This document shows, one piece after another, positions 1 through 64,000 of a DNA stretch of 64,000 nt. A model generated the notes under the pieces. That model was given only the letters and a program-made list of their open reading frames with translations. It was not told the DNA's origin and searched no databases. Source of the DNA: Bolinopsis microptera (lineage: Eukaryota > Ctenophora > Tentaculata > Lobata > Bolinopsidae); NCBI RefSeq assembly GCF_026151205.1, contig NC_087072.1, positions 12,934,169-12,998,168 on the forward strand, written 5' to 3'. Position numbers and translations under genes: made by a program. Every line of letters starts with the position of its first letter. Position 1 is the stretch's first letter.

Positions 1-1369
1 TTGATTTTTGACAAAATAATAACTTTTCAAATCGATTTTACACCATTAAGGAGTAATTTTATTCAAAATCTGAGGCAATATTCACCTTAGATAATTATTC
101 AAGCATTCTGAAAATTTTTTAGTAGTGGAACAGCAATACTAAGGTAATGGGAACTACTGCGGACCCTCTACCGACCAAACCTTGTTAACAAAGCCGCAGT
201 CAAGGTTCGGTGAACGGTAGTTAAAAGCGCTTAAGGGACATAAGTCAAATTGGTAGAGCAACATCATGTAGTGGACATCTTAAGAAATGAGGAGTGGGTA
301 GAATGTTAGGTTGCTCCTTTATAAATCGTCTTTTTCTCCGATATTAAGTTGACATCAAGTCTTGAAAATTATTCGAGAAAAATCTCGAATAATTTAGTTG
401 CAGCGTGCCACATGGCTATCTAAACTGCAAACCCTACCCATTGCTGAGCAAGGCCTTTATCTTCTCCGACGAGCGGGATCATCAATAATGATGGCTTTGT
501 TAACAAGGTTTGGTCGGTAGAGGGTCCGCAGTAGTTCCCATTACCTTAGTATTGCTGTTCCACTACTAAAGAATTACTCCCGATAACACTCAACCTCTGC
601 CTGATCCAGAGGATATCACCATTTTACCTTCACACAGACATCGAACGCTGTAAGAAGATGACGATCAGACCTCATTATTCTGAAAATTTACCGGAAAAGT
701 TTCCTACTTTGCTCCTTCATAAAGATATTCGCTATTGAAGTTAGTGCTTTTTTGAAGAATAATTTTATAAAAACACAAAAGTTGTGAATTAGTATTCTCT
801 GGTGTTGGGCCATCCCTTAGGTTGTGGAACTCAACTTTGCTTCCTAAAGGTCTAAATTGTGTTATAGGCTAGTTTTAAAGTTGAAAATCGAAAAGTTGCA
901 CACGTGGGGACACGCCCAAATTGATAGAAAATTGCTAAAATTACTGAAAATTGCTGTTTTCACCATTTTTATCAACTTTGGAGTCCCGTTGTGATCCAAG
1001 TTCTTTTTGAAATCTTCTGAAACTTTGCATGCTTATTAAACTCTATATAAAATACCGCTATGCAAAAATGTAGGGTGATTCAATATTGTATGCACACGCA
1101 ACGTCCGCTCAAAGTTTGCACGTGCGAAAGGTGAGAATTTTGCTCATTCGTGATTTCGAATAAATTCTGCTTTCCCACGATATTTAAATGGCATTATATA
1201 TGAATTTAATGCCAACTTGAAAGTTGAATGAGTAAAAAGTGCCATATGCAGTCAGGTAAAATTTCGAAATCGATGAAATTACCTCTGTATTAATATAAAT
1301 ATTAATGAAGTTATGAGTTTACATTTCGGCTTTGTAAATTATCCTGACATTATAATCAAAAAGAGATGA
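1..1369 (+). repeat. Module A repeat, copy 1 (truncated by window start)
   Basis: Non-coding module seen again at 10381-11420 (reversed), 12556-13573, 14105-15105 and 15954-16918. Shared landmarks include a run ending CACACGTGGGGACACGCCC, a stretch around CAACGTCCGCTCAAAGTTTG, and a 3' end leading directly into a family F fold-back MITE. This copy lacks the module start and is interrupted at 118-676 by another insertion. No coding potential is visible. It behaves as a dispersed repeat, probably the body of a non-autonomous element. Confidence 0.75.
118..676. mobile_element. Insertion with 75-bp inverted repeats inside module A copy 1
   Basis: The 13-mer ATTCTGAAAATTT lies just before (105-117) and just after (677-689) this block, and appears once, as a close variant, in the uninterrupted module copies, so it is a target-site duplication. 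Positions 118-570 begin TTTAGTAGTGGAACAG and end with its reverse complement; about 75 bp of each end pair. A further 106 bp (571-676) lies outside the inverted repeats but inside the duplication. No protein is encoded. The duplication length is more like that of retroposed sequences than of common cut-and-paste families, so the class is open. Confidence 0.6.
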
Positions 1370-1700
1370 TATTTGACCAAAACCCATATTCATGGGTAGA
1401 TTGTACCGCTGCCAGTGTCTCTCTTTTCCAAACAAAAGGAAATGATATTAATTTGAATAACCGTCCGCAAATGCAAATTGATACCGAGAATGAAATCGGT
1501 CGCTCGCTTTTTCCAATCAATAAGCTTTATTACAGTTCGTAAGCCGTGATCGAATGGAAAAAGCGAGCGACCGATTTCATTCTCGGTATCAATTTGCATT
1601 TGCGGACGGTTATTCAAATTAATATCATTTCCTTTTGTTTGGAAAAGAGAGACACTGGCAGCGGTACACTCTACCCATGATTATGGGTTTTGGTCAAATA
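1370..1700. mobile_element. Family F fold-back MITE, copy 1
   Basis: Two arms of about 140 bp are inverted copies of each other around a short loop. The ends are TATTTGACCAAAACCCAT and its complement. No transposase. A short open frame across it only reads through the inverted arms. It sits at the 3' end of module A, as in copies 4 to 6. The left arm carries private changes near its outer end. Confidence 0.85.
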
Positions 1701-1848
1701 CATTATATGAAAAAACTAGGACGGAAGTTCGCCAAAACTGCATGAATGTACATTCAAATCTAGAACAGGTTGCAAGAAAGAAGACCACGTCACCAATATT
1801 TTTTTACAAATTCAGTCGCGGACCACATGTGATTTAATGCAGCCTCCG

Positions 1849-1879
<31 letters not shown>

Positions 1880-2344
1880 AATTATGAATCAACGGAAATT
1901 TGCCTTGTGTCACAGCGAAGGTATGTGTTTTTCGATCTAGGAAAAGATTTGAAACATCATTGAAGAATTCAGGAAACATGTACATTGTACCTTGCTCGGA
2001 TATTAGATTATGAAAATATGTGGACTCTATTTATCAAAGAGATGGATTAATAAACAGGAAACTTTATAGTACGTTGTTTTTCATCAAGTAGAGAGTAGGT
2101 GGATTGTTGTTACCTTGACTTGGACAATAATAGGTTAGCAGTCTGCACTCTGCAGGACTATTTGGATTATGGACACGTTCATTGAAGTTTGAGGATATTC
2201 AATATTGGTAAATATTAGGATAATGATTAGGATAATCGTCTCATCCTCTAAGCAAATTTTGTCACATAACGATATCTTGATTTGTATCACGTCGTGACCC
2301 CCACTGTCGCTTCACTATAAGAGGCAAATATTGTGGTATGAAAT
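1701..2344. other. Intergenic stretch with a long C homopolymer
   Basis: No gene seen. A run of about 28 C begins near 1848. Positions 1897-1932 resemble 7255-7300 and 7565-7605 (a phrase ending TATGTGTTT). At 2282-2304 there is a GTATCACGTCGTGACCCCCA phrase that recurs near 63320 and 63410, so this holds scraps of short dispersed repeats. Confidence 0.6.
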
Positions 2345-2608
2345 CCAAGCTGAAATACGGTAAGGCTGTTGGTCCAGACCAGATACCAAAATGAGCTCCT
2401 AAAATATGCACAGCTGACTCTTTTTTGTGCAATATGCGATATGCGTGATGCGTCCCTCATAAATCGTTCGTTTGAGCTCAGCGAACATTTTCCATCGTTT
2501 TCAGAAGGCTTTCTTACCCCTCTTCTAAAGCCAAGAAAACCTAACGGACCAATTAAGACTGTGATGCCACTCTGTCTGTTGAATGGTACGAGAAAACTAC
2601 TTCCCTGA
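2345..2608 (+). pseudogene. Decayed reverse-transcriptase fragment (N-terminal RT region)
   Basis: Across two frames one reads GKAVGPDQIP then NELLKYA, and further on GFLTPLLKPRKPNGP followed by LCLLNGTRKLL. This is the start of the non-LTR reverse-transcriptase fingers region, where a GPD(x)IP motif and a TPLxKPGKP...RPIxLL motif are typical. About 80 codons survive, with at least one frameshift near 2392 and no catalytic core. It probably belongs to the same broad LINE family as the fragment at 48454-49424. Non-functional. Confidence 0.55.
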
Positions 2609-2925
2609 TAACAGTAACACTACACAGAACTCAGAGGCAGGTTGCTGAGTTGCTTAATATACAATTACAGGCTCATGGCGAAATGCTTTTTTTTCTTTTT
2701 TTTTTCCTTTTGGTGCAACACTTACTGACTTGACTCTTGCGAGCAAGCGACCCATGAGAACGATGGGTCCTACTGAAGCCCAGCTGATTTGCATCGAGTC
2801 CACTATTCCAGGACGAACCTGCTGGTACCATTGCTGAGCAATGGCAGTTGGGTCGGGGGCGCCCCTCCTAAGAATGACTGCCGTAGATCCCGGGGATTGC
2901 ATACTTATATTTGATATGCGTTTAT

Positions 2926-3205
2926 ACTCGCCGGGTGGTGTAGTGGTAACACGATCGCCTCCCAAGCAGAATACCCGGGTTCAAATCCGGTCGGATGCAA
3001 GTCGGCCAGTTACCAAGCTGTGATTTGGTACAGCTTCGGCTGGTGATACACACTCTCTGGCTCGTAGGACCAACCCCCTACAGCTAGTATAGTGCCTCGG
3101 TACAGAGTGGCTTAGGGTTACTGAAAAGGAGATAAGCACCTCAGGCCATCCCAACGTTCGGGAGAGACCTGCCCTTGTATTGTATCTTGTATCTTTTGTT
3201 ATACT
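2926..3205 (+). mobile_element. Candidate tRNA-derived SINE (tRNA-Gly-like head)
   Basis: The head (about 2931-3000) has an A-box-like GGTGGTGTAGTGGTAACAC, a CTCCCAA anticodon loop that would read CCC (glycine), and a good B box GGTTCAAATCC. Acceptor and T stems contain mismatches, so it is not a working tRNA. An unrelated body of about 180 bp follows, ending in an imperfect TTGTATTGTATCTTGTATC tail. Head, body and simple tail are SINE layout. No second copy is seen here, so the family assignment is inference. Confidence 0.5.
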
Positions 3206-3535
3206 CACTCCTTGCTAAGCCATTAATCTTACACACAACCACAATTCGATGCCGAGGAGTTAATGTTTTGGTGTATCTAGTGTAACTGGTATGTATTGGT
3301 GACGTGCACAAGGCTTAGTAAGGTATTTGCTCGTCTTATCGGATGTAACGGCAATGTGTACACGTTATTATATATATTGTGTGTATTGTGTGTTTGTTGC
3401 AATTGGGGTACGTTAATCGGAAGCGTCGTCAAGCTTTCTACTCACATACACCCGCCTCCGAGAGAATTATTCTCAGAACTAAGTGTAGTTTTCGATTTGT
3501 TGTAATTGGTATGGTTTACTCACAGCAGGGGGGGG
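3206..3535. other. Intergenic, no gene seen
   Basis: AT/GT-rich sequence with no supported feature. Short open frames here have no recognisable content. Confidence 0.5.
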
Positions 3536-3710
3536 GGGGGTGGGATTAATGATGCAGTGCTGGGGCTCAAACCAGCGATCTAACGATTGCTGGCCGCGCT
3601 GCCCGACACTACACCACCAAGCCCAAGGCTAGTGGCAGAGTCGGGAATCGAACCTGGCACCTCAAGCAATGCCAGGCGGATTTACCAACTGAGCCACCAG
3701 CTCCCCCATC
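3528..3710 (-). repeat. Two tRNA-like modules in tandem, after a G homopolymer
   Basis: On the minus strand, 3706-3636 reads GGTGGCTCAGTTGGTAAAT (A-box-like) followed by a perfect B box GGTTCGATTCC. A second unit follows at about 3625-3550 with GGTGGTGTAGTGTCGGG and GGTTTGAGCCC. Each is spaced like a tRNA internal promoter but lacks good stems. Two tRNA-like heads in a row suggest a SINE with a dimeric head or two nested insertions. A G run of about 12 lies at 3528-3540. Confidence 0.45.
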
Positions 3711-4230
3711 TCTCGAGGTTTTCGTGAAAAGTTGTGTTAAAGTTGATGCCGTGGTGTCAGTAAAATGGTAACAGATATATATCGTCTTTACATAATATAC
3801 ATAGTAAAATATAACCATGTGGGCTCACTATGGAAATTATCCGGTACCTAATCTTCTAAAGTGTGACTTTTTTCCACTTCTATAATTTTTGACAAAATCT
3901 AACTTCATTGTATTTGTTATTTTTAACTGAATTTTGTCGGAAATATGATTGAATTGATAATATTAATAATGACTAAAAATGTGACTAATGATTAAGTATC
4001 TGCTAAAAAAAGCCAGCCATCTCAAAAATTACATATTGTAGACTGTTATCGACCGCTCCTACTAAATCGCTCGCCCAAATTTTAAGAAAATTCTTGTGAA
4101 AAGGCCCTTTGGGTATGAAATTGATCTAAATCGGTGTATTTTTGGCTTCCAAACTATAAAAACGGCTTGAAACCATAAAAACCATAAAAACCAAAGTCAC
4201 GTGAAATTTTTGGGCGAGCGAATTAGTAAG
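3711..4230. other. Intergenic, no gene seen
   Basis: AT-rich. Nothing recognisable apart from scraps shared with neighbouring repeats. Confidence 0.45.
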
Positions 4231-4370
4231 AGCCCATGGATAGAGTGAACCGCTGCCAGTGTCTCTCTTTCCCAAACAAAAGTAGATGATATTAATTTGA
4301 ATGACCGTCTGCAAATGCAAAATGATATCGAGAATGAAATCGGTCGCTCGCTTTTCCCATTCATTCACGG
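4231..4370. repeat. Family F fold-back MITE, single arm
   Basis: Matches one arm of the family F element (CCGCTGCCAGTGTCTCTC through CGGTCGCTCGCTTTTCCCAT) but the partner arm is missing. Probably a deletion remnant. Confidence 0.75.
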
Positions 4371-4415
4371 CGAGAAGATCAATGAAGGAGTAAAATTTGT
4401 CTTCGTCGGTACTGG

Positions 4416-5225
4416 TAGCTGAAGACACGTCACCACTCGCCAATCACGAGAAGATCTAGCAGTTATCTAGGGAACCAGTAACAAAATATGAAATAGCAGA
4501 CCATCTAATTGGTCTGCGAGAGCTCTAAACCAATTGTTGGTTCTTTGTTAGTTTGAGTTTGTAGCGTATATTTGACGCTTTGCCCTTGTCAGAGGGTCTA
4601 TCATATTGAGTTTAAATTGATATTGGCTTTATCTCCTCTGAGTTATATATAAATAACACACACGTTATTGCCGACTTTTCGCCACCATGGCTTCTTCAAG
4701 GCAGAACAAATACTTTGTTACATTATGACCTGGTAAATATCATTAATATCCATATTAATGTAAAACTCTGAATAACAATAAAGTGAAAAGGTTTCAAATG
4801 GTACAAAAGTTTAAAGCTCAAAGCAATGGATTGAGGTTAGGCCAAAGAATCTAAAACTGTCCATTATTTTAGGGCTACAAACTGTTAGTTTGTTTATATA
4901 TAAACAATAAAATTAAAACAAACAGCGTATGAACTATAATCAAATTTCGTTTCTTTTTGTTTTTGACCTTGTTACTAGTACTACTGCTAGGTATGTTAAC
5001 TCCATTATTGCAGTTCCAGATGAAGTTATACTTATAGACAGCTTGACACAGAAACCGAAACTAGGCATTCCGTAAAGTTACCTTACTTCGGCCTGATAAT
5101 TGGTTTAGAGCTCTCGCAGACCAATTAGATGGTCTGCTATTTCATATTTCGTTACTAGTTCCCTAGATAACTGCTAGCTCTTCAGTCTTTTCGTTATTGG
5201 TGATTGGTGACGTGTCTTTAGCTAG
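4416..5225. mobile_element. Non-autonomous TIR element, about 0.8 kb
   Basis: About 130 bp at 4416-4545 (AGCTGAAGACACGTCACC...) recurs inverted at 5095-5225. The inner part of the repeat, CTAATTGGTCTGCGAGAGCT, is nearly exact. The interior is AT-rich and non-coding. No obvious target duplication. Long arms and lack of coding capacity place it with fold-back or MITE-type DNA elements; the superfamily is unknown. Confidence 0.75.
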
Positions 5226-5484
5226 CAGTACATGGGGCTGGGGTGAAATATAAAATATTGGGCAGGATAACAGCCATCACTATCAGGGTAACAAGTTGAT
5301 TGACGATGTCAACCCTTCCAGATCGTTGCTCTGCGAAGCAAGAATGATTGTTCGTGCGGCGCGTTGAAGCGGCGACGTCCTCCAAGCCCCAAGGTAACAA
5401 CTACAAGTTAACAATATATAGAACACTAGAAACCAACTCCATCTCATTGTAATGCAGTTTTTTAATCAGTCTTTAGAATAGCTA

Positions 5485-5665
5485 CATTTGACCAAAACCC
5501 ATAATCATGGGTAGAGTGGACCACAACATGACAGTGGACAGTGTCTATCTCTCTCCGCAACAAAAGGAAATGATATTAATTTGAATAACCGTCCGCAAAT
5601 GCAAATTGATACCGAGAATGAAATCGGTCGCTCGCTTTTCCCATGATTATGGGGTTTGGTCAAAT
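5485..5665. mobile_element. Family F MITE, copy 3, internally shortened
   Basis: Starts CATTTGACCAAAACCCATAA and contains a nearly full left arm with a small insertion, then jumps at the inner end straight to the last bases of the right arm (CCATGATTATGGGGTTTGG). Most of the right arm and loop are deleted. Confidence 0.75.
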
Positions 5666-6357
5666 TGACGATGTCAATTCTTCGCATCTAAAGCCTTAAT
5701 CAAAATTCTAAAAAGACAATATCCTATTCTTTTCCTTTTTCTACAACCTTGCTAAAAAAATCGCAATGTTTCAACTCCATTTGCAAGCTGAAATTGGTCA
5801 TGCCAGAGAGTCAATTTTTAGTGTTTTTTAATGTCCCCGTTCCCGTTGCCGGAGAGCATTTGTCAAATTTAAAATATGATAATAACTAGGGGGCCAGCTA
5901 GCAGCAGATCAAATATCCGGTCTGCACTCTTCAGTGTTCACTGACAACTGATCCAGCTAACTTTTATCCAATCCGGTTTGGTTTCATTTCCAATTTCTGC
6001 CGGACCTGGCTCAGTATTTTACAACATTAGGACCCTAAATTTATTTTAATTTCCAGCTAATTGCTGATTGGATCAACTCCTACGGCCTAGGCCTACATCT
6101 TTTTTTAAATCCTCTGGGTGGCCCACGAGAGGAAAGCATGTGGATGCTTTGCCTGCCTTTGGGGTATGGCAGTCCAAGGGGAGGATGCCGGTGAAATCAG
6201 AGTGCATAGTGAAGGATGATGGAAAGTGTTATGAGGGGGGATGATTCATAATGAAACGCTGAAGTGTCAGCTGGATGTGTAACAGAAAGATGAGTTAAGA
6301 CAACATGTGAGTAGTCGCTATGTCACACCAGTCTGGTCCAGTCCACGGCCTACCTGT
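5666..6357. other. Intergenic, no gene seen
   Basis: Begins with a scrap of modular repeat (GACGATGTCAATTCTTCGCA at 5666-5690). The remainder has no long open frame or repeat that I can match inside the window. Confidence 0.4.
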
Positions 6358-6790
6358 CAATGAAACTAATAAATCAATGAAACTAATAAATCAATGTTTT
6401 AGCTCATTTTACAAAGTCAAATATTTAAAACAATTAAAATTGTATAGTGCTCAATTTGTAAATGACTAGTTGATCTTTGCTATTGGAAGTTTGTCAAGGA
6501 CTGGCAGCTAGCGGGGCAAGGAATGCACGGGCTTAGGGGCTTTTGTGCACACCAGAACACTAGCTCGGTAGATTTTTGGAAACTAGAAGGACTGAAAACT
6601 AAAATTGTTTTTGATGGAGGCTGAGGCATGTTTTTGAGAGGGACGATATAATAGCTTGTGGTAACAACTGGCCTTTACTTTAATAGGATGAAGTTTTAGT
6701 TTTAGGACAGGAAGAAGGCATTAAGAAGATTTGCTCTTTGTTTACAAGGCAGAATATAAGCAATGTTGGTTATAATAATAATAACCTGTG
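6358..6790 (+). repeat. Dispersed repeat E, copy 1
   Basis: About 430 bp that recurs in reverse orientation at 46515-46950 with high identity, including two tandem AATGAAACTAATAAATC phrases at one end. It is non-coding in both places. At 46950 it abuts a truncated LINE ORF1, so it may be a separate insertion or a LINE-associated non-coding segment. Confidence 0.75.
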
Positions 6791-7100
6791 AATCTAGTCA
6801 GCTGTATCACCGGCGGGGTTATTTAGGCAGGTAAACTTGAGACTGGTTCATGGATATATATATACATGGATTCTTCCATTCCTGGTTCTAGACAAAGTGT
6901 TTTACCTTTTGATCAGATTATAATCTCCTCGGATCCCAATCTTATTCCGGAGAAATCAGCACGTGTCAGGATAGTTATACGGTAAAGTTGATCGAAGCAA
7001 ACCAATATCGCGAGAAGAGGTCACGTCAGGATGCCTCAAGAGGTAACTATGAGTTCAAGGAGGAAAGTAACAGTTCCTGCTTTAACCTAGCAGGGCCGGT
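6791..7100. other. Intergenic, no gene seen
   Basis: No supported feature; a short ATATATATAC stretch near 6854. Confidence 0.4.
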
Positions 7101-7124
7101 GCACAAATCACCTCTATCAGTTAG

Positions 7125-7610
7125 ATTTTTCGTTCCACTTGTTCCACGGAAGGAGTATTGAGAAAGCCAGGAGTGTTCCGCAGAAGCAATATTAAGAGGC
7201 AAGGATCTTATAGGAACTTTTAATTGAATTCCACAATCAAAAGATCGTATGTGGTGTGTGATTTGCCTTGAGTCACACTCACAGCAAAGGTATGTGTTTA
7301 TTACCTGTACAATTAGGTTACCAGTCTGCAGGAGTAGGACTATATCAGTATATTTGTATATATACTTATATAGTCCTAGTGGCTAGTCCTACAGACTGGT
7401 AATCTAATTGTCCAGGGAGGAAATTTGTTCGTTCCATTTGTTCCGCGGAAGGATCAGTATTGAGAAGCCAGGATGTAGATGTGTCCCGCAGAAGCAATAT
7501 TATTATTAAGAATCAAGGATCTAATACTAGGAACTTTTAATTGAATTCCACGATCAAAAGGGCGTATGTGATTTGCCTTGTGCCACAGCAAAAGTATGTG
7601 TTTAAAGGTC
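7125..7610 (+). repeat. Tandem duplication of about 300 bp
   Basis: 7125-7300 (TTCCACGGAAGGAGTATTGAG ... TATGTGTTT) is repeated with divergence at 7430-7605. Between them lies a small inverted repeat (7318-7350 against 7372-7405, AGTCTGCAGGAGTAGGACTA). The tail phrase is also present near 1905. Non-coding. Confidence 0.65.
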
Positions 7611-8190
7611 AAATCACGTGATCGAGACAGTTTTTCGCCAATATCTCGGTCAGCAGCTCATAGTCATATAAAATCTGATTGAACCTCCAGCTCTGATCTA
7701 CTTTATAAAAAACGTACTACAATTCCAACTGCTGATGATTCTTTCAAAGAAATTTCTAATAAAACAGTAAACTCAGTGCCAACAATTTAAAATAAAACTA
7801 AATAAATCGCGTTACGACATTTGATTGTTAATTGTCCCGAGAAATCGATTGGGCATTTTAAGTCAAAATTTAATAAAATTAAGAAACTGTTAATATATAT
7901 AATTACTTACTTAATTAATTATATAATTTATTTTTGAAAAAGTTGTTTAAGGAAAAGTTTTTCTTCTTTGTTTTCTAAACACAATGCTTCAAACTACAAT
8001 CTTCTAGGATATTCAGAACGGGACTTATTTGCCGAAAACCAAAGTGGTAAAAAGGTGGTTAAAAAAGTGGTAATTGTGGATTTTCCTGAAGTCGAGGATT
8101 TTGGGAACTCTCTGGAATGATTCCTGGGACCTGTCCCGACCATATCCCGTTAAAATCGCTTTGTTGCGAATTTTGTCCGACAAAGGCTTA
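7611..8190. other. AT-rich intergenic DNA
   Basis: No gene seen. A 7735-7800 phrase (CCAACTGCTGATGATTCTTT) returns at 8405-8480, so another local duplication is present. Confidence 0.5.
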
Positions 8191-8880
8191 AATTAGGACG
8201 GATTTGACTTTACCTGGGGACCCCAGGCTATTATGTTCATAAACATTATATAAAGATTTGGCGGAATGACAGGCTGAGCGCGGCCCAGTAAATTTGACTG
8301 TACTATAATAAAAAACGGTTTTACATAAACCCTTACCCCAATCCAAACCATAACCACAAACCCGAAGAATCGGAGATAACCATAACCCGGCCTATAATCC
8401 AACAATTCCAACTGCTGATGATTCTTTCAAAGAAATGTCTAATAAAACAGTAAACTCAGTGCCACTGCCAACAATTTAAAATGAAATTAAATGAATCGCT
8501 TTGAAATTTGAATCTAGGTTATTTCGATTTAGTATGATCAAACATGTCATGACAGCTCATTTATACAAAGGCCACGCGATCGATACACATTTATTTCTTT
8601 GAAAGCTAATGTACCAGTTATTCACACAAAGCAAGTTTTTACCGATTAAAGTTAAACGAAATGTTCAAATTATAAAGCGTAAAGCGTAAATATAACACAC
8701 TGTTCAATCATGAATTCGGTTGCCATTTTATTTTGTTGTAGAAAATCATTAGGCAAGGGTAAAGTTTGATTCACGATGTCAATCCTTCGCATCTCGCCGA
8801 TCTGTGGTTGCGAGAAGCATTATTGGATGCGCGCGCGCGACCCAGTAGTGCATCGCGCTACATGACAAGGGTAAAGTTAA
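8190..8880. repeat. Modular short repeats D3 and D2
   Basis: 8263-8293 is a GCGGAATGACAGGCTGAGCG module that recurs at least seven times between 24.8 and 35.5 kb. 8766-8870 is a second module (GATTCACGATGTCAATCCTT, then GCGAGAAGCATTATTGGATG) that recurs at 24.8, 25.1, 28.0, 35.5 and 63.3 kb. No coding function. Confidence 0.65.
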
Positions 8881-9430
8881 TAATTAAAATACCGAAAGAG
8901 CAAAAGGCTGCAGTTCTGCAAGCTGATAACCAGCAACCAATTACCAAATATAGACTTCCTTAGTTCTCACGCCTAAAATTCGAGCCAGACTAAATTTGTG
9001 TTAGAATGTCAAAACATATCATGCCAGCTCAAAAAGCAAATTTCAAAAGACCATATTAAATTAACTTCTTCAGGCATGTTAATAAAAAGAGGAACTGATA
9101 TATTAAATGACGCCTATATATAATGTGTTATGGACATATATTAGAATGCAGTGGAAGCTAGCAAGAGTTTCAAATTTAAGTAAAATGGTAGGAAAATACC
9201 AGCTAACAATCTCCACGAAGACCCTAATTAGTATAAGTAAGATCACTGATCACATTTTAAAGTCATGACAGCTTTTGGCTTGTAGGCAAAAGAAACTTTT
9301 GCAAGCGTAAGGGTTCTTGTTCTATATCGAGCAAGTTTATTCACTATTGCTCGTTGCGCGATGCAATGCACTACTGAGCCGCGCATCAAATAATTTTTTC
9401 GCAACCACGTTTGTAAGTTTATAATTTACC
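8881..9430. other. Intergenic, no gene seen
   Basis: AT-rich. 9355-9410 carries a scrap of the D2 module (CGCGATGCAATGCACTACTG). Confidence 0.4.
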
Positions 9431-9431
9431 A

Positions 9432-9520
9432 AAACGCGTGCCAAGTTGGACTCGTCGTCGCGCAGTTTTTGGTCTTCGAACAGATATTTTACAAGTATCG
9501 CCCGTTAAAATTACCACGTT
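9432..9520 (+). repeat. Modular repeat D1, diverged copy
   Basis: CCAAGTTGGACTCGTCG through TATTTTACAAGTATCGCCCG matches the D1 module found at 24.6, 29.0, 29.2 and 34.6 kb. Confidence 0.6.
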
Positions 9521-9547
9521 AGATCGGAGATGCATCACTGGGTCATG

Positions 9548-9848
9548 TCACAATGCTGGCAAGCATTACCGTCGCCCTTATATTCACAATATTATTTACC
9601 CCTATACTATTAATTATATCCCCTTTAATTTTATTGTTTTCCAGGCATTAAGACTCATCGAAAGTAGTTCAGTAGGTATATTTAAGTTCAAAACATTCTA
9701 ATTCAATGTTGAAGATGACAGGAATAAGAAATAGTTATGTGGAGGTTTTTAAGAAAAACCTCCACATAACTGTAAACAAAATTTCATGTTTCAGCAGTAT
9801 CGGCAAGTGGGTTTTCTGGAACCCCTGTTTTACAACAGATTGTCGTGA
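9548..9848 (+). repeat. Module B, copy 1 (internally deleted)
   Basis: Starts TCACAATGCTGGCAAGCA and ends ACAGATTGTCGTGA like the full copies at 11584-12005 and 12012-12536, but the middle is missing and replaced by a small inversion of the AAACCTCCACATAAC phrase. Confidence 0.75.
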
Positions 9849-9868
9849 AGTATATATATGTATGTATG

Positions 9869-10380
9869 TATTTGACCAAAACCCATAATCATGGGTAGAG
9901 TGGACCGCTGCCAGTGTCTCTCTTTCCCAAACAAAAGGAAATGATATTAATTTGATTGACCGTTCTCAAATGCAAAATGATACCGAAAATGAAATCGGTC
10001 GCTCGCTTTTCCCATTCATTCACGGCTTACGAATTGTAATAAGTTTCGATTGATTAGGTACATCAATCAGATGCTGTAAAAATCTCTTTGGGTTGCGTTC
10101 GGGTCGATACCTAGTATTTCGGGGTAAGGGTGGTAGTTATTACTTATTGAATTAGCTGAAGTTTATTGAATCTTTATTGCCGAGTACAGCTGCCTTTGGG
10201 TAGTTCTTCTTAATCTATTACAATTGTAAATGAATGGGAAAAGCGAGCGACCGATTTCATTTTCGGTATCATTTTGCATTTGAGAACGGTCAATCAAATT
10301 AATATCATTTCCTTTTGTTTGGGAAAGAGAGGCACTGGCAGCGGTCCACTCTACCCATGATTATGGGTTTTGGTCAAATA
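9869..10380. mobile_element. Family F MITE, copy 4 (long-loop form)
   Basis: Arms of about 145 bp with a loop of about 210 bp that is shared, inverted, with copy 5 (13574-14091). Both arms contain the same private variant (TCATTTTCGG and its complement). It forms the outer edge of the large inverted repeat at 9869-14091. Confidence 0.85.
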
Positions 10381-11420
10381 TCATCTCTTTTTGATTATAA
10401 ATATAATGTCAGGGTACTTTATTTATAAAGTCGAAATATAAACTGATATCTTCATTAATAAGGAGGAAGTTTCAACAATTTCGAAATTTTTCCTTTAAAA
10501 ACATTTCCTTGTGTTTAGGGAAGCATATCGGTCGATCACTGACTGAATATGCCACTTAATACTCATTCAAGTTGGCATTAAATTCATTTAAAATGACATT
10601 AAACTGTCGCGTCGTGGCAAAGCAGAAATTGTTGGAAATCACGAATGAGCAAAATTCTCACCTTTCGCACGTGCAAACTTTGAGCGGACGTTGCGTGCGC
10701 ATTCAATATTGAATCGCCGTAACTTTCTGCATGTAATTGTTTTATATATAGCTTGATAAGCATGCAAAGTTTCAAAGTATTTCAAGAAGAACTGTAATCA
10801 CAACGGCACTCTAAAGTTGACAGAAAATGACGAAAACAGCAATTTTCAGTGATTTTAGCAATTTTCTATCAATTTGGGCGTGTCCCCACGTGTGCAACTT
10901 TACGATTTTTAACTTTAAAACTAGCCTAATGCACAATTTATACCTATAGGAAGCAGAACTGAGCTCCACAACCCAAGGCATGGCCCAACACCAGAGAATA
11001 CTAAATCGCAAAATTGACGTTTTTATAAAATAATTCTTCAAAAAAGCACAAACTTCAATGACGAATATCTTTATGAAGGAGCAAGCTAAAAAAACTTTCC
11101 GGTAGATTTTCAGAATGCTTGAACAATTATCTAAGGTGAAAATTTCCTCAGATTTTGAATACAATTACTCCTTAATGGTTTAAAATTAATTTTAAAAGTT
11201 ATTACTTTGTCAAAAATCAAGTTTTAAAAACGGTTAACTTGATGACGTCATCAAGGGGTGTTCATGACGTCAAATAATTTGTTTATACAATGTAAACTAA
11301 AGTGTAAACAATTATTTTCAAGACCTGTGGTCGGAAATGGCTGTATCTTTTATACTTTTGAATCTATGGACAATTAAATACAGGCTACAATTGACTGGCA
11401 AAGCGTCTATCCCTGAATAT
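10381..11420 (-). repeat. Module A, copy 2 (reversed)
   Basis: Reverse complement of 12556-13573. Its start lies at the palindrome centre (11420/11421). It contains a GATGACGTCATC palindrome at about 11241-11252, as do other copies. Confidence 0.85.
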
Positions 11421-11570
11421 ATATTCAGGGATAGACGCTTTGCCAGTCAATTGTAGCCTGTATTTAATTGTCCATAGATTCAAAAGTATAAAAGATACAG
11501 CCATTTCCGACCACAGGTCTTGAAAATAATTGTTTACACTTTAGTTTACATTGTATAAACAAATTATTTG
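11271..11570. repeat. Perfect 300-bp palindrome without spacer
   Basis: I compared 11271-11420 with the reverse complement of 11421-11570 base by base and found no mismatch. The centre is CCCTGAATATATATTCAGGG. It is the head-to-head junction of two module A starts. Confidence 0.9.
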
Positions 11571-11583
11571 ATATATATATATA

Positions 11584-12005
11584 TCACAATGCTGGCAAGC
11601 ATAACCGTTGCCCTTATATTCACAACACTATGTACCCCCTATACTATTATATCCCCTTTATTTTTTTCCAGGCATTAAGACTCATCGAAAGTAGTTCAGC
11701 AGGTATATTTAAGTTCAAAACATTCTAATTCAATGTTAAAGATGACAGGAATAAGAAATAGTTATGTGGAGGTTTTTAAGAAATTTGCGCAAAATACGCG
11801 CCAGCATGTTATACGAAATTAGGTAAAAAACCCAAAATCGCCATATTCAGGTGCCTTAAAAACCATGTTAAAATCAAGTTAGAGATCTGAAACTTTGCAG
11901 AGCGTCTAGACCTTGTCAGAATCGACTGTAAAAAAAATTTCATGTTGCAGGAGTATCGGGAAGTGGGTTTTCTGGAACCCCTGTTTTACAACAGATTGTC
12001 GTGAA
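11584..12005 (+). repeat. Module B, copy 2
   Basis: Complete copy from TCACAATGCTGG to GATTGTCGTGA, bordered by TATATA. It contains a run of pyrimidine-rich TACCCCC and TATCCCC phrases and the phrase CCAAAATCGCCATATTCAGG. No coding capacity. Confidence 0.8.
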
Positions 12006-12011
12006 GCTATA

Positions 12012-12536
12012 TCACAGTGCTGGCAAGCACGAGCGGTGTCTTTATTGGGGGTATACTATGTACCCCCTTTACTATTGTACCCCTTTAATATTATACCCCC
12101 TTTACTATTATACCCCCTTTGGTACACGTTACAAGCCTCCTTTGTGCACGCGAAGCGTGCACTCCGGCCGAAGGCCGCCGCCTCCGGCAGCAGTTTTTCA
12201 GGCATTAACACTCATCGGAAGTCGTTCAGCAGATTTATTTTTAGTTCAAAACATTCTAATTTGATGTCAAAGATGACAGGAATAAAAAATAGTTATGTTG
12301 AGATTTTTAAGAAATTTGCATAAAATACTCGCCAGCACTGTTATACGAAATTCGGTAAAAAACCCAAAATCGCCATATTCAGGTGCCTTAAAAACCATAT
12401 TAAAATTGAGTTAGAGATCTGAAATTTTTCAGGGCGTCTAGACGTTGACCAAATCGACTGCAAAATAAGTTTCAGGTTTCAGGAGCATCAGGAAATGGGT
12501 TTTCTAGAACCCCTGTTTTACGATAGATTGTCGTGA
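12012..12536 (+). repeat. Module B, copy 3, with expanded pyrimidine run
   Basis: Tandem to copy 2. It has extra CCCCTTTACTATTATA repeats and an inserted GC-rich hairpin (GCACGCGAAGCGTGC followed by CCGAAGGCCGCCG). Ends GATTGTCGTGA, then TATATA. A short open frame across it is coincidental. Confidence 0.8.
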
Positions 12537-12555
12537 TATATACATATATATATAT

Positions 12556-13573
12556 CAGGGATAGACGCTTTGCCAGTCAATTGTAACCTGTATTTAAGTG
12601 TCCATAGATTCAAAAGTATAAAAGATACAGCCATTTCCGACCACAGGTCTTGAAAATAATTGTTTACACTTTAGTTTACATTGTATAAACAAATTATTTG
12701 ACGTCATGAACACCCCTTGATGACGTCATCAAATTTACCGTTTTTAAAACTTGATTTTTGACAAAGTAATAACTTTTAAAATTAATTTTACACCATTAAA
12801 AAGTAATTTAATTCAAAATCTGAGGAAATTTTCATCTTAGATAATTGTTTAAGCATTCTGAAAATCTACCGGAAAGTTTTTCTAGCTTGCTCCTTCATAA
12901 AGATATTCGTCATTGAAGTTTGTGCTTTTTTGAAGAATTATTTTATAGAAACGTCAATTTTGCGATTTAGTATTCTCTGGTGTTGGGCCATGCCTTGGGT
13001 TGAGGAGCTCAGTTCTGCTTCCTATAGGTATAAATTGTGCATTAGGCTAGTTTTAAAGTTGAAAATCAAAAAGTTGCACACGTGGGGACACGCCCAAATT
13101 GATAGAAAATTGCTAAAATTACTGAAAATTGCTGTTTTCGTCGTTTTCTGTCAACTTTAGAGTGCCGTTGTGATTACAGTTCTTCTTGAAATACTTTGAA
13201 ACTTTGCATGCTTATCAAACTATATATAAAACAATTACATGCAAAAATTTACGGCGATTCAATATTGGATGCGCACGCAACGTCCGCTCAAAGTTTGCAC
13301 GTGCGAAAGGTGAGAATTTTGCTCATTCGTGATTTCCAACAAATTCTGCTTTGCCACGACAGTTTAATGTCATTATATATGAATTTAATGCCAATTTGAA
13401 TGAGTATTAAGTGGCATATTCAGTCAGTGATCGACCGATATGCTTCCCTAAACACAAGGAAATGTTTTTAAAGGAAAAATTTCGAAATCGTTGAAACTTC
13501 CTCCTTATTAATGAAGATATCAGTTAATATTTCGACTTTATAAAGTACCCTGGCATTATAATCAAAAGAGATG
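12556..13573 (+). repeat. Module A, copy 4
   Basis: Full-length copy starting CAGGGATAGACGCTTTGCC, ending directly at family F copy 5. Contains TGACGTCA palindromes near 12701 and 12720. Confidence 0.85.
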
Positions 13574-14091
13574 ATATTTTACCAAAACCCATAATCATGG
13601 GTAGAGTGGACCGCTGCCAGTGTCTCTCTTTCCCAAACAAAAGGAAATGATATTAATTTGATTGACCGTTCTCAAATGCAAAATGATACCGAGAATGAAA
13701 TCGGTCGCTCGCTTTTCCCATTCATTTACAATTGTAATAGATTAAGAAGAACTGCCCAAAGGCAGCTGTACTCGGCAATAAAGATTCAATAAACTTCAGC
13801 TTATTCAATAAGGTATAACTACCACCCTTGTCCCTTACCCCGAAATACTAGGTATCGACCCGAACGCAACCCAAAGAGATTTTTACAGCATCTGATTGAT
13901 GTAATCAATCGAAACTAATTTATACAATTCGTAAGCCGTGAATGAATGGGAAAAGCGAGCGACCGATTTCATTCTCGGTATCATTTTGCATTTGAGAACG
14001 GTCAATCAAATTAATATCATTTCCTTTTGTTTGGGAAAGAGAGACACTGGCAGCGGTCCACTCTACCCATGATTATGGGTTTTGGTAAAAT
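13574..14091. mobile_element. Family F MITE, copy 5 (long-loop form, inverted to copy 4)
   Basis: Arms and loop match copy 4 in opposite orientation; the loop carries CGAACGCAACCCAAAGAG. Its arms read GAGAATG where both arms of copy 4 read GAAAATG. Confidence 0.85.
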
Positions 14092-14104
14092 ATATATATA
14101 TATG

Positions 14105-15105
14105 TATAGACGCTTTTGCAGTAAATTATAGCCTACATTTAAGTGTCCGTAGATTCAAAAGTATAAAAGATACAGTCATTTCGAACCACAGGTTTTAAAG
14201 ATAATTGTTTATACTTTAGTTTACATTATATCGAAAAATAATTTATCGTCATCATCATCACTTGATGACGTCATCAATTTAAGTGTTTTTAAAACTTGAT
14301 TTTTGACAAAATAACAACTTTTCAAATCGATTTTAAAGCATTAAGGAGTAATTTTATTCATAATCTGAGGACATTTTCATCTTAGATAATTGTTCAAGCA
14401 TTCTGAAAATCTACCGGAAAGTTTTCCTACCTTGCTCCTTCATAAAGATATTCGCTATTGAAGTTTGTGCTTTTTTGAAGAATAATTTTATAAAAACACA
14501 AAAGTTGTGAATTAGTATTCTCTGGTGTTGGGCCATCCCTTGGGTTGTGGAGCTCAATTTTGCTTCCTAAAGGTCTAAATTGTGTTATAGGCTAGTTTTA
14601 AAGTTAAAAATCGAAAAGTTGCACACGTGGGGACACGCCCAAATTCATTTAAAATAGCTAAAATCACTAAAAATTTTGATTTTCACGATTTTTATCAACT
14701 TTGGAGTCCCCTTGTGATCCAAGTTCTTTTTGAAATCTTCTGAAACTTTTCATGCTTATCAAAATATATATTAAATACCACTATGCAAAAATTTACGGTG
14801 ATTCAATATTGTATGCGCATGCAACGTCCGCTCAAAGATTGCACGTGCGAAAGGTGAGAATTTTGCTCATTCGTGATTTCGAATATATTCTGCTTTCCAC
14901 GATATTTAAATGGCATTATATATGAATTTAATGCCAACTTGAATGAGTAAAAAGTGCCATATTCAGTCGGTTATCGACAAATATACCTACCTAAACACAA
15001 GGAAACGTTTTCAAAGGCAGAATTTCGAAATCGTTGAAATTACCTCCTTATTAATGAAGTTTCGACTGTGTAAATTATCCTGACATTATAATCAAAAAGA
15101 GATGA
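14105..15105 (+). repeat. Module A, copy 5
   Basis: Diverged full copy (start TAGACGCTTTTGCAG) with a GATGACGTCATC palindrome near 14269; ends at family F copy 6. Confidence 0.8.
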
Positions 15106-15441
15106 TATTTGACCAAAACCCATAATCATGGGTAGAGTGTACCGCTGCCAGTGTCTCTCTTTTCCAAACAAAAGGAAATGATATTAATTTGAGGAACCGT
15201 CCGCTAATGCAAATTGAAACCGAGAATGAAATCGGTCGCTCGCTTTTCCGATCCCATTCAATAAGCTTTATTACAATTCGTAAGCCGTGAATGAATGGGA
15301 AAAGCGAGCGACCGATTTCATTCTCGGTTTCAATTTGCATTAGCGGACGGTTCCTCAAATTAATATCATTTCCTTTTGTTTGGAAAAGAGAGACACTGGC
15401 AGCGGTACACTCTACCCATGATTATGGGTTTTGGTCAAATA
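15106..15441. mobile_element. Family F MITE, copy 6
   Basis: Short-loop form, 336 bp. Both arms share private variants (CCGCTAATGC and GAAACCGAG) absent from the other copies. Two overlapping open frames only read through the arms. Confidence 0.85.
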
Positions 15442-15459
15442 TGTATATATATATAGATA

Positions 15460-15953
15460 TCACGACAATCTGTCGTAAAACAGGGGTTCTAGAAAACCCA
15501 CTTCCCGATGTTCCTGAAACCTGAAACTTTTTTTGCAGTCGATTTGGTCAACGTCTAGACGCCTTGAAAAATTTCAGATCTCTAACTCGATTTTAACATG
15601 GTTTTTAAGGCACCTGAATATGGCGATTTTGGGTTTTTTACCGAATTTCGTATAACAGTGCTGGCGAGTATTTTATGCAAATTTCTTAAAAATCTCAACA
15701 TAACTATTTTTTATTCCTGTCATCTTTGACATCAAATTAGAATGTTTTGAACTAAAAATAAATCTGCTGAACGACTTCCGATGAGTCTTAATGCCTGAAA
15801 AACTCCGGCCGGAGTGCACGCTTCGCGTGCACGAAAGAGGCTTGTAACGTGTACCAAAGGGGTATAATAGTAAAACTAAAGGGGGTATAATAGTAAAGGG
15901 GGTACATAGTATACCCACAATAAATGCACCGGTCGTGCTTGCCAGCACTGTGA
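15460..15953 (-). repeat. Module B, copy 4 (reversed)
   Basis: Reverse complement of the 12012-12536 type, including the GC-rich hairpin. Abuts module A copy 6 without spacer. Confidence 0.8.
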
Positions 15954-16918
15954 TAGACGCTTTTGGCAGTCAATTGTAGCCTACATTTAAGTGTCCGTAG
16001 ATCCAAAAGTATAAACGATACAGTCATCTCGAACCACAGGTTTTAAAGATAATCGTTTAAGCTTTAGTTTACATTGTATTGAAAAATAATTTAAAGTCAT
16101 CATCATCACTTGATGACGTCATCAAATTAAGTGTTTTTAAAACTTAATTTTTGACAAAGTAACAACTTTTCAAATCGATTTTACACCATTAAGGAGTAAT
16201 TTTATTCAAAATCTGAGGACATTTTTACCTTAGATAATTGTTCAAGCATTCCGAAAATCTACTGGAAAAGTTTCCTACCTTGCTCCTTCATAAAGATATT
16301 TGCTATTGAAGTTAGTGCTTTTTTGAAGAATAATTTTATAAAAACACAAAAGTTGTGAATTAGTATTCTCTGGTGTTGGGCCATCCCTTGGGTTGTGGAG
16401 CTCAATTTTGCTTCTTAAAGGTGTAAATTGTGTTATAGGCTAGTTTTAAAGTTAAAAATCGAAAAGTTGCACACGTGGGGACACGCCCAAATTGATTTAA
16501 AATAGCTAAAATCACTAAAAATTTTGATTTTCACGATTTTAATCAACTTTGGAGTCCCGTTGTGATCCAAGTTCTTTTTGAAATCTTCTGAAACTTTGCA
16601 TGCTTATCAAACTATATATTAAATACCACTATGCAAAAATTGACGGTGATTCAATATTGTATGCGCACGCAACGTCCGCTCAAAGTTTGCACGTGCGAAA
16701 GGTGAGAATTTTGCTCATTCGTGATTTCGAATATATTCTGCTTTCCACGATATTTAAATGGCATCATATATGAATTTAATGCCAACTTAAATGAGTAAAA
16801 AGTGCCATATTCAGTCGGTTATCGACAGATATACCTACCTAAACACAAGGAAAAGTTTTCAAAGGCAGAATTTCGAAATCGTTGAAATTATCTCCTTATT
16901 TATAATTATATTAATGAA
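15954..16918 (+). repeat. Module A, copy 6
   Basis: Full copy closest to copy 5, with a GATGACGTCATC palindrome near 16114. The 3' end is cut at about 16918 where a partial reversed module B begins. Confidence 0.8.
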
Positions 16919-16924
16919 GTTTCC

Positions 16925-17214
16925 AATTTTAACATGGTTTTAAAGGCACCTGAATATGGCGATTTTGGGTTTTTTACCTAATTTCGTAGAACATGCTGGC
17001 GCAAATTTCTTAAAAACCTCCATATAACTATTTCTTATTCCTGTCATCTTTAACATTGAATTAGAATGTTTTGAACTTAAATATACCTGCTGGACTACTT
17101 TCGATGAGTCTTAATGCCTGGAAAACAATAAAGGGGATATAATAGTATAGGGGGTAAATAGTGTTGTGAATATAAGGACAACGGTTATGCTTGCCAGCAT
17201 TGTGATTATCCTGA
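16925..17214 (-). repeat. Module B, copy 5 (reversed, partial)
   Basis: Matches the 5' two thirds of copy 2 in reverse. The end TGCCAGCATTGTGA is present; the other end is missing. Confidence 0.75.
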
Positions 17215-17236
17215 CATTATAATCAAAAAGAGATGA

Positions 17237-17581
17237 TATTTGACCAAAACCCATAATCATGGGTAGAGTGAACCGCTGCCAGTGTCTCTCTTTTCCAAAC
17301 AAAAGGAAATGATATTAATTTGAGGAACCGTCCGCAAATGCAAATTGATACCGAGAACAGAGAATGAAATCGGTCGCTCGCTTTTCCCATTCATTCACGG
17401 CTTACGAATTGTAATAAAGTTTATTAAATGGGAAACGCGAGCGACCGATTTCATTCTCTGTTCTCGGTATCAATTTGCATTTGCGGACGGTTCCTCAAAT
17501 TAATATCATTTCCTTTTGTTTGGAAAAGAGAGACACTGGCAGCGGTTCACTCTACCCATGATTATGGGTTTTGGTCAAATA
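17237..17581. mobile_element. Family F MITE, copy 7
   Basis: 345 bp, short loop. Both arms contain the same extra bases (GAGAACAGAGAATG and its complement). Confidence 0.85.
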
Positions 17582-17699
17582 TGATGTATGAAGTACGGGT
17601 TAGCCGTTAGGGTTTCAGAATAGGCGCATATTGAGTTTATGGTTTATTGTTTATATCTCCCACAAAAGCAGACTCTCAAAATTGCAAAATGTTATTACT

Positions 17700-17796
17700 T
17701 AAGTCAAGGATACCAAATTCTTGTAGCGCGATGCACTACTGGGCTGCGCCACGCATCAAATAATTCGTCTCGCATCAAATTTTCTCTAACCAGAAC
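17700..17796 (+). repeat. Modular repeat D2 at the LTR element's left flank
   Basis: CTTGTAGCGCGATGCACTAC and ACGCATCAAATAATTCGTCT match copies at 25.0 and 28.1 kb. It ends with AGAAC (17792-17796), the left target duplication of the LTR element, so that element inserted in or next to this repeat. Confidence 0.7.
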
Positions 17797-19129
17797 TGTT
17801 AAAGACTGTAGTGGTATTAAAATGACTCCGGGTTCGAGCTAACCTCATCAATACGCTAGGGAGGGAGCCGTACTAGGATAATTGATACGATGCTCATACG
17901 TAGTGCGATTATTAATGCTCACGTCTAGATACTTGAGTGATTAAGATTTACTTTGAACTGTAACCTTGAGGTTAGTTAGTATTTGTGACATCATTTAATT
18001 ACTTATACTTGAATCTAAGCCACGAGCCAAACGGCCATTCCTAAGGCTAAGGGTTACAAAATAAGGACACTAATATTGTTGGTTAAAGTAACCCGTAGGA
18101 TAAATACGGTAGACACTCTTAGTTACAGATAGAGTGGACTACAATGAATAATATATATATCAATATCTTCCCTAACTACTAACTAACTTATACTAACTTC
18201 CCTAACTTATAACTAACTTATAACTAACTTATAGCTAACTTATAACTAGCTTATAACTAACTTATAACTAACTTTCCTAACTTATAACTAAGGTTATATA
18301 TCAGTCACTCATATGAGAGCTGGCAATACACATCGGGATTGTGGTGCTGAACTCTGCCATATTCTTTGCATCAAAAGATATATATAGTCGCGTGGGTGAT
18401 CATGTGACCCACGTGCTTGAATGATCATGTGACCATGATTTTATGTACTTGAAGCGACTGACAAGGTACGTGATAAATTGATAGTGGTAATATCTTGCAG
18501 CTCTCCGCGTCGAAGAGACTGCTCGATCGCCTGTACCAGGGCTGTCAATGTCCGTGAGGTAGTTGAGCCGCTTCAGTTGTGATTAGAAGATAAGGATAAG
18601 ATTTGATTTTGATAGTTACTTAGTAACAGCCGTTACCAGCTGTCACACAATGGTAGAACTATAGGGTGCATTTATAGGGTGCATTTGTAGGGGCTATAGT
18701 GAGCGAGAAGCTATACATGTGTGAGGTGATAACCAATTTCAATAAGTATGGTTGAGTGCACTAATGTTCACTTGTCACGCCGTGTTGCATTTTAAAGAGC
18801 TTGACGGGCCGCCCCATTGGAAGAGCTCCTATGCGGGCAAGAGATAATGCCTAGATGACACATTGACTATCTTGTGGGTGACCTGACAACTATGGATGAA
18901 TCCGTGTGGCATGTCATGTAATGTTGATACCGTAATCTTTCAGCAGAGTTCACCAACGTACCCAAGATAAAAGTCAAACTTAGTTATGGTAAATAAGGAA
19001 TATAAATGAAGGTCCTTAAATCGCCTCGACTCAGGGAATATCATCCATACCATTACACTACAACTGGTGAATAAGAACTAAATGAAATACACCATGTTCG
19101 CCTTGACACAGCGAAACCCATCTATAACA
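17797..19129 (-). repeat. 3' LTR of the gag-only element
   Basis: 1333 bp, TG...CA ends. Contains about a dozen TTATAACTAAC-type units at about 18180-18290 and a CGTGGGTGATCATGTGACCC hairpin region at about 18392. No clear polypurine tract is visible beside it on the internal side. Confidence 0.9.
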
Positions 19130-20375
19130 TCACCGGTCTGATTTAAAATATCGTCCCGATATAGAAACTACTCATAATTTAAAGTGTAATAATTTAATGG
19201 TAACCTTAATCACAGCCCTGTCTAATATACACGCCATATTTCTGATCATTGTTCTGGAAAAGTTTTTAGTTCTTCGCAAATGCCTAGTATAACTATAAGA
19301 CGGTAACTTTTTCTTTTTAGTTCTTCTGCGATTAGGATAACGTCGTCCATTTAGTGTCGGGAGCTCCAGAAGGAAATCGGGAAAGGTGCTGTCCACAGTC
19401 CAGGAAGTTTTTCCAGCACTACGTTGATCAGTGCATTGTCAGTGTTCAAACTTATCTTATCGTCTGACTCTGAGGAACTTTAAGTGTTAGCGTTGCTGTC
19501 GCCTCGACAGACTTGAGAACAATTACTTAACTAATGTAATTAATAACCATTGTTTTACAAGTGAGAAGGCAACAACATCTTTAAACATCTCAAAAAATCT
19601 AAATAACAAGCGGAGGGTTGATTAAGCGATCTAAGTTAATTTTCCCCGTTAAATTATGCGTTAAGAGGAATCAAAATAAACGTACGACCGTTGAACTTGA
19701 ACGCATCAAGTTCAACTATAATCGTACAGGTTTCGAAACAAAACGGGGGAAAAACACAACCACCTAATCAGAATCTTACACTGCTGCTTCGGAACGATAC
19801 AAGTTTTCAACGGTGGAAGAGAATGGACAGTCTTTTGTCAGAAAAATGCGCAAACAGTGTAAAACTAAAACAGTATTATAGTATAGGACGTCAACCTGGA
19901 GGACATGATAAAGATTGGCTATACCGATATGCTTGCTAAACCTATACTAATTACTAGGTAACACGACATCTGTCCGACAGAGATATCTGCCCGAAAGCAC
20001 TATAGTTTCTCGAACGAACATATAAATTGGGCTGAAATGTATAAATGCTAAAAGCGTGGATCAGTGATACAGTACAACTACAGAGGAAAACTTTCAAAAC
20101 AAGAGTTTTATGGCCTCCGGCCAAAGTCTCAATAACATCACCTCCACCTAGTAATAATGAAATGTGAAGTGTGAAACAATAAAAATTTTTAAGAGTGTAA
20201 ATTACCTATATAACTGTCTCCCAAATACAGATAACGTCCGAACTCTCATAACATACTCTTTCATATACTGATAACTATAACTATAAGTGTCCAAGAGACC
20301 CGAATTACTTCTTACACGGCTACAGATCTTCCCGTCCCGGATATATGGGTCTCTTTAGCGCTCTTCTACTTCAGG
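19130..20375 (-). other. Internal region downstream of gag, no pol
   Basis: About 1.25 kb between the gag stop and the 3' LTR. No RT, integrase or protease motif in any frame that I can read. The pol region is absent rather than merely frameshifted. Confidence 0.7.
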
Positions 20376-21311
20376 TCAGCGACCATATGCTTCCTCGTTG
20401 CTCTCGCTGTCCCAATTATGGTAGCCGCTGTTACTGGAGTTATCGGGGTAATAACCGTGACGCTCTTGTTCTCTCAATCCCGGCGTTATTCTTGACCCTT
20501 GATAATGATAGCAACCTTCGCTGTCACTGTCAGGGGGTGTTCTCGAGGAGTTGTTGGCCATGGTGGAGACCTGCGCGGATAGTCCGCGCAGCATCCCCAC
20601 CACGGTCTCCATACTTGTAGTCTGATGATCCCTCCGATCTTTCTTTTCTGTTGACAGTGGTTGAGTTCCTGCTGGGTCGGTAACTGTGGCGTTCACATTT
20701 AACAGGCTATAATCCGCACCGGGGATGACTTTACACGCTTCTAGCGTGACCGCCAGCTGCAGTATATCCTCATTTGCCATCATTGGGTGTTCCCGCAATC
20801 TGCTCGATATCTGCAAATCCCTGAGTTTGTAAATGAAGTTTTCCCGCAGTGCATTTGCCGCGACTGCTTCATTATCGTAGCTTTTTCTGGCCAGCTGGTA
20901 GAGGTTTTGGTAAAAGGTTCGAACTGGCTCATCTTTTTCCTGCCGGCGTGTCCGTAGTTCCTTGATGAACCGTTCTCTATTAGCCAGAGCTACCCCTGTT
21001 TCCCTTCGCAGAATTTCTACCAGTTCTTCGAAGGTGATGTTGTCATTGTCCAGGTGTCTTTCAATAGCAAGAATCGTTGCGTCATCGAGCAACGACAGTA
21101 AGGCATTGACTCTATCATTTCCCCGAATCCCGGCCGCTTGCATATAGCTGCGGAAACGTCGCAGAAACATGTCTATGTCATTATTTTGGGTATATCTGGG
21201 GGGCATCCTCATGAAGTTAACCGCCCCGTGGCCAGCATTTCTTGGTGGGACTTCTGGGGCCTCTAGGATGATTCCTGGTGCCTGTTCGATGTTTCCTTCT
21301 TGATGTTCCAT
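20376..21311 (-). CDS. gag: Ty3/gypsy-type Gag protein
   Basis: 311 codons, uninterrupted. The region around residues 34-190 fits the retrotransposon gag (capsid) family: MPPRYTQNNDIDMFLRRF, then LLSLLDDATILAIE, then a FIKELRTRRQEKDEPVRTFY segment and an LREHPMMANEDILQLAV end. Gag assembles the particle that packages the element RNA. The C-terminal third (from about residue 200) is polar, rich in Ser/Asn/Asp, and lacks a CCHC zinc knuckle, so RNA binding must lie elsewhere or have been lost. No pol follows. The start is the first Met of the frame and lies about 1.9 kb inside the 5' LTR, so the leader is long. Confidence 0.85.
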   Translation of the reverse strand: MEHQEGNIEQAPGIILEAPEVPPRNAGHGAVNFMRMPPRYTQNNDIDMFLRRFRSYMQAAGIRGNDRVNALLSLLDDATILAIERHLDNDNITFEELVEILRRETGVALANRERFIKELRTRRQEKDEPVRTFYQNLYQLARKSYDNEAVAANALRENFIYKLRDLQISSRLREHPMMANEDILQLAVTLEACKVIPGADYSLLNVNATVTDPAGTQPLSTEKKDRRDHQTTSMETVVGMLRGLSAQVSTMANNSSRTPPDSDSEGCYHYQGSRITPGLREQERHGYYPDNSSNSGYHNWDSESNEEAYGR

Positions 21312-21589
21312 GTTTAATCCTGGTCTTCAACTAGCTAAATGAGTTATGTTATAATTTAAACTTTGATGATAAGAGGATGATTAAGGGTGATTAGGGGAAG
21401 GTTTATTTATTTTTTACAATCATTTTATATATGTTTGAAAATTTGTTTCTGCGACACCGTTCCTTTTCACTTTTTCACTTCATACTCACTTCACTCCTTA
21501 AAATCCCCACATCTTTAAATTACTTTTCCCCACATCATCACCATTTCCTCATCATCAAAATCATCACACTTGTAAAATTCCCAAATTTT

Positions 21590-21672
21590 GTAAAATCATC
21601 ACATCTTGTAAAATCCCCACTTCTTGTAAAATCCCCACATCTTGTAAAATCATCACATCTTGTATCCCCATA
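21590..21672. repeat. Short tandem repeat in the retrotransposon leader
   Basis: Imperfect 18-bp units of the type ATCTTGTAAAATCCCCAC, about five copies, within the 5' leader of the gag-only element. Confidence 0.75.
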
Positions 21673-21869
21673 TCATTAACTGGTCTTTAGAGCTCTAAAT
21701 ATACTTCAGCGTCTCAACGTTGACCTTGTCTCGACTCAAGATTTTACTACCATAACCACCACTAAGATTTCAGAGGTGATCAATCTCTGGTCCCTTAAAT
21801 GGTGCCTGAACTAGTCAGCTGTACAGCAGAGGTGTCATTGTTGACGGACCTGAAGCCCAGTCCCATATA

Positions 21870-22215
21870 TACCTCCATCATATCCCGACCCCACCTTAAT
21901 TCCCGCCAAGTAATCTATCGTTACTCAAAGCTATCCCGAGCTTTTAAATCCAATATATCCTCCATCATATCCCGACCCCACCTTAATTCCCGCCAAGTAA
22001 TCTATCGTTACTCAAAGCTATCCCGAGCTTTTAAATCCAATATATCCTCCATCATATCCCAACCTCACCGTAATTCCCGCCAAGTAATCTATCGTTACTC
22101 AAAGCTATCCCGAGCTTTTAAATCCAATATATCCTCCATCATATCCCAACCTCACCGTAATTCCCGCCAAGTAATTCATTGTTACTCAAAGCTATCCCGA
22201 GCTTTTCAATCGTCT
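21870..22215. repeat. 87-bp minisatellite, about four units
   Basis: Period 87 bp (21875, 21962, ...). Units carry CCGCCAAGTAATCTATCGTT. Because 87 is divisible by three, a plus-strand frame of 157 codons stays open with a 29-residue repeat, but it is antisense to gag and in the element leader, so I do not call it a gene. Confidence 0.85.
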
Positions 22216-23200
22216 ATATCCTTCACACTTTACAAACGCATCTTCATTGTGCCAAAACTTCTCTCACATTAATCGGTAACATTATACTCGCCGAACGGTG
22301 TCGCTACTAACTTACATATGTACTCTCTTGTAATTTAATTATTAAGTTGTAAAATAGTAGTAGCAACTTAACTAGTTTAACCTATTAAACTGCAATGTAT
22401 TCATTCATAATAATGTTACTAATCTGTAACTATTGTAAAATGAATAAAATCAAACGTTAGATTTCGAAAATAAACGACCCATTATAGTAAGCCCTTGATA
22501 ATATGAATTTGTTGTATAGTCTCTGTCAGTTTCACAGCAGTAGTGTTTTAGACTTAAGTATTATGACTAATGGCTATACGGATACCATTACCAGTTTGGT
22601 CTGTTCTACGTAGCCGACTTACTTATTAATTTTAAATGAATGCTCATAAATAAACGATCACAACCTTTACGTTTTAACAATCAAAAATACGAGTGATAAC
22701 CACGAACGTTTATTCAAACTATAACTTAACTATTAGTATTGTCGAAACGAATAAAGAGCGTACGTGTGTCGCGACATTCGACAATCCTGAGTTTGGAACT
22801 AGAAACGAATTCCATGAATATAGTTCTGACTATCAAAATATAGGCCTGACTGTCAAAATAGAGTATGTGCCTGATTATTGAAATATATACCTGACTGTCT
22901 TTATATGTCTCTTGTTAAACGACTCCACCTTAATTTGGAATAGGAAATGTACCGATATGAAATATGCCAATTAACTATAACTATAAGAATCGACACTTCT
23001 GGTCCATCTAAAATAACCCAACTCAGCGAATTGGCTTCTATTAACAATCTCTTGTAACGACTTTAGGTATAACTACAAGCAACAAACGCGTGAAAATCAA
23101 CTACGGTACTAATTCTAAAAGTAATACGATAAAATGAGCGGCTTTGCTTATCGCCTCGACAAGCAAAGTATCAAGCGACTCTCCCCCTTCACGAGAAAGA

Positions 23201-23217
23201 GGCTGTATTGGGCTCCA
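23201..23217 (-). promoter_or_regulatory. tRNA primer-binding site of the LTR element
   Basis: On the minus strand, two bases (TA) after the 5' LTR end, the sequence TGGAGCCCAATACAGCC begins with the TGG that pairs with a tRNA 3' CCA. A tRNA ending GGGCTCCA would prime minus-strand DNA synthesis. Position and TGG start support it; the tRNA identity is unknown. Confidence 0.7.
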
Positions 23218-23219
23218 TA

Positions 23220-24552
23220 TGTTAAAGACTGTAGTGGTATTAAAATGACTCCGGGTTCGAGCTAACCTCATCAATACGCTAGGGAGGGAGCCGTACTAGG
23301 ATAATTGATACGATGCTCATACGTAGTGCGATTATTAATGCTCACGTCTAGATACTTGAGTGATTAAGATTTACTTTGAACTGTAACCTTGAGGTTAGTT
23401 AGTATTTGTGACATCATTTAATTACTTATACTTGAATCTAAGCCACGAGCCAAACGGCCATTCCTAAGGCTAAGGGTTACAAAATAAGGACACTAATATT
23501 GTTGGTTAAAGTAACCCGTAGGATAAATACGGTAGACACTCTTAGTTACAGATAGAGTGGACTACAATGAATAATATATATATCAATATCTTCCCTAACT
23601 ACTAACTAACTTATACTAACTTCCCTAACTTATAACTAACTTATAACTAACTTATAACTAACTTATAACTAGCTTATAACTAACTTATAACTAACTTTCC
23701 TAACTTATAACTAAGGTTATATATCAGTCACTCATATGAGAGCTGGCAATACACATCGGGATTGTGGTGCTGAACTCTGCCATATTCTTTGCATCAAAAG
23801 ATATATATAGTCGCGTGGGTGATCATGTGACCCACGTGCTTGAATGATCATGTGACCATGATTTTATGTACTTGAAGCGACTGACAAGGTACGTGATAAA
23901 TTGATAGTGGTAATATCTTGCAGCTCTCCGCGTCGAAGAGACTGCTCGATCGCCTGTACCAGGGCTGTCAATGTCCGTGAGGTAGTTGAGCCGCTTCAGT
24001 TGTGATTAGAAGATAAGGATAAGATTTGATTTTGATAGTTACTTAGTAACAGCCGTTACCAGCTGTCACACAATGGTAGAACTATAGGGTGCATTTATAG
24101 GGTGCATTTGTAGGGGCTATAGTGAGCGAGAAGCTATACATGTGTGAGGTGATAACCGATTTCAATAAGTATGGTTGAGTACCCTAATGTTCACTTGTCA
24201 CGCCGTGTTGCATTTTGAAGAGCGTGACGGGCCGCCCCATTGGAAGAGCTCCTATGGGGGCAAGAGATAATGCCTAGATGACACATTGACTATCTTGTGG
24301 GTGACCTGACAACTATGGATGAATCCGTGTGGCATGTCATGTAATGTTGATACCGTAATCTTTCAGCAGAGTTCACCAACGTACCCAAGATAAAAGTCAA
24401 ACTTAGTTATGGTAAATAAGGAATATAAATGAAGGTCCTTAAATCGCCTCGACTCAGGGAATATCATCCATACCATTACACTACAACTGGTGAATAAGAA
24501 CTAAATGAAATACACCATGTTCGCCTTGACACAGCGAAACCCATCTATAACA
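23220..24552 (-). repeat. 5' LTR of the gag-only element
   Basis: Identical in length to the other LTR (1333 bp) and about 99.5% identical by eye. As the minus-strand 5' LTR it should hold the promoter. Confidence 0.9.
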
Positions 24553-24557
24553 AGAAC

Positions 24558-25250
24558 CCTCTCGCTTGCAGTAGCTTGTAGGTTTACAACCTACCAGGAC
24601 GCGCGCCGAGTTAGACTCGTCGACGATCCAATATATGGAACAAATATTTTACGCGAGTATCACCCGTTAAGCAGTAGCGCGCGACCGCCGAAGGCGGCAG
24701 AGGATATATTCTACTTGCGAAACAAGCGCGTCACGCAGTACGCGTATAGTTATACACATGGCTATGTGAATGAAGCATCAAATAATTTTTCTTCGGTAGA
24801 TCTGCGATCGATGCTCGCCGAGCTGCGAAGGATTGACATCGTGAATCAAATCAAATTATTAAATGTTTTTATAAATAGTGAGCTAAACTTTATATTACTG
24901 GGCGGTGCTCGGTTTGTCATTCCGCCGAATTTTTATTCGGGTTGAGTGAATTACGACCACCAGGCTCCATCACCCTAAAAAGTGCGAATGCTCATTGGAT
25001 GTTATCGTTAGATTGTAGCGCGATGCACTACTGGGTTGCGCCGCGCATTAAATAATTCTTCTCGCAACCTTCGGTAGATCGGCGAAATGCACCATTGTGC
25101 CTCACCGAGCTGCGAAGGATTGACATCGTGAATCAAAATGTTAGAGTGCACGTGACTCGCTTTCACGTGATCGTTCAGAACCAATTACAGCCGCGCAAAA
25201 TATCACGTGCACGCTGTTATATCCGGGTATTATAATTTTAAGGCCGTATT
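24558..25250. repeat. Cluster of modular repeats D1, D2, D3
   Basis: 24574-24680 is D1 (GTAGGTTTACAACCTACC, then GAGTTAGACTCGTCGACG). 24800-24850 and 25015-25135 are D2 (GAAGGATTGACATCGTGAAT). 24893-24935 is reversed D3. The 146-codon frame at 24505-24945 is a read-through of LTR end plus these repeats. CACGTGCACGCTGTTATATC at 25202-25221 is a separate small phrase. Confidence 0.6.
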
Positions 25251-25800
25251 TAATTGACTTTACTTTACGCTGAGTTTATGGAGGACTTGGAATGTATGGA
25301 ACATATTCAGTGTAGGATAATTCTGTCCAGATGGAAGGTAGAGACTCAGGTATTATGCCACGGTTTAGCCGTCTGGAACAGAACCAAGTTAGATATAGGA
25401 AGTAAGAGTAGTATACTAAGATGGCTGGTCTTTCAACTATTATTTATTTTGCTTGGGCTCCTTGTTGGAAGACCCAGCCAATTTTGTGTTTCTTTCTTAT
25501 TTAATTTAAGGCAGTATTAGTAATAGACCTAAGGAAGCAGATGCTAAGGGCCGCACGTCCGAGCCGACGTCTCCGGAAAGTAGAAGGTTTAGTTTTGAGT
25601 TGGTTAACTTTGAAGTTACAGGGAGAATAGAGAATGAACACACTGATATAATCAAGGGAATTAAATTATATAAAGAAAAGGATCTACACGAAATACTAAA
25701 AGAACCAAACTATAATTTAACGCGACAACACGTCGTCTTCCTAAAGTCTATTTTTAGTGTCTCTGGGACTGGAACTACGTGGAAGTTAAAGTAGGGCAGA
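25251..25800 (+). other. Unrecognised region with two short open frames
   Basis: Frames at 25254-25520 (88 codons, with a hydrophobic stretch LVFQLLFILLGLLVG) and 25600-25794 (64 codons, charged, starting MVNFEVTGRIENEHTD). I recognise neither. They could be parts of a decayed mobile-element gene or chance frames; no splice or neighbour evidence decides. Confidence 0.25.
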
Positions 25801-27640
25801 GTGTCGAACGACGATTGCAGAAAGGCGAAGGTAAGGAGGGGTCAGGACCTGAGGCATAATTAGGTTAGAAACGTCGTTCGGTAAATACAATTAATATCAG
25901 AGACACAGAAGTGGGCGAAATTAGAAGTATTATAAACTTTACTGTAGGTCAAACATGAAAGTGCCCCTAGTATTAAAATTACTGTTTTAAACTACTAATT
26001 GCAAAGGACAACGACTATAATGGTAATTTCATTAAAAAAACTATTACTGTTAGCAAGGATAATTAAGGATAGACATTCGCAGACCCACCTAATTGTGCTC
26101 GTAGGCCCACGGGCTGATACTCGCTCAAGGCTTGAAGAAGATTATAAGGTATAGTAAGGGATTAGGTATCAGCCTGGAATTCTTGGGCAGAGGAGCTAGT
26201 AAGGACTGGACTTAGAGTAGCCAGGAATACCACGGCCGGGAAGGACAAACTAAAGAGGTCCGGCCGAGATTGTAGGATGGTGGGTCTGCTAGGTTGCCTC
26301 CTGTGTTTCTGAGTTTCTTGTGTCTCCGCCTCTTCCACAACCGCCGTCAACTGCCTCTTCCACGGGTCTTTAGGTCTTCTTGCTGGCTTCATGCAGTCTC
26401 ACGATCTAGGACTCAATTGTTAACAATAATTTACTTAACTCCTTATCGCACTATATTTACTAAATCTTACATATACTAAATTTTAAAGTTGTCCTAAGCT
26501 ACCGGCTCCGGTTTGAGGAATATTAGTAACTATAAGCTTGGCCGACGGGGATACGGATGAGAGATTAAGTTTTAGTAAGGTTTGATATGATAAGATATGG
26601 GGCAGCTACCCGGCAGTGCATGGGAACTGGCACCCTATCTTAGTTGTTAGATTCCTAATAAGTGTAATTGTGGGCCGATGATGGTAATACAAGCGGTACA
26701 AAGGAAGATGTACGGCTTAATGATCAAGTTAGATTATTAGTTACGGAGCCGGCTACTTATAACATTATATACCATAACAGAAAAAAACTATCAATTTGCA
26801 TGTATATAACACACGCCAACTACCAATAAGAAAGAAGTGACGTATGCGCTTCAAAAGCCGCGCTCTGAGTTAGATTATAAAATCTGAATATTTGATTGTA
26901 AAATCGCATAAACAATAAACGCGCCTATTTGCGCGTTTTAAAGGGTTAAATTACGCCAGTGCAGGCTATGTTTATGAACATAATAGCCTGTGGTCCCCAG
27001 GTAAGATAAACAATCATCATGTGCACGAACTAGACCATATGGCATCCACATATTAGGGCACAAACACTTTGAAAAGGAGCATACACAATACAAAACCCAT
27101 TTTTAATAGACTAAAAATTTTAAAGCATAACGGTCCAAAACTTTTCAAGTACCACTGCATTTCAGAATTCTCTAAGATTATCAAGTATCACTGCACATCC
27201 TCCCTTTATGATGCCATCAACATTTCAAATTTGTACAACGAGTCTAACGTTTACTCTTCTAAATAAATCAAATACCTTTTTGTTCAATGCAGCCAAGCTT
27301 TGTTTATTAAAAAATTCTCACTTCAAGCAATTGCCTAGAAACTTCCATTAACTTGACAAAATTGAGAACCAAAGCACTATTAATATATAATATAACAAAT
27401 TATTCAAACAATATACACATAATTGTTACAATGACCCTATTATATATAAAAACAACCCTTCAAAAATCAATATATTCCCTATCTCAAATATTGGGCGAAA
27501 CATTTGAATATTAACCTTGGCCTTGTGGTTCCAAATTCAAATCTAAACTATTTATATCAACAAAGTTCTTTCTTGCACCTCTGTCGGCCGTAGAGAAATC
27601 ACTGTTGTTCTTAGGATTTCGAAACAAAGGCGCTTCCTTA
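25801..27640. other. Intergenic, no gene supported
   Basis: AT-rich with scattered short frames of no recognisable content. 26960-27010 contains a phrase (TTTATGAACATAATAGCCTG) shared in reverse with 8218-8245. 27300-27500 is particularly AT-rich. Confidence 0.5.
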
Positions 27641-27642
27641 GG

Positions 27643-29850
27643 TATAGTATGGAAGCGCATGTGTGTCAAAAAAAATAATGATACACATAAGCTTCCTAGG
27701 TAGCGTATGTTGTGTGTCAAAAAATTTTTTGATACACATGCGCTAGCAGGTTTATCATGTATATCATTAGGTGGCCCATGTGTGTCATTTTTGTAAAATT
27801 GCTGTAAAATCTCTATTTAATATTCTAATCGCTATCTTTATCTATTTATATATGTATTTTATCCTTATCTCTATTTTATCTTTAAACTCCTCTCCGCTCA
27901 CCTCCCGTGTGAAACGAGCGCGCCTGCACGCTGCAGTGGCGCGAAAGCACATGGTTAGGTTAAAGCGCGTGTACTGTTGCTGCACAGGCTATAATGTTAA
28001 TTGACGATGTCAATTCATCGCAGCTCGGCGAGGCACAGTAGCGCATTTCACCGATTTAGCGTTGCAAGAAGCATAATCAATAATTGAATGCGCGGCGCGG
28101 CACAGTAACGCATCGTGCTACAAGCTATAATATTTATAAACATACTCATTGGAGAATGGAGCTATGGAGGAATGAAGCTGCCTGCTGCGCGTGCGGTAGA
28201 ATGACAGGCTGAGCGCCGCCAAGTATTGCATATTAAAAGCGTGTACGCCGACGAATGACAGGCGAGCTCTTGTGTCCTGGGATCGTGCGCGAAGATCGAA
28301 ATGCAATTCATGTATCAAGCCAACTGCCAAGTGCCAACAATGTGTTTATTGTTATACATGATAATTGACAAACCCGTTTCGGGATACTTCGTAGCAACTA
28401 GCAAGCTTGCCGCGCATCGATCTAATAATGCTTCTCGTCGTAATTGGTAAGGCCACCTTGTTTGTCGTTAGATATAGGCAAAATGCACCCGGCACCCCTG
28501 TGACCTCGCTGAGCTGCTATGCAAAGCGAAAAAGCAACAACTCAATGGATGGTTAGTGGTTACCCGTACCGTAATGGGTGCTACATGCCTAGCATGAAAT
28601 ATTTACTTACTTACTTGTGCACTTAATTTGTGTATTATTTGTTCATAATCATATAAATTCGGCGGAATGACAGGCTTGATGCTGAGGGCGGCCCAGTAAA
28701 CTTCGAATCGAAAAATTTAAACGAGTAACATCCGTCAACTAGAACTAATAGTTATTGGTAATAATTAAAAACAAACTTTGCTTGTTTACCTGAAATTAGA
28801 ATTTTATACAATTAATGACATGTAAGATTAAACTCGTGTTTTTACCAATTTCCCTGCACCATCCGGTAAATTTATTACCCTCAGCTCTCAGCCCTTCGTT
28901 GTGGGCTGCGCGGTCGTATCGTGGCTTTCGCCACGGTATAGCGGGGGCGAAATGAAATACAAATGAGGATCGCGACGCGTGACTTGTAGGTTTATAACCG
29001 TGACTTGTAGGTTTATAACCAGGACGCGCGCCGAGTTGGACTCGTCGACGGTCCTGATTAATATTTGAAGCAAATATTTTACGACTACAAGTATCACCCG
29101 TTAAAGAAAGGATTGGCAATTGAACTCGCCGGTACGTCGACTAGACGGTTAACGGGTGATACTCGTAAAATATCTGTTCCATATATTGGACCGTCGACGA
29201 GTCCAACTCGGCGCGCGTCCTGGTAGGTTGTAAACCTACAACGTCGACGGATGTAATGATGCTTGTCTAAATTTGTTCGAAGTAACAAGAAAAACTTTTT
29301 TTTCGAAGCGAAATGTCTGTGTTACTGGGCGGCGCTCAGCCTAGCCTGTGCCTTTTTAATGTCATTTGCATTCCGCAACCGTTTATCATTTAACGGGTGA
29401 TACTCGTAAAATATCTGTTTCATATATTGGACCGTCGACGAGTCCAACTCGGCGCGCGTCCTGGTAGGTTGTAAACCTACAATTTATCATTTACGAACGA
29501 ATAAAAACAACGTCAATATTTTACATGTCACAGTTAGCTGGCAGTACGGTCCAGTTAATAAATTGTGCATCGCGCCGATCTAGCAAAAAACATTATTTGA
29601 TGCGCTGATCAGTCTTCTAACTCTAAGACTAATAATATGAAACAATAAACATTGTTTCTTTTGTCCGTAATTGCCTGTACTGCGTGAGAATAACAAAATA
29701 ATTACAGCACATTTACAAAATAAGAATAATGAAAAAGTAAACGTGTTTTCTCGGTTATAATTCATGATTATTTTTAGAATAACGCTTTATTGTTAATGCA
29801 ATTGCAATCATAGTGGTACGTCAGCTTGTGACATGGCTATGACGCCTTTT
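27643..29850 (+). repeat. Left arm of the giant fold-back
   Basis: Contains two internal hairpins around GCGCATGTGTGTCAAAAA (27653-27760), D2 at 27990-28125, D3 at 28200 and 28665, and D1 at 28988-29105, 29148-29245 (reversed) and 29393-29482 (reversed). Frames here mirror frames in the right arm and are not genes. Confidence 0.8.
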
Positions 29851-29859
29851 TCTTACAAT

Positions 29860-30290
29860 TACATGGTTATGACATGTTATGACTTGGTTATGACATGGTT
29901 ATGACATGGTATGACATGGTTATGACATGTTATGACATGGTATACATGGTTTATGACATGCGTTATGACATGGTTTATGACATGGTTATGACAATGTTAT
30001 GACATGGTTATGACATGGGTTATGACATGGTAAAACATGGTTTATGACATGTTATGACATGGGTTATGACATGGTTATGACATGGTTAGACATGGTTATG
30101 AAATGGTTATGATCATGGTTATGACATGGTTATGACATGGGTTATGACATGGTTATGACATGGTTATGACATGGTTATGACATGGTTATGACATGTTATG
30201 ACATGGTTATGAACATGGTTATGACATGGTTATGAAATGGTTATGACTTGGTTATGACATGGTTATGACATGGTTATGACATGGTAACAA
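29860..30290 (-). repeat. 11-bp satellite array, left (reverse orientation)
   Basis: About 38 imperfect units of ATGACATGGTT. Some units have single-base gains or losses. Confidence 0.9.
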
Positions 30291-30625
30291 CCAAAACTCC
30301 TTCAGACCAATTTGAACCATATGAGCACTTTCAGGATACAGATTCATTCCGTTCATTTCCGTTCAATTCTATGAACCTGGGTCATTTTGGTGCGACTTTC
30401 GATGACCTCTAGGCCTAGCTTATGACACTATCTATCATAGAAAACCGAATTGGGGGTTCCCCAGCCCTTACGTAATAAGTCTCAAATTTAAATGACACAT
30501 ATGCGCCACCTATTGATTTACATGATAAACCTGCTAGCGCATGTGTGTCAAAAACAAAAGTGATAGACATGCGCTAGCACGTTTATCATGTAAATCAATA
30601 CTCAATAGGTGGCGCATGTGTGTCA

Positions 30626-30985
30626 TTTTTTTTTATCTAGACACTTATTTTACTTCGGTGTATTCCAACAGCCACAATGTTACACAAGTGCAACCACCAA
30701 TTACAGGAAGCCGAAGGATCTTTTGGCCAGTGACGGTTAAGGTAGTGTGTACCATACTTTCTTCGTCCGAGACTTTGCTGCAATGTGCATCTCCTCATTT
30801 AACCCTCACACCCGATTTCTCGAGTATTCGGCTGAGTAGACCGGGGGGCTGCATAGACCACTCATGATCCTTACTGAACGTCGACGACGCTCCACCCACG
30901 ACCAGGCAGTCAGTGGGTTTTCGAACTCGCAACCTAACGATTGTAAGACAGGCGTTTCTAACCAACTGCGCTACCTGGCCGTTTT
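30626..30985 (-). mobile_element. tRNA-derived SINE inserted in a fold-back unit
   Basis: On the minus strand it starts GGCCAGGTAGCGCAGTTGG (A box) with B box GAGTTCGAAAACC, spaced as in a tRNA, then a body of about 270 bp, and ends in a poly-A run (T run at 30626-30634 on +). The matching uninterrupted sequence exists at 31618-31635, where GTGTCATTT continues directly to AAATTTGAGAC, so the insertion boundaries are defined. Intact A and B boxes could drive Pol III transcription. Confidence 0.7.
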
Positions 30986-31187
30986 AAATTTGAGACTTAT
31001 TACGTAAGGGCTGGGAACCCCCAATTCGGTTTTCTATGATAGATAGTGTCATAAGCTAGGCCTAGAGGTCATCGAAAGTCGCACCAAATGACGTAGGTTC
31101 ATAGAATGAACGGAAATTAGACGGAAATGAATTGTATCCTGAAAGTGCTCATAATGGTTCAAAATTGGGTCTGAAGGAGTTTTGGTT

Positions 31188-31315
31188 GTAACCATGTCAT
31201 AACCAGGTCATAAACATGTCATAACCATGTCATAACCATGTCATAACCATGTCATAACCAGTTCATAACCATGTCATAACCATGTCATAACCATGTCCAT
31301 AACCATGTCATAACC
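31188..31315 (+). repeat. 11-bp satellite array, short central block
   Basis: About 11 units of AACCATGTCAT, opposite in orientation to the left array. Confidence 0.85.
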
Positions 31316-31827
31316 AATTTTGAACCATTATGAGCTATTTTGGGATACAATTCATTTCCGTTCATTTCCGTTCATTCTATATACCTGGGTCTTTTGTGCG
31401 ACTTTCGATGACCTCTAGGCCTAGCTTATGACACTATCTATCATAGAAAACCGAATTGGGAGTTCCCAGCCCTTACGTAATAAGTCTCCAAATTTAAATG
31501 ACACACATGCGCCAACCTATTGATTTACATGATAAACCTGCTAGCGCATGTGTGTCAAAAACAAAAGTGACAGACATGCGCTAGCAGGTTTATCATGTAA
31601 ATCAATAGGTGGCGCATATGTGTCATTTAAATTTGAGACTTATTACATAAGGGCTGGGAACCCCAAATTCGGTTTTCTATGATAGATAGTGTCATAAGCT
31701 AGGCCTAGAGGTCATCGAAAGTCGCACCAAATGACCCAGGTCATAGAATGAACGGAAATGAACGGAAATGAATTGTATCCTGAAAGTGCTCATAATGTTC
31801 AAAATTGGTCTGAAGGAGTTTTGGTTG

Positions 31828-32572
31828 TAACCATGTCATAACCATGTCACAACCATGTCATAACCATGTCATAACCATATCATAACCATGTCATAACCAT
31901 GTCATAACCATTTCATAACCATGTCATAACCATGTCATAACCATGTCATAACCATGTCATAACCATGTCATAACCATGTCATAACCATGTCATAACCATG
32001 TCATAACCATGTCATAACCATGTCATAACCATGTCATAACCATGTCATAACCATATCATAACCATGTCATAACCATGTCATAACCATGTTCATAACCATT
32101 CATAACCATGTCATAACCATGTCATAACCATGTCATAACCATGTCATAACCATGTCATAACCATGTCATAACCATGTCATAACCATGTCATAACCATGTC
32201 ATAACCATGTCATAACCATGTCATAACCATGTCATAACCATGTCATAACCATGTCATAACCATGTCATAACCATGTCATAACCATGTCATAACCATGTCA
32301 TAACCATGTCATAACCATGACATAACCATGTTATACCATGTCATAACCATGTCATAACCATGTCATAACCATGTCATAACCATGTCATAACCATGTCATA
32401 ACCATGTCATAACCATGTCATAACCATGTCATAACCATGTCATAACCATGTCATAACCATGTCATAACCATATCATAACCATGTCATAACCATGTCATAA
32501 CCATGTCATAACCATGTCATAACCATGTCATAACCATGTCATAACCATGTCATAACCATGTCATAACCATGT
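31828..32572 (+). repeat. 11-bp satellite array, right
   Basis: About 67 units of AACCATGTCAT, far more regular than the left array. Longer than its partner by about 300 bp. Confidence 0.92.
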
Positions 32573-32575
32573 AAT

Positions 32576-35500
32576 TGTAAGAAAAAGGCGTCATAGCCAT
32601 GTCACAAGCTGACGTACCACTATGATTGCATTAACAATACAGCGTTATTCTAAAATTAATCATGAATTATAACCGAGAAAACACGTTTACTTTTTCATTA
32701 TTCTTATTTTGTAAATGTGCTGTAATTATTTTGTAATTCTCACGCAGTACAGGCAATTACGGACAAAAGAAACAATGTTTTATATTATTAGTCTTAGTGC
32801 TTAGAAGACTGATCAGCGCATCAAATAATGTTTTTTGCTAGATCGGCGCGATGCACAATTTATTAACTGGGCCGTACTGCCAGCTAACTGTGACATGTAA
32901 AATATTGACGGTTGTTTTTATTCGTTCGTAATTGATAAACGTTTGCGGAGTGACATTAAATAGACACAGGCTGAGCGCCGCCCAGTAACACAGACATTTC
33001 GCTTCGAAAAGAAAGTTTTTCGTGTTCAGTTGTAACTTCGAACAAATTTTAGACAAGGCATCATCCGTCGACGTACCGGCGAGTTCAATTGCCAATCCTT
33101 TCTTAACTGGTGATACTTGTATGTCGTAAAATATTTGCTCAAATATTAAGGGGGGGGGGGCCAATGGATATTTTTTTGTGAAACTTGATTTCGAGATAGC
33201 AGTTGACCAACAAACTAAGACCAGTGACCGAACTTTGAGGGGGTCCCGGACATACCCAACCGCCAAACGGTCGCGCAGGGCAGCCACGCCCATATTTGGT
33301 CCAAATTAAGCCCAATTTAGGCGCAAATACCCTGAACATGCCCAAAACCAAGGTTTATGGTGCTCTTCTTGTAGCTAGTGGTCTCTTTGAACTCGTATAT
33401 GAAATTTCATCAGAATGGACGAAAAATGACTGAGTTATGAGCCAAAAACCATATGCCCATATTTGGGCATACGCACCAAATTTGGTAGATTTCGTCCCAT
33501 AAATTGGGTCAAATATCAATATTTTTGAATGAAACTTACTTTATATGAAAGGTAAGCCTAAACTACATATTACTGTAAGTTATAGCTTTTAGATCTGTTT
33601 AAAATGTGGATACTAAGGCGAAAAAAACCACAAAAAATGAACTAAATTGCCCATATCTCGGTTCGCGATATTCGCGGAATTGATCTCATTAAAATTGTAA
33701 CAACTCAATCAGTTTCAAAATTTTTGCATGAAATTTTCGGAATCGACTCGAAATTGCATTTCCACCTTATTTTAAATACAGATTTTTGATTTAGGCCTCC
33801 AAAAAAATTTGGCGGCCAAATTCCAAAATTATCTCACAAAAATTCAGAATTTGGCCGCCAAATTTTTTTGGAGGCCTAAATCAAAAAACCGTATTTAAAA
33901 TAAGGTGGAAATGCGATTTCGAGTCGATTCCGAAAATTTCATGCAAAAATTTTGAAAACTGATTGAGTTGTTACAATTTTAATGAGATCAATTCCGCAAA
34001 TTTCGCGAACCGAGATATGGGCAATTTAGTTCATTTTTTGTGGTTTTTTCGCCTTAGTATCCACATTCAAACAGATATAAAGCTATAACTTACAGATAAT
34101 ATGTAGTTTAGGCTTACCTTTCATATAAAGTAAGTTTCATTCAAAAATATTGATATTTGACCAATCTATGGGAGGAAATCTACCAAATTTGGTGCGTATG
34201 CCCATATATGGGCATATGGTTTTTGGCTCATAACTCAGTCATTTTTTGTCCAATCTTAATGAAATTTCATATACGAGTTCAGGAGACCACTAGCTACAAG
34301 TAAAGCACCATAAACCTTAGTTTTGGGCATGTTCAGGGTATTGGCTAAATTGGGCCTAATTTGGACCAAATATGGGCGTGGCTGCCATGCGCGCACCGTT
34401 TGGCGGTTGGGGTCCGGGACCCCCTCAAAAGTTCGGTCACTGGTCTTAGTTTGTTGGTCAATTGCTATCTCGAAATCAAGTTCACAAAAAAATACCCATT
34501 GGCCCCCCCCCCCCCCCCCCCAACCCCCCCCCCCCCCCCCCCCCTTAATCAGGACCGTCGACGAGTCCAACTCGGCGCGCGTCCTGGTATTAAACCTACA
34601 AGTCACGGTTATAAACCTAAAAGTCACGCGTCGCGATCCTCATTTGTATTTCATTTCGCCCCCGCTATACCGTGGCGAAAGCCACGATACGACCGCGCAG
34701 CCCACAACGAAGGGCTGAGAGCTGAGGGTAATAAATTTACCGGATGGTGCAGGGAAATTGGTAAAAAACACGACTTTAATCTTACATGTCTTTAATTGTA
34801 TAAAATTCGTAATTTTAGGTAGAACAAGCAAAGTTTGTTTTTAATTATTACCAATAACTATTAGTTGACGGATGTTACTCGTTTAAAATTTTTCGATTCG
34901 AAGGTTTACTGGGCCGCCCTCAGCATCAAGCCTGTCATTCCGCCGAATTTATATGATTAGTGAACAAGATAAGTACACAAATTAAGTGCACAAGTAAGTA
35001 AAGTAAATATTTCATGCTAGGCATGTAGCACCCATTACGGTACGGGTAACCACTAACATCCATTGAGTTGTTGCTTTTTTCGCTTTGCATAGCAGCTCAG
35101 GCGAGGTCCGCAGGGGTGCCGGGTGCATTTTGCCTATATCTAACGACAAACAAGGTGGGCCTTACCACTTACACGAGAAGCATTATTAGATCGATGCGCG
35201 GCAAGCTTGCTAGTTTGCTACGAAGTATCCCGAAACAGGTTGTGCCAATTATCATTTTATAACAATAAACACATTGTTGGGCACTTGGCAGTTGGCTTGA
35301 TACATGAATTGCATTTCGATCTTCGCGCACGATCCCAGGACACAAGAGCTCGCCTGTCATTCGTCGGGCGTACACGCTTTTAAATATGCAATACTTGGCG
35401 GCGCTCAGCCTGTCATCTACCGCACGCGCAGCAGGCAGCTTCATTCCTCCATAGCTCCAGATCTCCAATGAGTATGTTTATAAATATTATAGCTTTTAGC

Positions 35501-35918
35501 ACGATGCGTTACTGGTGCGCGCCGCGCATTCAATTATTGATTATGGCTTCTTGCAACGCTAAATCGGTGAAATGCGCTATCTGTCCTCGCCGAGCTGCGA
35601 TGAATTGACATCGTCAATTAACATTATAGCCTGTGCAGCAACAGTACATCGCGCTTTTACCTAACCATGTGCTTTCGCGCCACTGCAGCGTGCAGGCGCG
35701 CTCGTTTCACACGGGAGGCGAGCGGAGAGGAGTTTAAAGATAAAATAGAGATAAGGATAAAAGATAGCGATTAGAATATTAAATAGAGATTTAACAGCAA
35801 TTTTACAAAAATGACACACATGGGCCACCTAATAATGATATAATGATATACATGATAAACCTGCTAGCGCATGTGTATCAAAAAAATTTTTGACACACAT
35901 GCGCTTCCATAGTATAGT
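32576..35918 (-). repeat. Right arm of the giant fold-back
   Basis: Reverse complement of 27643-29850 with small indels, carrying one nested element at 33150-34544. Removing that element restores collinearity with the left arm. Confidence 0.8.
33150..34544. mobile_element. TTAA-inserted fold-back element with G-run and C-run ends
   Basis: TTAA at 33146-33149 and at 34545-34548 flank a 1395-bp block; the left arm of the host structure has a single TTAA at the same point (29057-29060). The block is one long hairpin: arms of about 680 bp with a small loop near 33838 (GGCGGCCAAATTCC against its complement). It begins with 11 G then CCAATGG and ends GGCC followed by about 40 C with one AA break. 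TTAA duplication is diagnostic of piggyBac-type transposition. No transposase. Poly-proline and poly-glycine frames over the C run are artefacts. Confidence 0.85.
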
Positions 35919-36554
35919 ATCCAACAGCGTCTGAATACCTTTGCCCTGTGTGGTATTGATTGATTGAAATAAATTTTCGTGCACATACAGAATGAATGGT
36001 TAATAATTTAATATATATGTAGACCAAGCTCTGTGCACGGGATGCTTCCTGGAAGAATCCAGTTCTTTTAGCGGGGCACCCTACCTAAAGCCAAATTGAG
36101 ATATAATAATCATATTCCTAGTAGTATAGGGAAATAATCAGAAATCGAATACCAATCAAATAATATGATAGATAGGAGTAGTAACCATATTTACTATGCA
36201 AAATGCCCCAACCACATAGTGTAAATTTATATAAAATTCAAATTCCATATCATCATTGTCAATATAATAGCCCAAGCAAAATTAAATAACTTCTTACATA
36301 CCTTATATGACTTACTGTCATACTACAAATTAATTAAACATTTGAATTCTGTTAACCAGAGAATAAATTTCTAAACCTAATGCGAGTGAAATAATTTAGA
36401 TGCAATAATGAATGCCTAATGTGAGTATCATCTGTCAATGTCCTTGTAAAACAGTCTGTACAAGAGATATGAGTAACTAATATAAATTAGAATATAAAAT
36501 AACATTCAGTCAATGTGTCGTCAATAAACTGTACAATTAGTAAAACAAATTTTT
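35919..36554. other. Intergenic, no gene seen
   Basis: AT-rich, no long frame and no repeat recognised inside the window, apart from an AAAACAAATTT doublet near 36540 that also precedes 53020. Confidence 0.45.
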
Positions 36555-37556
36555 AGTAAAACAAATTTAAATTTTGGTATTTATTAATAACAATCAAAAC
36601 ATATCATATTATAAAAATAAAGCCGCGCGTTGGTTGACTGCCTCAGTATGGTGAATAATTTAAGCTTGAAGGTGCCTTGCGCATTTACAGAACATTATGC
36701 GGCGATCACATGATCACGAGGACCTGTGAGCGCCAAATTTAATTTAAACTTTCTAGAAATCGTACATCACTACGAGTTACTCATGCTTTTGAATTATAGG
36801 AGTGCGGATTGTCATGTATTTCATTCATTCATACTTAATCGGTTTAAAGCTGTATATTTAGAGCTCACTATTGTTTGAACTATGAAAGCAGAACGTAAAT
36901 AATGGACAATATACCGACGACAATACCAAGGACCCGAGTGCCGCATTGACTTTTCCGGATCCGTTTTTACCGAAGGCTTATCCACCAGTTACTCATGCTG
37001 CATGTATAGTCTGATAATATTTTGTTTTATCTCTAGCAAGCATTCTGTAAGTTGGAGTGTCGTATTTATTATAGAAGAGCCAGCCAACCTCCGCATTACA
37101 ATCTTTTGTATGCCAGGTTCGTTTATAAAATCTAATCATATAATAAGATTGATCCAATAGTCTAAAATGAACGGTATATCTTGGCTCATCGTTATTAAAA
37201 TCCTAATGGATGAATTAATCAAGTAATGTTCCCTTCCAACACAACTAAACAACAAACAAATGCTTGCTCACCAGTGGTGACGCAATCGTAGGGGCATGCA
37301 GTTGGTTCAGATAACTCTCACCCCGACGACAGCGTCGAGAAATTATCAAATGATGCATTTGCGCCATACTGGACACATTTTATATTTAATATTTTGTGGT
37401 TTGTAGAAATTAGTGTCATCTAAAGTATAGCTTAACTGGCGAGCAAGCATCGTCCCACTCGGCGGGGACGAAAATACCGAGTCCAATCACAGAAAGTTAA
37501 CCAAAAGATAAAAACAAGAGCTCGGATATCAACAAAAATCACACGCTCCAGACGAC
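36555..37556 (+). repeat. Dispersed repeat C, copy 1 (uninterrupted)
   Basis: About 1.0 kb, present again in the same orientation at 53020-54806, where a LINE interrupts it. Landmarks: AAAGCCGCGCGTTGGTTGAC and CTCCAGACGACGGGGGAAG. No TG...CA ends or target duplication, so I do not call it an LTR. Non-coding. Confidence 0.75.
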
Positions 37557-37776
37557 GGGGGAAGAGAGGATAGGAAGTAAGCTGCTGGGCTCAACAAATT
37601 TTGATAATTGTAAACAAATTTGTTCTTGTGCCCTATAATAATTTGGTATTGAGGTATGACCCTGTACTGTGCGTGATAGTGAAAATGAAAGTGAATGTGA
37701 ATCTGTAATGCGAACGAAATGAGTTATGGCCAGACAATTCTTCAATTTCAAAATAATAAAGTCAAAGGACTCTGTT

Positions 37777-40001
37777 TTAAAATACAAGCTCATTCTTATC
37801 GAAGTTTAATTCTGTCCATTCTAATTCTTCGTACCTGGACTGTATCTTGAGTAGCTCACTTTTCAGTGTTACTTTAACTAAGTTCGTTGACTTAGTAAAG
37901 CTTATCATACTGTCAATTTTTCGACAGTCGTTCCACATTTTTGTTGATTGATAAATGAAAGAGGATGATGGGTTCGGGGTGATGAACTGGTCTGAACGTC
38001 TTTGTGATGGTGATCTGTGGAGTAAAGATAGGAGTGAGATTGGAGATTCTAATCTGACAATTTTGAACAGTTCTAATAGACATGTGTATTTGTACAGGTT
38101 GTGGACGGTAAGAAGGCCGTTCTTGTTAAACAACGGCTTTGTATGCTCTTTTTCAAAGAATTCTCTTCCTAGGATTTGTTCATCTATACAACGTGTTCTG
38201 GCACATGTTCTAAATTTATCTAGATATGCTTCAAGGTCACCAAATAGTATTCTGATACATTTTTTCTGAGTGATGAAGATAGGTTGAAGCATATTATTAC
38301 TCGACCCACCCCATACCGATATTCCAAATCTTAGGTGTGACTCAAATAACGTGTGGTACAATTCTTTATGGTGTTTTTTTCGGGATAACGTGTCGTATTC
38401 TACTGAGTCTTCCGATCTCACACCTAAGTTTCGAGTTGAGGGCTCTTATTTGAACATCCCATTTTAGCTTTTCGTCAATAATAACACCTAAAAACTTGGT
38501 CTCTTTAACTTGCTTTATTACCGTATTATTTAGAGTTAGTATATATTCTGATTCGTTATCTGCCTCATTATCAGTAGCTGTACGTGACGGATTGAAGTGA
38601 ATGTAGCAGCATTTCTTTATATTTATATGTAATAGATTGCATTTCATGTACTGGTGTAACAAACGGAGAATTTCGTTTGCTCTTTCATACAATTTTTTTT
38701 CTACATTCATCTACTACGAATATGTTTGTGTCATCTGCAAATAGTATGAACTTGCCCAGATCAGTTGTTCTAAATAAGTCGTTAACATATATTATAAATA
38801 GCAAGGGTCCGAGACAAGAGCCTTTGGGAACTCCAAAGAGAACAGGCAGCTTGTCAGACTCTTCGCCCAGTACAGAGACATATTGATATCTATTAGAGAG
38901 ATAACTAGCGATGAGTCTATTGGCGTTTCCACGTATTCCATAGTTGTCTAGTTTATTAAGTAGTTTTTCATGTGAGATCGTGTCAAACGCTTTAGATAGA
39001 TCAATAAATATTCCAAGTACATGCAGTTTTTTGCTAAGACAGGATTCTATGTAATTCACTGAGGAGTTGAGGGCATGGCTTGTGGAGTGATTTTTTCTAA
39101 ATCCGTACTGGTTCTCGTAAATCATTTTCTGGGACTGAAAGAAGCTATACAGTCTGTTGTAAATAATTTTTTCAAATATCTTACCAAAAACAGCTAAAGT
39201 TGATACTGGCCTATAGTTTTCCAGCAATTCCTCATTATCCTTCTTATAGATCGGACTGATTCTCCCAGTCTTTAAATCATCTGGGAATACTCCATTCCTC
39301 ATGCATTCACTGTATAATAAAGATAGTATAGGACAGATCACTTTAGACGATTCTTTAACTACATGTATTGGGATGTCGGATGACTTCCCATTCTTCAGTT
39401 CAGATATAATCATTCTAACCTCGTCAGATGTACAGTCATTAATGAAAATACTGGACGTGTTTGCTCTAGGCAGGTAGTCATAAAAACTAGGAAGATTGTT
39501 AATAGTTAGTTCTCCAATTTCATTATATGCCCCGTTTAAATTAGACGCTAGAGAAACAAAATACTTATTAAATTCATTGGCTATTACTCTACGATTGGTT
39601 ATCTTCTCATTGTTTATAGTAAACAGTGGTTTTATTTGCCGTTTCTGTTTGCCCCGTATTTGATTAATCAGTTCCCATGTCTTCTTACTATTACCGTTTG
39701 TGTCTGCAAATTTTCCCATGAAATACTTAGTTTGAACATCTTTGCGATCTTTTTTAACCATCCTTCTATAATCCTTATAAGTTTTGTATCTAGAACGTTT
39801 TTCACAACATTTCAAGCATTGACATGTTCCACCTTTATAATCAGTTTCACCGAGTTTACATTTTTTCTTTCTAACTTTAGCCCAATTGTCATAGAGTTGG
39901 TGCTGATGCTTGATTTTGGCTATAAGCCCAGGTGTGATCCATGGGTTATTTTGTGTAGTTCTTTTGGAAGACTTAGGGGTTGCCAACTTACACGTTTTAT
40001 C
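37777..40001 (-). pseudogene. LINE ORF2, reverse-transcriptase part, two frameshifts
   Basis: Coding-strand order: NNPWITPGLI linker; RT fingers GRISPIYKKDNEELLENYRPVS; motif A FIDLSKAFDTISH; motif B GVPKGSCLGPLLFIIYVNDL; catalytic motif C LFADDTN; thumb KFLGVIIDEKLKW; then the conserved C-terminal domain HTLFESHLRFG...KEHTKPLF...SFIYQSTKMWND. The catalytic aspartates are present. RT copies element RNA at the nicked target. The frame shifts near 38695 and near 38385, both in A homopolymers of the sense strand, so either the copy is dead or these are assembly indels. The FADDTN form and C-terminal domain fit CR1/L2/Rex1-type LINEs. Confidence 0.85.
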
Positions 40002-41161
40002 CCCTATCAAGATTCTAAAAAAAGTGCGATGAGATTGGATTTTGACACTAGAAGTGCGATTTTCACGAAATGTACTCCCCACCCCCCCCCCCCCCCCCCC
40101 CTCCAGCCTGCAAGATTTCTTGCCCCACAAATTATTTTCTATTTAAAAAGATTTCGCGAGTCCCTTTGTAAGCGAAAAGTATGTCACTGTTATTGGATCC
40201 ATAAATAACGAAAAATTTACGTGCGTATTTTCATGAATTATATTATGTTACATATTGTAATCATGGTAAGCCTCACGTAGCACGATGGTTGAGGGCGCGC
40301 TCGTCAAGCAGTTGACTCGGGTTCGAGTCTCGTCAGCGGTCATTCTTTTGGCAATTATTAATTATTTTACTAAAATTATCATCAGAGCACCTTGTAATAT
40401 ACGTTATCCGATAGATTATACTGTTCGTACTTCATCTAGAGAACTAAGAGACTGAGAAGACCGGCATTTAAGGATTTTTCCGGGAAAGGCCTCGTTCACA
40501 CTGGAACATGTCAAATTATTGTAAACGGAGTTATCTGGTAATGTTTGTTTTGTTTATGGCTAGAATTTAGAATGGAATCAATGTGATGAGGATCCAGAGT
40601 TAATTACCTGCTAGGATTAATAAGTCAGTTCTCCAGTTGAAGAGACCCTTTCTCAAACTTTTAATGAAGAAATATTCACTATGCCTATGGCAGTATCAAG
40701 TATATTCTGAGAAAGAATATAGCCAGGAATAGTACCTCCTTTAATGGTAACCATGGTAACTATAGTAACCACTGTGAATCTTGATCTTATAACAACTAGT
40801 ATCCTTTAAGACTTAGACAGTACAGTGAATAAACACGCTGAAAAGCGATGAAAATGCAAGCGCGCGACCGAATATGTAGTGCTGAAAAAGGGTGCCGAAA
40901 TCTCGCGGAGAATCTCACGATATTGTGAGCCTAGCTATGAGATTTAAACGAAACTCGCAAAAATCTGGCAAAAATCTCGCGCGCGTTACGTCGAAGTTTT
41001 CACGCTATAAACAAGTGATAAAATACACGTTAAGAGTATAAAATACATGTTAAGTTCCTAATTCCCTCAACTTTTAAGTTAAACTTTTTCTGTTTCCTCA
41101 TTTATTTACAAATTTTGTGCGATGAGTCCGGCTCGCAATCTCGCATAAATCTTGAGCTGGG
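40002..41161. mobile_element. 1160-bp insertion splitting the LINE ORF2, 9-bp target duplication
   Basis: CGTTTTATC occurs at 39993-40001 and 41162-41170. The element starts CCCTATCAAGATT and ends AATCTTGAGCTGGG, an imperfect terminal inverted repeat of about 14 bp. A 9-bp duplication is typical of Mutator-like elements. The interior is non-coding, with a C run of about 20 near 40082 and a tRNA-like segment at 40265-40340. Confidence 0.65.
40265..40340 (+). repeat. tRNA-like sequence within the insertion
   Basis: TAGCACGATGGTTGAGGG resembles an A box region and GGTTCGAGTC a B box; a GTC-containing loop would suggest aspartate. Stems pair poorly, so probably a tRNA-derived fragment rather than a gene. 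Confidence 0.4.
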
Positions 41162-41970
41162 CGTTTTATCGATACTACTTTTGAAAACATCATGAAATAC
41201 CGTGAAGTTGTCAATTACTTTATTCTCTAATTCATGTTCCAAGTCCTTTACAAAAGAGGTAACATTAGACTTACAGTAGTCGTAATATTGTTTATATTTT
41301 AGGTTACTCTTAGTGGATCCCATACTCTTTTCAAATATTTGAAAGACTGGTGAGTGGTGGGATATACGATCAGTAAGTGTGCCTGAGGCTATTATACTCT
41401 CTACATCGTTAGTTATAATATTGTCAATACACGATACTTTACAACCTGGCTTCTCATGAGTTGGCAGAGATATTAGGGGAAAAAATCCTCTACTGAACAG
41501 GACTTCCTCATAACGTTTTACAATCGCATTATCCTTATTATGTAGATCAATGTTGAAATCACCTGCCAGGTAACTGCATTTCGGCAAATTATCGAGAATT
41601 GCTGAGAGTTCTAATAATGCAACATTTACATCACCACTTGGAGGGCGATACACTACACCAACAGTGACCGGAGTATTCTTGCTGCTTATCGTAACAAATA
41701 GAGTTTCTAGGTTTTCAGATATATGGGACAAATTGCCATTTACTGTAGCACTGAGGGTATCACATACATAAAGAGCGACTCCAGTGCCTTTTCTTTTATC
41801 TTGCAAAGTGTTTTGGTAGAAACTATTGTATCCAGTCAGTTGGTAAAGGTCACTTAATTCGGGGCCTTCATTTGTTTCTGCTAAAGCAATGATCGAAAAT
41901 TTCATATATCTCTGTAGTTCTATTGCCAGAGTATCAAAGTTAGATTTATTACCATCGATATTTTGAAATA
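41162..41970 (-). pseudogene. LINE ORF2, AP-endonuclease part
   Basis: Coding strand (starting before the first Met) reads FQNIDGNKSNFDTL, then IIALAETN (metal-binding Glu), VGVVYRPPSG, YLAGDFNIDL (catalytic Asp/Asn), SCIDNIITN and ISHHSPVF (final His). These are the ordered motifs of an APE-like LINE endonuclease that nicks target DNA to start reverse transcription. About 265 codons survive. The last codons before 41162 are in the LINE; the open frame beyond (to 41102) reads into the inserted element. The 5' end is truncated at about 41970. Confidence 0.85.
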
Positions 41971-42480
41971 ATAATCAATGAAACGAAAAGTTTTATTTTA
42001 CATTCCTTTAATCATAAATAGAATAAGAGCTTAAACCACTAATTAGTTAGCTAGACGTGAACTTGAGGAAATATTCTTTATTTAAAAAACTTTATTTGGT
42101 TGTTAGCATTTTTATTATGGTAAGTGGTTGAATTTAGGGGAATTTAGTGAGACAGGGTCAGTTTCTCTATTGTCTTAGAAAAATTTCTACTTTACAGTAG
42201 GCAATGCTGAGTGGCAGGAATGAAGGACCAAAACGCTTGGGGCTAACAATGGCCCATTTACAAACCACTTCAGACATGGCAATGATGATATTTATGCTTA
42301 ATTCGTCTGAAACTGACCCTACTACACTTCTAATATTCTATAAAAATCTCTTCTAAAATAGGTATAAAGATGCATAGCGCAAAACACACAAACAAAAATG
42401 TTTATAATCCATATATAAATAAATTAAATAAATTTCTATAGAACTTTCAAATTTCTATAAAACTGATAAACCTATAATCT
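41971..42480. other. Spacer between LINE copies
   Basis: AT-rich, no gene. Contains the probable 3' end sequences of LINE copy 2. Confidence 0.4.
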
Positions 42481-42653
42481 ATATAATATATATATCTATT
42501 CATTTTGCACCCAGAGAAAGATGTGATCACAGAGGTAGTATCGATATTATGTTCATGACAAGGTATGGGGCTGCTGCAAGTTATATTTTGCTAAGATATT
42601 ACAGCTTTTGTAAGCTTAAGTAATCTAGGCAAGGTCAATTTTAATTTTGTTTT

Positions 42654-43817
42654 TTAAGTTTTTGAATTTTGTCGAACACTGTTTAAGGCTAAGTTCCAGT
42701 CGTTTGGTTCTCCTTCCTTTTGAGTGTGAGCGATGGTTATTTTTATGGATGATTTGAGGTGATTGGGCTTACAGGTGAATGTAGTTAGCATGAGATTTTG
42801 TCGTACTGTGTTCCAGATTGTCCCTGCTCTATATATGTAGCTGTCTGATGGTTTAGGTGTGAGAATGAGTGTCTCTTTGCCAAGTCTGCCAGATGTTTCA
42901 AAGAGGGAGTAAAGTGATATAGGGGTTCTATATTTCAAGACCTTGAAGATGTCATTAATGCAGTGGTAGAAGTACAGATTATGCACATTCATGATTTCAT
43001 GAGTGTTGAAGAGGGGTTTAGTATGCTCTTTTCTGTAGAATTCGTTGCCCAGGATTTGCTCCCCGTAGGGTCTGCATCGCGCACTAGTTTTGAACTTATC
43101 CAAGTATGCTTCTTTATCACCAAACATTATGCGGGCACACATTTTCTGTGCTTTGAACAGAGGTTCGAGTTTTTTGTTAGATGCTCCTCCCCAGACTGTT
43201 ATACCATAAGCAAGATAGCTTTCAAACAGAGTGTGATACAGATCTTTGTGGAGTGATGTCGGAATGTTATCTTTAATTCTATTTAGCATGCCACAGCAGC
43301 TGGCTAGTTTTTTTGCTAATTTACCTCTATGTGCATTCCAGTTTAGGTCTTCATCGATTGTTACGCCTAAGAATTTAGTTTCATGTACTCTCTCCAAAGG
43401 TATGCCATTGATATTTATTTCTTGATCAGAGGGGGTATCTTCATCTTTGTTGGATCGAGAGTTTGAGAATTCAAGGTAACAGCTCTTGCCAGTGTTTATG
43501 TGAAGTTTATTGGCAAGCATGTAGCGGTGTACGGAGCTTAGGACTTCATTGGCTTTTTTGTATGCTAGGTTTTTACTTTTTGCAGCGACGAAGATATTTG
43601 TGTCATCAGCAAATAGAACAAATTTAGAGTTTTTTTCAGAGTTTGTAAGATCGTTTATGTATATTAAGAACAGAAGGGGCCCTAAACAGCTCCCCTGTGG
43701 CACTCCAAAGAGCACGGGTAGAGTATCAGATATTTCATTAAGCACACCAACATATTGTTTACGGTCGGAAAGATAACTTTCCAGGAGTTTGATGAGTACT
43801 CGTTCATTTGGTTGCAA
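42654..43817 (-). pseudogene. LINE ORF2, RT C-terminal half
   Basis: 387 open codons. From residue 11: LLESYLSDRKQYVGVL, motif B GVPQGSCLGPLLFLIYINDL, catalytic LFADDTN, thumb KFLGVTIDEDLNW, and the C-terminal domain HTLFESYLAYGITVWGG...KEHTKPLFN...RAGTIWNTVRQN. It begins right after the internal deletion, so motif A and the fingers are absent and the protein cannot polymerise. The frame is otherwise undamaged, suggesting the copy is young. Close relative of copies 1 and 3. Confidence 0.85.
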
Positions 43818-44134
43818 AATGTTTTATTAAATTCTTTAACACTATATGGGTTACAGTTATTGAGTAATCGGTTGATGTTTACAAGTGTTTCATCAATGTC
43901 AGTACTATTATTTTCAGAGTCAGTATCTTCATATATAAACGGATTGTAACGAGTACTTGCTAAGTGTACACAGTTAGGGCAGTAAAAATCTTCATATATA
44001 ATTTTGTTTGTACTGGATTTAGTATAGCATTTATGGTGCATAGCACAGTCACACCTACAACATTCAGCAATGAATTGGCCAATGGAAATGAATTTTGTAC
44101 AGACAGGGCATACCTCTTTGGTCAATTTATTCAT
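43795..44134 (-). pseudogene. Start of LINE ORF2: zinc-finger (PHD/RING-like) domain
   Basis: Begins MNKLTKEVCPVCTKF, followed by CCRCDCAMHHKCY and FYCPNC: an ordered set of Cys and His residues of a PHD/RING-type treble zinc finger, residues about 9-56. Then RYNPF and an acidic linker. In intact relatives this region leads into the endonuclease. Here it runs out of frame at the deletion (about 43795), so the reading frame to 43682 has RT sequence in the wrong frame at its end. The ATG overlaps the stop of the upstream frame (ATGA), consistent with translational coupling. Confidence 0.75.
44131..44134 (-). promoter_or_regulatory. ATGA stop/start overlap between LINE ORF1 and ORF2
   Basis: On the minus strand CCC-ATGA-ATAAA contains the TGA stop of the esterase frame and the ATG of the zinc-finger frame. 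Stop/start overlaps of this kind are known to support ORF2 reinitiation in some LINEs, for example SART1. Function here is inferred. Confidence 0.6.
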
Positions 44135-45270
44135 GGGTACGGTACGTAACCTTCCCCATGTTGAGTCGCAGCAGCAGCAGGAGAGGAACCACCCATCGTC
44201 TGGGAGTATAAGCGATTGTCAACTTTATCCGATCTCTTCTTCCTTCTATCAGTCCATCCATTCATCCTTAAAAGTATTGTATTACGTATAAGAACCCCCA
44301 GTTTTGCTGTACCACTCCAATTGAGGTGTAAATAGTCCGGTCTCTGGTTTCGTCCAATGTTCCTAGAGAATTGCTGGCTGAGGAGCCCAGCCTCATCACA
44401 GAACATGTCAAAACCAGGTACCAAAGTCACACCAAAGTTGGAATGGAGCAGCTCCTTAAAAATTAATTCATTATAATGTGCAACTTTACGATTTAGCTCA
44501 ACGAGTTTGGTTGGCAGCAGCAGACACACAAATATATTTGCTTTGGGGTTAAGCGCTTGGATCATTTCTACTTTCTGAACAAATGGTTTAAAAACATTGT
44601 TCTTTATATCAGCGGTATTTTTGATCTCAGGTTTCCTGATATCATTTATACCACACATCAAGAGAACATTCCTGTATCCACATGAAACTGTAGGATTTAT
44701 ATCCCCCACTACCGGAGCAAAATACTGTTTTCCGGGGAGCCACTGCCCAAATGATTTTTTGGGGTCCAGCCCGAATTTGAGACCACCAGTATGCGAGTCT
44801 CCGATGATACATGTAGAGTTCCTGTTTCTAAAGCTAACTGAACGAAAAGTTAGGCTGTATCTCACCCCACCAGTTATTGCCCCATCCTCGATACAGTGGC
44901 TGTAGAACTCTTGGCTGCGTCGAGTCATGCGATACATGGATCTTGGCACACATGTATGGTCATGAGCCATATGATCCGTCTTCTTATCAAAGAATTTGAT
45001 GTTGCACTGGCCTCCAATAGAAACAGTGAAAATTTCGGATTCAGGGTGGATGGTAGTTTCATCATCCGAGTGTTTCGGTAGGGAGCCATCCTCTTTGAAG
45101 CGATTGATCAGCAGGCTATTGATCTTCGGTTTTTCACCACTACAGAATGCACCATTGATTTTGTCCACTAGATTGGAGAAGCTAGTTGAAGCTAGTTGGC
45201 CATTGGATGACTTGGAGCCATTATACTTGTATGGTTCTCCCAAAGAATACACAGCACGAGCTCCCTCCAC
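44131..45270 (-). CDS. LINE ORF1 C-terminal part: AlkB-type dioxygenase fused to SGNH esterase
   Basis: 379 codons from the first Met, open about 30 codons further upstream (IEEFITTEEQET...), so the true start is lost. Domain 1, residues about 1-145: AlkB-family 2-oxoglutarate/Fe(II) oxygenase. Seen: PKHSDDE (iron ligands H67, D69), VSIGGQCNIKFFD strand, distal iron ligand H125 in YSHCIEDG, and RYSLTFR (R137 and R143, the 2-oxoglutarate and AlkB-signature arginines). Domain 2, residues about 153-335: SGNH hydrolase with IIGDSH (nucleophile S159), CGIND (N209) and DYLHLNWSG (D312, H315). All catalytic residues of both domains are present. AlkB enzymes remove methyl groups from nucleic acids; SGNH esterases hydrolyse esters. 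Esterase domains are known in ORF1 of CR1-like LINEs. The frame is undamaged. Confidence 0.85.
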   Translation of the reverse strand: MEGARAVYSLGEPYKYNGSKSSNGQLASTSFSNLVDKINGAFCSGEKPKINSLLINRFKEDGSLPKHSDDETTIHPESEIFTVSIGGQCNIKFFDKKTDHMAHDHTCVPRSMYRMTRRSQEFYSHCIEDGAITGGVRYSLTFRSVSFRNRNSTCIIGDSHTGGLKFGLDPKKSFGQWLPGKQYFAPVVGDINPTVSCGYRNVLLMCGINDIRKPEIKNTADIKNNVFKPFVQKVEMIQALNPKANIFVCLLLPTKLVELNRKVAHYNELIFKELLHSNFGVTLVPGFDMFCDEAGLLSQQFSRNIGRNQRPDYLHLNWSGTAKLGVLIRNTILLRMNGWTDRRKKRSDKVDNRLYSQTMGGSSPAAAATQHGEGYVPYP

Positions 45271-45371
45271 AACAAAATCCTCGTCAAGTGATTGGCAGGC
45301 AAGGAGGAGAGTTTCCTGCTCTTCTGTGGTAATAAACTCTTCTATAGCGCCTACAACTAGCTTTTAGCTAG

Positions 45372-46490
45372 TTTATATTCCTACATGCGAGCAAACAAAC
45401 TCCATGTCAACTTGTCTAAATGCTGTTTCATTCACTTTAAACCAGCATCGTCCTCCCAGACTGACAATAATTCTGAATATACTCTAACCATTGATAACTT
45501 TCCAATAAAACAAGTTGCATCTGCTAAGTTTCTGGGAGTCGTCATCGATGAAAAGCTAACCTGGGAAGAACATATAAAATCACTTAGGCGTTCTCTCAGC
45601 CATGCAACATCAACTCTCTGCCGCCTACGCTGCTCCCTCCCAGATTTCTTACACCGCCAGTTGTATTACACTCTATTTGAATCACACCTCTCCTATTGTA
45701 TCACGGTTTGGGGTGGGGCAGCCAAAACTCGTATAAGTTCTGTATTCAAAGCACAAAAATATTGTCTCAGGGTACTGTTTGGCGACAGGGAGGCATACCT
45801 AGATAAATTTAAGACCTGTGCTCGTGCTCGACCGTTTGGCAACCAAAATCTGAACAAAAAATTTTTCTTGAAAGAGCACACGAAACCTTTGTTCAAGGAA
45901 CACGGAATACTTGCCGTCCAAAACCTGTACACTTACCATTGTTTCCTTGAGCTCTATAAAATCATGAAATTCCGTGCTCCGATTTCCCTCCATGAAAATT
46001 TCACCTGCTCAAGTAGGAAACCCACCCTTATACTAAGCCAAGCAGACCCCCCTGACAACTTCAATAGCAGAACGACTCGTATTTGGAACGTAATTGTGCC
46101 TAAGCTTGGTATACGTGACTACTGTCTAAGTGTGGCCTGCCTGAAGTCTAGGATGAAGCAATCACTGCTCGTCAACCAGCATAACCATGCTGATCTTGAT
46201 TGGACAAACAAAGATTTCGAATGCTCTAATCTAAATTTTGACATTAAGTCTACCCTAGGGTCCACACATCCAAAATGATTATCTTGAAATTGAAAATTAG
46301 CTGGGTGTGCATTTTCCTTTGTCTTACTAACGTGTGTGAGCGCAGTGTAGTGAGAAAGTGTTTTTAACAGATTTATTATTAGACTTAGGATTATGATTTT
46401 TAATATATTACATTGATATAAGATTTATTTTTGATAGGTACTTAATAAAGTTGATGAATTTCCCTCCCTATTAAAATTTTAAACCCATTT
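45372..46490 (+). pseudogene. LINE copy 3: RT C-terminal fragment and 3' UTR
   Basis: 297 open codons from MRANKLHVNLSKCCF, just after the catalytic motif, through KFLGVVIDEKLTW, HTLFESHLSYCITVWGG, KEHTKPLF and TRIWNVIVPKL, ending GSTHPK. It is the same LINE family as copies 1 and 2, 5' truncated, on the plus strand. The C-terminal frame has no breaks. It meets copy 2 head to head at AACTAGCTTTTAGCTAGTT (45357-45375). Confidence 0.85.
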
Positions 46491-46514
46491 AGTGAAAATT
46501 GATAAACGAAGATC

Positions 46515-46950
46515 TAGATATTGATACATATTATAACCAACATCGCTTATATTCTGCCTTGTAAACAAAGAGCAAATCTTCTTAATGCCTTATTCCTGTC
46601 CTAAAACTAAAACTTCATCCTATTAAAGTAAAGGCCAGTTGTTACCACAAGCTATTATACCGTCCCTCTCAAAAACATGCCTCAGCCTCCATCAAAAACA
46701 ATTTTAGTTTTCAGTCCTTCTAGTTTCCAAAAATCTACCGAGCTAGTGTTCTGGTGTGCACAAAAGCCCCTAAGCCCGTGCATTCCTTGCCCCGCTAGCT
46801 GCCAGTCCTTGACAAACTTCCAATAGCAAAGATCAACTAGTCATTTACAAATTGAGCACTATACAATTTTAATTGTTTTAAATATTTGACTTTGTAAAAT
46901 GAGCTAAAACATTGATTTATTAGTTTCATTGATTTATTAGTTTCATTGGT
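46515..46950 (-). repeat. Dispersed repeat E, copy 2 (reversed)
   Basis: Reverse complement of 6358-6790. Immediately follows, on the minus strand, the truncated coiled-coil end of a LINE ORF1 (boundary at about 46950). Confidence 0.75.
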
Positions 46951-47956
46951 TCTTCTTTTGATTGGAGATGCTCATTAGCTATTAGGTCTGGGCCAGGGGC
47001 AAGTGAAGAACTGGTAATTTGGACGTTTAAATGGTCAGAAGAAGCCAAAGAATTTCGCTCAAGAGTGTTCAAAGACTGTCTAATGGCTGTTAGCTCCTGA
47101 TTCGTCTCCAGAGACTGCTTGGAATTTAGCTCCTGGAGATTCTTCTCTATTTTTCCATGAGATCGTTGGTCTTGGAGGAAGATTGAGCACTTACTTGAGG
47201 AGTAGAAAAGTCCTGCAGTTGCTTGTTCAACACTTTAATCTGTTCTGTTAGGCCACTATCAGACTCAGAAACCTTTCCGAGTGAAGAGTCAACTGAAGTT
47301 TTCAGCTGCTTTAGATCTCCTTCCATCACTTCAACCCATGCTGGAGCAGTGCCCTTGTCACTTACCAGTAGGTGCTTGATATGGAGGTCAAGGTTCTGGA
47401 TGGCAGCAATGCTGTCGTTTAGACTGTCAAAGTCAACCTTTGCAAGCTTTTCACCAAAAGCTGTGATGGTATTAAGCTTCTCTGTGGCAATAGCTGTCTC
47501 ACACTGACTGTTAGATTTTTGAAGTGTCAGAGTGTTCCTACACACATAACACACATCTTCAGCAGTTTCGAATGTGGGGATTGGTGAAACCAAACAAAAA
47601 GGGCAGTGCCAATTGGTCATGCTGTTGACATTTTTCTGGTTGAGTCCATTCATAGTTAGACAGTCTATGTGCCAATATTGCTTGCACTTTACACAGTCAA
47701 TCTTCCATGACGATATTGACTTACTACATGGACATTTCGTCTTGTCCCTGTGTGAACTGTCAAACTTTGGGGGTGTTACATCACTGTCTACAACAATAGT
47801 TTCACAAGATACATCCTTTCCCTTCGCCTCTGGTCCTGGAGTGTTGTTCTTGATTCGGGACTTAGCCTTTTTGTCCGCAGGGGAAGGAATCCGAGAGTTA
47901 TTGGTGATAGATGAGGCTCTCTTGTTACTCTTGTTGTTGTCACCCATACTCAGCAA
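46951..47956 (-). pseudogene. LINE ORF1 N-terminal part: PHD finger plus coiled coil
   Basis: 269 open codons then a frameshift near 47150, with the same protein continuing in another frame (IEKNLQELNSKQSLETN) to about 46951. Residues 1-75 are basic and Ser/Asn/Pro-rich. Residues about 76-122 form a C4HC3 PHD-type finger: CPCS, CVKC, WHIDC, WHCPFC. A second CYVC pair follows near residue 136. From about 155 the sequence is heptad-like (LNDSIAAIQNLDLHIKHLL; SGLTEQIKVLNKQLQDF), a probable coiled coil for ORF1 multimerisation. Likely the N-terminal portion of the ORF1 whose C-terminal portion is the AlkB-esterase frame; that linkage is inference. Confidence 0.7.
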
Positions 47957-48453
47957 AAGTTAAAACAAACAGCAAGCAAAAGTCAAAACAATCAGCTGTT
48001 AAAGCAACGTGTAAACTTACGACACCCTTTTGAGGGAATTACGACATACTTTCCCTGAACTCAAATTATTTGTTATATAGCAGCGCTGAAAGTATTAAAA
48101 CTTATCAAATGTTAAAACTGGGTGATACAGTCACCAAAAATAAAGTTGTGGAACACATCAAGAAAATTGAGAATTATCTTGTGCGAGGGTAGGGACCCAG
48201 ATGTCGTTTCTAACCCAAATAAACTAAGTATAATAAGTTAATAAATTAAATGTGGTCTGTAAAACTACCACTAGGTATAATAGGTCAATAGATTAAAAGT
48301 GGTTTATAAAACTACCACTGTGCGAACCCCTTCTCCAGTTAAAACATGTCAGTCATGTGCAAAATCAATTAGAATGGTAAGGTGGTAAAAAAGGGAATAT
48401 CCTTTCGATACATCAATTATATATGCCTCAGATTTAAAAGAATTAGAAGATAC
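47957..48453. other. LINE 5' flank and spacer
   Basis: No gene. 48155-48230 (CTTGTGCGAGGGTAGGGACC) recurs at 63825-63890. 48231-48320 contains a small tandem duplication (AAACTACCACTAGGTATAAT type). Confidence 0.55.
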
Positions 48454-49424
48454 TTAGTTATCGTCGACTATGATTGCAGTGTAAAATTTGTCATATGAAT
48501 TGTCGACGGTATAATTAGGGTCTGTTGTTATAGATGAGAGTAGCTGTTTCTTATACGAATCACTAAAGCTTTTAACATCGGGCAGATTTCGTAGATCTGT
48601 TGGAACATTATTCCAACATTTTGCCCCCAAGTATTGAAAGTTTTTATGTGATGTTGATCTATTAACATATAGGTTGCAGATTTCGCCGCTCCTACTACCT
48701 CCTGATATGTAACTAAATTTGTTCATAAAGTTTGTAGGACAATTGTCATGGATGATTCTAAACATATAATTTGACAGATGGAGTTGTCGTCTAAGATGGA
48801 GTGGTAACCATTTCATGTCTCTATAAACATTAAGGCTGCTCTCTGTTTGTGGAACGTTGAGAGCTATTTTGGCTACCTTTTTGTACAGAGTGTCAAGTTC
48901 AGCAAGTTTTGTCTTGCCAGCTCTACAATAGATCGTGTCTAAATAATCGAATTGTGGCAACATGAGTGCATTGGCAAACATTTTCCTATATTTATCCATC
49001 TTGCTAGCAAGCTTCTTTACTAGTTTTTCAGCTTCACCACCCATTCCACCAGATGATGAGAAACTAACGGCGTGAAGCTTCCTTTCTCTACTTCCAGAAC
49101 CCTTGCATTGTATCACCGTTTCTCCTCATTCTCATGGGACTGGTACATAGTTGGGATCGATTTGCTTGCATTGGAGGGGGCTCAGGCATGGAATACCCTT
49201 ACATTAAAATATGCCCTCTCTGAAGCATTCCAAATCGATCTTGCAGAAATGTCCAGCCTAGCTTGGTCTCCTAGGACTGTTCCCTTTGGTAACTCTAGAC
49301 CATCAACTGGAAGAAGAACTAGCTCAGCACTATTAATACAATCACAGGCTGCTGATTTAAAAGATACTTCGACTCCAAACAATTTTAAATTGCAGTAATC
49401 TAATCTAATTGCAGCGGCACACAC
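48454..49424 (-). pseudogene. Chimeric LINE remnant: RT-associated C-terminal regions of two types
   Basis: Minus strand, 5' to 3': ARLDISARSIWNASERAYF and NVRVFHA, TGA, APSNASKSIPTMYQSHE, TGA, ARVLEVEKGSF, frameshift, then SSSGGMGGEAEKLVKKLA joined to MFANALMLPQFDYLDTIYCR and a CR1-type C-terminal domain (WLPLHLRRQLHLSNYMFRII ... KCWNNVPTDLRNL ... SFSDSYKKQLLSS). The first part is a conserved region I associate with RT-bearing elements of invertebrates; the second is a classic LINE C-terminus. The two look fused near residue 45 of the 220-codon frame. Two in-frame TGA codons and one frameshift make it dead. Confidence 0.65.
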
Positions 49425-49430
49425 TTACTA

Positions 49431-50730
49431 CAGGGTGGCCCATAAGTGATTACCCACACGCAACCTCTTAATAACTCACGTAATTCGTCTCCAAATTGCA
49501 CCAAAATTTCAGAGATTATAGATATGGGTCAAACTTAGATTTCCTGAAAGTTTCGTAAGCCACGCCCAATTACAGTTCATTGGTTAAAATATGGCTGAGT
49601 TATGACCATTTTAAAATCCATCGGATATGTGATCCGAACATTCAGTCAGTGATATTTGCACTCAATTAGTGATCTCGTCACCCAATCTGATCAAGAGTAA
49701 GGCGTTAGCGTGTATTAATGAGGTTCATTAGGCTTTGATTGGATACCGATGATGACTTTGATAGAAAGGAAAACACAAATTTTTAGGATAAATCAATAAA
49801 TGAAATCAACTAATATAAATTCCCACACAACAACAAGGGTTGTTCTGCTGATGTCTAAGGCAGGAGCTCGTTTCCGGGTGCCAATCTTAGGTGTGTCCAT
49901 CACGTCACCAACAACCATCGTGATGTTTTCTACAGTCCTCGCAGTTCGTCTTCTGCCGACTCTTCGCCGATCGTGTGCAGAAAACGTAAACTTGATCTTG
50001 TGATGAATGTCAAAGCAGCTTTTCCGGCAAGGGGGTGGTCGGTTGAATTTCATCTGAAATTGTCGTTTAATCTGAGGGTAGAACTCCCCATTTTCTTTCT
50101 TCAGGTAGACGAACAATCGTTGTTCTGCAGTAAAGGGAGGATAGTGAACCATTTTCGATGATTCAATGGATGGTTCATTCCTTTTTATTGATTGTAAGGA
50201 ACCTGTGACTAGCAGGGCTAACAAGCCCTGAAATGGTGACACCACCATAAATTCGTGTGATAGCGTTTTAGGTGCTGTCAGCTGTATAGGCCGGCCCATA
50301 AGCAGGCTGCAACCAATCAAGCGGTGCATGTGAGCCAAACAGGCCAAGTGACAAGATCACTGACTGAGTGCTCGGATCACGTATCCGATGAGTTTTGAAA
50401 TCACGTATCCGATGAGTTTTGAAATGGTCATAACTTAGCGATATTTTAACGAATGAACTTGAAACTTTGGGAAAAGTTTTCAATTATCAAGCCAAATGTG
50501 TGCAAAAAATTTTGAGTTCTTAGCTTAAAGCATTCTCATTTTATGAAGCCAATAGTGAAAAAGAGGGAGTGTCACGCCACGCCCACTGTAATTGGGCGTG
50601 GCTTACGAAACTTTCAGGAAATCTAAGTTTGACCCATATCTATAATCTCTGAAATTTTGGTGCAATTTGGAGACGAATTACGTGAGTTATTAAGAGGTTG
50701 CGTGTGGGTAGTCACTTATGGGCCACCCTG
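49431..50730. mobile_element. Mariner/Tc1-type element with TA duplication
   Basis: Ends CAGGGTGGCCCATAAGTGAT and its complement, flanked by TA (49429-49430, 50731-50732). Inverted repeats extend about 145 bp with very few differences. Length 1300 bp fits a mariner, but only the DNA-binding half of the transposase remains, so it is non-autonomous. Confidence 0.85.
49793..50347 (-). pseudogene. Mariner-like transposase, N-terminal HTH domain only
   Basis: The homologous part starts near residue 66 (MVHYPPFTAEQRLFVYLKKE). It reads through GEFYPQIKRQFQMKFN, CRKSCFDIHHKIKFT, a basic RRRVGRRRTARTVENI linker with the GRRR AT-hook-like motif, and ALDISRTTL of the second helix-turn-helix. This is the paired-like bipartite DNA-binding region that recognises the inverted repeats. 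The DDE/D catalytic domain is missing; after LVVV the frame ends in unrelated sequence. The first 65 codons are probably upstream read-through. It could bind ends but not cut. Confidence 0.75.
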
Positions 50731-50883
50731 TATTATTAAGATAATTTTGCTATAGACTGAAAAGCTCTCAGATCGATTTTTATTTGGGCGTTTTTAACCG
50801 CTCGATGTTATGTTATAATGATTAAATTTTTATTAGAACGAATTAATAATTAATATTTGATAATTTTGATAATTAATATTTGA

Positions 50884-52525
50884 TACGGGTAAACCGCCCC
50901 TAAAACGTCACCTGTTTTTTGGGCCCAGATTGCCGAGTTAGGGCTAAATTTACAGGGTTCTGAAGTGTCTAGGAATAATATTTGAACCTTTTTCTAGCCT
51001 GCCAGGAAGATTTGGAAATTTGAAAATAAAATCAGGTACAATTTTTTTTGACGTTGAAATGGAGTCACTTTTAAAACACCACCCCTAAAATGTCAACTCT
51101 ATATGTGTGATAATTACAAAAAGTACAGGAGGCCTGATTTATCTTTTGTCACTAGTACTATTTGTTTTGTCTTATTAAAACATTAAGCTACTTGAAAACA
51201 TTCACTCACTAAAGGAAGTACCTCAAAACCGTAATCACCCCCTAAAATGTCACGTGCACCACCCCTAAAACGTCAGCTAAAACAGGTTGTGTAGCACTCA
51301 GAATGTTGCTCAATTATTAATTTTAACCACTTCTGGGACAAATATAACCTATTTCTGAGAGGTGTCGACCAGAATTTCTCTCTCTGTTGAAAAAAAATGG
51401 CGGAATTTAGTCAATTTACTTTTTGTGACATTTTGGGGACTTTTTTTTGAATACCCAGAACTTACGGCAAAACAGTAACTCAGTCAACAAAATTTACACC
51501 TGTAGTTAGATTATCTAGTTATAAACTAACAATTGGCACAAAAGAAATGGATTCAATGTGATTTTAACCTTGTGCAAATTGCATGTTTTAATTGCATTTT
51601 TTGGGATTTTTAACATCATCCTGCATTTTGGCAATTTTAGTGACCTGTAGTTAACTAAGCCAACCCAGTAATCTATCTGACCTTCTCTATAGACTAGATT
51701 TGACTGCTTTTAGCAAAATTGAATGTCAAAAACTACGGTTTTTGGTACTTACTAGTTTATGGTATTTACCTATGATATGCCCCCTAAAATGTCATTTTTT
51801 TCTCCCCTAAAATGTCAAATTTGTATTTTGTTCGCATGGTGTGCGATAATAGCTCTTGTTTTGGCACTTGTTAATTATTAACATCAACTATTAACGAAAT
51901 GTGAGTATGCATTGCATCTTAGGAAAAGCCTGAGTAATTTGATCAGGTTAAAATGACATTTTAGGGGGGATAATTAGACATTTTAGGGGATGTTTATTGC
52001 GATTAATAAAATAAAACTAATTCCTTGAGCTGCTAAAGCTTTCCAATATTACCATTAGATGCTAAATATGATGTTTAATAAGCTGGTAACTCCATTTTAT
52101 GGTGCTTGTAGTCTCAAAGCCAGAATCTGATAAAATGACATTTTAGGGGGCGGCCAGGTGACATTTTAGGGGAGGGTAGTAATATTGAGTAATGTATAAC
52201 TTTCCATATCTCCAGTCATATGTACAAAGTTGCTAAAATATGTAAATATCACTATCCTAGACCAAAACTGAGTTAATATTAATGAATTCCAGAGTTATAA
52301 AATTGTGCGCTTTTTTTCGAAAGTAAAAAATTTGTACAAAGTGAAAAAAATGCCCTTATGGCATCATTTAGATTCAATTTCAGGATGTGGCAGGGTCTGA
52401 ATGATATTTTTTTATGTTTAGGAGTTACAAATGATTAGGTAAGATACTTTCTAAGAAGATGGGATCCAATCAATCAAGAGTGGCGTTTTAGGGGTGGGTG
52501 ACATTTTAGGGGCGGTTTACCCGTA
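50884..52525. mobile_element. 1.64-kb TIR element with six plus six subterminal motifs
   Basis: Ends TACGGGTAAACCGCCCC and its complement (about 30 bp). The 14-mer CCCCTAAAAYGTCA occurs at 50897, 51082, 51239, 51262, 51781 and 51804 in this orientation, and as its reverse complement at 51954, 51976, 52136, 52159, 52481 and 52499 (two copies have one or two changes). No open frame of note. The mirror arrangement suggests transposase-binding sites of a non-autonomous DNA transposon. Target duplication unclear. Confidence 0.8.
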
Positions 52526-53019
52526 ATTTTGATAATTTATTTATTCGATAGCTTAGTCTGATATTGATATTAATATTCATTATTCATTATATTGATATCT
52601 TGATCATTGAATGAAGCTAACTCCAGACATAAATAATACTATTTCTGGGGGGGGGGGGGGTCAACCTCATTTTACCTCATTCAGGCAGCCTAAAAAGGCA
52701 AAATTGGGATGAGGTAAAATGAGGTAAAATGAGGTAAATTAATCTAGTTTTCTGAGCCTTTTTTTAGAGACAAAAAAGGTTTATTCGAAGTCATTATACT
52801 ATAATTCGAGGCTGTGCATGGTCTCTCATGATATTTAATGGTTTATTAGGGCCGGGGTGATGTGGTCCCTGGGAAGGGGCATTCCCAGTTTAACCTACTT
52901 ACTCTCCAAACTTGGGGTAAATAAAACTTCGCATTATAATTATTATTCATGAAAAGAAAATTGAACATTTCAATTTCCATGATCCATAATTAGGATATTG
53001 TTAATAGGAAAACAAATTT

Positions 53020-54806
53020 TAAGGAAAACAAATTTTAATTTTGGCATTTATTAATAACAATCAAAACATATCATATCATAAAAATAAAGCCGCGCGTTGG
53101 TTGACTGCCTCAGTAAGGTGAATAATTTAAGCTTGAAGGTGCCCTGCGCATTTACAGAACCTCATGCTGCGATCACATGATCACGAGGACCTGTGAGCGC
53201 CAAATTTAATTTAAAGTTTCTAGAAATCATACATGCAGATTGTCAGGTATTTTATTCATTCATACTTAATCGGTTTAAAGCTGTATATTTAGAACACACT
53301 ATTGTTTAAACTATGAAAGCAGAACGTAGTCTATAATGGACAATATACCGACGACAATACCAAGGACCTGAGTGCCGCATTGACTTTTCCGGATCCGTTT
53401 TTACCGAAGGCTTATCCACCAGTTACTCATGCTGCATGTATAGTCTGATAATATTTTGTTTTATCTCTAGCAAGCATTCTGTAAATTGGAGTGTCGTATT
53501 TATTATAGAAGAGCCAGCCAACCTCTGCATTATAATCTTTTGTGTGCCAAGTTCGTTTATAAAATCTAATCATATAATAAAATTGATCCAATAATCTAAG
53601 ATGAACGGTATATCATAGCTCATCGTTATTAAAATCCGAATGGATGAATTAATCAAGTAATGTTCCCTGTCTGAAGAGGGCCGCAGTTATCCACCTGAGC
53701 AATATGTCAAAAAGTGCAAGCTTGTCGACATTCTCCCTTTGTCTCAAAAGTTTGACTTGAATGATCTTATTTTTTTCCACAAAGTTCTTAACAATTTAAT
53801 TCCTGTATCGCTGCCTCACTATCTCTCTTTATATCAGGGCACTTCTCGACTAAGACGTTGCCACCTCGACAGTCTGTCTATTGTGTCATCAATTTTACCT
53901 AAGTTAAGTCAGAATTCACACACCACATGTACCTCAAATAGCCCACTGGCAAAATCATTTTTCTACAGAACCCATATACTGTGGAATGGACTCCCTTTAA
54001 GGTAAGACAGATTGTGTCTACTAGTCTTTTCAAAGCTGAGGTCACTAAGCATCTATGGAAATGTTTATTGGATAGTGAAACAACAGTCTAGCCTAGTCTC
54101 TTTGCTCCCCATATTATTATTATTTTTGTTTTATTAATTTTTTTATCTACCTTCCTATACTTTCTCACACATTAATGACCATTTCGGACCTGTATCTAAT
54201 GTATCTGGAATTTGACGTATTGAAATTCCAATTTTGACTCTATATCCACAGTTATTCACCATGGATTTGTTTGTTATTAAATAGTTTTTCATAAATTTTT
54301 GGATTTAGATTAATTCGATGTAATGGGTCCAAGTTACTGCGGACATAGTTCACTATGTGTTTACCGTGTTTGGGTGCCCATCATATTTTACAGATGGGGG
54401 CGATATTTTGAACGATTCTATTTTATATTCATCTATTGCTGTACCGTACTCTGTAAAATTTGAAAAGTATTTAATAAAAAAACACAACTAAACAACAAAC
54501 AAATGCTTGCTCACCAGTGGTGACGCAATCGTAGGGGCATGCAGTTGGTTCAGATAACTCTCACCCCGACGACGGCGTCAAGAAATTATCAAATTATGCA
54601 TTTGTGCCATACTGGACACATTTTATATTTAATATTCTGTGGTTTGTAGAAATTAGTGTTATCTGGCTTAACTGGCGAGCAAGCATCGTCCCACTCGGTC
54701 GGGACGAAAATACCGAGTCCAATCACAGAAAGTTAACCATTAACTAAAGATAAATATAAGAGCTCGGACATCAACAAAAATCACACACTCCAGACGACGG
54801 GGGAAG
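53020..54806 (+). repeat. Dispersed repeat C, copy 2 (interrupted)
   Basis: Matches 36555-37556 on both sides of the LINE at 53668-54482. At the break, copy 1 has TGTTCCCTTCCAACACAAC whereas here TGTTCCC leads into the LINE and AACACAAC follows its poly-A end. Confidence 0.75.
53668..54482 (+). mobile_element. 5'-truncated LINE inserted in repeat C
   Basis: Contains the last 140 or so codons of a LINE ORF2: SYPPEQYVKKCKLVDILPLS, FFHKVLNNLIPVSLPHYLSL, FYRTHILWNGLP, then after a frameshift near 54000 VRQIVSTSLFKAEVTKHLW and a stop. A 3' UTR of about 390 bp ends in TTTAATAAAAAAA. This is the conserved C-terminal tail of a LINE family different from copies 1 to 3. 5' truncation and the poly-A end are typical of target-primed reverse transcription. 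Confidence 0.8.
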
Positions 54807-55735
54807 CACTTGCTAGGTTTTGTAAAGGAATTAGCAATAACTTTAGTTGCCAATTTATGGGGATATTTCCGCATTGCATGACATGGACCATTTAAATAAT
54901 ATCTTAATTTGATATTGCGATTATCCAGTCACTCTGAAACAAATTGTGTATAACTAGACCAATTGTAGACAACAGTTGTGCATGGAACTGGATTGGATAT
55001 CTACATGAATTTAGTCGAAATTGCATAGTGAAAGGTCATTTCATAATAAATTACTCATATAAACTCATACTTCATACAATTCTAAGTTCTTATGTACATG
55101 TTCAATGTTCATGATTCGCTGTAGATGACTTGAACTGAATCTTCTGGTTTTGAGCTCTTTTCTGCTATAAAGCGATGTATAAATCCTTATTTTTTATTAC
55201 CATTATTATTATGTAGATTGCGATATGTACCGATATATGCATAATATTATTCATGTTTTTACTGTTTAATAATACAGTTGGTTCAAACATCTCTATCAAG
55301 ATTACTTCACTGAAACCATAACTTTCAATAAAGTATGAAACGCATTGTTTTCAATTGTTGTAAGAAATGTGTCATATTCAAGTACAAGTGTATGATAATT
55401 TACAGTTCTTTTCATTGAAGGCATGATGATGAAATAATGGGGAGGTCAGCTAACTTGTCCATTTTTTTCATCAATTTTTAACCGGGCTACTCTATATCCC
55501 TGTCCCGCATCAGGGTTCGCAGTTCCTCTCTAGAGTTTGTCCCAATTTCCTCCAGTAACATAGACAAGTAGCTTTGTCTTGGTCGGCCTTGCTGTGCTCT
55601 ACCAGTACCATGAATACGTTCCCATAAGACTAAATCACTGGCAAGTAGCTCAGGATGTCTGATTTGAGTAAACTAACGGGATTATCGGCAAAATTATTTA
55701 AGAACGAGAATCATGATCTATAAAAATTTTCCGAA
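54807..55735. other. Intergenic stretch within the G-run/C-run region
   Basis: AT-rich, no gene or matched repeat seen. 55490-55680 has somewhat higher GC (CTTTGTCTTGGTCGGCCTTG) and could be a decayed coding scrap. Confidence 0.4.
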
Positions 55736-56900
55736 ATTTACCTCATTTTACCTCATTCGGGCAGCCAAAAAAGGCAAAATCGGGATGAGGTAAAATGAGG
55801 TAAAATGAGGTTGACCCCCCCCCCCCCCCCCCTATGGGACTTGGAGTATAAACGACCAAGTTTCCATAAATGTTTATCCAACCAAGAATTCAGGAGGCAA
55901 GGGTGGGTGCGTAAACTTTACGGTCTGCACTCTTTGATCCTGTATCACCAGGGATTCTTTTTCGACGTATTTTTGTAAAAGGTATATATATTATATAATA
56001 TCTTCTAGGTCACTCTCTTGCTACTTCAAGTCTCCTAGTTTTATATACGTTTTTTTAGTTATTAATTGATAACGAGTCTAAATAAAATCAATTAAGACAT
56101 GGCAAGACAAATTTTAGTTTATGACAATGAAGAACCTTCCCAGTATGATGAGGGATCCGATTACAAGGCCTACAAGCCAAAACAAGTTGGTACGTTTGAA
56201 ACAACTAGAGATGGAAAATTTGTTAACCGTAACAAGGCTAAAATACCAACTCTGAGGAAGCCCCAACTACCATTAAATTTGAACGAGGGTTATGATAAAA
56301 ATGCTGAGAAGGAGACAGGAAGGAGATCTTGATGTGGGTTCAAGGTAGTCATGAAGACAGATCCCTGTCAGACAAATCCCTGTCTGAAATAGATGTCATC
56401 GCTCAAAGAGGAGCACTGAGGGAGATAGGATACACCAACCACAACTATCATGATAGTTATATCATATTAAAATCCCTGGAAACTAGAAGCTTGCAAGTAC
56501 GCAGGAAAGATGTACATCGTCAGGAAGATTGACGCACCACAAAAATGTGGTGACAAGAATGCACAATGGGGCAGGAAATTTGAAGAACTTTGGATTGAAA
56601 AGGATCCAGATATCAAAGCCTCCTACCGAATGCTGAAAGGAAAGTTTGGAAATAAAATCGTTTTGTTAAGCGCAGAAGTAGATGCGACCGACAAAGTAAA
56701 GTATGTTGAGGCTAAAACATGCATCCTAACAAGATTGTCTCAACGTGGCTTCAATCATACCTGGGAAAGATTGATGTTTTGCACATAGCCTATAAAAGTA
56801 GAGAGGGCATAGTGAAAAATAAACCAGAACAGCTTCAGATGTTCAAAGTACCAGGTTCACACAATAAACTATCAAAATCTGACGCAAATATAATACTTGG

Positions 56901-58060
56901 TAGGCTATCCATTATCGGTATGAAATCTTTTATCTAGATAAACAGATAAAGATTTAGGTTTTATCTAGATAAAACCGATAAAACCGATAATTTTTCTGCA
57001 GAAGGCCAAAGCCTAAATGTTTTCCAAATTTCGCAAAAACTAATTGTCGACTTTTATTACTGTTTACCATTAATCTTGCTAAAGTACCACTTCCTTTCTT
57101 TTGAAAATATTAGAGCATCTCCTGAGAACAGTAGTGCACCAGTTCTCTTCAAAACAGTAGACCAACGGTTTCCTTCTCCTGAGAACAGTAGTGCACCAGT
57201 TCTCTTCAAAACATTAGACCAAGGGTTTCCTTCTCCTGAGAACAGTGGTGCACCTGTTCTCTTCAAAACAGTATCTGACCAAGGGTTTCCTTCTCCTGAG
57301 AACAGTAGTGTAAGTTTCTCTTCAAAACAGTAGACCAACGGTTTTCTTCTCCTAAGAACAGTAGTGCACCAGTTCTCTTCAAAACAGTAGACCAACGGTT
57401 TCCTTCTCCTGAGAACAGTAGTATACTACCAGTTCTCTTCAAAACAGTACTAGACCAACGGTTTCCTTCTCCTGAGAACAGTAGTGCACCAAATACCAAT
57501 TCTCCTCGAAACAGTAAAGCATTTAAAGTGATTCAGTGAACCGTTTTCTTAACCTGTTGATAACTTGGAGCAACAGATTCCTACTCCTGAAGACAATGTT
57601 TCACGCCCAGAACACTTACGGAATTCAATTGAGTGCCCTGCCGGTATTTTTGACTCTTGTTTAACAGTTACATGCTTGTTCCCGTCTCCAGAATGATTAT
57701 AAGGTAAAACGCCAGCACCCTCAAGAGAACAATGTCAATAACCTTCTCTGGATTTCAACAGTTCATATAGTTCTACAGTTCCAAAGGTATACAAATGTAA
57801 ATAAACCTCTTAAGCTCACATCTAAGTAAACTACCTCTTCTATCATACTAGAAGACGTTTGGGACTGTTTCTTGGATTACTTAGGAAGGCAAAAACACTA
57901 ATATTTCTTTACAATTTTACGGTATTGTGGAAGTATTTTCGGTAATATCTAGTGAATTTTTATACCGATAAAAATATGTTTTATCTAGATAAACAGATAA
58001 CTTTTTTAAACGAATTATCGGAGATAATTATCGGTTACGATTATCGGAGTGGATAGCCTA
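56901..58060. mobile_element. hAT-like non-autonomous element with 8-bp target duplication
   Basis: Ends TAGGCTATCC and GGATAGCCTA. ATACTTGG lies at 56893-56900 and at 58061-58068. Eight-bp duplications and a TAGG end fit the hAT superfamily. Subterminal regions repeat TTATCTAGATAAACAGATAA and TTATCGGT-type motifs on both sides. The interior carries a 57-bp minisatellite. No transposase. Removing it and one duplication restores the DXO-like reading frame across the site. Confidence 0.85.
57110..57500 (+). repeat. 57-bp minisatellite within the hAT-like element
   Basis: About seven units starting CCTGAGAACAGTAGTGCACC at 57121, 57178, 57235, 57295, 57351, 57408 and 57471. The main period of 57 keeps frames open on both strands; the resulting frames are artefacts. 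Confidence 0.88.
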
Positions 58061-58135
58061 ATACTTGGTTTCTTAGGAGATGTTATTGATTGGATGTACG
58101 GAGTATTACCAGATGGGGAAATGAAACTTGGCTAG

Positions 58136-58718
58136 TTGAATACAATGCTGAAAGTGCAGGAGAAACACAAATTTGTTTAAGGGGGCCGGGGGGGGGGTCT
58201 TCATCAAAATTCTCTCGAAATTGACTTTATAGTTGTTTCTGATAGAGGGGAGTTATGTCTATCAGCTGTTTTTGATCCCATGTTTCGTTTTTAACAACCA
58301 AGGAAATAGTAATATCATTTTTATTATGATATTATCTATTATATTAACTTTTTTATTTTCACTCAAAAAACTGCTTATCAGAAAGGAGATCATAGCAATT
58401 ATTTTACTTTTGTTTTAAAATACAATGATTATCTATTAAGGTTTTCATTGCTATTATATTCTTAAATATGTGTGATCAAAACGTCTTCAAAGAACGTTTG
58501 AGCTCAGTTATTGTGTTTCACTCTTTAAAGTGCTATAAGTTTTATTTTTTAACTCAATACTATATGTTATATGTATATTGTATAACATGGTGTGGGTGTA
58601 TTATTATATGTGTGGTTTTTAAACTATAAAACTTGAATCACCATTCCACAGATTGTAAATTTAGCCTATCAACTTACAAGTTACAACCCAACTAAATACT
58701 TTGCTCTGATTAGCAATC
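58136..58718. other. Intergenic region and probable V-ATPase B promoter/5' UTR
   Basis: Contains a G-rich GGGGGCCGGGGGGGGGG stretch at about 58181-58198, then AT-rich DNA. The promoter must lie here or further upstream, but no TATA element or initiator can be assigned from sequence alone. Confidence 0.4.
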
Positions 58719-62295
<3,577 letters not shown>

Positions 62296-63060
62296 TGACC
62301 ACACTGCGGTCAGATCGTAGATTATGAGGAGCATGGACTTTTAAATTCTTGACACTGGCCCCGGCGGAGTATCTGGTTTAGAGTTGATCCCTGCCGTCTT
62401 CTGTGTTTTATTTATAGAATTAGAATTAGCTATTTTCTCATCCTCCCTCGATGTTAAGGATTCAGATGTAATCTTTGGTATCAGTAACTTATCGCAGTTC
62501 TTATAATATTAATCAACAAAATACTGATCGGATATTATAAAAAGGGATGAATATGATACTTGATAGTACAGAAATGATTAGCACTACCAAGACCGCAGGC
62601 GGTCGAGTGTTATATTTTATTGAATTCTGATGCTTAATGATTGTGATTAATGAGATGTTGAATTTCCTTTAATGTTTTGTAAGTGTAGATTCGATGAATT
62701 TCCTAAATACCAAAGTACTCTTGTTTTATTTATCATGAGATGACCTATAACCGAGGAAGGAAACCGGATAAGGTGCAGACGCGAAGCGGAAGAATCTTTT
62801 TACTAGTAAATATTGTCCTATACTGTAGGTAAACCAAAGATAACTTCGCGCGCACGAGTGTTCTTATTAGCGAGTATCATTGGAAATGATCCAGATATAT
62901 CGCAGTCGATTGTTAAACCACCAACCACAAAATAATAAATAAGCGTATGTATATCAAAAATTCGTTCACATATTACGTAATCTATTTTTACCGACATCCA
63001 TGAATGAGATCCAACTTGTAATGTAACATAATCAAGGTCTGAAAAGTTGTGAATTTTCTA
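62296..63060 (+). other. V-ATPase B 3' UTR and downstream DNA
   Basis: AT-rich after the stop. A possible polyadenylation hexamer AATAAA is at 62934-62939, and other weak A-rich candidates occur earlier, so the transcript end is uncertain. No further gene. Confidence 0.45.
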
Positions 63061-63069
63061 ATCAATATC

Positions 63070-63480
63070 GGGCTTGTCATACGTTGTATGACCCGCCGCG
63101 CACGAAGTGCGCGGCTCCCCCTGTAGCGTCACTATAGTGAAGCGGCAGTGGGGGTCACCGCGTGATACAATATCGGGCTAAGCATTTTAAAAATTGAACC
63201 GGATAAAATATGAAGCCGGATATCCGGTTGGAACAAAATTCAGCAGCGCCGGATATCCGGCAAGGTTCCTTAATTCACGATGCATCAATCCTTCACAGCT
63301 CGGCGAGGTCCAGTGCACAATGGTTTGTATCACGTCGTGACCCCACATTGTTGTTTCACTAGAGTGTAGAGTTTCTTTGACATACGTTGTATGACCCGCC
63401 GCGCACGAGTGTGGGGGTCACGACGTGATACAAGAGTTTCTACGATACAGGGGAGCCGCACACTCGTGCGCGGCGGGTCA
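63070..63480. repeat. GC-rich hairpin repeats
   Basis: CATACGTTGTATGACCCGCC followed by the hairpin GCGCACGAAGTGCGC occurs at 63078-63115 and, changed, at 63370-63408. ATCACGTCGTGACCCC occurs at 63329 and, inverted, at 63415 and 63150. Similar text lies at 2285. A D2 module scrap is at 63270-63320. Confidence 0.65.
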
Positions 63481-63820
63481 AAGCGGGTTCCAGAGCGGGT
63501 TGTTCTTTATTGGAACAAACTCCCTTCGGAGGTAAAAAACTGCTTGTATTAATAGTATAGTGTAATTTCGTGAATACGTTTATATGGTGATACGTTGATT
63601 AAGCATATAATCGGTCGTGATGATCGTAACAGTTGCATATTTCAAGCTTTAACATGAATGTACAATAGTTGGAACAGAAGGAAGACGAAAAAGGGGCTTA
63701 CAGCCACACAGTAAAGAGTAAATAGTTCGTTATATAAGTCTATCCAGACCAAGAAGTTGTTTGCGAAAATTATTCTATACAATTGAAATACATACGCGCC
63801 ACGACTTTAGTTGTGGACAC
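63481..63820. other. Intergenic, no gene seen
   Basis: AT-rich, no feature supported. Confidence 0.4.
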
Positions 63821-63824
63821 AACA

Positions 63825-63890
63825 AGAAAATTGAGAATAATCTTGTGCGAGGGTAGGGACCCAGATGTCGTTTCTAACCCAAATAAACTT
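63825..63890 (+). repeat. Short dispersed repeat shared with 48155-48230
   Basis: AAGAAAATTGAGAATAATCT then CTTGTGCGAGGGTAGGGACC through CCCAAATAAACT; nearly identical to the sequence upstream of the PHD-type LINE ORF1. Confidence 0.75.
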
Positions 63891-63920
63891 TAAGGAGGCT
63901 TCTCATCAGTAGCCGCACCT

Positions 63921-64000
63921 CCTTACTCGGTTTCTGAACTGGAATTCTATGGGCTTCCAGACGGCCAGACCGAGTATTACCACCCCATCCTTCTAGAGTT
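63921..64000 (+). other. Possible partial exon at the window edge
   Basis: After a pyrimidine-containing CTTCTCATCAG (63899-63909) one frame is open to the window end and reads APPYSVSELEFYGLPDGQTE then YYHPILLE. The composition looks protein-like and could be an exon or a mobile-element frame cut by the window. I do not recognise the family. Confidence 0.25.

Follow-up and report, generated by a model that had tools for sequence, protein, structure and literature searches.

The ctenophore Bolinopsis microptera carries a multicopy family of LINE retrotransposons whose ORF1 is predicted to join a PHD finger, a coiled coil, an AlkB-type dioxygenase and an SGNH hydrolase, in that order, an architecture that is almost certainly a trait of the family. 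In the window, the stretch of 64,000 nucleotides analysed here, the AlkB-SGNH frame of 410 aa runs along the minus strand from 45363 to 44134 and ends in a TGA stop (44133-44131). A sequence-only reading of this DNA had described it as a LINE-encoded fusion of the two enzymes with all catalytic residues, and these are indeed in place: the AlkB signature residues H98, D100, distal H156, R168 and R174 (the same residues that were numbered 31 lower in that reading), and the SGNH motifs GDSH (188-191), GIND (238-241) and DxxH (DYLH, 343-346). All five AlkB residues of the window frame, from the HxD pair through the distal His to the two Arg of RYxLTFR, line up with those of E. coli AlkB (K-12). 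The family profile searches that the reading had proposed gave a significant AlkB match (2OG-FeII_Oxy_2, PF13532, residues 30-174, E 1.9e-12, 48.3 bits against a cut-off of 31.2) and a mixed result for the esterase: the Pfam match (Lipase_GDSL_2, PF13472, residues 219-351, E 2e-4, 22.3 bits) lies below its cut-off of 32.9, and a profile of 11 homologues does reach a solved SGNH protein, the zebrafish LINE ORF1 esterase 4c1b, at 2.8e-5. A single-sequence PDB search with the window frame returned ALKBH2 alone, at 0.047, and two single-sequence structure models (mean pLDDT 34.0 and 36.6) were too poor to use. By these comparisons and those below, the window frame is the C-terminal half of a LINE ORF1 with the predicted order PHD - coiled coil - AlkB - SGNH.

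The window copy of the element is interrupted by three insertions, and its anatomy as read here is supported by an uninterrupted, nearly identical copy (L003), in which ORF1 is a single 746-aa frame and the zinc finger of ORF2 leads into the endonuclease without a break. On the minus strand, the N-terminal part of ORF1 (46949-47947, ATG at 47947) encodes the same residues as the intact ORF1 of L003, with one frameshift near 47150, and holds the PHD finger (~47734-47594, assigned by profile, with a weak Pfam PHD match in the window copy) followed by the coiled-coil region. ORF1 is then split by insert 1 (45364-46948, plus strand, edges uncertain by a few bases), a 5'-truncated LINE of another family, across whose site L003 reads through in one frame; it contains an RT frame (45361-46275) and a tail made of a 17-bp unit in tandem, and no clear target-site duplication was found at its edges. 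The last 420 bp of this insert recur at 6777-6358 with 99.3% identity. The truncated copies at 45364-46948 and 6358-6777 have one common tandem tail, and the latter seemingly has ACAGGT on both sides, as judged by eye. Beyond insert 1, again on the minus strand, come the AlkB domain (44842-45357; Pfam, E. coli AlkB alignment and AlkB profile), with HxD at 45072-45064, the distal His at 44898-44896 and RYSLTFR at 44862-44842, and the SGNH esterase domain (44260-44820; below the Pfam cut-off, assigned by residues and profile), with GDSH at 44802-44791, GIND at 44652-44641 and DYLH at 44337-44326. An ATGA (44131-44134, minus strand) overlaps the stop of ORF1 with the start of ORF2.

ORF2 opens with a cysteine-rich zinc-finger part (43790-44134, minus strand), which in L003 runs on into the endonuclease. 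The sequence-only reading had let the fusion be followed by a LINE frame with zinc finger and RT; the zinc finger stands, as the start of ORF2, and the RT frame (43823-42657, stop to stop) proved to lie in a separate nested LINE. We rejected it as the element's own RT because it belongs to insert 2 (41975-43789, minus strand), a 5'-truncated LINE within ORF2 at whose site L003 is uninterrupted. ORF2 continues with the endonuclease part (41162-41974, minus strand, in agreement with L003), where Exo_endo_phos matches the frame 41974-41105 at E 4.8e-5 and 23.6 bits, slightly under the cut-off of 24.5. After insert 3 (40002-41161, ~1.2 kb, without an assigned strand), which is absent from L003 and flanked by a 9-bp direct repeat at 39993-40001 and 41162-41170, follows the reverse-transcriptase part (37780-40001, minus strand; RVT_1 E 1.3e-30 in frame 40142-38688), whose frame is broken between ~38688 and 38445 and whose C-terminal part is related to other RT fragments in the window. 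Compared with the RTs of the AlkB-bearing LINEs, the two nested RT fragments show 41-48% identity, and the RT tree has no starred branch. Elsewhere in the window, a coding exon at 60317-60712 (ATP-synt_ab, E 6.8e-18; V-ATPase subunit B-like by eye) adjoins a tandem repeat.

A search of the genome (264.65 Mb, 232 contigs) with the 410-aa frame found at least 102 places that encode it or its relatives at 45-100% identity, a lower bound, 102 of 865 candidates having been scored. No internal stop falls inside the match in 97 of these 102 places, and identity descends in steps, at about 93-100, 80, 53, 52, 51, 49 and 45%. The subfamilies, about eight in all, are labelled A (that of the window) to H. 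Frames of at least 700 aa occur in 49 of the scored places by hand count; two of these have read-through stops, and three are longer than 780 aa and hence no plain ORF1s. The AlkB part is thus present in many copies of about eight subfamilies, which excludes the insertion unique to one copy that the sequence-only reading had named as the finding that would overturn it, and the AlkB-SGNH fusion, in frame within the ORF1 of many copies, is a family trait. Over residues 3-410, four further places match the window copy at 100% identity, and because such identical copies exist the family has apparently been active, and has apparently multiplied, recently.

Sixteen ten-kb loci, picked for long frames, were fetched: both ORFs are whole in ten (L032-L037, L039, L041, L044, L045), ORF1 is whole and ORF2 broken in four (L038, L040, L042, L043), and ORF1 is cut or broken in two (L046, L047). 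Intact copies encode an ORF1 of 716-751 aa (PHD, coiled coil, AlkB, SGNH) and then an ORF2 with zinc finger, endonuclease and RT; in the ORF2 of L039, RVT_1 and Exo_endo_phos both exceed their cut-offs. The ORF1/ORF2 junction, judged by eye, is ATGA in subfamilies D, E and F, CTGA in B, a longer overlap in C and a short gap in G. Two subfamily D copies have the same abrupt 5' boundary shortly before ORF1 and share at least 1 kb of 3' sequence, their 3' end lying beyond the stretch compared. Going by its ORF1 domain types (PMC4120745), the family is provisionally placed near the CR1/L2 group of LINEs. At another locus (C11:15167358-15171080), a 741-aa open stretch within a 1474-aa frame of the genome search shows a part resembling Ty3/Gypsy pol by eye, joined in frame to the SGNH end of the family's ORF1, apparently via an insertion. 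Relatives of the AlkB-SGNH protein were not found in viral contigs, phages or genome contigs, which carries little weight since these collections are non-eukaryotic, nor were relatives of the RT alignment found in the viral contigs or genome contigs of such collections.

Domain assignment and catalytic residues hold across the family. PF13532 exceeded its cut-off in all five ORF1s scanned (E 3.6e-12 to 5.3e-15), PHD (PF00628) was matched in three of them, each time below cut-off, and GDSL_2 in four, below the Pfam cut-off in every copy scanned. A profile built from the whole ORF1 alignment found ALKBH2 (6e-7), ALKBH3 (8e-4), the DIDO1 PHD finger (2.4e-4) and coiled coils (3.4e-5), and no SGNH chain at 0.01. 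Restricted to the AlkB part of the LINE copies, the profile placed ALKBH2 first (4.3e-8), followed by ALKBH8 (1.1e-6) and ALKBH3 (6.7e-5); neither ALKBH5 nor ALKBH1 came up at E <= 0.01. ALKBH5 (2e-5) was matched only once other transposon AlkBs and E. coli AlkB had been added to the profile; as that mixed profile contains E. coli AlkB, its AlkB match arises by construction, and the AlkB relationships given here rest on the LINE-only profile. The SGNH profile, built from 11 domains of which three come from other transposons, found SGNH enzymes at 9.6e-8 in addition to 4c1b, and it is through this profile together with the catalytic residues that the predicted SGNH membership becomes firm. Among 24 aligned ORF1s, all picked as open frames, the five AlkB catalytic positions, one Asn before HxD, and the SGNH Ser, Asn, Asp and His (blocks I, III and V) are identical in 24/24, although the independent number is nearer eight than 24 because copies within a subfamily are near-identical. 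The same holds more widely: no iron or 2OG residue differs among all 14 AlkB domains aligned (from LINEs, two other transposon types, a host exon and E. coli), and Ser, Asn, Asp and His are invariant in all 11 SGNH domains, including those of the other transposon types.

To assess selection, one of the checks suggested by the sequence-only reading, dN/dS was computed from Nei-Gojobori counts for each part of ORF1, pairwise between copies, and the ratios are low. Five pairs had a dS of at least 0.25, and their AlkB dN/dS was 0.06 (L037/L042), 0.13 (L032/L034), 0.15 (L003/L017), 0.16 (L003/L019) and 0.18 (L012/L019); in the very young pair L003/L012, with few changes, it was 0.47. For SGNH the values were 0.08 (L037/L042), 0.09 (L032/L034) and 0.28 (L003/L012). 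Comparisons of distant subfamilies mostly show saturated dS, and their AlkB parts still share 40-49% identity. These substitution patterns show purifying selection on the AlkB and SGNH parts. Synonymous divergence also changes abruptly along the ORF1s of L003, L017 and L019 and of L032 and L034, with one break near the AlkB/SGNH boundary: L003 and L019 have zero synonymous differences in the N-terminal and PHD parts, a dS of 0.287 in AlkB and a saturated SGNH part, and the identity of L003 and L017 falls from ~0.9 to 0.69 at that boundary. Subfamilies seem, from these mosaics, to have exchanged parts of ORF1.

The AlkB-SGNH pair also occurs in no fewer than two other kinds of transposon of this genome. 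A PF13532 search counted 151 matches, with 150 of 587 candidates scored; all the matches listed exceed the cut-off, the listed ones at 66.7 bits or more with one at 38.9, and the five scanned ORF1s of the window lineage score 47-57 bits, under the listed matches of at least 66.7. Many of these matches fall in repeated open frames (551, 593, 611, 646, 676, 707, 777 and 843 aa). Three places were read (L048, L049 and L050), with one stretch near L049 (L051). L048 (C5:18132900-18138900) and L050 (C2:17780900-17784900) are LINEs with ORF1s of 646 and 551 aa in the order AlkB-SGNH (AlkB E 5.7e-23 and 1.1e-18; SGNH 8.3e-6 and 3.7e-4, below cut-off), followed by an endonuclease-RT ORF2 in L048 and by the start of one in L050. 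As the L048 RT shares 20-25% identity with those of the window lineage and of the two nested fragments, the two loci are, on sequence comparison, a second, distant LINE lineage with a predicted AlkB-SGNH ORF1. The window holds a truncated RT fragment (48457-49125) that shares 71% identity with the L048 RT across 127 aa, and the second lineage has a relic there on that account.

L049 (C10:16873500-16878500) is part of a 3388-aa frame in which SGNH comes first (4.3e-6, below cut-off) and AlkB later (2.5e-21), and ~4 kb further, in the same phase, L051 (C10:16879500-16880600) matches Helitron_like_N above cut-off (3.1e-13). That L049 and L051 form one frame rests on frame length and phase, 1 kb between them being left unread; in this putative Helitron-like frame the order is SGNH-AlkB, the reverse of that in the LINEs. 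In a tree of 14 AlkB domains, with long branches flagged, the window lineage forms one clade (95/98); support for the node that unites all 11 transposon AlkBs is 84/90 and not decisive. The host's ALKBH2 exon, which matches solved ALKBH2 at E 2e-52, is 21% identical to the window lineage. The predicted pair therefore recurs in a distant LINE lineage and in a Helitron-like frame, and because it does so in two LINE lineages and a third, Helitron-like context, it points to a shared pressure.

What would the AlkB domain do for the element? It is probably an active demethylase, as the conserved iron and 2OG residues suggest, and its most likely role, on which we consider the case evenly balanced, would be to act on the element's own RNA or cDNA, clearing lesions that block RT. 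The sequence-only reading had likewise supposed a demethylase that protects or unmarks the LINE's RNA or cDNA. ORF1p would assemble on the element RNA via its coiled coil, and the AlkB domain would oxidatively strip RT-stopping base methyl lesions, with m1A and m3C as the best candidates, from the packaged RNA or, alternatively, remove matching damage from single-stranded cDNA, so that reverse transcription is not blocked; the SGNH domain might anchor the particle to lipid or take off acyl groups, in line with what has been suggested for the zebrafish LINE esterase, and the PHD finger might read chromatin. This role is supported by the nearness of the AlkB profile to ALKBH2, ALKBH8 and ALKBH3; ALKBH2 and ALKBH3 are m1A/m3C-type repair demethylases. 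Consistent with it, m1A impedes the RT of the R2 non-LTR element and AlkB treatment relieves the block (PMC12140624), and a transposon-borne AlkB of orchid Gypsy elements binds RNA and demethylates it in vitro (PMC9289625). The ORF1 esterase of ZfL2-1 hydrolyses esters and binds negatively charged phospholipids (PMC3905857). The strongest reason for keeping other readings comes from the Helitron-like frame. A Helitron is a DNA element that should have no reverse transcription, and since the pair sits there too the benefit may not be read-through by RT; for the Helitron-like case, single-stranded DNA is a better fit than RNA.

The best placed of these other readings, though we think it unlikely, is counter-defence, in which the host marks the element's RNA (m6A) or DNA (N6-methyladenine) for silencing and AlkB erases the mark. 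The orchid Gypsy AlkB demethylates m6A in RNA in vitro (PMC9289625), N6-mdA has been reported on young LINE-1 in mouse ESCs with ALKBH1 as its demethylase (PMC6015446), and the recurrence of the pair in several transposon types would fit a common host pressure; but the enzymes that rank first with the LINE AlkB profile are ALKBH2, ALKBH8 and ALKBH3, and neither ALKBH5 nor ALKBH1 is among its matches at E <= 0.01, bearing in mind that AlkB sequence similarity does not fix the substrate. Still less probable is a substrate outside the element, such that ORF1p demethylates host tRNA, mRNA, DNA or protein and changes the cell. ALKBH8, a tRNA-modifying enzyme, is among the nearest profiles; against such a substrate, the usual target of an ORF1 protein is, in cis, the RNA that encodes it. 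Cellular RNA is proposed as one possible target in the orchid work (PMC9289625).

A more elaborate and rather doubtful idea is that AlkB and SGNH form a mobile two-enzyme de-modification module, acquired by or exchanged among unrelated transposons and acting sequentially on one modified nucleotide, for example by alkyl oxidation and hydrolysis of an ester-bearing base on RNA or single-stranded DNA, so as to erase a silencing host mark. There is little in favour of an AlkB domain kept as a nucleic-acid binding fold in which catalysis is not needed: LINE ORF1 proteins are chiefly RNA-binding (PMC4120745, PMC3905857) and some SGNH proteins have lost hydrolysis (PMC3905857), yet the iron/2OG residues are invariant in all 24 ORF1s and all 14 AlkB domains compared, and mere binding needs none of them. 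We reject as practically inconceivable the chance capture of a host AlkB gene by one copy, a reading with nothing found in its favour, given the many copies in about eight subfamilies with AlkB in frame inside ORF1, the distance from the host ALKBH2 exon and the low AlkB dN/dS.

LINEs with an esterase or a PHD finger in ORF1 are known, and the feature added here is a putative AlkB demethylase in the same polypeptide. A conserved demethylase beside an esterase offers a testable lead on the role of ORF1, namely that RT-blocking or silencing base modifications may be so serious a hindrance that selfish elements retain an eraser of their own, and it would be a natural counterpart of the laboratory trick of AlkB treatment ahead of reverse transcription. 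In the full-text literature, judged mostly from titles and the starts of abstracts and with most subscription papers, preprints and Repbase lying outside its scope, we found no LINE or Helitron reported to contain AlkB; unnamed predictions of such proteins may exist in protein databases. In the Jockey superfamily, PHD and esterase forms are among the ORF1 types described; the text on these types makes no mention that we found of a dioxygenase, and it places esterase ORF1s only in vertebrate groups (PMC4120745). The CR1/L2 elements with esterase (Type IV) or PHD (Type III) ORF1s, such as ZfL2-1, likewise have PHD, coiled-coil and SGNH types and share the endonuclease-RT ORF2 with the present family (PMC4120745, PMC3905857); unlike those described types, the family has AlkB between the coiled coil and the esterase, and PHD and esterase in one ORF1.

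Among parasites with an AlkB domain, the plant RNA viruses of the Alpha- and Betaflexiviridae and Closteroviridae (PMC9289625) likewise have an RNA stage and carry AlkB inside a larger protein; they are not retroelements, a distinction from the LINE family drawn here by description and not by sequence. Closer in kind are the AlkB-bearing Ty3/Gypsy elements of Phalaenopsis orchids, whose AlkB binds and demethylates RNA in vitro and which, like the AlkB-SGNH LINEs, acquired and retained an AlkB with intact cofactor residues (PMC9289625). Theirs is an ALKBH5-like AlkB in a separate ORF of an LTR element, without an esterase and in a plant (PMC9289625), whereas that of the LINEs is fused within ORF1, is nearest to ALKBH2, ALKBH8 and ALKBH3, and stands with SGNH. 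The best solved relatives by profile, cellular ALKBH2, ALKBH3 and ALKBH8, likewise have HxD...H, RxxxxxR and a G-x-x-Y-x-Y loop; compared with them, the LINE AlkB has an MTRxSQ segment of its own and is fused on both sides.
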